NCBI GenBank assembly: GCA_028703535.1 | Contig: JAQVMQ010000007.1 | Location: 1-40,865 of the forward strand | Direction: 5' to 3' | Source: Candidatus Omnitrophota bacterium | Lineage (GTDB): Bacteria; Omnitrophota; Gorgyraeia; Duberdicusellales; 4484-171 | Length of the DNA stretch: 40,865 bases | Part shown: positions 1 to 40,865 of the stretch, piece after piece | How positions within the stretch are numbered: position 1 is the stretch's first letter | Layout of the letters: the number at the start of each line of letters is the position of its first letter | Position numbers and translations under genes: made by a program | The notes under the pieces: model-generated | What the model saw: the letters and a program-made list of their open reading frames with translations, nothing else | The model's database searches: none | Told to the model about the DNA's origin: nothing

Positions 1-2
1 GT

Positions 3-59
3 AAAGTTGATGACATAAAGATGGATATACTGGTGTTAACTCGCGGGAATCGCAAGTAA
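3..59 (+). CDS. C-terminal tail of an upstream CDS (partial, ...KVDDIKMDILVLTRGNRK*)
   Basis: Open frame from the window edge to TAA at 57-59; too short to identify. Confidence 0.35.
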   Translation, partial: KVDDIKMDILVLTRGNRK

Positions 60-68
60 ATCTCTGTA

Positions 69-97
69 TTGACAGATATTTGCGGCGATGATAATGT
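69..97 (+). promoter_or_regulatory. Sigma70-like promoter TTGACA-N17-TAATGT upstream of response regulator
   Basis: TTGACA at 69-74, TAATGT at 92-97, ATG at 104 (6 nt after the -10). Confidence 0.5.
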
Positions 98-103
98 AAT
101 CTT

Positions 104-487
104 ATGGAAAAAAGCAATAAACGCAGTATTCTGGTTGTGGATGATGAAGAAGATGTACTTGAATATTTAGATCATATTTTGACGCGTCTGGATTATGAAG
201 TTATCATGTCTAATAATGGTAAAGATGCTTTAGCATTAGCTAAAGAGCATAAGCCGGACTTGATTTTATTGGATATTGTCATGCCGGGGATGATGGGGTG
301 TGAGGTGGCAGACAGTTTATCAGCTGATCCTGAACTTTCTTTTGTGCCGATAGTGTTTTTAAGCGGGCTGAATACATCAAATGATCAGGGTATTATTAAA
401 GGCAAGAAAGGGGATTATCATTTATTGGCTAAACCTATTTCTGCGCAAGATATCATAAATTTAGTTAAAGAGATCATACCTCAGTAA
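104..487 (+). CDS. Response regulator receiver domain protein (CheY-like, no output domain)
   Basis: VVDDEED acidic pocket, phospho-Asp context LILLDIVMP, conserved Lys in LLAKPIS. Confidence 0.93.
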   Translation: MEKSNKRSILVVDDEEDVLEYLDHILTRLDYEVIMSNNGKDALALAKEHKPDLILLDIVMPGMMGCEVADSLSADPELSFVPIVFLSGLNTSNDQGIIKGKKGDYHLLAKPISAQDIINLVKEIIPQ

Positions 488-521
488 TATAAAATATGCT
501 TATAATCGTGGGGGTTAATAA

Positions 522-2168
522 GTGCGTGAATATAAACGGCTGTTTTTAAAGATATTCTTTTTGATTTATTTTGTATTGGGTGTGCTAATAACTTTCTATT
601 TTTACGATAAAAAGTTGTACGGATTTTCTGTGATTTTTAGCGGGTTGGCTTTTTTGTCGTTTGGGATATATGTAAGTTTTATTTTCAGGAAACTCCACGA
701 ACAGCAGTTGTTTGAAAGTGAAGAGCGTTTTAAACAGGTTACTATGGTTTCGCAGAATTGGATATGGGAGCTTGACGTTGACTATAAGTATAAATATTCA
801 AATGATGCGGTAAAAAATTTGCTTGGTCGTTCGCCGAGCGATATCGTTGGTAAACATTTCTACGATTTTTTTAAAAATGGCGCTCAGGATGAATCGGCAA
901 AGGCCATAATGGAATTATTTGAAACCGGTCTGCCTTTTCGTGGTAAATTAACTAATCGTGTGACAGACGAGAATATTGAGATATTTACTAAAGTCGCTGC
1001 TGTGCCTGTAAAGAATCGTCAGGGTAAAGTTATTGGTTTTCGCGGGGTTGACAGTGACGTTACGGCGCTTAAGGATGCGGAAGCACAGCTTACTAAATCA
1101 CGGGATTATTTCTTTAAGATAATTAATACGATAGGCGATCCTGTATTTGTTAAGGATAGACAGCACCGTTGGGTTCTGCTTAATGATGCGCATGATGCTT
1201 TTTTTGGGTATCCCAAAGAGGAGATATTGGGAAAATCTGATTATGATTTATTCCCTAAAGAGCAGGCTGTAGTTTTTTGGGAAAAAGACGAGAAAGTTTT
1301 CACTACAGGGATTGAGGATGTAAACGAAGAAGAAATAACGGATTCTCACGGTAAGGTCCATACGATTTTTACCAAGAAATGTCTTTATCAGGATAATGAG
1401 GGTAACAAATTTATAGTTGGTGTTATACGTGATATCACGGAACTGACTGATGCCCAGAAACGTTTAAAAGAGGCTATGGAAATTAAAACTCGATTTACGT
1501 CTATGGTGTCACATGAACTAAGAACTCCGCTTGCGGCTATAAAGACAGGGGTTAATCTTGTCTATGACGGACTTGCCGGCAATGTGACTGATGAACAGAA
1601 GATGTTTCTGGGTGTCGTCCGGCGTAATCTTGATAGGCTGTCACGTCTGATAAATGATGTTCTGGATTTTCAGAAGTTTGAAGCAGGTAAGATGATATTT
1701 CAGATGGAGAAACATAAGATTAATGATATAATTAATGAAGTCTACCATTCATTAGTATCTCTAATAAACGAAAAAGGGCTTACTCTTAAACTTGATTTAG
1801 CGGATGATTTGCCTGTTATTGATGTTGATCATGACAAGATAATACAGGTGCTTAATAACTTTATTAATAATGCTATTAAATTCACGGATAAGGGGTCCAT
1901 TACAGTAAAGGCATACCGTAAGGATGACTATGTGGTTACGGATGTTATAGATACCGGTATTGGTATAAAAAAAGAGGATCTTAATAAATTGTTTGTAGCG
2001 TTTGAGCAAATAGGGCGTGAGAAGAACCCTCAGAATAAGGGGACAGGTTTGGGATTGGTTATTTCTAAGGAGATCATTAATGGGCATTATGGGAAAATAT
2101 GGGTTGAGTCAAAGGTTGGTGAAGGAACGATTTTTTCTTTTGCTTTACCTATTAAAAGGAAGGTATAA
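522..2168 (+). CDS. Membrane PAS-PAS sensor histidine kinase
   Basis: Two N-terminal hydrophobic segments, two PAS-like regions, H-box SHELRTPLAAI, N-box NNAIKF, G-boxes DTGIGI and GTGLGL. GTG start. Confidence 0.95.
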   Translation: MREYKRLFLKIFFLIYFVLGVLITFYFYDKKLYGFSVIFSGLAFLSFGIYVSFIFRKLHEQQLFESEERFKQVTMVSQNWIWELDVDYKYKYSNDAVKNLLGRSPSDIVGKHFYDFFKNGAQDESAKAIMELFETGLPFRGKLTNRVTDENIEIFTKVAAVPVKNRQGKVIGFRGVDSDVTALKDAEAQLTKSRDYFFKIINTIGDPVFVKDRQHRWVLLNDAHDAFFGYPKEEILGKSDYDLFPKEQAVVFWEKDEKVFTTGIEDVNEEEITDSHGKVHTIFTKKCLYQDNEGNKFIVGVIRDITELTDAQKRLKEAMEIKTRFTSMVSHELRTPLAAIKTGVNLVYDGLAGNVTDEQKMFLGVVRRNLDRLSRLINDVLDFQKFEAGKMIFQMEKHKINDIINEVYHSLVSLINEKGLTLKLDLADDLPVIDVDHDKIIQVLNNFINNAIKFTDKGSITVKAYRKDDYVVTDVIDTGIGIKKEDLNKLFVAFEQIGREKNPQNKGTGLGLVISKEIINGHYGKIWVESKVGEGTIFSFALPIKRKV

Positions 2169-2534
2169 ATGGAGCGTAGGATATTGATAGTTGAGGATGA
2201 AGAAGATATATTGGTTGAAATTTCATTTATTCTTACAAAGAAAGGTTATAGCGTTATAAAATGTTCTGATGGTGAGCAAGCGTTGGTTTTAGTTAAACAG
2301 GAAAAACCTGATATGATAATACTTGATTTGTTTTTGCCTAAAATGAGCGGGATTGATGTATCAAGAGCTGTAAAAATGGACGACGAATTGAAAAATATAC
2401 CGGTATTGATATTAACTGCCAGTGTTGATAATATTGCTGAAAAAGCGGAGATTGCCATGGCGGATGATTATTTAATAAAACCCTTTGAATATTTACAATT
2501 ATTGGATAAAATAACAGCGTTAATTAAGGAATAG
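2169..2534 (+). CDS. Response regulator receiver domain protein
   Basis: IVEDEED, IILDLFLPK, YLIKPF motifs; AAGGAAGG SD; directly abuts the kinase. Confidence 0.93.
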   Translation: MERRILIVEDEEDILVEISFILTKKGYSVIKCSDGEQALVLVKQEKPDMIILDLFLPKMSGIDVSRAVKMDDELKNIPVLILTASVDNIAEKAEIAMADDYLIKPFEYLQLLDKITALIKE

Positions 2535-2537
2535 ATT

Positions 2538-2912
2538 ATGGATATAAAAAAAATACTTTTTGTTGATGATCAGGCGGATTTTCTTTTACTTATGAGTAAA
2601 CGGATAGAGTCGTGGGGCTATGAAGTCGTTACTGCTGAGAACGCGCAGGACGCGTTGTCACAAATGAAGATGAACAGATTTGATGCGCTTGTTTTGGACT
2701 ATAATATGCCTGATATGGACGGGGTAAGTTTACTTCGTGAGATACGCAAGATAAATAGAAGAGTCCCGGCTATAGTCTTTACTTCGCAAGTTACGTTCAA
2801 GGCGATAGAAGATGGGAAAAATCTCAATATTGCGGCTTTCATACCGAAGGAGAGTTCTATTAACGATACAGAACGCGATCTTAAAACTGCTATTGATCTT
2901 ATAGCGTTATAA
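2538..2912 (+). CDS. Response regulator receiver domain protein
   Basis: FVDDQAD, LVLDYNMPDMDG, Lys in FIPKES. Confidence 0.9.
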   Translation: MDIKKILFVDDQADFLLLMSKRIESWGYEVVTAENAQDALSQMKMNRFDALVLDYNMPDMDGVSLLREIRKINRRVPAIVFTSQVTFKAIEDGKNLNIAAFIPKESSINDTERDLKTAIDLIAL

Positions 2913-3025
2913 TCTTCATTGAAATTTTTCCGATTTCGTGAATAGTAACTGAATTATCTTATTGTATTTATTATTTGTATACAGGTGTATACCTGCTTTA
3001 CAGGTTTATTAAAACCAAGTATAAT

Positions 3026-3141
3026 TAGTCGTTAGTCGTTCCGCCTCAGCCTAAGGCCGATCCGCCTTAATAATAATTTATTTGTGGCGGAAGAGGCGGA
3101 CCCGCCTAAATAAAATAATGGTGTGGCGGGTAGTCGTTAGT
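3026..3141. repeat. GC-rich palindromic intergenic element bracketed by an 11-bp direct repeat (TAGTCGTTAGT)
   Basis: TAGTCGTTAGT at 3026-3036 and 3131-3141. Interior contains ACCCGCC(3100-3106)/GGCGGGT(3125-3131) and additional CCGCC/GGCGG arms. Confidence 0.6.
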
Positions 3142-3243
3142 TGATAGATAAATTTAATTAAAGATGAGTGTCGTTCTTTATATGAAGAGAGTTTGGTGGG
3201 TTTTTACTAGAGACTATAGACTAGTGAATAATGACTAGTTCAT

Positions 3244-3319
3244 CGGGAGGTGGCGCAGTTCGGATTAGCGCACTTGCATGGGGTGCAAGGGGCCGCGGGT
3301 TCAAATCCCGCTCTCCCGA
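3244..3319 (+). tRNA. tRNA-Pro (anticodon GGG)
   Basis: Cloverleaf: acceptor CGGGAGG/TCTCCCG with discriminator A, D-stem GCGC/GCGC, anticodon stem CTTGC/GCAAG with loop ATGGGGT, T-arm GCGGG-TTCAAAT-CCCGC. CCA not encoded. C1-G72/A73 is typical of bacterial tRNA-Pro. Confidence 0.95.
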
Positions 3320-3395
3320 TTGTTTTAAGTTCTATGATAGTGTGATTAGGGATTTTGAAGGTTATCATGTTGCGGAGGGCCTAATACATTTGGAT
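3302..3395 (+). repeat. Direct repeat copy 1 (94 bp; includes last 18 nt of tRNA-Pro)
   Basis: Matches 3444-3537 at offset 142 with a single mismatch (A3367/G3509). Confidence 0.95.
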
Positions 3396-3443
3396 GCAAT
3401 ATAGGAGATATTTCTTGATGCAGGCTTTGCCTGCGATTGCATA

Positions 3444-3537
3444 CAAATCCCGCTCTCCCGATTGTTTTAAGTTCTATGATAGTGTGATTAGGGATTTTGA
3501 AGGTTATCGTGTTGCGGAGGGCCTAATACATTTGGAT
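3444..3537 (+). repeat. Direct repeat copy 2 (carries an orphan tRNA-Pro 3' end)
   Basis: CAAATCCCGCTCTCCCGATTGTTTTAAG... repeated from 3302. Confidence 0.95.
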
Positions 3538-3630
3538 ATAATATTTGTATTTTTGATAATAAGCTATAGAAGCGATAGGTATAGATTGATAGAATAATTT
3601 TTGCGATTTTGTACAAAAGGAGTTGCGATT

Positions 3631-3999
3631 ATGAGTGAAAATGAATATAACGGAGCGGAAAAACGTAAGCATCCAAGGGCTAGTGTTAACTTTGTTGTTA
3701 ATTATTCACTTAAAGATTCGACTCCGAGTTATGATCTTTCACAGACTAAGAATTTAAGCCAGGGCGGGATGATGTTGACTACTAATAGAGAATTTCCAGT
3801 TGGTACGGTTTTGGATATGATTATTCGACTTCCGTTCGTTTCTCAAAGGATAAATCTTACAGGTGTGGTTGTGGAATCTACGCCGAAAGTTAAAAATCTT
3901 TTGTACGAGACACGTCTTAGGTTTGATATCGAGGATGAGAATTTTTTCAAAGAATTGGGTGAGTTTATTGAGGTTTTGTTAAAAAATAGACGAAGGTAG
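3631..3999 (+). CDS. PilZ domain protein
   Basis: RKHPRASVNFVVNY...TKNLSQGGMMLTT pattern typical of PilZ. ATG 3631 preceded by AAAGGAG; the upstream TTG start in the ORF track is less likely. Confidence 0.85.
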   Translation: MSENEYNGAEKRKHPRASVNFVVNYSLKDSTPSYDLSQTKNLSQGGMMLTTNREFPVGTVLDMIIRLPFVSQRINLTGVVVESTPKVKNLLYETRLRFDIEDENFFKELGEFIEVLLKNRRR

Positions 4000-4003
4000 A
4001 TAT

Positions 4004-5269
4004 ATGAAAAAAGTAGCTGTAATAGGGTTGGGTGTTGTCGGCAGCGCGACTGCTAAAAATTTAAAAAAATTTTCAAATATTATATCTAAACGTACAGGTA
4101 TAAAAATAAAATTAGCACTTATTTGTGATATAAGGCCTAATTTTAAAAATTTTGCAAAAAAATTGGGTGTACCGTTTACGACTGATATAAAAGAAGTTTT
4201 GAATAATCCGGATATAGATATTGTGGTTGAACTTATAGGCGGATATGAACCGGCAGGTACTATTATTAAGACTGCGTTGCGTAACGGCAAGGATGTTGTT
4301 ACTGCCAATAAGGCGTTGCTCGCCGCCTCAGGGAAAGAACTTTTTGCTTTGGCGGATAGCCTTGGGCGTATAGTTGGTTATGAAGCGGCTGTCTGTGGAG
4401 CGATACCATTAATAAAGAATATATCACAGAGTCTTGTGGGTTGTGAAGTTGACAGCGTGTATGGTGTGTTGAACGGAACAACTAATTATATTCTTGATAG
4501 AATGTATAAGGATAGAATAGATTTTTCTGAGGCATTGAAGCAGGCTCAGGTTAATGGCTATGCGGAAAAAGATTCGAGCCTTGATATCGACGGTAAAGAT
4601 ACTTTGCATAAGCTCTGTATTTTGAGCTATTTATGTTTTAATGTCTGGCCGAAATATGCTCAGGTTTTTACTGAAGGAATATCGAAAATATCTTTATTGG
4701 ATGTGTTATATGCGGATGAGCTGGGTTGTAAGATTAAATTATTGGCTATTGGTAAGTGCAGTGGTAATACAGTCGATTTGCGAGTTCATCCTGCGTTTGT
4801 TCCGGCGGATAAACCTATTGGACAGGTTGATGGCGCCTATAACGCTGTTTCTTTTAAGACATATCCTGCGGGTAATTTGTTTTTCTATGGTGAAGGGGCA
4901 GGCGGGACTCCGACTTCGGCGTCTGTTATTTCTGATATTGTCAGTATTGCTTCTGGACAGAAGAATGTTTCAAGGAAACTCGAGTCTGTTAAATTTAAGA
5001 ATATTAACGATACAGCCGCGAGGTATTATATACGTTTTACTGCGCTGGATAAGCCAGGTGTTCTTTCGGCTGTGGCAAAGATACTTTCTGAGCATAAGAT
5101 AAGTATATCGTCTGTGTCACAGAAAGAACAGTGCCAGAAAAAATATGTTCCGATAATTATGATAACACATAAAGCTAACGAACGGGCTCTTCGTGCTGCT
5201 ATTATGAAGATAGATAAACTTGAGTTCATAAAGCAGCCCACGCAACTTATTAGGATAGTTAACTGTTAA
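4004..5269 (+). CDS. hom: Homoserine dehydrogenase with C-terminal ACT domain
   Basis: GLGVVGSATAKNL nucleotide-binding motif, VVELIGGYEPA, TANKALLA, GVLNGTTNYILDRM, GYAEKDSSLDIDGKD; C-terminal ACT-like region. Confidence 0.96.
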   Translation: MKKVAVIGLGVVGSATAKNLKKFSNIISKRTGIKIKLALICDIRPNFKNFAKKLGVPFTTDIKEVLNNPDIDIVVELIGGYEPAGTIIKTALRNGKDVVTANKALLAASGKELFALADSLGRIVGYEAAVCGAIPLIKNISQSLVGCEVDSVYGVLNGTTNYILDRMYKDRIDFSEALKQAQVNGYAEKDSSLDIDGKDTLHKLCILSYLCFNVWPKYAQVFTEGISKISLLDVLYADELGCKIKLLAIGKCSGNTVDLRVHPAFVPADKPIGQVDGAYNAVSFKTYPAGNLFFYGEGAGGTPTSASVISDIVSIASGQKNVSRKLESVKFKNINDTAARYYIRFTALDKPGVLSAVAKILSEHKISISSVSQKEQCQKKYVPIIMITHKANERALRAAIMKIDKLEFIKQPTQLIRIVNC

Positions 5270-5286
5270 ATTAGTAAAGGAGTAAT

Positions 5287-6360
5287 ATGGCGCCCTATAA
5301 AGGAATAATTAATAGGTATAGAAAATATTTGCCGGTTAGTGCTGATACGCCGATTGTAACTTTATTAGAAGGTGATACACCGTTGATTTTCGCAAAGAAA
5401 GTGTCGGAGATGGTCGGGCCGAAGGCTAAAGTTTATTTAAAGTACGAAGGTCTTAACCCGACAGGTTCTTTTAAGGATCGCGGTATGACTATGGCGATAA
5501 CTAAAGCCAAGGAGAAGGGTAAAAAAGCGGTCATTTGTGCTTCGACAGGTAATACTTCGGCATCTGCTGCGGCGTTTTCGGCCGCGTGCGGGATGACGTG
5601 TCTTGTAGTTATCCCGCAAGGTGCGATAGCGTTAGGAAAACTTGCTCAGGCTTTGATACATAATGCAAAGGTTGTGGCTGTTGATGGGAATTTTGATGAC
5701 GCGTTGGGTATTGTCAGAGATATATCGTCCAGGTTTCCGATAACGCTTGTTAACTCGATTAATAAATACAGGATCGAAGGTCAAAAAACGGCGGCGTTTG
5801 AGATATGTGATTATTTGGGGCATGCGCCTCATTTCCATTGTCTGCCGGTAGGTAATGCGGGTAACATTACTGCATATTGGAAAGGTTACAAAGAGTATTA
5901 TTCATACAAGAAGATTGAATGGCTTCCGCGTATGTTAGGTTTTCAGGCGAAAGGATCTGCACCTATTGTTAACGGTAAACCTGTTAAAGCGCCGAAAACA
6001 ATTGCTACTGCGATACGTATAGGTAATCCGGCTAGCTGGCAGGGCGCGGTTGATGCGCGTGATGAGTCGGGCGGATTGATAGATGCGGTTACTGATAGTG
6101 ATATCATTAAAGCGTATAAGTTTCTTGCGGCGAATGAAGGGGTTTTTGCCGAACCGGCGTCTGCTGCGTCTGTTGCCGGGTTGTTTAAATTGGTTAAAGC
6201 CGGATATTTTGAAAAATATAAAAGCGAAGAGATCGTCATTACATGTACTTTGACAGGACATGGACTTAAGGATCCGAATATCGCGATTGAAAATGTTAAG
6301 AAACCTAAAATAGTTAAGGCAAAATCAGAAGATGTATTGCATGCTGCAGGGATAATTTAG
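5287..6360 (+). CDS. thrC: Threonine synthase
   Basis: EGLNPTGSFKDRGMT PLP-lysine motif, ASTGNTSASAAAF; adjacent to hom; AAAGGAG SD. Confidence 0.95.
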   Translation: MAPYKGIINRYRKYLPVSADTPIVTLLEGDTPLIFAKKVSEMVGPKAKVYLKYEGLNPTGSFKDRGMTMAITKAKEKGKKAVICASTGNTSASAAAFSAACGMTCLVVIPQGAIALGKLAQALIHNAKVVAVDGNFDDALGIVRDISSRFPITLVNSINKYRIEGQKTAAFEICDYLGHAPHFHCLPVGNAGNITAYWKGYKEYYSYKKIEWLPRMLGFQAKGSAPIVNGKPVKAPKTIATAIRIGNPASWQGAVDARDESGGLIDAVTDSDIIKAYKFLAANEGVFAEPASAASVAGLFKLVKAGYFEKYKSEEIVITCTLTGHGLKDPNIAIENVKKPKIVKAKSEDVLHAAGII

Positions 6361-6361
6361 T

Positions 6362-7963
6362 ATGGGGCCTATCTTATTAAAATTAACACAATATCTTAAA
6401 GAAGTTGTTAAATCTGAGTTTGATGTTGATTTAGCGGAATCTGTTTTGTGGGAGCCATCTGCTAAATTAGAATTTGGTGATCTTTCGGCGACTATTGCTT
6501 TGAAATTGGCTAAACAACTTGAGAAATCACCGGTTGATATAGCAGAAATTATAAAGAGCGCTCTTGAAGAAAAGATAAAAGATGTTGCTGATGATATACG
6601 GATAGTTAAGCCGGGGTTCATTAATATATTTCTTTCTTCCAGGATATTGAGTGGCATGCTGGATGAATTTTTAAAGAGCGGCAGAGATTTTTTTAAAGGC
6701 AAAGACGGCAGAAAAGTACTTATAGAATATGTAAGCGCTAATCCTACGGGGCCGTTATCTGTTGCACACGGCCGGCAGGCGGTTGTAGGCGACGCGATAG
6801 CGTCTGTGTTAGAGTTTTGTGGTGATAAGGTTACGCGGGAGTATTATTTAAACGATGCAGGCACTCAATTAACGATTTTTACAGAATCCGTTAAAGCGTG
6901 GGTCATACATTTACGTACAGGTAATCAGTTGGTATTGCCTGACGGCGGGTATAAGGGAGAATATCTAAGAGATGTCGCGCAGGCGGCTATAGATGAAAAT
7001 ATAGCCGAGGATGATATAACTTCATTTTCTGTACAGAAAATGGTAGATGTAATAAAGGCTTCATGCGGGGCGTTAGGATTGAAAGATTTTGATATATGGT
7101 TCAGCCAGCAAAAATTGATAGATGATGGGCATGTTGAAGGAGCTATATCTTTTCTTAAAGATAAAGGGCTGATCTATGAAGATACGGATGCCGTATGGTT
7201 TAAATCTACTGATTTCGGTGATGATAAAGACAGGGTCATCCGTAAGGCGGATGGTGATCTTACATATTTTGCGTCTGATATAGCGTATCATAAAGATAAA
7301 TTAGACCGTGGTTATGATTTTTTAATTGATCTTTGGGGGCCGGATCATCATGGGTATATTGCGCGCGTTCAGTCGGCAATAAAAGCTATGGGTTATCCTG
7401 ATGAGATGCTTAAAGTTATTATTATACAGCTTGTTACGCTTAAGACTAAAGAACGCATGTCTAAACGTGCAGGCAAGATGATACTAGTCTCTGAATTAGT
7501 GGATGATGTCGGCAAAGATGCGGCTCGGTTTTATTATTTGTCGCGCAGGAATTCTTCTCATTTAGAGTTTGATGTTGATTTGGCGAAAGAGGCGTCGGTT
7601 AATAATCCGCTTTATTATGTACAGTATGTTTGTGCCAGGATATCAAGTATTATGCGTAAAGCGGAGTGGAGTGATAACGCTTATGATTTTTCTGTTTTTA
7701 CTGACGATGACAAGTTTTTATTGAGAAATTTGTTTCAGTTTTATTTTGCATTACAGAAAGCGTATTCGACATGTGAACCTGTGTTTATCATTGAATATTT
7801 AAAGAGTTTAGCGGCAGTTTTTCATAAATTTTATGAGTGTAACAGGGTGCTTGAAGGTGACCTTCACTTGATGCGTGCACGGCTTGTGCTTTTAAGGGCT
7901 GTGTATATGCTTATGTCTTGCGGGCTGGGTGTTTTGGGGATATCGGTTGTTGATGAAATGTGA
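6362..7963 (+). CDS. argS: Arginyl-tRNA synthetase
   Basis: EYVSANPTGPLSVAHGRQ (HIGH-like), DLWGPDHHGYIARV, KERMSKRAG (KMSKS-like). Confidence 0.95.
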   Translation: MGPILLKLTQYLKEVVKSEFDVDLAESVLWEPSAKLEFGDLSATIALKLAKQLEKSPVDIAEIIKSALEEKIKDVADDIRIVKPGFINIFLSSRILSGMLDEFLKSGRDFFKGKDGRKVLIEYVSANPTGPLSVAHGRQAVVGDAIASVLEFCGDKVTREYYLNDAGTQLTIFTESVKAWVIHLRTGNQLVLPDGGYKGEYLRDVAQAAIDENIAEDDITSFSVQKMVDVIKASCGALGLKDFDIWFSQQKLIDDGHVEGAISFLKDKGLIYEDTDAVWFKSTDFGDDKDRVIRKADGDLTYFASDIAYHKDKLDRGYDFLIDLWGPDHHGYIARVQSAIKAMGYPDEMLKVIIIQLVTLKTKERMSKRAGKMILVSELVDDVGKDAARFYYLSRRNSSHLEFDVDLAKEASVNNPLYYVQYVCARISSIMRKAEWSDNAYDFSVFTDDDKFLLRNLFQFYFALQKAYSTCEPVFIIEYLKSLAAVFHKFYECNRVLEGDLHLMRARLVLLRAVYMLMSCGLGVLGISVVDEM

Positions 7964-9657
7964 AATTGGCAGGTAACGCTGCGCGTTACTTAAAACTATA
8001 TATGATAAAACAAAAGATATGGGATGTTGGCGGAATAACCGTTGAGGCGGCGAGTCTCTCCGGCAGGTATAATATATCAAAGTTCTTCGCGCAGATCCTT
8101 ATCAATAGGGGTATCACCGGAGAGTCTGTTCTAGACATACTTGAGCCTTCTGCCGTTTCTTTTAATCTTCCTGATTTCTTGCCTGATATAGATAAGGCTG
8201 TTAGCCGTATAAAAGAAGCGGTTAATAATAAACAGAAAATATTGGCAGTGAGTGATTATGATGTTGATGGTGTTATGTCGCTTTCTGTGTTTGATAAATA
8301 TGTTAGTCAGTCGGGAGCCGATGTCGAATATTATATACCGCATAGGGTTGATGATGGGTATGGATTAAGCAGCGAAATTATTGAATATGCCTGTTCACGC
8401 GGTGTCGGATTGATAGTGACTTTTGATTGCGGAACGGATTCAAACGAGGAAGTAAGGAAAGCTGGAGCCAATGGCATTGATGTTATCGTGACAGATCATC
8501 ATACAGTTAAAACAGTCAATTGTGCTTATGCTTTAGTTAATCCTAAGAGACCGGACAGTGAGTATCCTTTCAGCGAGTTGAGCGGTGCGGCGGTAGCGTT
8601 TAAGCTTGTGCAGTTATTGACAGGTATGGATTGTCATGAATTGCTTGACTTGGTGGCATTATCTATTGTATGTGATGTGGTTCCGCTTAGAGATGAGAAT
8701 AGGCTGTTGCTGCGAGAAGGTTTAAAAGTTTTGAGAAATACGTCTAGGCCGGCCATAAAGGCGTTATGTAAGGTCGCGGGTATTAAACCTGAGAAAATTG
8801 AAAGTTTTCATTTAGGTTTTGTATTGGGTCCGCGGATAAATGCTGCTGGGCGTGTTGCTCATGCGCAGGATGCTTTAGAATTGTTTCTTACTAAAGATAT
8901 GGATAGGGCTGATGATTTTGCGCGTAAACTTAACGGTTATAGTATAAAAAGAAAAGAGATAGAAGCCGAACTTATTGCGGATATTTTGGAAAATGAATCT
9001 AAATTTTCAGGTGAGAATGCCATCGTCGTTTATGGCGACAACTGGCATCCGGGAGTTTTGGGGATAGTTGCATCAAGATTGGTTGAGCGTCATTATAAAC
9101 CGGCGTTTGTTATATCATGTAATGGAGAAACGGCTAAAGGATCTGTAAGGTCTATACATAGTCTTAACGTAGTGGATTTACTTACTGATTGTAAACATCT
9201 CATGTTGTCTTATGGTGGGCATAGCAAAGCTGCGGGGATAAGCATAATGAAAGATAATCTTGAAAAATTCAAAGATATGGTGAATGAAAAAATAGGAAAG
9301 TTGCTGGGTAAAGAGGATTTCTTGCCAAGGATGAGAATAGATTTTCCGTTAGAATTCTCTGATATAACCAATGAACTTGCCGATGAGATTGATAATTTGA
9401 AACCGTATGGCGAGGGCATGTCTAAGGCTCTTTTTGTAACTAAAAATATAACACAAAAAAGTGAACCGAGGCGTATAGGATATGGCTATTCGTTATGGCT
9501 GACTGACGGCGAAAAGACTTTTGAAGGGATGTGTTATTCAAAGAAACTTGCCGAACGTTTTGTGTCCGGTGAAAAATGTGATATAGCTTATAGTATAGAT
9601 AAAAATAAGTATCATAATATCCCGCGTTTGACTGTATGTGATGTGCGAGCGAAATAG
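7960..9657 (+). CDS. recJ: Single-stranded-DNA-specific exonuclease RecJ
   Basis: SDYDVDGVMS, VTDHHTV, GGHSKAAG DHH/DHHA1 motifs. Alternative start ATG 8002. Confidence 0.93.
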   Translation: MKLAGNAARYLKLYMIKQKIWDVGGITVEAASLSGRYNISKFFAQILINRGITGESVLDILEPSAVSFNLPDFLPDIDKAVSRIKEAVNNKQKILAVSDYDVDGVMSLSVFDKYVSQSGADVEYYIPHRVDDGYGLSSEIIEYACSRGVGLIVTFDCGTDSNEEVRKAGANGIDVIVTDHHTVKTVNCAYALVNPKRPDSEYPFSELSGAAVAFKLVQLLTGMDCHELLDLVALSIVCDVVPLRDENRLLLREGLKVLRNTSRPAIKALCKVAGIKPEKIESFHLGFVLGPRINAAGRVAHAQDALELFLTKDMDRADDFARKLNGYSIKRKEIEAELIADILENESKFSGENAIVVYGDNWHPGVLGIVASRLVERHYKPAFVISCNGETAKGSVRSIHSLNVVDLLTDCKHLMLSYGGHSKAAGISIMKDNLEKFKDMVNEKIGKLLGKEDFLPRMRIDFPLEFSDITNELADEIDNLKPYGEGMSKALFVTKNITQKSEPRRIGYGYSLWLTDGEKTFEGMCYSKKLAERFVSGEKCDIAYSIDKNKYHNIPRLTVCDVRAK

Positions 9658-9683
9658 AGTTTTTAGCTTTTCCGCCAAAGGCA

Positions 9684-9716
9684 GACCCGCCTAAATAAAA
9701 TATGGTGTGGCGGGTA
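9684..9716. repeat. Second copy of the GACCCGCCTAAATAAAATA(A)TGGTGTGGCGGGTA palindromic repeat
   Basis: Near-identical to 3099-3132 (one-base indel). Confidence 0.85.
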
Positions 9717-9896
9717 GCAGAATTGAACTATCAGCAAGTGTGAATTTAATTTTAAGATATAGCAGTAAAGAATCACTTAATTTTTAAATAAACATAATAA
9801 ATGTTATAGAATCCTAATATTTGAGTTAATCTATATTGTTGTGTTTAATATTTATTTATCTTAAGAGCAATTATTAGCTAAGAGCTAAAAGCTGGG

Positions 9897-9921
9897 AAAA
9901 AGGGCGCTGTCCCCTTTAAAA
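9897..9921. repeat. REP-like short palindrome AAAAAGGGCGCTGTCCCCTTTAAAA
   Basis: AAAGGG/CCCTTT arms around CGCTGTC; preceded by the low-complexity word TAGCTAAGAGCTAAAAGCT. Confidence 0.45.
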
Positions 9922-9939
9922 CATTATTATAAATTTTTC

Positions 9940-9967
9940 TTGACAATAATGAAAATAATTGTATCAT
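9940..9967 (+). promoter_or_regulatory. Sigma70-like promoter TTGACA-N16-TATCAT for rpmB
   Basis: TTGACA 9940-9945, TATCAT 9962-9967, ATG at 9976. Confidence 0.7.
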
Positions 9968-9975
9968 AGCTACCT

Positions 9976-10197
9976 ATGAGCAGAAGATGTGAAATATGCG
10001 GGAAAAAAGCGGTTACGGGCAATTCTATAGCTAGAAGAGGTTTGCCTAAGTATAAGGGCGGTATTGGTTTGAAAACTACCGGTATCACAAAACGTAAGTT
10101 TTTCCCTAACCTTCAGAAAAAAACCGTTAAGATGGGTGATGACACTGTTAAGATAACGGTTTGTGCCAAATGTATTAAAGCAGGGAAGACCCTGTAA
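9976..10197 (+). CDS. rpmB: 50S ribosomal protein L28
   Basis: MSRRCEICGKKAVTGN...KRKFFPNLQKKTV...KVCAKCIKAGK-type L28 sequence. Confidence 0.95.
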   Translation: MSRRCEICGKKAVTGNSIARRGLPKYKGGIGLKTTGITKRKFFPNLQKKTVKMGDDTVKITVCAKCIKAGKTL

Positions 10198-10352
10198 TTC
10201 CAACATTTCTTTTTGAATTTAACCTTATTAATATGTTTTTCTGTGATTATATCGTGAGGTGTGCTATTATAACCGGCAGATTAAGATATGATTTTTTTGA
10301 GTGTCTTATGTGTGTTAAGTGATGCGTAACAAAGTGTGGTATACTGTATAAA

Positions 10353-12329
10353 ATGAGAACAAGTTTTATTTTAGATGACTTCCAGGAAAGAGCAATAAGG
10401 GCCGCGTATAACGGTGATTCGGTTATTGTCTGCGCGCCTACCGGTGCGGGTAAAACCCTTATAGCTGAAGAAGTTATAAATTATGCTATAGCTAATCGTA
10501 AGGGAGTGATTTATACAGCACCGATAAAGGCATTAAGTAACCAGAAATTTCGTGATTTTTCAAAAAAATATCCCGGGCAGGTCGGCATACTTACAGGTGA
10601 TGTGAGTATTAATCGTAACGCGCCTATCTTGATCATGACTACCGAGATATTCAGGAATAGCATACTGGTTAACCCGGATGAATTCAAATATCGCGAGTGG
10701 GTCATATTTGATGAGATACACTATCTTGACGATATTGAAAGAGGGACAGTTTGGGAGGAAGCGATAATACTGTTACCCGAAAATGTTAAGATGCTTGCTT
10801 TAAGTGCGACGATACCTAATATAGACGAATTTGTCGGGTGGATAAGAACTGTACATAAACATAATATTTCTGTGATTATAGAAGAAAAACGGCCTGTACC
10901 GCTTCATTTCATGTTTCAATGTAATAATGAGATAATTGCTAATTATGATATTTTGAAGAAAAATAAGATGCTGGGAGAAGAAGCGCTTGAACGCAGCTAT
11001 AAACGACGTTATGGATATCGTGACAGGCGATCTTATGAGAATAACGCACAGATTTCCTTTAAACCGAATAAGTTAAGTAGTTTGATTGAATTTATGAAAA
11101 ACGACAATAAATTGCCTTGTATTTATTTTTGTTTTTCACGCAGACGTTGTGAGGAAATGGCCGAGATGAGTGCCAGATTTAATCTCCTTACCAATGAAGA
11201 GAGTAAGGCTATTCTTGCGCAATATAAAAATTTGCTTAAAAAATTTGATGCGTCAGCATCTATTCATTGTGATTATCTGGAGCCTTTGCTCAAGCAGGGT
11301 ATAGCATATCATCATGCTGGGTTATTGCCTACGTTGAAAGAGATAATAGAAAGACTTTTTGCCACAGGCTTGATCAAACTTATTTTTAGTACGGAAACTT
11401 TTGCGCTGGGTATTAATATGCCGGCTAAAACTGTGGTGTTTGACGCGTTACGAAAATTTTATGGACATTATCACGATTATCTTAAGACTCGTGATTTTTA
11501 TCAGATGGCAGGCCGGTCCGGGCGTCGTGGAATAGATATTGAAGGGTTTGTTGTTTCACGTATAAACCCAAGTGATATATCGTTCCCTAATCTTGAGAAA
11601 GTGCTTTTCGGTAATTATGAGTTTGTCAAAAGCCAGCTGCAATCGTGTTATGCTACTATACTTAATCTTTATCGTATTATGGGTGAAAGAATAATGGATA
11701 TTTATCCTAAGTCTTTTCATTGCTATCAGTCGCGTGAAGCTGAACGTAAAGAGGTTTTATCATTGTTTAAGCGTAAGATAGCTTTTTTGAAAGAACTTCG
11801 CTACATTGATCATGAGAAGATAACATCTAAGGCGGAACTTGCTTCAAAAGTATATAGTTTTGAAATAGCGATTGGTGAACTTTTTAAGACCGGGTTTCTG
11901 GAGAATCTTAGCGAAGAAGATTTATTTATAACCGTTACAGCGCTTGTTTATGAGCCGCGTAAGGGGCAGAAGAAGCCGCATCTTAATAAGCACGTTAAAC
12001 GCCTATGCAAAGAGCTTTATAAGCTTATGAATAATATACATAGATTTGAGAATAATTTTAAAATAGCGCCGTTGAGTAAACACTTCTTTTTTCATCTTAA
12101 TGAAATAGCTCTAAGGTGGTATCGCGGAGTGAGCTTTTCTGTTATAGTTGAAAAATATGATATCGATGAGGGGGAGGTTGTTCGTTATTTCCGTATGGCG
12201 ATACAGGTTATGCGTGAGATAGCCGATTGTGAGGTCATTTCGCCTATTTTAAGACGTTCTTTACGTAATTGCATCGCAAAGACTAATCGGGATGAAATAA
12301 ACGCCGAAGCACAGCTTACTTCTTTTTAA
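10353..12329 (+). CDS. Ski2-like (HelY/Mtr4-type) DExH-box helicase
   Basis: APTGAGKT Walker A, FDEIHYL (DEIH), LSATIPN, FSTETFALGINMPAKTVVFD, QMAGRSGRRG; long C-terminal extension. Confidence 0.9.
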   Translation: MRTSFILDDFQERAIRAAYNGDSVIVCAPTGAGKTLIAEEVINYAIANRKGVIYTAPIKALSNQKFRDFSKKYPGQVGILTGDVSINRNAPILIMTTEIFRNSILVNPDEFKYREWVIFDEIHYLDDIERGTVWEEAIILLPENVKMLALSATIPNIDEFVGWIRTVHKHNISVIIEEKRPVPLHFMFQCNNEIIANYDILKKNKMLGEEALERSYKRRYGYRDRRSYENNAQISFKPNKLSSLIEFMKNDNKLPCIYFCFSRRRCEEMAEMSARFNLLTNEESKAILAQYKNLLKKFDASASIHCDYLEPLLKQGIAYHHAGLLPTLKEIIERLFATGLIKLIFSTETFALGINMPAKTVVFDALRKFYGHYHDYLKTRDFYQMAGRSGRRGIDIEGFVVSRINPSDISFPNLEKVLFGNYEFVKSQLQSCYATILNLYRIMGERIMDIYPKSFHCYQSREAERKEVLSLFKRKIAFLKELRYIDHEKITSKAELASKVYSFEIAIGELFKTGFLENLSEEDLFITVTALVYEPRKGQKKPHLNKHVKRLCKELYKLMNNIHRFENNFKIAPLSKHFFFHLNEIALRWYRGVSFSVIVEKYDIDEGEVVRYFRMAIQVMREIADCEVISPILRRSLRNCIAKTNRDEINAEAQLTSF

Positions 12330-12481
12330 CGGAAACAGATAATCTTATAAATTAGCTAATTATGGCAGGCTGCGAAGCTAAACATGTTGTAGCAGTTTCA
12401 TATATAATATATATCATTTGACTAAAATTATTCACTATGATAAATTAAATAACGGTATGTATAGCTAAAAGGGAGGAATCT

Positions 12482-13141
12482 ATGTTTAATCGAAAATTAT
12501 TAGTTTTATTAATGGCTGTTTTTATATTTAACGGATGTGCAGTTATTTTTCAGAAAGGGCGGCGGACAGATTTAAAAACAATCGAAACATTGCGTACCCA
12601 GGTAAATGAACTTGAGCAAGCACAAATAGCGCTTCGTGATAAGCTGGCTCAGGAGATACAGGATAAACAGGTTAGCCTTCGTATGGCAGAAAAAGGTCTT
12701 GTTATTACGTTTGTTGCCGAAGTTCTATATGATTCAGGTAAAGCTGTTTTGCGGCCTGAAAGTCTTTCGATATTGGATAAAGTCGCTAATATTATTAAAT
12801 CAAAAGTGCCTGATAATAATATCGGGATAGAGGGGCATACTGATAATGATCCTATAAAATATTCACGATGGGAATCTAATTGGGAGCTTTCTTCTCATCG
12901 CGCGTTGAGTGTTCTGCACTATTTGCAAAGTGATGGCGTACGGCCCGAAAGACTTTCAGCTATTGGATATGGTGAGTATCATCCTATGGCGGATAATTCT
13001 ACCAAAGAAGGACGTCAACTTAACCGGCGTGTGGAGATAGTTATCCTGCCAAAGACAAATAAAGAACGTGATGAAGACGTGATACCTGAGATTGTGAATC
13101 AAACTGCTGACATGGAAAATGATTGGGAGGAGCTTAAATGA
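12482..13141 (+). CDS. OmpA/Pal-like peptidoglycan-associated lipoprotein
   Basis: Lipobox-like FNGC, coiled-coil segment, OmpA-C motif IEGHTDNDPI...NWELSSHRALSVLHYL...GYGEYHP...NRRVEIVI; SD GGGAGGA. Confidence 0.9.
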   Translation: MFNRKLLVLLMAVFIFNGCAVIFQKGRRTDLKTIETLRTQVNELEQAQIALRDKLAQEIQDKQVSLRMAEKGLVITFVAEVLYDSGKAVLRPESLSILDKVANIIKSKVPDNNIGIEGHTDNDPIKYSRWESNWELSSHRALSVLHYLQSDGVRPERLSAIGYGEYHPMADNSTKEGRQLNRRVEIVILPKTNKERDEDVIPEIVNQTADMENDWEELK

Positions 13142-13542
13142 GAGATAAACCTTTTATTGTTAGTCTGTTAATAGCGCTTATTGTAGTATTAGTTATTGCG
13201 GGTGTTTCACTTATTGTTAAGATGAATAAATTGCAGGCTGATTATAAATCAGAGGTTGCGGATAAGATGACGGTACAGAAGGAGTTGGAAGATGCCAAAA
13301 CTTCAAGTAAAAAAGCCGTAGCTGAGAATCAGGCGTTACAGGATAAAGTAAAATTATTGGATGATCAGCTTATCAAAGTTCAGGATGAGATGGCACGTTT
13401 GGAAAAACTTAAAGATAAACTGGAAGAGAATCTCAAAGACGAATTGATCAAACAGGACAGTATTGTTAAGGGCCAGTCAAAAGACGCCGATGCGAAAGAG
13501 AAAACAGAAGTGAATTCTGATATACCTGCGGAGGGTAAATAG
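13138..13542 (+). CDS. Membrane-anchored coiled-coil protein of unknown function
   Basis: N-terminal TM helix followed by heptad-rich helical sequence; ATGA overlap with the OmpA-like gene. Confidence 0.7.
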   Translation: MRDKPFIVSLLIALIVVLVIAGVSLIVKMNKLQADYKSEVADKMTVQKELEDAKTSSKKAVAENQALQDKVKLLDDQLIKVQDEMARLEKLKDKLEENLKDELIKQDSIVKGQSKDADAKEKTEVNSDIPAEGK

Positions 13543-13572
13543 TAAACTCTGTCATTTTATGGTGTTTTTAAC

Positions 13573-13597
13573 AAGGGGCTTAACGGCCCCTTTTTAT
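13573..13597 (+). terminator. Rho-independent terminator
   Basis: AAGGGGC-TTAACG-GCCCCTT hairpin followed by TTTATTTTA. Confidence 0.85.
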
Positions 13598-13604
13598 TTT
13601 ACAT

Positions 13605-14306
13605 ATGAATATACCTGAGCATATTGCGATAATAATGGACGGCAACGGCAGGTGGGCTTTGGAAAAAGGATTGGCACGTACCCAAGGGCATAAACGCGGT
13701 GCGGAACGTGTTAAAGAAATTGTGGCTAAAGCGCAGGAGATAGGCGTTAAGTCTGTCACGATTTTTGCGTTTTCAACTGAGAATTGGTCTAGGCCTGAAA
13801 AAGAACTTAAAGCGTTATTTTTTTTGTTGAAGTTGTTTCTTGATAGTAATTTCCGAGAGATGAAAGAACGTGGAGTTAAATTTAAGGTTATCGGGCGGCG
13901 TGACAGGTTGCCTGCAGATGTTCTTGAAAAGATTGATGAGGTAGAAACCGGGACGGCTGTTAACAATGATTTTATTTTCAATATTGCCATCGATTATGGC
14001 GGTAGATGGGATATAGTTAATGCGGCTAAAAGTGTTTGCAGGCGTTGTGTCGACGGTGAAATTGATATCGAATCAATAAATGAAGAATTTTTTGGAAAGT
14101 ATATGCAGTTGAATTATGTTAAAGAACCGGATTTGCTTATACGTACGTCCGGTGAACAGCGAATAAGCAATTTTCTTATTTGGGATTGTGCTTACTCGGA
14201 ATTTTATTTTTCACCTTTGAATTGGCCGGATTTTACGGCTGATGAGTTGGTTCGGGCAATAGAAGATTATTCGAAACGTGACAGGAGATTCGGGAATCAT
14301 GGGTAA
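13605..14306 (+). CDS. uppS: Isoprenyl transferase (undecaprenyl diphosphate synthase)
   Basis: HIAIIMDGNGRWA, TIFAFSTENWSRP, DLLIRTSGEQRISNFLIWDCAYSE. Confidence 0.96.
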   Translation: MNIPEHIAIIMDGNGRWALEKGLARTQGHKRGAERVKEIVAKAQEIGVKSVTIFAFSTENWSRPEKELKALFFLLKLFLDSNFREMKERGVKFKVIGRRDRLPADVLEKIDEVETGTAVNNDFIFNIAIDYGGRWDIVNAAKSVCRRCVDGEIDIESINEEFFGKYMQLNYVKEPDLLIRTSGEQRISNFLIWDCAYSEFYFSPLNWPDFTADELVRAIEDYSKRDRRFGNHG

Positions 14307-15090
14307 GAGATTTGTATCATCGATTATTATGGGTACTGTTTGTTTTTTTGCGATAACTAATTTAAGGTTTTGCGCTCTTATAGTTCCTGTATTAACAGTT
14401 GTGGCACTCTATGAGTTTTTCTATATGGTAGAAAAAAAGGGTGTACGGTTGTTTAAACCGTTCGGGTTGTTTGTTGGCGGGCTTATACCTATAACGATAT
14501 TTTTCAAATTACCCATAAGCGAAGGATGGCAATTTCTTTTCGTTGTCATCGGTGTCTTTTTACTGTTTTTACTTGAGTTGACTAAAAATGAAACGCATCA
14601 GCCGGTGCTTTCGATATCAGCGACAATTTTCGGCATATTATATATATCATGGTGTTTTAGTTTTTTAATCAGGATAAGACAGCTTCCTGAAGGCGCTATG
14701 TTGAGTGCGTTTTTATTATTGGTGACTAAATCATCGGATATAGGTGCATATCTGTGGGGCAGAAAATTCGGGAAGACCGCTTTACTTAAAAAGGTTAGTC
14801 CTAAGAAGTCGCTTGAAGGCTCGATAGGCGGTTTTTTTACTAGTTTATTTGTCGGGTTGGCATTTTCGGTTTTTATTGTCAGTATGGATTTTTTGGAAAA
14901 GTTTTTCATAATAATAATAATTGCGATTATTTCTCAGTTGGGAGATCTTTTTGAGTCATTGATAAAACGTGATTGTCTTGTCAAAGATTCTGGTAAGATT
15001 TTGCCGGGCATGGGCGGTGTATTAGATGTTATTGATAGTATTATTTTTACTGCGCCGACTTTTTATCTGTATTTTACAATGTTAAGTTAA
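14299..15090 (+). CDS. cdsA: Phosphatidate cytidylyltransferase
   Basis: SPKKSLEGSIGGF...QLGDLFESLIKRDCLVKDSGKILPGMGGVLDVIDS signature. ATG 14299 preferred over GTG 14278. Confidence 0.93.
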   Translation: MGKRFVSSIIMGTVCFFAITNLRFCALIVPVLTVVALYEFFYMVEKKGVRLFKPFGLFVGGLIPITIFFKLPISEGWQFLFVVIGVFLLFLLELTKNETHQPVLSISATIFGILYISWCFSFLIRIRQLPEGAMLSAFLLLVTKSSDIGAYLWGRKFGKTALLKKVSPKKSLEGSIGGFFTSLFVGLAFSVFIVSMDFLEKFFIIIIIAIISQLGDLFESLIKRDCLVKDSGKILPGMGGVLDVIDSIIFTAPTFYLYFTMLS

Positions 15091-15104
15091 GTAAAGAGTG
15101 AGAC

Positions 15105-16247
15105 ATGGAAGATGTCATTATTTTTGGGGCAACAGGTTCGATAGGCAAGAATGCTTTAGATATTATACGTTCTAATAAAAAAATATTTAATGTTAAAGCC
15201 TTGTGTACTAATGCGAATATAGCCGTTCTTAAAAAACAAGTTGATGAGTTTAATCCTAAATATGTGTGTGTGGCTGACCCTGTACAGGCGGATAAGTTTA
15301 AAGACGTTTTGAAGAAAGGTGTTAAATTTTTTTACGGCCTTAGCGGGTTAAAAGAATTTTGTTCTTTGGAAAGTGACATTTCTGTCATGGCAATTTCCGG
15401 TATAGCGGCGATGGAACCGTTACTTGCGCATATACCGCATACAAAACGTATAGCTTTAGCCAATAAAGAAGCAATCATTACAGGCGGAAAATTTATTTTC
15501 AATAAGGCAAAGAAGTATAAGACTGAAATATTGCCGGTTGACAGTGAGATAAACGCTTTATATCAATTATTCAAGAGTGACGGTAAAGTCGAACGTGTGT
15601 ATTTGACAGCTTCGGGCGGTGCCTTGTTTGATTATTCTAAACCGCGGGTGGCTAAGATAACGGCTAAACAGGTTTTATCACACCCTACGTGGAAGATGGG
15701 TCGTCGAATAACGGTTGATAGCGCGACATTGGTCAATAAAGGTTTTGAGGTGGTTGAAACTAACAGGTTCTTTAATATTGAATATAAAAATATTCACGTT
15801 GTTATTCATCGAGAGTCGGTTGTCCATGCGATGTGTGAATATGCCGATAATACAATATTCGCGTGTATGTATCCGCCGGATATGCGATTACCGATAGGCT
15901 ACGCATTGTTTTATCCTCAGGCGCGGATGACAGTGAAGGGTATTGATTTTAGTAAAAGATTTTCGCTGAGTTTTCAGCCGGTTTCGTTTGAGCAATTCCC
16001 GTTACTTGAGCTTGTTATTAAAGCAGGCAGTGAGGATAACAATAAACTGACGGTATTGAATGCCGCTGATGAGATTGTGATAGATTATTTTCTCAAAGGG
16101 AAGGTAGAGTTTAAGAGTATAACAAAGATTTTATTTGATATTTATAATATGTGTCCTGCGTATATGTTAAAAAGTGTTTCTGATGTGTACAAATGGGATA
16201 CATGGGGCCGTGGTAAAACAATGGAGTTGTTGGATAAATTATGTTAA
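15105..16247 (+). CDS. dxr: 1-deoxy-D-xylulose 5-phosphate reductoisomerase
   Basis: FGATGSIGKNAL, ALANKEAIITGG, LPVDSEINALYQ, HPTWKMGRRITVDSATLVNKGFEVVE. Confidence 0.97.
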   Translation: MEDVIIFGATGSIGKNALDIIRSNKKIFNVKALCTNANIAVLKKQVDEFNPKYVCVADPVQADKFKDVLKKGVKFFYGLSGLKEFCSLESDISVMAISGIAAMEPLLAHIPHTKRIALANKEAIITGGKFIFNKAKKYKTEILPVDSEINALYQLFKSDGKVERVYLTASGGALFDYSKPRVAKITAKQVLSHPTWKMGRRITVDSATLVNKGFEVVETNRFFNIEYKNIHVVIHRESVVHAMCEYADNTIFACMYPPDMRLPIGYALFYPQARMTVKGIDFSKRFSLSFQPVSFEQFPLLELVIKAGSEDNNKLTVLNAADEIVIDYFLKGKVEFKSITKILFDIYNMCPAYMLKSVSDVYKWDTWGRGKTMELLDKLC

Positions 16248-17350
16248 ACATTTTAATATTTCTTTTGATTTTGAGTGTGTTAGTGGTTGCGCATGAGTTT
16301 GGTCATTTTATTGCTGCACGGAAAATGGGTGTGCGTGTTGAAAAGTTTTCTATTGGCTTTGGGCCGGTGATTTTTTGCCGTAAAGGTAAAGAAACGGACT
16401 TTCTGGTTTGTGCTTTCCCGCTTGGCGGATATGTCAAGCTTGAAGGTGATAATTATGAAGAACTTAAAGGCACAGAACATGAGTTTTTATCTAAAGCGCC
16501 CGGTATAAAGGCTTTGATAGTTTTTGCGGGTCCATTTTTTAATTTGGTGCTTGCTTTTATTTTGTTTTGGATTATGGCGGTTTTTGGTATACCAAGATTG
16601 GGCACAACCGTAAGCGCGGTTAAAGAAGATTATCCGGCATATAGCGCCGGCATACTTGAGGGGGATAAGATCCTTAAAGTTAATGATAAAGAAGTAGAGT
16701 TTTGGGATGATATGACAGAACTTATACGTAAGAGCGGATTGCCGTTGAGCTTGACTGTACAACGTGGTGATACAGAACGGACATTTGAATTGGGACTTAA
16801 GGGCGGCAATACGCTGGATGAATTCGGGCTTAAACGTAATGTGCCGATGGTGGGGATAATGGCTGATAACAGTGACGTTAAGATATATCGTGAAGGGTTT
16901 TTGCGTGCTGTGCCTGTAGCGTTTGAGCTTGTAGTAGAAAAAACTATGCTTTTGCTTAAAGGCTTTGCTTATATGATCACGGGTGAGGTTAATTTCAAGG
17001 ATTCTGTTGCTGGTCCGTTAGGTATATATTACATTACCGCGCAAGCGGCGAAGATAGGGATACTTGCGATAATTAATCTTATGGCTATTTTGAATATAAG
17101 TTTGTTTGTTGTCAATCTGATACCTTTTCCCATTCTTGACGGCGGGCATTTGTTTTTGTTTTTGCTTGAGAAAATAAGAGGTAAACGTATAAATGAAAAG
17201 ACAGAAGTTGTGTTGTCTCGTATAGGGATGGTGGTACTGGGTACACTTATAATTTTTGTTTCTTACAACGATTTTGTTAAATTCGGAAGCAAAATATGGA
17301 ATAGTAAGAGTTCCGGGCAGGTGATTGAGGATATTGAAAGCGGAGAATAA
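16241..17350 (+). CDS. rseP: Site-2 protease family RseP zinc metalloprotease
   Basis: HEFGHF active site, GYVKLEGD, PDZ region, NLIPFPILDGGH. Confidence 0.95.
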   Translation: MLNILIFLLILSVLVVAHEFGHFIAARKMGVRVEKFSIGFGPVIFCRKGKETDFLVCAFPLGGYVKLEGDNYEELKGTEHEFLSKAPGIKALIVFAGPFFNLVLAFILFWIMAVFGIPRLGTTVSAVKEDYPAYSAGILEGDKILKVNDKEVEFWDDMTELIRKSGLPLSLTVQRGDTERTFELGLKGGNTLDEFGLKRNVPMVGIMADNSDVKIYREGFLRAVPVAFELVVEKTMLLLKGFAYMITGEVNFKDSVAGPLGIYYITAQAAKIGILAIINLMAILNISLFVVNLIPFPILDGGHLFLFLLEKIRGKRINEKTEVVLSRIGMVVLGTLIIFVSYNDFVKFGSKIWNSKSSGQVIEDIESGE

Positions 17351-17351
17351 A

Positions 17352-18398
17352 ATGAGCAGAGTTGTGCATATTGGGAATTTGAAAATAGGTGGCGATAATC
17401 CTATAAGGATTAAGGGGATGCTTAAGACACCTTTTGCCGATAAGCGCGGGATGATGAAAGAAGCGAAACTTTTGGTTGATGAAGGAGTCGATGCCATACG
17501 CGTGGCTGTTAAGCGTGATGAAGACGTTCTTATGGCAGGGTACTTGAAAAAAGAGATTAAAGTGCCGATAGTCGCGGATATACATTTTCATCATAAGCTG
17601 GCGTTGGCTGCTATAGAAAACGGATTTGATGCCATAAGGCTTAACCCGATGAATATTACTGATAAACGTAAGATCATACAGATAGCACGGGCTGCCAAGA
17701 AAGCCAAAGTTTCAATGCGTGTCGGAGTAAATTCGGGAGGGTTTAAGTGCAGCGGTTCGGATGATGACAAATTGGCTAAGCTTATGGTTGATGAAGTTGC
17801 TAAGTTTATTGATGTATTGGAAAGTGAAAAGTATAATGCGATAATGGTTTCGCTTAAAGCGTCTACTGTGAATACTACGGTGCTTGCTAATAAATTGTTT
17901 GCTAAACGTTTTGATTATCCCGTTCATTTAGGAGTTACGGCAACAGGCCCGTTTTTGGGAGCGGTTGTCAAATCATCTGTAGGTATAGGCATATTGCTTA
18001 ATGAAGGGATAGGCGATGTTATACGAGTCTCGTTGACTGCGCCCTCTTATCAGGAAATTCAGGTTGCTAAGAATATACTTAATTCTTTGGGCGAATATGA
18101 CATTGTCCCTGAGATTATATCATGTCCTACATGTTCTCGCTGTTCGGTGGATCTGGTATCGTTGGTTGAGAAAGCTCAGCTTGCTGTAAGTAAGTTGGAT
18201 AAAACATCTAAGAATTTGCCTAAGAAAATAGCGTTTATGGGCTGTGAGGTTAATGGGCCGGGCGAAGCTATGCAGGCGGATGTCGGAGTTGCGTTTGGTG
18301 AAGCTAAAGGTGTGTTATTTAAGAAAGGTAAAATTGTCGGGACCGTTTCCAAAAACAGTTCAGTTAATGAATTGTTGAAAAAAATGGGGGTTAAATAA
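17352..18398 (+). CDS. ispG: 4-hydroxy-3-methylbut-2-enyl diphosphate synthase
   Basis: RLNPMNI, SLKASTV, HLGVTATG, ISCPTCSRC, GCEVNGPGEA Fe-S motifs. ATG 17352 preferred to the ORF-track start 17325. Confidence 0.94.
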   Translation: MSRVVHIGNLKIGGDNPIRIKGMLKTPFADKRGMMKEAKLLVDEGVDAIRVAVKRDEDVLMAGYLKKEIKVPIVADIHFHHKLALAAIENGFDAIRLNPMNITDKRKIIQIARAAKKAKVSMRVGVNSGGFKCSGSDDDKLAKLMVDEVAKFIDVLESEKYNAIMVSLKASTVNTTVLANKLFAKRFDYPVHLGVTATGPFLGAVVKSSVGIGILLNEGIGDVIRVSLTAPSYQEIQVAKNILNSLGEYDIVPEIISCPTCSRCSVDLVSLVEKAQLAVSKLDKTSKNLPKKIAFMGCEVNGPGEAMQADVGVAFGEAKGVLFKKGKIVGTVSKNSSVNELLKKMGVK

Positions 18399-19651
18399 TG
18401 GAGCTTCATGCGATCAAAAAAGAGTTACGGCGTGAGTTAAGTTTTACGCTTGGTGAAGGACAGAGTTTTGGTGAAGCAATCATTCGCGAGCGTGTAGAGA
18501 AAATATTTAATTTTTGGGAATCCGACGGCAGAGTAAATATTGACGACCAGACACGTGAGAAGATTATACGTGAACTAATATTGGAGTTCTTAGGCTTTGG
18601 GCCGTTACAGGAGCCTATGAATGATCCTGAAGTAACGGAAATTATGGTTAACGGGCCGGATAGTGTTTATATAGAAAAAGACGGTAAGAAGCAGCCGACA
18701 GATATAAAGTTTGATAATGAACAGCAGCTGCGGCATATGGTAGAAAAGATGATACGCCCTACCGGAAGGCGTGTGGATGAGTCTTATCCGTATGTCGATT
18801 TTTCGCTTACAGATGGTTCACGTGTTAATGTTATATTACCGCCGTTGTCTGTCGGCGGTGCGACGGTTACTATACGTAAGTTCTTGAAGACAATAAACCG
18901 TATTGATGATTTAGTGACGCTGGGCACTATAGATGACCGTATGGCAAAGTTTATAGTTGCTTGTATTGAAGCTAAAGCAAATATAATGTTTTCTGGCGCG
19001 ACAGGAAGCGGCAAAACTACGACTCTTGAAGTTTTGACTTCGTATCTTGATCCGCAGGAACGTATAATTGTTATTGAGGATACGCTTGAATTGTCGTTAA
19101 GACAGAAACATGTTGTTCGGTTGCTTACACGCCCGCCTAATATTGAGGGGCGCGGTGAAGTTATGATACGCGATTTGTTCGTTAATACGCTCAGAATGCG
19201 TCCGACACGGATAATTTTGGGTGAGATAAGAGGTGCTGAGGCGATGGATTATTTGCAGGCGCTTAATAGCGGACATGGCGGTTGTTTGTCTGTAATACAT
19301 GCGTCGTCGCCGTATGATGCCTTGACAAGATTAGAAACTATGGCATTATATGCAGGTCTGTATATGCCTGTATGGGCGGTTCGTAAGCAGATAGCCTCAG
19401 GATTGAATATTATCGTTCAGCATGACCAGCTTATTGACGGTACACGTAAGATTACACATATAACGGAGGTGAAAGGCGTAGAGAATGAGGAGATTATTCT
19501 TAACGAACTTTTTACATATGAGCTAGATAAAGTAGATGAAAACGGGAAAGTGCAGGGGAGTTTTAAGGCAGTTAATAAACCGTCGTTTATGAATCTGTTC
19601 AAGCGGCGTGGTGTTAAGTTGGACGAAAGTATATTTACGCCTGATAAATGA
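18398..19651 (+). CDS. CpaF/TadA-type secretion ATPase (type II/IV secretion ATPase family)
   Basis: FSGATGSGKTTTLEVL Walker A, VIEDTLELSL, RPTRIILGEIRGAEAMDYLQALNSGHGGCLSVIHA; TAATG overlap with ispG. Confidence 0.93.
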   Translation: MELHAIKKELRRELSFTLGEGQSFGEAIIRERVEKIFNFWESDGRVNIDDQTREKIIRELILEFLGFGPLQEPMNDPEVTEIMVNGPDSVYIEKDGKKQPTDIKFDNEQQLRHMVEKMIRPTGRRVDESYPYVDFSLTDGSRVNVILPPLSVGGATVTIRKFLKTINRIDDLVTLGTIDDRMAKFIVACIEAKANIMFSGATGSGKTTTLEVLTSYLDPQERIIVIEDTLELSLRQKHVVRLLTRPPNIEGRGEVMIRDLFVNTLRMRPTRIILGEIRGAEAMDYLQALNSGHGGCLSVIHASSPYDALTRLETMALYAGLYMPVWAVRKQIASGLNIIVQHDQLIDGTRKITHITEVKGVENEEIILNELFTYELDKVDENGKVQGSFKAVNKPSFMNLFKRRGVKLDESIFTPDK

Positions 19652-19719
19652 ATTTCTGCTTTTTAGTTTTTGAATAAATTATTTTTATAAAGCGTTTAAT
19701 TAAATAAGAGGATAGTTAC

Positions 19720-20958
19720 ATGGATTTTTTTTCACAGCAATTTATACCGACTTCAAGACAGGCTTCGCGTGATGCTGAGGCGGTAAGCCATATTTTAGGA
19801 TTTAGAGCGGGTTTGTTTTTTATGCTATCTGCCGGTATATATTCGTATTTACCGTTAGGGTATAAAGTTATACGGAATATAGAAAAGATTATTCGTAAAC
19901 ATATGAACGCCTCTGGCGCGCAGGAACTTTTGATGTCGGCGTTACAGCCGATAGATATTTGGCGTAAAACCGGCAGAGATGAGATATTAAAAGATGTTAT
20001 GCTGACGCTAAAGGACCGTAAAGGCCGCGAGCTATGTCTTGGGCCTACTCATGAAGAGCTCATAACCGAAATAGCAAAGCGGTATACTAAATCGTATAAA
20101 CAGATGCCGTTTATTTTGTATCAGATACAGACTAAGTTCCGTGATGAAGCGCGTCCGAGATTCGGATTATTGCGCAGTTGTGAGTTTATTATGAAAGACG
20201 CGTATAGCTTTGATGTCGATGAGGCCGGGCTTGATATTAATTATCAGAAAATGTATGAGGCTTATAATAAGATATTCGCAGAGTGCGGTGTTGAATATGT
20301 ATCTGTCGAAGCTGATTCCGGTGCGATGGGCGGTAAGGTATCACATGAGTTTATGATACCTGCGGAAATAGGCGAAGACACACTTTTTTATTGTGCTGCA
20401 TGTAATAAATATTTTGGTGATATTGAGGCATGTCCCACTTGTAAAGGTAAGTTGCATAAGCGGACTATGATTGAGGTAGGGCATATATTTAAGCTTGGGA
20501 CTAAATATTCTGCTGCGCAGGAAGCGCTTTTTCTTGATTCCTCCGGTGCGCGTAAGCCGGTTGTTATGGGCTGTTACGGGATAGGTGTCAGCCGAATGCT
20601 TTCTGCGATAATTGAAGGCAATAATGATTCGCGCGGTATAGTTTGGCCGGTAAGTGTCGCACCTTATAAAGTTATAGTTTCTATATTGAACGATAAGTTT
20701 AAGGATGAGGCTGTTAAGTTTTCAAACGCATTGGATGAAAGAGGTGCCGAGGTCTTAATTGACGACAGACCGGAGAGTCCCGGAGTAAAATTCAATGACG
20801 CGGCGCTTATAGGTATACCGTATATACTGGTTTTCGGTAAAACGTTTGAACAAAAGGGCAAAGTTGAATTGGAAATTCGCCGGACAGGGCAGAAACATGA
20901 GTTTGAGTTAGATAAGGCATTAAATTATTTATTGGAGCAGTGCGATGCAAAAAGATAA
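19720..20958 (+). CDS. proS: Prolyl-tRNA synthetase, short form without the INS editing domain
   Basis: SRDAEAVSHILGFRAG, LGPTHEELITEIAK, FRDEARPRFGLLRSCEFIMKDAYSF, EVGHIFKLGTKYS, GCYGIGVSR; only 412 aa; SD AGAGGA. Confidence 0.94.
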   Translation: MDFFSQQFIPTSRQASRDAEAVSHILGFRAGLFFMLSAGIYSYLPLGYKVIRNIEKIIRKHMNASGAQELLMSALQPIDIWRKTGRDEILKDVMLTLKDRKGRELCLGPTHEELITEIAKRYTKSYKQMPFILYQIQTKFRDEARPRFGLLRSCEFIMKDAYSFDVDEAGLDINYQKMYEAYNKIFAECGVEYVSVEADSGAMGGKVSHEFMIPAEIGEDTLFYCAACNKYFGDIEACPTCKGKLHKRTMIEVGHIFKLGTKYSAAQEALFLDSSGARKPVVMGCYGIGVSRMLSAIIEGNNDSRGIVWPVSVAPYKVIVSILNDKFKDEAVKFSNALDERGAEVLIDDRPESPGVKFNDAALIGIPYILVFGKTFEQKGKVELEIRRTGQKHEFELDKALNYLLEQCDAKR

Positions 20959-21394
20959 GGTAGAACTTTTAGTTAAAGAAATAGTTTTAGCGAATGGTCT
21001 GGAACTGATAGAGTATAAAGTTTTTGAGCAGGGAAAAACTATTGTTGTGCGTTGTGAAGTTGATTATCCGCGCGGAGGGGTTAGCATAGATGTTTGCGGT
21101 AAGGTGAATAAAGAGATAGTAAGTAGAGTTGAAGCGGAGGGTTTGCTCAAAGATGATTTTACTATTGAAGTTAATTCACCGGGGATAACCAAGAAGCTTA
21201 AAACAGCTTCGGATTTTACCAGGCGTATGAATCGTGAAGTAGAAATATTTTTTCGCACGGGAAATGAGCGTGCTGACGTGTCGGGCGAGATTGTTAAGGT
21301 CGATCAGCAGACGATTATCCTTAAAACAAATGATGAAGAGATTAAAGTTGATATTAATGAAATAAAATATGGTAAGGAAAAAATTAAGTTTTAA
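20945..21394 (+). CDS. rimP: Ribosome maturation factor RimP
   Basis: Size, LELIEYKVF...IEVNSPGITKKLKTASDF, position upstream of nusA. Confidence 0.9.
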   Translation: MQKDKVELLVKEIVLANGLELIEYKVFEQGKTIVVRCEVDYPRGGVSIDVCGKVNKEIVSRVEAEGLLKDDFTIEVNSPGITKKLKTASDFTRRMNREVEIFFRTGNERADVSGEIVKVDQQTIILKTNDEEIKVDINEIKYGKEKIKF

Positions 21395-21456
21395 AAATCA
21401 TATAGTTCAGAATTATTTTTTGATTCTGGCAAATTAGAAGTTAAGGAGGAATTTAA

Positions 21457-22617
21457 GTGAATAAAGAATTTTTAAGTATTATCGAACAATTGCAGAGAGA
21501 GAAAGGCGTTAATAAAGAGGTACTGCTTGATGCGGTTAAAACTTCTTTAATTGTTGCTGCGAAAAAGATTATTAAGTTTAACACAGGTGAAGAGCCGGAA
21601 GATGTAACAGCTGAAATAGACCCTTTAACTGGTGATATGTGTGTGCAGGTTGAGGGGAAAGAGTTTGTTTCCGGTGAGTTTGGGCGTATTGCCGCTCAAA
21701 CTGCCAGGCAGGTGATTATACAAAAGATCCGGGAGGCAGAAAAGGATAACGTCTATAATGATTTCAAAGATAAAGAGGGTGATATAATAAGCGGAGTTGT
21801 TTATCGTATAGAGAAAAAAGCTGTTATAGTTGATATTATGGGCCGTGGTGAGGGTATTATCCCGAATTCTTTTCTTTCACCTTTAGATAATCCGCGTATG
21901 GGCGAAAGGATGAAGGCTTATGTTTATGAGGTCAAACGTGACAGAGGCGTACAAATAATACTTTCACGTAAGCATGAAGGGCTGGTTAAGAAATTATTTG
22001 AACTTGAAGTGCCGGAAATATTCGAAAGTATAGTTGAAATAAAATCCATAGCCAGAGAAGCCGGCGAACGAACAAAGATCGCTGTTTTTTCCAAAGAGGA
22101 AAAGGTTGACTGCGTCGGGGCGTGTGTTGGTATACGCGGGGCACGGGTTAAAAGTATTATTGAGGAACTGCGCGGTGAGAAGATTGATGTAGTACGTTGG
22201 AATGATGATATTAAAGAATTTATAAAAGAGGCTTTATCGCCTGCGACTATTTCTCAGATAGAACTTGACCGTGAAAACAAAAGAGCGAAAGTTATCGCAA
22301 CACCTGAACAACTGTCTTTGGCTATAGGTAAAAGAGGTCAGAACGTAAGACTTGCCTCTAAGCTTGTCGGGTGGGAGATCGATGTACGCTCTAAAGAGTC
22401 TATAGAAGCGGCCATAAAGACGATAGGTAAGATGAAAAGTCTCGGCAAGAAAGGTACTGAAAGCGTGGTTGAGTCGGGTTATAACAGTATAGAGGCTATA
22501 GCAAAAACAACTGAAGAGAAATTAGCAAAGATAAAAGGTATAAGTTCCAATAAAGCTAAGCAGATAATAGAAGAAGCGAAAGAATTGATAGAAAACACAA
22601 AAAACAAAGAAGACTAA
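21457..22617 (+). CDS. nusA: Transcription termination/antitermination factor NusA
   Basis: S1 region, GACVGIRGARVKSIIEELRGEKIDVV, RAKVIATPEQLSLAIGKRGQNVRLA KH motifs; C-terminal HhH. Confidence 0.96.
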   Translation: MNKEFLSIIEQLQREKGVNKEVLLDAVKTSLIVAAKKIIKFNTGEEPEDVTAEIDPLTGDMCVQVEGKEFVSGEFGRIAAQTARQVIIQKIREAEKDNVYNDFKDKEGDIISGVVYRIEKKAVIVDIMGRGEGIIPNSFLSPLDNPRMGERMKAYVYEVKRDRGVQIILSRKHEGLVKKLFELEVPEIFESIVEIKSIAREAGERTKIAVFSKEEKVDCVGACVGIRGARVKSIIEELRGEKIDVVRWNDDIKEFIKEALSPATISQIELDRENKRAKVIATPEQLSLAIGKRGQNVRLASKLVGWEIDVRSKESIEAAIKTIGKMKSLGKKGTESVVESGYNSIEAIAKTTEEKLAKIKGISSNKAKQIIEEAKELIENTKNKED

Positions 22618-22658
22618 CACAAAGGATGCGATAACTTTGCGGAAGGAGAAGGATAGAG

Positions 22659-24566
22659 ATGAGAATTTATGAGTTAGCCAAAAAAATAGGGATAGATACC
22701 AAAGAGTTGATAGCTAAACTTGAGGATATGAATATTGTCGTTAAAAATCATATGTCGAGTTTGGACAGCGATACAGCTGAGATTGTTATGCATGAACTTG
22801 CGGATCTTGAGAAAAAAGAGATAGAGGATAACGTTCTTATGGTGGATTTCCCTATTACTGTTAAAGACTTAGCAGTTAAGCTTAATAAAAAACCGTCGGA
22901 GCTTTTGGGCGATTTGATTAAAAAGGGTAAGTTTTTTAATATTAATCATAACCTTGACGAAAAGGCTGCCGGCGAGATAGCGTATGATTATAAAATTAAT
23001 CTAAAGAAGAAATTGTCTTGTGAGGAAGAAGCATTAAATGTTGAGTCAGGTGAGATGTTACCGCGTCCGGCTATTATTACGCTTATGGGTCATATTGACC
23101 ATGGTAAGACTAGTGTCCTTGATTATATACGCAAGAGCCGTATAGCCGACAAGGAAACGGGTGGTATTACTCAGCATATAGGGGCGTATCAGGTTAAGTT
23201 AGGTAACGGGAGTATAAGTTTTTTGGATACACCGGGTCATGAAACATTTACGGCTATGCGTGCGCGTGGTGCCGATATTACAGATATTGTTATTATTGTC
23301 GTAGCGGCGGATGAAGGTATTAAGCCCCAGACTATTGAGGCTATTGACCATGCTAAGGCAGCTAATGTGCCTATCTTGGTTGCGATAAATAAAATTGACA
23401 GGCCGAATGCAGATGTCGATATGGTCAAACAACAGTTATCAAAACATGACCTTGTACCCGAAGATTGGGGTGGTAAAACAATAACTGTTCCTGTATCTGC
23501 TAAAACGGGTGATGGGATAAAGGAATTGCTTGAGATGATATTGCTGCAAGCCGAAATTTTAGAGCTTAAAGCTGACCCTGGAAGGACTGCACTCGGTGTG
23601 GTAGTTGAAGCTAAACTTTCTAAGGGACGCGGGCCGGTAGCTGCCGTTCTTATACGTACGGGTACACTAAAAGTTGGTGATTGGTGTGTGTGCGGGCAGT
23701 ATATGGGCCGTGTAAGAGCGTTACATGATGATAAAGGTAATATTGTAAGAAGTGCTCCGCCGTCTTTCCCAGTCGAAGTTTTAGGGTTGAACGGTGTGCC
23801 TAATCCGGGTGATCAGCTTTTTGTCGTACAGGACGAAAAAAACGCACGGAGTATCGTGGGACAGCGCAGGGAAAAAGAAGAAAAAGATAAAATTGTGCCA
23901 CCTACGCATATGCGGCTTGAAGACTTGTATGAGAAAGTCAAGGCGGATGAAGTTAAACAGCTGAAAGTTATAATTAAAGCTGATGTCGGTGGGACATTGG
24001 AAGCAGTTGAACATGCCTTGATACGCATAGAATCTAAAGAGGTAGAACTTAACATAGTGCATAAAGGTGTAGGGGCGATAAATTCGTCAGATGTCTTACT
24101 TGCTGAGGTGAGTGATGCTGTTATTGTTGGTTTTAAAGCTGTTGCTGATGCGCAAACGCGTGAGATGGCTAAGAGTAAAGGGATAGAGATCAGAGTCTAC
24201 CAGATAATTTATGAACTAATAGATGATGTTAAAGGCGCGTTAGAAGGGATGTTGACACCGCATATTAAAAAGACATTTTTGGGGCGTGCGCGGGTTAAAA
24301 CGGTTTTTAAATTATCTAAATCCGGGATAATTGCCGGTTGTATTGTCGAAAAGGGTAAATTTACGCGTGGTGTTATAGCGCAGGTTACGCGTGGCAACGA
24401 GATAATCCACGAGGGGAAGATCCAATCGTTAAAAAGATTTAAAGATGATGTTAAAGATGTGGCTGAAGGATATGAATGCGGGATAGGGGTTGGTTATAAT
24501 GATTTGCAGGAAGGCGATCTTATTGATGGATATACCGAAGAACGTGTTATGCGCAAGCTTAAATAG
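22659..24566 (+). CDS. infB: Translation initiation factor IF-2
   Basis: GHIDHGKTSVLDYIR, DTPGHETFTAMRARGA, NKIDRP; two short IF2_N-like modules at the N-terminus. Confidence 0.97.
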   Translation: MRIYELAKKIGIDTKELIAKLEDMNIVVKNHMSSLDSDTAEIVMHELADLEKKEIEDNVLMVDFPITVKDLAVKLNKKPSELLGDLIKKGKFFNINHNLDEKAAGEIAYDYKINLKKKLSCEEEALNVESGEMLPRPAIITLMGHIDHGKTSVLDYIRKSRIADKETGGITQHIGAYQVKLGNGSISFLDTPGHETFTAMRARGADITDIVIIVVAADEGIKPQTIEAIDHAKAANVPILVAINKIDRPNADVDMVKQQLSKHDLVPEDWGGKTITVPVSAKTGDGIKELLEMILLQAEILELKADPGRTALGVVVEAKLSKGRGPVAAVLIRTGTLKVGDWCVCGQYMGRVRALHDDKGNIVRSAPPSFPVEVLGLNGVPNPGDQLFVVQDEKNARSIVGQRREKEEKDKIVPPTHMRLEDLYEKVKADEVKQLKVIIKADVGGTLEAVEHALIRIESKEVELNIVHKGVGAINSSDVLLAEVSDAVIVGFKAVADAQTREMAKSKGIEIRVYQIIYELIDDVKGALEGMLTPHIKKTFLGRARVKTVFKLSKSGIIAGCIVEKGKFTRGVIAQVTRGNEIIHEGKIQSLKRFKDDVKDVAEGYECGIGVGYNDLQEGDLIDGYTEERVMRKLK

Positions 24567-24599
24567 AGGTTTATAAAAACATTTTTTTACTGTGTGATC

Positions 24600-25016
24600 A
24601 TGAAGAGTCATAGAGTATATTTAACTTTCGATACTGCCGAACGTGTTGAGTTTGTCAATATAACACGTGACATAGACAAAGTATTAAAAGAAAGCGGAAT
24701 AAAAGAGGGGTTATGTCTTGTTAATGCTATGCACATAACTGCTTCAGTTTTTATTAATGACGAAGAATCGGGTCTTAAAGAAGATTTTCAGAAATGGCTT
24801 AATGAGCTTATACCGTATGACCCTGATAAATACCGACATAATCTGACAGGTGAGGATAATGGGTACGCGCATTTAAGGCGCACTGTTATGGGCAGGGAGG
24901 TTGTCATTGCCGTTACAGGTGGTAAACTTGATTTTGGATCGTGGGAGCAGGTCTTTTACGGTGAATTTGACGGACGCCGTGCTAAACGCGTTTTAGTTAA
25001 GATCATAGGAGAATAA
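24600..25016 (+). CDS. YjbQ/UPF0047 family protein
   Basis: [56 protein letters not shown]. Confidence 0.9.
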
Positions 25017-26006
25017 ATGAGCGTAAAGAAGAAAGTTATTTTCAGCGGGATGAGACCTACCGGTAAGCTTCATTTAGGCCATTGGCTTGGCGCGTTATCT
25101 AATTGGGTAGAACTGCAAGATGAATATTCATGTTATTTCATGGTAGCTGATTGGCATGCGTTAATGAGTGAGTATAAAGATACGTCACGTATAGCCGATT
25201 CAATTTTGGATAATGTATGTGATTGGCTGGCCTATGGTATAGATCCTGATAAAAGTACAATATTTGTGCAATCGGAAGTTTATCAGCATTTGGAACTGTA
25301 TATGATACTAAGCACTATGGTCCCATTAGGATGGCTTTACAGGTGCCCTACTTTTAAGGAACAGATGGTGCAGTTAAAAGATAAAGAAGTAAATAATTAC
25401 GCGTTTTTGGGTTATCCGATTTTACAGGCGGCGGATATTATTTTATATAAAGCGGATGTTGTTCCGGTTGGTGAAGATCAACTTCCGCATCTTGAGCTTT
25501 GCCGTGAAATAGTAAGGCGTTTTCATTCTATTACGGATACTGACATGTTTTCTGAGCCTCAGGCTATTTTAACACCGATAGTGCGGTTATTGGGGCTTGA
25601 TGGGCGAAAGATGAGTAAAAGTTATGATAATTATATCGCATTGGATGAGGAACCGGGATCTTTAAAGAAAAAAATCATGGCGATGTTTACTGATCAAAAG
25701 AGATTGCGGAGAGATGATCCGGGCACGCCGGATGATTGTAATGTTTATGCGTATTATAAGGCTTTTTGTTCCGATAAACTTAGCGATATAAAATATAGCT
25801 GTGAAAGCGCGGGACATGGATGTGTCGAATGTAAAAAAACCCTGCTTGAACGAGTGGGTAGTTTTCTTGAAGAACATAGAGAGAGAAAGCAGGAACTTAT
25901 TAAGAAAAAAGACTATGTTTATGATATACTAAAAGAAGGTAAGAAAAAAGCGCAGGCTTGTGCCGAACAGACTATCATTGAGGTTCGAAAAGCGATTAAG
26001 TTTTAA
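25017..26006 (+). CDS. trpS: Tryptophanyl-tRNA synthetase
   Basis: SGMRPTGKLHLGHWLGAL, GYPILQAADIILYKADVVPVGEDQ, DGRKMSKSYDN. Confidence 0.96.
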   Translation: MSVKKKVIFSGMRPTGKLHLGHWLGALSNWVELQDEYSCYFMVADWHALMSEYKDTSRIADSILDNVCDWLAYGIDPDKSTIFVQSEVYQHLELYMILSTMVPLGWLYRCPTFKEQMVQLKDKEVNNYAFLGYPILQAADIILYKADVVPVGEDQLPHLELCREIVRRFHSITDTDMFSEPQAILTPIVRLLGLDGRKMSKSYDNYIALDEEPGSLKKKIMAMFTDQKRLRRDDPGTPDDCNVYAYYKAFCSDKLSDIKYSCESAGHGCVECKKTLLERVGSFLEEHRERKQELIKKKDYVYDILKEGKKKAQACAEQTIIEVRKAIKF

Positions 26007-26023
26007 CGGTATTATATAAAATT

Positions 26024-26740
26024 ATGAAAATACGTTTAGATATATTTGAAGGACCTTTGGATTTATTGTTATATTTGATTAAAAAAGAACATTTAAGTAT
26101 ACATGATATAACGATAACCAAAGTGGTTGACCAATATTTGCAGTATCTGGATTTAATGAAAGTATTTGATATAAATATTGCCAGCGAATATTTAGTTACA
26201 GCTGCTACGCTGATAAGTATAAAATCCAAAATGCTTTTGCCTAAACCCGAACTTGAGGAAGATATCGAAGAGGACGATCCACGTTTGGATTTGATCAATA
26301 AACTGATAGAATATGAGAAATTTAAAGAAGCGGCGGAATTTTTGAAGTCTAAAGAGCTGGATCGCAAGAAATATGTTTCACGGCCGCAGATAAATTATAA
26401 TTTTGAGGACGGCGCCTATATTGAAGCATCAATATTTGATTTGATAAGTGCTTTTAAATCGGCGCTTAAAGAAGTGCCGCCCGATATATTCTTTGAAATA
26501 ATCAAAGATGAACATACGGTAGAAGAAAAGATACATGATATAGTAAGGCTTGTTTTAGATAACAAGAAAATATATCTTAATGACCTATTCTCACGTGCAA
26601 GAAGCAAAGTAGAGATAGTAGTTACATTTTTGGCTATACTTGAACTTATAAAATCACGGGAAATAGTTGCCCTTCAGGATAGTTTGTTCGGGCCGGTTTC
26701 TTTGGCGCGAAGAACCGAAACTGCGGTGCAGGTAGCTTAA
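26024..26740 (+). CDS. scpA: Segregation and condensation protein A
   Basis: FEGPLDLLLYLIKKEHLSIHDI..., SEYLVTAATLISIKSKMLLP; C-terminal winged-helix region VTFLAILELIK. Confidence 0.94.
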   Translation: MKIRLDIFEGPLDLLLYLIKKEHLSIHDITITKVVDQYLQYLDLMKVFDINIASEYLVTAATLISIKSKMLLPKPELEEDIEEDDPRLDLINKLIEYEKFKEAAEFLKSKELDRKKYVSRPQINYNFEDGAYIEASIFDLISAFKSALKEVPPDIFFEIIKDEHTVEEKIHDIVRLVLDNKKIYLNDLFSRARSKVEIVVTFLAILELIKSREIVALQDSLFGPVSLARRTETAVQVA

Positions 26741-26762
26741 TATTACTTCTGATAGTATTTCT

Positions 26763-27773
26763 ATGGCAGACAATAATTTTAATACACAACTTGGTGAGAA
26801 CGAACAGGAAAAAATAATCAACCTATCGTTGCGTCCGCAGAGTCTGGACGATTTTATCGGCCAGGCATCTATAAGCGCGGCATTAAAGATTGCTATAGCT
26901 GCGGCTAAGCAACGTGAAGAACCTCTTGAACATATACTTTTATCCGGCCCGCCGGGGTTAGGCAAGACTAGTCTTGCTCATTGTATAGCTGAAGAGATGG
27001 GCGCGAAATTCATGACAACAAGCGGTCCTGCAATCGAACGCGCGGGCGATCTAGTGGGGATATTAACTAATCTTCAAAAAGGTGATATCTTGTTTATTGA
27101 TGAGATACACAGATTGTCACGTGTTATAGAAGAGTTTTTATATCCTGCTATAGAAAATTTTCAAATTGATTTTATTATTGATAAGGGACCATACGCTAAA
27201 ACCGTTAAATTTAATTTAAAGCCGTTTACGTTGATAGGCGCGACTACAAAAAAAGGGCTTTTGACGGCGCCGCTACGCAGCCGGTTTGGTCTGTTTTATG
27301 ATTTTGATTTTTATAATCAAAAAGAGCTGGCAGATATTGCCGCGCGTAGTGCCATGCTTTTAGGCATTTCTATTGATGCCGCCAGCTGTTATGAAATAGC
27401 TAATCGTGCGCGAGGGTCAGCACGTTTGTGTAATCGTATACTTAAACGAGTACGTGATTACGCGCAGGTCATGGGGGACGGTGTCATAAATATTGATTTA
27501 ACACATAAAGCTTTAGGTGAAATAGGTATCGGCCATCGTGGTATTGATGAACTTGACAGGAAGTATTTACGGGCTATATGTGATTACCATAAAGGCGGTC
27601 CGGTCGGGATAGATGCTATCGCCGCGTCGTTAAATGAAGATAGAGATACACTTGAAGATGTTGTTGAGCCTTTTTTGATCAAGGAAGGGCTTATCGTCCG
27701 TACTCCGCGCGGACGTGTGCTTACGGATTCAGCATATGAACATTTGGGGCTACAAGCGCCGGAACATAATTAA
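26763..27773 (+). CDS. ruvB: Holliday junction branch migration ATPase RuvB
   Basis: LSGPPGLGKTSLAHCIAEEMG, TSGPAIERAGDLVGILTNL, DEIHRLSRVIEEFLYPA, RTPRGRVLT. Confidence 0.97.
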   Translation: MADNNFNTQLGENEQEKIINLSLRPQSLDDFIGQASISAALKIAIAAAKQREEPLEHILLSGPPGLGKTSLAHCIAEEMGAKFMTTSGPAIERAGDLVGILTNLQKGDILFIDEIHRLSRVIEEFLYPAIENFQIDFIIDKGPYAKTVKFNLKPFTLIGATTKKGLLTAPLRSRFGLFYDFDFYNQKELADIAARSAMLLGISIDAASCYEIANRARGSARLCNRILKRVRDYAQVMGDGVINIDLTHKALGEIGIGHRGIDELDRKYLRAICDYHKGGPVGIDAIAASLNEDRDTLEDVVEPFLIKEGLIVRTPRGRVLTDSAYEHLGLQAPEHN

Positions 27774-27949
27774 TCTTTTGCCGGTTTTATCCTAAAATAT
27801 TAAAACATATCGTAAGTTTTCTATTTTTCTATAGTGTAAACGATTCCAAAAAAATTAAAATTTTATATAAAAAAGAGACATTTTATTCTTAATAAATGGT
27901 ATATTTGTAGCTCTATTTATTATAGAATACTTATATATAAAGGATATTA

Positions 27950-30900
27950 ATGCTTCTCTGGATAACGTTAACTAAAAAATGGTTATTTATCAAAACATCG
28001 GTACTAATCACTTTATTATGTTGGGTATTGGTTGGTTTTTCGTATGATTATTCAAAGGCTTTTGCCGGTGATTATTCTGAACTGTTACCTGAGCCTTCAA
28101 AACGGTTATCTTTAAGCAGTGAATTTGTCCCTGTGAGTATGCGCGGGTTAAGTGTCGATTCGCATAATCCGTTCAATTTTACATTTATTTTGGATACAGG
28201 GACTCAAGGTGATGTTCCGGATGATGAGTTGAAAATAGTCTCGGATAAACTTATCAAATATTTTATGGCGGCGTTAACTATCCCTCAGGATGAGTTATGG
28301 GTTAATTTGTCGCCTTATGAGAAAGAACGTATATCTTCAGATACACTTGCTGTAACGGACATGGGCGCAGATATGCTTTCGCAGGATTATATTCTTAAAC
28401 AAATTACAGCATCTGTAATGTATCCGGAAAGTGAGCTTGGCCGAAATTTCTGGGATAAGGTTATTGCTGAGGTTTATAAGAAATATAAGACGACTAATTT
28501 ACCGATAGATACATTTAATAAAGTTTGGGTTGTGCCGGATAGGGCTGTTGTTTATGAAGATAGCGCGCATGTTTATGTTGGGGAGAGGATGTTAAAGGTT
28601 ATGCTGGCTAATGATTATCTAGCGTTGAAAGAATCACAGATCAACAGCAATATGGGCTATTCAAATAATATGCCGACAAGTGATATAACAGATAAAATTA
28701 TGCGTGAGATTATACTGCCTGCTATCGAAAAGGAAGTTAATACGGGCGAAAATTTTCGTATTTTACGGCAGATATATGATGCGGCAATATTAGCTAAATG
28801 GTTTAAAGAGAAATTGAGGCGGCATATAGTAAATGAGATTTATTCGGACAAAGCAAAAGTTACTGGTATAGATTTGAAAGATAAAAATATTAAAAAGCAA
28901 GTTTATGAACGTTATCTTACTGCGTATAAAGAGGGTGTATATGATTATATACGCACTGATATTGAGCCTGAAACAAGTAAACGGTATAACCGCCGTTATA
29001 TATCCGGCGGTGTAGATTTCTCAAAATTTGAGGTAGATAGAGAGCCGATAGTGTTAATGTCCAAACAACCTGTCGTTGGGAAAACAGTTGAAGTTAATGA
29101 TGATATTGAGGGGGTGTCGTCTTCTGTTATTACAAAGTTTAATGTTATATCATCGGATCAGCTTTTCAAATTAGTTTCCGGGGAAATTAAAACTTCTTAC
29201 GAACGGGATGTTTTAATAAAGATTTTGCTTATTGCTGAAGGAGCGCATTCTGCTTATTATTCTAAAGATGACCTTTTTGATGCGAAGATACCGGTTGTTG
29301 TCCAACTGCTGAAAAATAAAGACTTTCTGGCCTTTCTTGAAAGTAAGAACGTAGGCCTAATATCTTTAGGCGACGGTGAAGTTTTGATATATAGCAAGCG
29401 TTCAGTGCGTAGGATAATAAAAGAGAAGATGAAGGTTTTTGAGACATTTGCTGAGTTGGCAGGTTTAATATCGAAAATCGATGATGATACGGCCTTACAA
29501 CAAATTATGGGCGATATTTTATTTCATGATAACGCTGATTTAAGCGGCGCTGTGTATCAATATTCTGATCTTTGGGATCTTATTATTAATAATGGAGAGT
29601 TTGCTGAGGAAGGACATAGCCTGGGATTTTACTTATCGAAAAGTGATAAGCCGGTTTTTTCTATTCCTGTGGCAATAGATGATGTTGATAGACTGGCAAA
29701 CAACTATTCGTTTATATTGCAATCTATTACCGGACATGAATCGCATTTCTTGGTTACAAGACCTGTGGTTTTAGATGAGAAAGTCGCTTTAAAGCGTCTA
29801 TTAGCCGATCTTGATATGGGCAATGTTAATATGGTCCAAATAGTACGTGCTGACAAGTCTGATGGATTCCATCAAGACGTTTTGGTCAAAAAAGATCTGA
29901 CTATTTTAATAAGTGATATTTTCCTTAAAAAAATTATAAATAAATTAAGGGGTTATACAGGCACTGATATTGAGACGCAAGAGGTAACCCTGATGGATAT
30001 GTTTTTTGCTGATACGCAAGAAGATACGGATACAGAGAGTTTTGCCGAAGATGCTGTTACCGTTAAAGATGAAGTTATGCAGTTTATCCTTGCTGTTGCT
30101 TTATTGCCCAGGATTGAGTATAAGTTAGCCTTGGATCTTGTTATGGGGACGGCCGCGGTTAATGAGGGTGTATTGAGAACGAAAGATATATTTGAGACAT
30201 TGACAAATAGCCGAGATAGTATCGCTAAAGAATATGGCATTTCTGTTTCAGACGTAAATGTGGTTGATACGTTTATAGATTCGGATATAGGTGCTCAAGT
30301 GAATAATTTCGAGGCGATGCGTAATTTAAAGAAGATAATTAAAACAGTGCGCAGATTTAGACGTATGGACCGTGATGTAGGGGATAATGAGGCTATCGAC
30401 GAGTTAGTATTGTATTTAAAAGAAATGCAGGATTTATATTTTGAGAATAATCCAGGCATGGTGAAAACTGGCAACCAGTTCATACGGATTAATCGTGATA
30501 AGCATGGGAATGATGTAATAATAATAGATGACATAAGCTTGAGTGTTTTTCTTGATGGTTTGAATAATGGGACTTTGAAGCTTAATCCGGATATGGGGAT
30601 TTCGGAAAAAAATCTTTGGAAATATGAGGCGATATTTTTGCAAAGGATATTGAGAGAAGTAGCATTTCCTCTTGAAGAGGCATCCCGGGTAGACGCCATA
30701 AACTATAAGGGCGAGAATTGGCAGGGAGAAGGTGATGTATGGAAGATAGTTAGTTTCGGAGATATTTTTGATGACAAGATTTATGGACATGAACGGCTTG
30801 AAATTAAATATCGTAAGCAGGGTTATTCATGGCGCCAAGCTCATAATAAAGCCGTTGAAGACACAGGGTATGGGGTGTCTATAACGGAAGACTTAGATAT

Positions 30901-31162
30901 TGATTCTGCCATTGGAAGTTCTTTTAGGGATGAAGATAACGGTGAAAAAATCAGCTCGTCGGTTAATCAGCAGATAGATAATCTTGGTGGTATAGACTTT
31001 AATATGGATAGTTTTGAATTGGAGCACGATCGATTGCGTTTGGATGATGGTTTCCTGAGTCATCAGGGTGAGCCTTTAGATTTGGAAGAGTTTAAAGGGT
31101 TTACTTTCCATATAATAAGGATAAAAAAGAATGGTAGTTTGAAAGAATGGTTTGAGATTTGA
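27950..31162 (+). CDS. Large secreted protein of unknown function (1070 aa, N-terminal signal sequence)
   Basis: Uninterrupted 1070-codon ORF, AAAGGA SD, hydrophobic signal ending ...KAFAG; no catalytic family recognised. N-terminal ~350 aa resembles a family I recall from Omnitrophota genomes. Confidence 0.85.
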   Translation: MLLWITLTKKWLFIKTSVLITLLCWVLVGFSYDYSKAFAGDYSELLPEPSKRLSLSSEFVPVSMRGLSVDSHNPFNFTFILDTGTQGDVPDDELKIVSDKLIKYFMAALTIPQDELWVNLSPYEKERISSDTLAVTDMGADMLSQDYILKQITASVMYPESELGRNFWDKVIAEVYKKYKTTNLPIDTFNKVWVVPDRAVVYEDSAHVYVGERMLKVMLANDYLALKESQINSNMGYSNNMPTSDITDKIMREIILPAIEKEVNTGENFRILRQIYDAAILAKWFKEKLRRHIVNEIYSDKAKVTGIDLKDKNIKKQVYERYLTAYKEGVYDYIRTDIEPETSKRYNRRYISGGVDFSKFEVDREPIVLMSKQPVVGKTVEVNDDIEGVSSSVITKFNVISSDQLFKLVSGEIKTSYERDVLIKILLIAEGAHSAYYSKDDLFDAKIPVVVQLLKNKDFLAFLESKNVGLISLGDGEVLIYSKRSVRRIIKEKMKVFETFAELAGLISKIDDDTALQQIMGDILFHDNADLSGAVYQYSDLWDLIINNGEFAEEGHSLGFYLSKSDKPVFSIPVAIDDVDRLANNYSFILQSITGHESHFLVTRPVVLDEKVALKRLLADLDMGNVNMVQIVRADKSDGFHQDVLVKKDLTILISDIFLKKIINKLRGYTGTDIETQEVTLMDMFFADTQEDTDTESFAEDAVTVKDEVMQFILAVALLPRIEYKLALDLVMGTAAVNEGVLRTKDIFETLTNSRDSIAKEYGISVSDVNVVDTFIDSDIGAQVNNFEAMRNLKKIIKTVRRFRRMDRDVGDNEAIDELVLYLKEMQDLYFENNPGMVKTGNQFIRINRDKHGNDVIIIDDISLSVFLDGLNNGTLKLNPDMGISEKNLWKYEAIFLQRILREVAFPLEEASRVDAINYKGENWQGEGDVWKIVSFGDIFDDKIYGHERLEIKYRKQGYSWRQAHNKAVEDTGYGVSITEDLDIDSAIGSSFRDEDNGEKISSSVNQQIDNLGGIDFNMDSFELEHDRLRLDDGFLSHQGEPLDLEEFKGFTFHIIRIKKNGSLKEWFEI

Positions 31163-31206
31163 GAGATTTTTATGTTTTTTCGTATAAATTCGTTTTTAAT
31201 TTACCC

Positions 31207-31235
31207 TTTACAAAAATTGGCATAAGCCGTAGAAT
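31207..31235 (+). promoter_or_regulatory. Sigma70-like promoter TTTACA-N17-TAGAAT upstream of coaC
   Basis: TTTACA 31207-31212, TAGAAT 31230-31235, ATG 31245. Confidence 0.55.
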
Positions 31236-31244
31236 AACCCCACT

Positions 31245-31793
31245 ATGAAGAAAAAAACTAATGTTTTAGTAGGAGTTTGTGCAGGTATAGCGGCATATAA
31301 AACATGCGAACTAGTACGTCTTCTTGTTAAAGATGAATATAGTGTCAAAATAGTGATGACGCCTGACGCAGCCAATTTTGTTACACCTTTGACTTTTCAG
31401 ACTTTATCCGGGACAGGCGTCTATAAAGACATGTTCTTTGATCTTGAATCAGGCGTCCTAAAACATATTTCGCTTAGCGATTGGGCGGATATTTGTGCAG
31501 TTGTGCCTGTAACGGCAAATACGATATCTAAATTGGCCCATGGTATATGTGATAATTTATTGACTACCGTTATTACTGCGTTGGACAAAAATAAACCTGT
31601 TATTTTGGCGCCTGCTATGAATGTTAATATGTGGCAAAACAGTATAATACAGGAGAATGTGGAGAAACTTAAGCGATATGAGAAGTTTACTGTGTTGGAA
31701 ACATTGAAAGGTGAATTGGCTTGCGGGGTTACGGGCTATGGGCGCATGCTGGAGCCCTCTGATATTTTTAAAAAAATAAAAAGCAAATTATAA
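31245..31793 (+). CDS. coaC: Phosphopantothenoylcysteine decarboxylase-type flavoprotein (CoaC only)
   Basis: GVCAGIAAYKTCELVRLL, PVTANTISKLAHGICDNLLTT, PAMNVNMWQN; stops after the CoaC domain. Confidence 0.9.
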   Translation: MKKKTNVLVGVCAGIAAYKTCELVRLLVKDEYSVKIVMTPDAANFVTPLTFQTLSGTGVYKDMFFDLESGVLKHISLSDWADICAVVPVTANTISKLAHGICDNLLTTVITALDKNKPVILAPAMNVNMWQNSIIQENVEKLKRYEKFTVLETLKGELACGVTGYGRMLEPSDIFKKIKSKL

Positions 31794-31794
31794 T

Positions 31795-33078
31795 ATGCAA
31801 ACTCTTGTTTTATTGACTTTTATCTTTTCCGTAATTTCAATCATATTAGTTTTTTTATTGTTTATTCGTTCAGTTAAAACAACTGATTATAAACCCTTTC
31901 TTGAACGTGTCGAACGTGACGGTGATAAGCTTGAAAAAACTGTTAAACAGGAGATAGCGTTTAACAGAGAGGAGCTTTCCAAAAGTTCGTCCGAGTTGAG
32001 AGCTGAGTTAATAAAAATGTTTAAAGCTTTTGAAAGTTCGGTAATGGAACGAATGGAAGGTTTGACCAAACTTAATGAAAATAAACTTGATAAAATGCGT
32101 GAGACCATGCGTGAACGTATAGAGTCGTTACAGACAGAGAACGGCAAGAAACTTGATCAGATGCGTGGTGTTGTCGATGAAAAGCTGCATGCTACTTTGG
32201 AGAAACGTTTAGGCGAGCAGTTCAGCCTTGTCCAAAAACAGCTTGAGTCGGTGCATAAAGGGTTAGGCGAGATGCAGTCGCTTGCGGCTAATGTAGGGGA
32301 TCTTAAAAAAGTTCTCACAAATGTCAAAACTCGCGGTACGTGGGGTGAAATACAGCTGGGGAATTTACTTGAGCAGATACTTACGCCTGACCAGTATTCG
32401 GTTAACGTAAGGACGAAAAAAAACAGCCGTGACAATGTGGAGTTTGCCATTAAACTTCCCGGGCAGGGCAACGATCCTGAAAATGTGGTCTGGCTTCCGA
32501 TAGATTCCAAATTTCCGCAGGAAGATTATCAGAGATTATTAGAAGCACAGGAAAATGCTGATGGTGTCGCTGCTGAGAAATACGCCAAACAGTTAGAAGT
32601 TCGTATCAAAGATGAAGCGCGGGATATAAGAGATAAATATATTGATCCGCCGAATACTACGGATTTTGGGATCTTGTTTCTACCGGTTGAAGGATTGTAT
32701 GCAGAGGTATTAAGGCGTCCTGACTTGTGGGAGATATTACAGCGTGATTTTAGGGTGATAGTCGCCGGGCCTATGACTATATCTGCTATACTTAACAGTT
32801 TACAGATGGGCTTTCGTACTTTAGCTGTTGAAAAACGATCAAGCGAAGTGTGGAACCTTCTTGGCGCTGTTAAGACGGAGTTCGGCAAGTTTGGCGGTAT
32901 ACTGGATAGGACTAAACAGAAGTTACAGGAAGTGACAAATACTATTGATAAGGCCTCAAGCAAAACACGCAGAATAGAAAGTAAATTAAAAAAAGTCCAG
33001 GAATTGCCCGGTGCGGACTTTGACGATAAAGAAGATCTTTTCTCTTCTTTGCCGTATAATGATAGCAATGAGAGTTAA
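31795..33078 (+). CDS. rmuC: DNA recombination protein RmuC
   Basis: N-terminal TM, coiled coil, RGTWGEIQLGNLLEQIL, DSKFPQEDYQRL, FLPVEGLYAE. Confidence 0.93.
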   Translation: MQTLVLLTFIFSVISIILVFLLFIRSVKTTDYKPFLERVERDGDKLEKTVKQEIAFNREELSKSSSELRAELIKMFKAFESSVMERMEGLTKLNENKLDKMRETMRERIESLQTENGKKLDQMRGVVDEKLHATLEKRLGEQFSLVQKQLESVHKGLGEMQSLAANVGDLKKVLTNVKTRGTWGEIQLGNLLEQILTPDQYSVNVRTKKNSRDNVEFAIKLPGQGNDPENVVWLPIDSKFPQEDYQRLLEAQENADGVAAEKYAKQLEVRIKDEARDIRDKYIDPPNTTDFGILFLPVEGLYAEVLRRPDLWEILQRDFRVIVAGPMTISAILNSLQMGFRTLAVEKRSSEVWNLLGAVKTEFGKFGGILDRTKQKLQEVTNTIDKASSKTRRIESKLKKVQELPGADFDDKEDLFSSLPYNDSNES

Positions 33079-33289
33079 TGTTAAAGTCGTTCCGCGTGCA
33101 AAGCACGAGAAAATAGAATCTATTAATGGTGGGCTTAAAGTATATATTAAACAGCCTCCGGTAGACGGTAAGGCTAATAAATATTTGATAAAGATACTTG
33201 CAAAACACTTTGATGTTAAACAAAGTGCAGTGAATGTTATCGCAGGGGTAACATCCCGTAACAAGATAATACAAATAGATGAAGATTGA
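33068..33289 (+). CDS. YggU/DUF167 family protein
   Basis: MRVNVKVVPRAKHEKIE...GGLKVYIKQPPVDGKANKYLIKILAKHF...GVTSRNKIIQI; start 33068 or 33059. Confidence 0.9.
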   Translation: MRVNVKVVPRAKHEKIESINGGLKVYIKQPPVDGKANKYLIKILAKHFDVKQSAVNVIAGVTSRNKIIQIDED

Positions 33290-33950
33290 AGAAACTGATA
33301 ATTGTTATATTGTAAGGGGATTTTTCAGTGATGATGTGATCGCCGGGTATACCAAACCGGGTTTTTCTTTTAAACTTCCGCAGGCTGTCGGATATATACA
33401 GAAAGATCTTGACGCTGATATCTCTTCGTTTGCTTTTATGGAACAGGTTCATGGGCGTAATGTCGAGGTTATATCAAAGGGCGGGCTTTATACCTGTGAT
33501 GGAGTAGTTACGGATACCGTGGGCTTGATGTTATGTGTAAAGACGGCTGATTGTATGCCGATACTCTGTCATGATGTATCAACCGGCAGGGTAGGCGCGA
33601 TACATATGGGCTGGCGTTCGGCTGCTGCCGGGATAATCAACAATATTCCGGTTGATTTTGAAAAATCTAAATTCTTTTTAGGGGTGGGATTGCGAAAGTG
33701 TTGCTATGCTGTTGGTGCCAATTTTAAAGATAACAAAGAATTTAACGGTTGCATAACCGAACTGCCGGGGAATTCTTATTTTGATGTTATAGGCTTTGCA
33801 TATGATGCGTTATTGAGAAAAAATATTTTGTCGAAAAAGAATATTTTTGATCTTAATAAATGTTCGCTGCATGATGATAAGAAATTTCCGTCATACAGGC
33901 GCGACAAAACAGAGATAAGAACCATATCTTTCATCTTGAAAATCAAATAA
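33279..33950 (+). CDS. Laccase-domain protein (YfiH/PgeF family)
   Basis: MEQVHGRNV, CVKTADCMPILCHD, GAIHMGWRSAAAGII. Confidence 0.92.
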   Translation: MKIEETDNCYIVRGFFSDDVIAGYTKPGFSFKLPQAVGYIQKDLDADISSFAFMEQVHGRNVEVISKGGLYTCDGVVTDTVGLMLCVKTADCMPILCHDVSTGRVGAIHMGWRSAAAGIINNIPVDFEKSKFFLGVGLRKCCYAVGANFKDNKEFNGCITELPGNSYFDVIGFAYDALLRKNILSKKNIFDLNKCSLHDDKKFPSYRRDKTEIRTISFILKIK

Positions 33951-33986
33951 ACTTTACATTTCGAGTGTTGCTTGAAATGTAAAGTT
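33950..33986. repeat. Perfect 13-bp inverted repeat AACTTTACATTTC-N11-GAAATGTAAAGTT
   Basis: Arms at 33950-33962 and 33974-33986, immediately after the pgeF stop. Confidence 0.85.
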
Positions 33987-34138
33987 GCGGAGTTGTAGCT
34001 CTAGAATTATCAAAAAAGGTGGCTGCCCTTTTAGTAATGACTGTCCTGTTAAACAATATAAAAAATCTGAGAATTTTAAATTTTGCATTTTTAATTTTTG
34101 GTTTAAGGGTTTACTCATAATGTTGAGAGCAGTCCCAT

Positions 34139-34240
34139 TGAACCAATTCCATCCCGGGGATGGAATTAAAAAACCTCTTATTTTTCAATCTGAAACCAAT
34201 TCCATCCCGGGGATGGAATTGGTTGGGGATGGAATTGGTT
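34139..34240. repeat. Cluster of CCAATTCCATCCC/GGGATGGAATTGG palindromic units
   Basis: Unit A 34139-34167, unit B 34191-34224 (ACCAATTCCATCCC-G-GGGATGGAATTGGT, 14-bp arms at 34195-34223), half-unit C 34225-34240. Confidence 0.9.
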
Positions 34241-34299
34241 GGAGTATTTTTGGCTGAAAGCTAAAAGCTAATGGCTATTTTAGTTGCGTATAATTTTAC

Positions 34300-34327
34300 T
34301 TAACCTTTAATTTTTCTGTGGTACAAT
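34300..34327 (+). promoter_or_regulatory. Possible promoter TTAACC-N16-TACAAT upstream of gcvT
   Basis: Spacing and -10 match; -35 weak. Confidence 0.35.
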
Positions 34328-34361
34328 TATCTCCTATTTACTGAAAAATTATTATTTTATT

Positions 34362-35447
34362 ATGGCTAAGACTTCACTATATAATAAACACGTAGAATAT
34401 AAAGGCAAGATAGTAGATTTTTCCGGGTGGGACTTGCCTGTTGATTACGGGAGTGCTTTGAAGGAAGCAAAGACGGTCAGGACAAATTGCGGTGTCTTTG
34501 ATGCGTCACATATGGGGGAGATCGTTGTCTCAGGTCCGAAAGCCTTGGATTGTTTATCGGCTATTTTATCTAATGATCTTGCCAAACTTCAAGAAGGCCG
34601 TATGCAGTATAATTTATTATTTGATGATAAAGGCCATGTTTTAGATGACCTTATGGTTTATAAAAGGGCGTCGGACTATTTTTGTGTGGTCAACGCAGCA
34701 AATATAGATAAAGATTTCAAATATATCCAAAAAGCATGCGGGTTAGACTGTAACGTTATTAACGTAAGCGATACACTATCACTTATATGTGTTCAGGGGC
34801 CATCGTCTGAGAAGGTGCTTAGAGATATTGCCGGTGATGAAGTAACTTTTCTTAAGTATATGGCTTTTGGGGAATTTGAGATTAAAGGCAGCATTACTGC
34901 TTTGATCTCAAGAAGCGGTTACACGGGTGAAGACGGATTTGAGATATATGTGGATAATAATTATTCAGAAGCGTTATGGGATAAAATATTTCAGGCAGGG
35001 GATGACTATGGTATATTGCCGTGCGGGTTAGCTTCTCGCGATATCTTGCGAATTGAGGCGGGGTATCCGTTATATGGTCATGAGCTTTTTGATGAGGTTA
35101 ATCCTTTTGAAGTATCCATAAAATGGGCATTAAAAAATCTTAATGATAAAATTTGTGGGTTAGAGCTCGAAAGCCTGTCCAAAAAAGCGGCTAATATAAG
35201 AGTTGGGATCGTGCTGACGGATAAAGGTGTATTAAGGCAAGGTTGTAAAGTTTTTTCCGGCGGGCAGTTTATAGGTGAAATTACTAGCGGGACATTTTCG
35301 TCTAATCTTGATAGGTCGATAGGAATGGCCTTTATCAGTAAAGAATATAATGTGCATAACGAAAAGGTTTTTGTTGATATACGCGGGCGTAAAGTACAGG
35401 CTGTCATTACTGGATTGCCTTTTATTCCTGCTAATACTAAAAGATGA
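34362..35447 (+). CDS. gcvT: Glycine cleavage system T protein (aminomethyltransferase)
   Basis: FDASHMGEI, QYNLLFDDKGHVLDDLMVYK, SRSGYTGEDGFEIY, CGLASRDILRIEAGYPLYGHEL. Confidence 0.96.
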   Translation: MAKTSLYNKHVEYKGKIVDFSGWDLPVDYGSALKEAKTVRTNCGVFDASHMGEIVVSGPKALDCLSAILSNDLAKLQEGRMQYNLLFDDKGHVLDDLMVYKRASDYFCVVNAANIDKDFKYIQKACGLDCNVINVSDTLSLICVQGPSSEKVLRDIAGDEVTFLKYMAFGEFEIKGSITALISRSGYTGEDGFEIYVDNNYSEALWDKIFQAGDDYGILPCGLASRDILRIEAGYPLYGHELFDEVNPFEVSIKWALKNLNDKICGLELESLSKKAANIRVGIVLTDKGVLRQGCKVFSGGQFIGEITSGTFSSNLDRSIGMAFISKEYNVHNEKVFVDIRGRKVQAVITGLPFIPANTKR

Positions 35448-35459
35448 TGGAGGTATTTT

Positions 35460-35828
35460 ATGATTAAGTTTTCTGAGTCTCATGAGTGGATCAAAGTTTA
35501 TGGAGATACGGCAGTTTTAGGGATAAGTGATTATGCTCAAAAAGAGCTTGGCGATATAGTTTACGTAGAGCTTCCCGGCGTAGGGACTGTCTTGAGTAAA
35601 GGTGATACTATCGCGACACTTGAGTCTACCAAGGCGGCAAGTGAGGTATATGCGCCGGTTGATTGCGAAGTTTTAAAAGTGAATGAAGAATTGATATCTG
35701 CGCCGCAGTTATTGAATGAGTCACCTCTGGATAAAGGGCATATAGTTAAAATTAAAATAAAAGATATGTCTCAAATTGAAACCCTTATGGATGAAGAGGC
35801 CTATAAAGATTTTTTAAGTAAACAATAA
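35460..35828 (+). CDS. gcvH: Glycine cleavage system H protein
   Basis: SHEWIKV, LGDIVYVELPGVG, TLESTKAASEVYAPV lipoyl-lysine motif; SD GGAGG. Confidence 0.96.
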   Translation: MIKFSESHEWIKVYGDTAVLGISDYAQKELGDIVYVELPGVGTVLSKGDTIATLESTKAASEVYAPVDCEVLKVNEELISAPQLLNESPLDKGHIVKIKIKDMSQIETLMDEEAYKDFLSKQ

Positions 35829-35829
35829 T

Positions 35830-37155
35830 ATGCCGTACATTTTAAATACAGAAAATGATAGACAGGCCATGCTTAGGGCAATAGACATTGAGTCTGCAGA
35901 GAAATTATTTTCTTTTATACCTGCGAGCATAAAGGCTAAAGAATATTTATTAGATAAAGGCTGTTCTGAGTTTTCTGCTTTACAGAAGATAAAAGCACAG
36001 GCGGCTAAGAATACAACCGTTAATGAAAAGAAATCTTTTCTAGGTGCTGGATGGTATGATCATTATGTTCCGGCGGCAGTCTTCGATATAATTTCCAAAC
36101 CACAATTTTTGACAGCATATACGCCGTATCAGCCGGAATGTTCGCAAGGTATTCTGCAGGCGATATATGAGTATCAGACGTATATGTGCCTATTGACGGG
36201 AATGGATGTTTCAAACGCGTCGCTTTTTGATGGAGCATCCGCCTTGGCTGAGTCGGTTTTAATGGGTCTAAGGATAGCTAAAAAAAACAAAGTATTAGTC
36301 CTTAAAGGAATTAATCCTCAGTATGAAAATGTTCTATCGACCTATCTTGGCGGGACAACTTATATTATTGAAGAGGTAAAAACTATAGAGTCTGCTATAT
36401 CAAAATTAGATGATGAGACAGCTTGTTTTGTCTTTCAGACACCGGATTTTTTCGGGGTAATAAATGAACCGGATGAAGTTATATCTGAATGTAAAAAATA
36501 CGGAATAATCACTGTAAATGTAGTCAATCCGGTTTCTTTAGGTATACTTAAGACTCCCGGCGAACGTGATGTTGATATAGCCTGCGGCGAAGGCCAGCCG
36601 TTAGGCGCAGGTCTTAACTATGGCGGGCCGGGTTTTGGGTTTATGACAGCAAATATAAAATACGTTAGGCAGATGCCCGGCAGGATAGTCGGTAAAACAC
36701 TCGACCTTGACGGCAAGACGGCATATTGTCTTACGTTGCAGACACGCGAACAACATATACGCCGTGAAAAGGCGACAAGTAATATATGCTCAAATCAGTC
36801 GTTAAATGCCATTACTGCCGGAGTATATCTTGCGCTTATGGGTTCGGATGGGTTGAGCAATGTGGCAAATATATGTTATGATAGAGCTCATTACCTATAT
36901 AATAGGCTTGGAGAAATAAAAGATGTACGTTTTTCGGTCAAAGGTGAATTCTTGAATGAATTTGTATGGAATGTTAAGGATGCCTTTGATGTGTTAGCCT
37001 GTATGTCTGATAAAGGTGTTTATGCCGGATATTTATTGGGTAACGATTATCCTGATATGAAAGATTCTGTTTTAACTTGTTGTACTGAGAAGAACAGCAA
37101 AGCTGATATTGATTTTTTTGTAAATAAATTAAAAGAGGTCCTTGATGGGGTGTAA
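35830..37155 (+). CDS. gcvPA: Glycine dehydrogenase (decarboxylating) subunit 1
   Basis: FLGAGWYDHYVPAAV, TAYTPYQPECSQGILQAIYEYQTYMCLLTGMDVSNASLFDGASALAE. Confidence 0.96.
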   Translation: MPYILNTENDRQAMLRAIDIESAEKLFSFIPASIKAKEYLLDKGCSEFSALQKIKAQAAKNTTVNEKKSFLGAGWYDHYVPAAVFDIISKPQFLTAYTPYQPECSQGILQAIYEYQTYMCLLTGMDVSNASLFDGASALAESVLMGLRIAKKNKVLVLKGINPQYENVLSTYLGGTTYIIEEVKTIESAISKLDDETACFVFQTPDFFGVINEPDEVISECKKYGIITVNVVNPVSLGILKTPGERDVDIACGEGQPLGAGLNYGGPGFGFMTANIKYVRQMPGRIVGKTLDLDGKTAYCLTLQTREQHIRREKATSNICSNQSLNAITAGVYLALMGSDGLSNVANICYDRAHYLYNRLGEIKDVRFSVKGEFLNEFVWNVKDAFDVLACMSDKGVYAGYLLGNDYPDMKDSVLTCCTEKNSKADIDFFVNKLKEVLDGV

Positions 37156-38581
37156 AGTTATTTTTGATATAACAATGCGTGAAAAGAAAAACAGCTATCT
37201 GCCGGAATTTTCTTGTGGGTATGCTTTGCCGGAAAAATTTAAACGTAAAGAATTGTGTTTGCCTGAGTTAGGGGAATTAGATGTTATAAGGCATTACAAT
37301 AAATTAAGTAATAAGAATTTTTCTGTTGATACACACTTTTATCCATTGGGCTCATGCACGATGAAATATAACCCTAAGATAAATGATTATATAGCAGGAC
37401 TTGAAAATTTTAGTGCGTTACATCCGTTACAGCCGATAGATGATGTTCAGGGTATTCTGGAAGTACTTTATACTTTTCAGGAACTGTTATGTTCTCTGAC
37501 TGGTATGTCGGCTTTTACCTTTCAGCCGTCAAGTGGTGCGCAAGGTGAACTTACCGGAATGCTTATCGCACGTAAGTTCCATGAGTTAAACGGAAGGAGA
37601 CCATCGAAAGTGATCGTGCCGGACACCGCGCATGGCACTAATCCGGCAAGCGCGGCGATGGCGGGTTTTGATACGGTTATAGTTAAAAGTAATGATAACG
37701 GATTGGTTGATATAAATTCTTTGAAGGATATTATGGATGAAAGTGTCGCCGCGATAATGCTCACTAACCCCAATACTCTTGGATTGTTCGAAAAAGATAT
37801 ATTAAAGATCAGGGAGCTCGCTGACAAAGCGGGTGCTTTGATGTATTATGACGGAGCAAATTTTAATGCTTTGATGGGAGTTACCACACCACGCATGATG
37901 GGTTTCGATATTATACATCTTAATCTCCATAAATCTTTTTCAACGCCGCATGGCTGTGGTGGGCCGGGTGCAGGGGTAGTCGGTGTTACTGAAAAACTAA
38001 AAGATTTTTTGCCTGTTCCTATTGTTGTTAAAGATTCAGGAAGGTACAGGTTGAATTATGATATGAAAAAGTCTGTAGGTAAACTGCGCGCGTTTTATGG
38101 GAATATTTCGGTGTTGTTGCGAGCGTATACCTATATATTAAGACTTGGCGGTGACGGTGTTAAGCGTGTTTCGGAAAATGCCGTGCTTAACGCGAATTAT
38201 ATAAAAGAGAAGTTAAAAGATGATTTCAAAGCTCCGTATGATGATATATGTATGCACGAGGTGGTCTTTTCTTGCATTAATCAAAAAGAAAAAGGGATAA
38301 CGGCTCTTGATATAGCTAAGCGGCTTATTGATCGCGATATACATCCGCCGACAATGTATTTCCCTTTGCTTGTCAAAGAAGCCTTAATGGTAGAGCCTAC
38401 CGAAACGGAATCAAAAGAAACTTTAGATTATTTTATAGATATAATGCGTAAGATAAATTCAGAAGTTGAGACTAACCCGTCAATAATAAAGAACGCGCCC
38501 GTGACTATGCCCGTTAAACGGGTTGATGAAGTGCGTGCTGTTCGTGATATGGATTTCAGATGGCACAAAGATGGCGATTAA
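37142..38581 (+). CDS. gcvPB: Glycine dehydrogenase (decarboxylating) subunit 2
   Basis: DTHFYPLGSCTMKYNPK, HGTNPASAAMAGF, HLNLHKSFSTPHGCGGPGAG PLP-lysine motif. Confidence 0.96.
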   Translation: MMGCKVIFDITMREKKNSYLPEFSCGYALPEKFKRKELCLPELGELDVIRHYNKLSNKNFSVDTHFYPLGSCTMKYNPKINDYIAGLENFSALHPLQPIDDVQGILEVLYTFQELLCSLTGMSAFTFQPSSGAQGELTGMLIARKFHELNGRRPSKVIVPDTAHGTNPASAAMAGFDTVIVKSNDNGLVDINSLKDIMDESVAAIMLTNPNTLGLFEKDILKIRELADKAGALMYYDGANFNALMGVTTPRMMGFDIIHLNLHKSFSTPHGCGGPGAGVVGVTEKLKDFLPVPIVVKDSGRYRLNYDMKKSVGKLRAFYGNISVLLRAYTYILRLGGDGVKRVSENAVLNANYIKEKLKDDFKAPYDDICMHEVVFSCINQKEKGITALDIAKRLIDRDIHPPTMYFPLLVKEALMVEPTETESKETLDYFIDIMRKINSEVETNPSIIKNAPVTMPVKRVDEVRAVRDMDFRWHKDGD

Positions 38582-39321
38582 TAAATGATGAGCCCCATGA
38601 CGGCTTTTATAACATGGCTGTCGATGAATCTTTATTTAAATATTATCAGCGATACAAAGTTCCCGTTTTCAGAATATATTCTTGGCTGTACCCTTTTTTA
38701 ACTATAGGCTTTCGTCAAAATATTTCAGATATTACGCTTGACGATGATAAAGTCTGCTATACCAAACGTATCACTGGTGGCGGAGCTATACTGCATGCTA
38801 ATGAACTTACTTATTCAATGGTGTTAGGTAAAGAAACGTTTTCGGAAAGTTATAACATTAAACAGATGTATAAGTTTATATGCGGGTTTTTAATTTTTTT
38901 TTATAGTTCTTTGGGGGCTAGACCAAAATTCGCGGGTGACGTCTTCCCAGATAAGAGACTAGGGGAACCCAGTGCTTTTTGTTTTTTAAAATATGAGCAT
39001 TATGATTTGTTAATTAACGGTAAGAAGATAGGCGGTAATGCTCAAAGATGGTCCGGTCGAAATTTATTACAGCACGGCAGTATACCTATCATATCCCCAA
39101 ACGATGGAGTATCTACGGCTATTTGTGACTTCTGTGGAAGTACAGATAAAAAGATTTTAGCCCGGCAATTAATTGCCAGTTTTAAAAAATATTTTTCTGT
39201 TGACCTGGTTCCGGATGAATTAAGTAAAGAGGAACGCCGGTTTGCTAATAAACGTGCCGGTGAAATGCGAGCAATATATGACGAAGAGATCAAATCATCA
39301 AAAACCATATTGGCTAGATAA
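38560..39321 (+). CDS. Lipoate-protein ligase A / LipM-type octanoyltransferase family protein
   Basis: WRLINDEPHDGFYNMAVDESL, RRITGGGAILH-like KRITGGGAILHANELTYS, SAFCFLKYEHYDLLINGKKIGGNAQRW, LLQHGSI. Confidence 0.88.
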   Translation: MAQRWRLINDEPHDGFYNMAVDESLFKYYQRYKVPVFRIYSWLYPFLTIGFRQNISDITLDDDKVCYTKRITGGGAILHANELTYSMVLGKETFSESYNIKQMYKFICGFLIFFYSSLGARPKFAGDVFPDKRLGEPSAFCFLKYEHYDLLINGKKIGGNAQRWSGRNLLQHGSIPIISPNDGVSTAICDFCGSTDKKILARQLIASFKKYFSVDLVPDELSKEERRFANKRAGEMRAIYDEEIKSSKTILAR

Positions 39322-40144
39322 AAAAGTGAATTTATCTGTCTGCCGACAGATAAAGCAGAAAATGAGGGGCTTTAAACTTCATACTGTATGCGAAGAGTCC
39401 CTATGCCCGAATATCAGTGAGTGTTTTATGCGGGATACAGCTACTTTTATGATATTAGGCAATATTTGCACGCGTAACTGTGCTTTTTGCAGTGTAAATA
39501 AAGGAAAACCGTTAGGGATAGACTCGGATGAGCCGAAACGGGTTGCTACTGCCGTAAAAGATATGGGGCTAAAGTATGTGGTTATAACTTCACCTACGCG
39601 TGATGATCTATCTGACGGGGGTGCTGCGATATTTGCTGAAACCGTTCGGGAGATAAAAAAAATATCTGATAATATTAAAGTCGAGTTGTTGGTTCCGGAT
39701 TTTCAGGGAAATAAAGAGGCCATTGATAAGGTTGTTCTAAGCGGCTGTGATGTTCTGGGGCATAATCTTGAGACGGCGGCGGCTCTTTATCCGTTTGTGC
39801 GTAAAGGTGCAGACTATGACCGTTCTTTAAATCTTCTAAATTATATAAAGGAAAGGGATTCCGGTATTTTAACCAAATCGTCTATTATGCTGGGGCTGGG
39901 TGAAACTGTCGAGGAGATACAATTATTAATGAATGATCTCAGGACGGTTAAATGCGATCTCTTTGCAGCCGGCCAATATTTGTCTCCGTCAATATATACA
40001 TATAAGGTAAAAGAATATATTGTTCCTGAAACATTTGATGCTATTGAAAAATATGCTTATGAAATAGGCTTTTTGGCATCGAAATGCGCGCCCTATGTCA
40101 GGTCTTCTTATTTAGCAGATTCTTTTATATCTTCAAAAAAGTAA
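39278..40144 (+). CDS. lipA: Lipoyl synthase (radical SAM)
   Basis: CEESLCPNISEC auxiliary cluster, CTRNCAFC radical SAM cluster, C-terminal VRSSYLAD. ATG 39278 preferred. Confidence 0.95.
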   Translation: MTKRSNHQKPYWLDKKVNLSVCRQIKQKMRGFKLHTVCEESLCPNISECFMRDTATFMILGNICTRNCAFCSVNKGKPLGIDSDEPKRVATAVKDMGLKYVVITSPTRDDLSDGGAAIFAETVREIKKISDNIKVELLVPDFQGNKEAIDKVVLSGCDVLGHNLETAAALYPFVRKGADYDRSLNLLNYIKERDSGILTKSSIMLGLGETVEEIQLLMNDLRTVKCDLFAAGQYLSPSIYTYKVKEYIVPETFDAIEKYAYEIGFLASKCAPYVRSSYLADSFISSKK

Positions 40145-40294
40145 AAAGCTACAATATATAGTATACTCCGCAATACAGCACCATATATTGATAAATTCTA
40201 TAAAAAATAAAATAATTATGGTTGACGATACTAAACGTAAGTATTTTAATAGAGGTATAGTGAAATTATACGAAAAGTAAGTATCGGTAAATAA

Positions 40295-40507
40295 ATGAAA
40301 ACAATATCGAAAAAAACAAAACCTGGACGTGTTCCCAAACTGATGAGTGTCGAGGAGCTGGCTGATTATTTAGGGCTGCAGAAGCAGACGATATATAATT
40401 GGCTTCATCTTAAAAAGATTTCAGGTTTAAAAATCGGTAAGGTCTGGAGATTCGACAGAAAGTATATTGATGAATGGATAAAAAAGTGTAGTCGGGAGAG
40501 ACCATGA
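40295..40507 (+). CDS. Excisionase-family / MerR-like helix-turn-helix DNA-binding protein
   Basis: LMSVEELADYLGLQKQTIYNWLHLKKISGLKIGKVWRFDRKYIDEWI, typical HTH_17 pattern. Confidence 0.9.
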   Translation: MKTISKKTKPGRVPKLMSVEELADYLGLQKQTIYNWLHLKKISGLKIGKVWRFDRKYIDEWIKKCSRERP

Positions 40508-40865
40508 AGCAGGTTGTAGGTTTATATTTCGGGACAGACACGATAGGCGGTGTTTTAGTTGAGAACAAAAAAGTTATTATGTCTGTTAAGTTTGATCTTG
40601 CATCAATTGAAGATGCGGGCTCAGTTCAGACTGATAGCGAGGTTTTATGGGAAGCACTGGTAAACAAAACGTTACGTGCGCTAAACGCCCAAGGTAAGAC
40701 TGTATTTGTTTCGGTAGCTGATAAAGAATTTGTTACACGTTCTTTTGAAATACCTCTAACTAACAAAAAAGAAATTGAGACTTCTTTAGTTTTTGAAGCA
40801 GGGAAATATCTTCCTTTTAAACTTGAGGAAGTTGTTGTTGATTATTCTTATAACATTTTGATGGG
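40504..40865 (+). CDS. PilM-like type IV pilus assembly ATPase (partial, runs off window)
   Basis: MKQVVGLYFGTDTIGGVLVENKKV... and FEAGKYLPFKLEEVVVDYSY, PilM/FtsA-like N-terminus; ATGA overlap with the HTH gene. Confidence 0.75.
   Translation, partial: MKQVVGLYFGTDTIGGVLVENKKVIMSVKFDLASIEDAGSVQTDSEVLWEALVNKTLRALNAQGKTVFVSVADKEFVTRSFEIPLTNKKEIETSLVFEAGKYLPFKLEEVVVDYSYNILM

What the first reader, a model, noticed from the sequence alone, without database searches (positions are those of the whole stretch)
27950..31162. 1070-aa secreted protein of unknown function with GG[IV]DF and SSSV motifs each occurring twice
Seen: signal sequence ending KAFAG, no recognisable enzymatic motif, and two short motifs each present twice: RYISGGVDFSKF (29006-29020) with GVSSSVITK (29114-29128), and ISSSVNQQ with NLGGIDFNMDSF (30986-31000) near the C-terminus. 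The first ~350 aa (LKIVSDKLIKYFMAALTIPQDELWVNLSPYEKERI...YVGERMLKVMLANDYLAL) resembles, from memory, a family widespread in Omnitrophota and usually annotated hypothetical; the terminal GGIDFN...FKGFTFHIIRI block resembles the end of other such proteins. Inference: the repeated motifs mark module boundaries or processing/sorting sites in a lineage-specific secreted family whose middle varies.
Basis: partly seen in the sequence, partly recalled or inferred. Interest (0 to 1): 0.72.

Follow-up and report, generated by a model that had tools for sequence, protein, structure and literature searches.

The report
Exported carrier with swappable enzyme cargo
This gene belongs to an undescribed family of exported Omnitrophota proteins in which a conserved front domain and a conserved tail frame an interchangeable middle, often an enzyme normally found inside cells, so these tiny bacteria appear to export, and perhaps deliver into other cells, a large repertoire of enzymes.

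Summary
It is one of two copies in a 1.4-Mb genome of a large, undescribed family found almost only in Omnitrophota. The family has a ~315-aa N block (confident AlphaFold model; no match in Pfam, NCBIfam or PDB, by sequence or fold), a highly variable middle, and a 58-75-aa C-tail starting GG[IV]D[FLM]. In 121 N-block ORFs complete at the 3' end, 107 carry the tail. All 18 tail-bearing genomes lie among the 41 of 144 with N blocks. N blocks up to 92% identical carry unrelated middles. Of 53 middles scanned, 17 contain enzyme domains: radical-SAM, phosphoglycerate kinase, PPDK, glutamate dehydrogenase, SNF2 and others. Cysteine alone is purged, about tenfold, yet radical-SAM middles keep their Fe-S cysteine triad. 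The best reading is an exported carrier with polymorphic enzymatic cargo. Delivery into other cells is the likeliest purpose but is unproven, and the window's own cargo is unidentified. The C-terminal SS[SPA]...GG[IV]D[FLM] junction is real.

The parts
27950..31162 (+). whole gene, 1070 aa, N block + variable middle + C-tail
27950..28066 (+). signal peptide, aa 1-39 (...SKAFA|G); holds the only cysteine of the protein (aa 24)
   Evidence: sequence; the same position ends ..AYA|Q/S in homologues; cysteine list
28067..29011 (+). conserved N block, aa 40-354, ending RRYISGG; new domain with no known family or fold
   Evidence: alignments A1/A2, AlphaFold pLDDT 89.6 / pTM 0.88, no PDB, Pfam, NCBIfam or BFVD match
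29006..29020 (+). GGVDF at the N-block end; only the GG (with Y.S before it) is conserved
29117..29128 (+). SSSV in the linker after the N block (SS[SPA] is enriched there, present in 17 of 63 homologues)
29135..30940 (+). variable middle (cargo) of this member, function not identified; no Pfam hit, no relative over most of its length in 386 genomes
30695..30898 (+). ~65-aa mobile module (aa 916-983; consensus GGVKAINFKGTDGKWKIVGF..EHEREE..RKEG.SW..AHN) that recurs in middles of other members
30953..30964 (+). SSSV of the serine-rich linker before the tail
30986..31159 (+). conserved C-tail, aa 1013-1070, GGIDFN...GFTFHIIRI

Best explanation
The gene encodes one member of a polymorphic exported carrier family of Omnitrophota. 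SHOWN by sequence: a Sec-type signal peptide (predicted), a conserved new-fold N block ending in YxSGG, an interchangeable middle, and a conserved tail beginning GG[IV]D[FLM] behind a serine-rich linker. SHOWN: middles are swapped behind nearly identical N blocks, and about a third of those scanned hold recognisable enzymes, most of which need ATP, SAM, NAD or nucleotides. INFERRED: the protein crosses the inner membrane by Sec, the N block and tail act together as the handle for a further step (outer-membrane export, surface display or docking), and the middle is the working part. INFERRED, less certain: the enzymes work in the cytosol of another cell that these small, often host-associated bacteria attach to, so the family is a set of delivered effectors. 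The cargo of this particular member is unknown.
For: Modularity: 107 N-block pairs are more than 70% identical, and only 8 of them share any middle similarity; the top case is two genes of one genome with 92% identical N blocks and unrelated middles; 95 of 154 middles resemble no other. Obligate coupling: the tail is on 107 of 121 complete N-block ORFs, and 18 of 18 tail genomes lie inside the 41 of 144 N-block genomes, p about 5e-12. Export: signal peptide by a crude rule in 72 of 86. Cysteine is 0.14% against 1.25% in neighbouring genes, and in the middles it is the only residue strongly depleted (ratio 0.11; all others 0.72-1.26). Working enzymes: five middles keep CxxxCxxC although each has only 4-5 cysteines in all (random placement gives 0.003). 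SNF2 keeps Walker A, DEAH and motif VI; phosphoesterase GNHD, M48 HExxH and trypsin His/Asp/Ser are kept. Cargo list. Copy number: tails in 40 of 40 scored candidates in each of two genomes, 68-69 candidates in all. Context: other Omnitrophota are reported as predators or host-dependent (PMC10066038; PMC13153191).
Against: No transport machine or recipient is identified. Most middles have no recognisable domain (32 of 53), including the window's and its paralogue's. Some enzymes are degenerate (the NDK active-site histidine is missing). Cysteine loss shows export, not injection. The ATP/ADP translocase, a marker of intracellular energy parasites, occurs in 24 of the 144 genomes and none has an N block, so the family does not track that lifestyle. 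The window's genome has only two copies.
Confidence: 0.5

Rival explanations
1. The proteins are exported and displayed on or released from the producer's own surface, where the middles act as extracellular enzymes, binding modules or matrix (nutrient capture, attachment), with no delivery into another cell.
For: Signal peptide and cysteine loss fit any exported protein. Some cargo suits the outside: trypsin-like and M48 peptidases, LysM, HEAT and TPR repeats. Published giant Omnitrophota ORFs are read as adhesins (PMC10066038).
Against: SNF2 helicase, PPDK, PGK, GDH, adenylate kinase and radical-SAM enzymes have no obvious substrate or cofactor outside a cell, yet several keep their catalytic residues.
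Confidence: 0.22
2. The proteins stay in the periplasm or an internal membrane-bound space of the producer; enzyme folds were co-opted as scaffolds or decoys, mostly inactive.
For: Some domains are degenerate (NDK lacks its histidine; PGK is diverged). No outer-membrane route is shown.
Against: Selective retention of Fe-S cysteines amid general cysteine loss and of SNF2, phosphoesterase and peptidase motifs points to activity.
Confidence: 0.15
3. Classical polymorphic toxins used against competing bacteria, with immunity genes next door.
For: Constant carrier with swapped effector parts, tandem copies.
Against: The variable part is internal, not C-terminal; no PADLOC match for the two proteins of this genome; recognised cargo is metabolic rather than nuclease, deaminase or pore-forming; no immunity gene is seen beside the window gene, which sits between ruvB and a flavoprotein gene.
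Confidence: 0.08

Closest known systems
Giant ORFs of Omnitrophota, including the 39,678-aa Velamenicoccus archaeovorus protein (PMC10066038)
   Same: Same phylum, large, mostly unannotated, exported or surface-related; thought to act in cell-cell interaction
   Different: This family is defined by an N block and tail not described there, is mostly 0.7-3.4 kaa rather than more than 20 kb genes, and lacks repeated transmembrane helices (0 in 78 of 90 mature proteins, crude scan)
Gigantic Omnitrophota proteins carrying Skillet-clade Lipocone domains (PMC12419801)
   Same: Enzymes, histidine-kinase parts, methylases, peptidases and LysM in large predicted predation proteins
   Different: No N block or GG[IV]DF tail is described in the passages read; Lipocone domains and TM segments define those. 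Whether some carry the N block was not tested
Polymorphic toxin systems (PMC3482391)
   Same: Constant trafficking part with swapped effector domains, many paralogues
   Different: Cargo is internal, flanked by a second conserved block; cargo is largely metabolic; no immunity gene seen at the window gene
Type IX secretion substrates with a C-terminal domain (PMC11285876)
   Same: Sec signal plus conserved C-terminal domain of about 60-80 residues on unrelated cargo
   Different: No NCBIfam CTD hit, no SprA_N in 12 genomes (control uninformative), tail not predicted as an Ig-like fold on its own, and there is a large conserved N block

Membership tests
Any Pfam/NCBIfam/PDB family (N block) | significant profile, sequence or fold match | tested here: not met
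   best PDB fold hit E 0.069, TM 0.14
Polymorphic toxin systems | conserved exported N-terminal part with interchangeable effector part | tested here: met
Polymorphic toxin systems | toxin domain at the extreme C-terminus | tested here: not met
   conserved tail follows the cargo in 107 of 121
Polymorphic toxin systems | adjacent immunity gene | tested here: inconclusive
   none at the window gene (neighbours ruvB, flavoprotein/CoaC-like, rmuC); not surveyed elsewhere
Type IX secretion substrates | recognisable T9SS C-terminal domain | tested here: not met
   no NCBIfam hit for the window protein; tail model low confidence, no strands
Type IX secretion substrates | SprA/Sov translocon in the genome | tested here: inconclusive
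   0 of 12 genomes, but no control genome rang
Type II secretion substrates | Sec signal plus a secretin-based machine in the genome | tested here: inconclusive
   4-8 secretins per genome in 12 of 12, but T2SS, pilus and Tad secretins were not told apart
Omnitrophota giant ORFs | ORF longer than 20 kb | tested here: not met
   window gene 3.2 kb; complete N-to-tail members 681-3350 aa

The most novel reading that the evidence does not exclude
The invariant GG pairs at both ends (YxSGG after the N block; SS[SPA]...GG[IV]D[FLM] before the tail) are paired cleavage or docking sites: the carrier parts take cargo across the envelope and are cut away, freeing a functional, cysteine-poor enzyme into a neighbouring cell's cytosol. 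That would be a new delivery pathway by which ultrasmall bacteria rewire another cell's metabolism with dozens of exported enzymes.
Probability: 0.15. Interest if true: 0.95.

Novelty: new variant of a known kind. Interest (0 to 1): 0.77.

Why it matters
Omnitrophota are widespread, almost all uncultured and often thought host-dependent, but how they act on other cells is unknown. A family with up to dozens of copies per genome, a fixed exported carrier and swapped enzymatic cargo gives a concrete, testable set of candidate effectors. It also gives two signatures (N block, GG[IV]D[FLM] tail) that find them by sequence alone. Export of cysteine-stripped enzymes that keep their catalytic Fe-S cysteines would be surprising in itself.

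Tried and rejected
The tail alone did not fold confidently (pLDDT 66), so no fold search was made with it. Foldseek of the N block against PDB and BFVD gave nothing. The idea that GG[IV]DF is a duplicated motif was rejected for the N-block end. The PF16483 and KfrB hits of the whole protein were rejected as sub-threshold noise. ATP/ADP translocase as a companion marker of host dependence was rejected: it is mutually exclusive with the N block (Fisher p 3e-4), but the two groups mostly fall in different lineages, so relatedness may explain it. The T9SS test was inconclusive. Searches for prior description found no account of this N block or tail; the library lacks most subscription papers. The window's own cargo could not be identified.

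Full report
OBSERVATION. The ORF 27950-31162 encodes 1070 aa with a signal peptide ending ..SKAFA|G; the motifs are at the reported places. The only cysteine is inside the signal peptide. Nothing in Pfam, NCBIfam or PDB matches. Its neighbours are housekeeping genes: trpS-like, scpA and ruvB upstream; a flavoprotein (CoaC/Dfp-like), rmuC, a laccase-domain gene and glycine-cleavage genes downstream.

ORGANISM. The window is contig C30 of a 1.41-Mb, 90-contig genome. Genomes of its own family include records titled Candidatus Omnitrophota: loci L013 and L009 are the same DNA as L042 and L034.

FAMILY. The genome holds one paralogue (C75, 1766 aa) with the same N block and tail. Among 58 relatives 12 have the N block. 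The best 80 include 75 titled Omnitrophota, Omnitrophica or Aceula, two Elulimicrobium from one metagenome bin, two unnamed bacteria and one Planctomycetales bin; the exceptions may be binning or naming errors, which I did not test. In 144 genomes of the phylum 41 have N blocks, all in the window's class.

ARCHITECTURE. The N block (aa 40-354) has 34 invariant positions in 89 sequences and ends in YxSGG with an invariant GG. AlphaFold gives pLDDT 89.6 and pTM 0.88, with no fold match in PDB (best E 0.069, TM 0.14) or among viral models. The tail, consensus GGIDLNPAKLNLQIKGDGAGVPFNFDPAMLQRIQNENIEGFTPVIINITP, is on 67 of 75 and, with more loci, 107 of 121 N-block ORFs complete at the 3' end. In the first set most of those without it have runs of N, a frameshift, or are fragments or divergent. 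Tail genomes (18) are all N-block genomes (41 of 144; p about 5e-12). The tail does not fold confidently alone, which is consistent with it needing a partner, possibly the N block.

A DIVERGENT CLADE. Genomes such as G155, G101 and G145 carry a divergent N block and a different, helical-looking C-terminal block of about 110 aa. It is usually still preceded by SSS/SSP and opens with GG[IV]D[FLM]. G121 has members that end 13-17 aa after the [GA]GIDL. The GG[IV]D[FLM] junction therefore outlives the tail that follows it.

MOTIFS. At the N-block end GG is invariant but GG[IV]DF occurs in 0 of 105; at the tail GG[IV]D[FLM] occurs in 57 of 66. SS[SPA] is enriched four- to fivefold in both linkers but is present in a minority overall (17 of 63 and 11 of 63). 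Within 45 aa before the tail it is found in 7 of 9 in the window's family, 9 of 15 in the divergent clade and 17 of 119 elsewhere, against 0.26, 1.3 and 3.8 expected.

CARGO. Of 53 middles scanned, 21 have a Pfam match at E < 1e-4 and 17 hold enzymes: radical SAM with B12 domain (L066, L076), PGK (L109), PPDK (L047, L049, L091), glutamate and alanine dehydrogenase (L097), SNF2 (L068), adenylate kinase and methyltransferase (L058), methyltransferase (L085), Maf/ARMT1/NDK (L041), starch-synthase-like (L048), UDPGP (L113), ATP-grasp (L089), trypsin (L072), M48 (L105) and a phosphoesterase (L104). Most need cytosolic cofactors. Residue inspection shows intact motifs in SNF2, phosphoesterase, M48, trypsin and radical SAM, and loss of the active-site histidine in NDK (motif assignments from general knowledge).

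SWAPPING. Among 154 proteins, 107 pairs have N blocks more than 70% identical, and 8 of those share any middle similarity. L144 and L145 of one genome have 92% identical N blocks and unrelated middles. The radical-SAM protein L076 has an N block 81-85% identical to those of the PPDK protein L047, the trypsin protein L072 and L044. This is the signature of polymorphic effectors.

EXPORT AND CYSTEINE. A crude rule finds a signal peptide in 72 of 86. Cysteine is 0.14% in the family, 1.25% in neighbouring genes and 0.61% in signal-peptide-like neighbours. In 161,338 residues of middles cysteine is the only residue strongly depleted (0.11; others 0.72-1.26). Five middles keep CxxxCxxC while holding only 4-5 cysteines in all; random placement gives 0.003. 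The simplest reading is long residence outside the cytoplasm together with retained Fe-S chemistry.

INTERPRETATION. Modular carrier and export are well supported. Delivery to another cell's cytosol is inferred from the cofactors needed and from reports of predation and host dependence in the phylum (PMC10066038, PMC13153191). Against it, no transporter is known, and the translocase that marks intracellular energy parasites is never in the same genome. Secretins are plentiful, so a type II-like exit is possible but not shown. Of the window's cargo only a 65-aa module recurs elsewhere, so what this member delivers is unknown.

Noticed in passing
window 30695-30898: A ~65-aa module (AINFKG.DG.WKIVGF..EHE.EE..RK.G.SW..AHN.A) recurs at different positions in middles of other members; the conserved H-E...H residues could bind metal.
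   Followed up: partly
L195-L207 (G155), L211, L212: A divergent N-block clade has a different, helical-looking conserved C-terminal block, still opened by SSS/SSP + GG[IV]D[FLM].
   Followed up: partly
L209 and L210 (G121): Members whose protein ends 13-17 aa after [GA]GIDL, as if the junction motif alone suffices.
   Followed up: no
L097:1379-4753: One middle holds a glutamate dehydrogenase followed by alanine-dehydrogenase C- and N-terminal parts in swapped order (C part before N part).
   Followed up: no
L040, L046, L048, L055, L065, L081, L097, L107, L108: N-block genes often stand in tandem with unrelated middles.
   Followed up: no
12 Omnitrophota genomes: Four to eight secretin genes in genomes of 1.4-2.6 Mb.
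   Followed up: no
144 phylum genomes: N block (41) and ATP/ADP translocase (24) never co-occur; may reflect lineage rather than function.
   Followed up: partly
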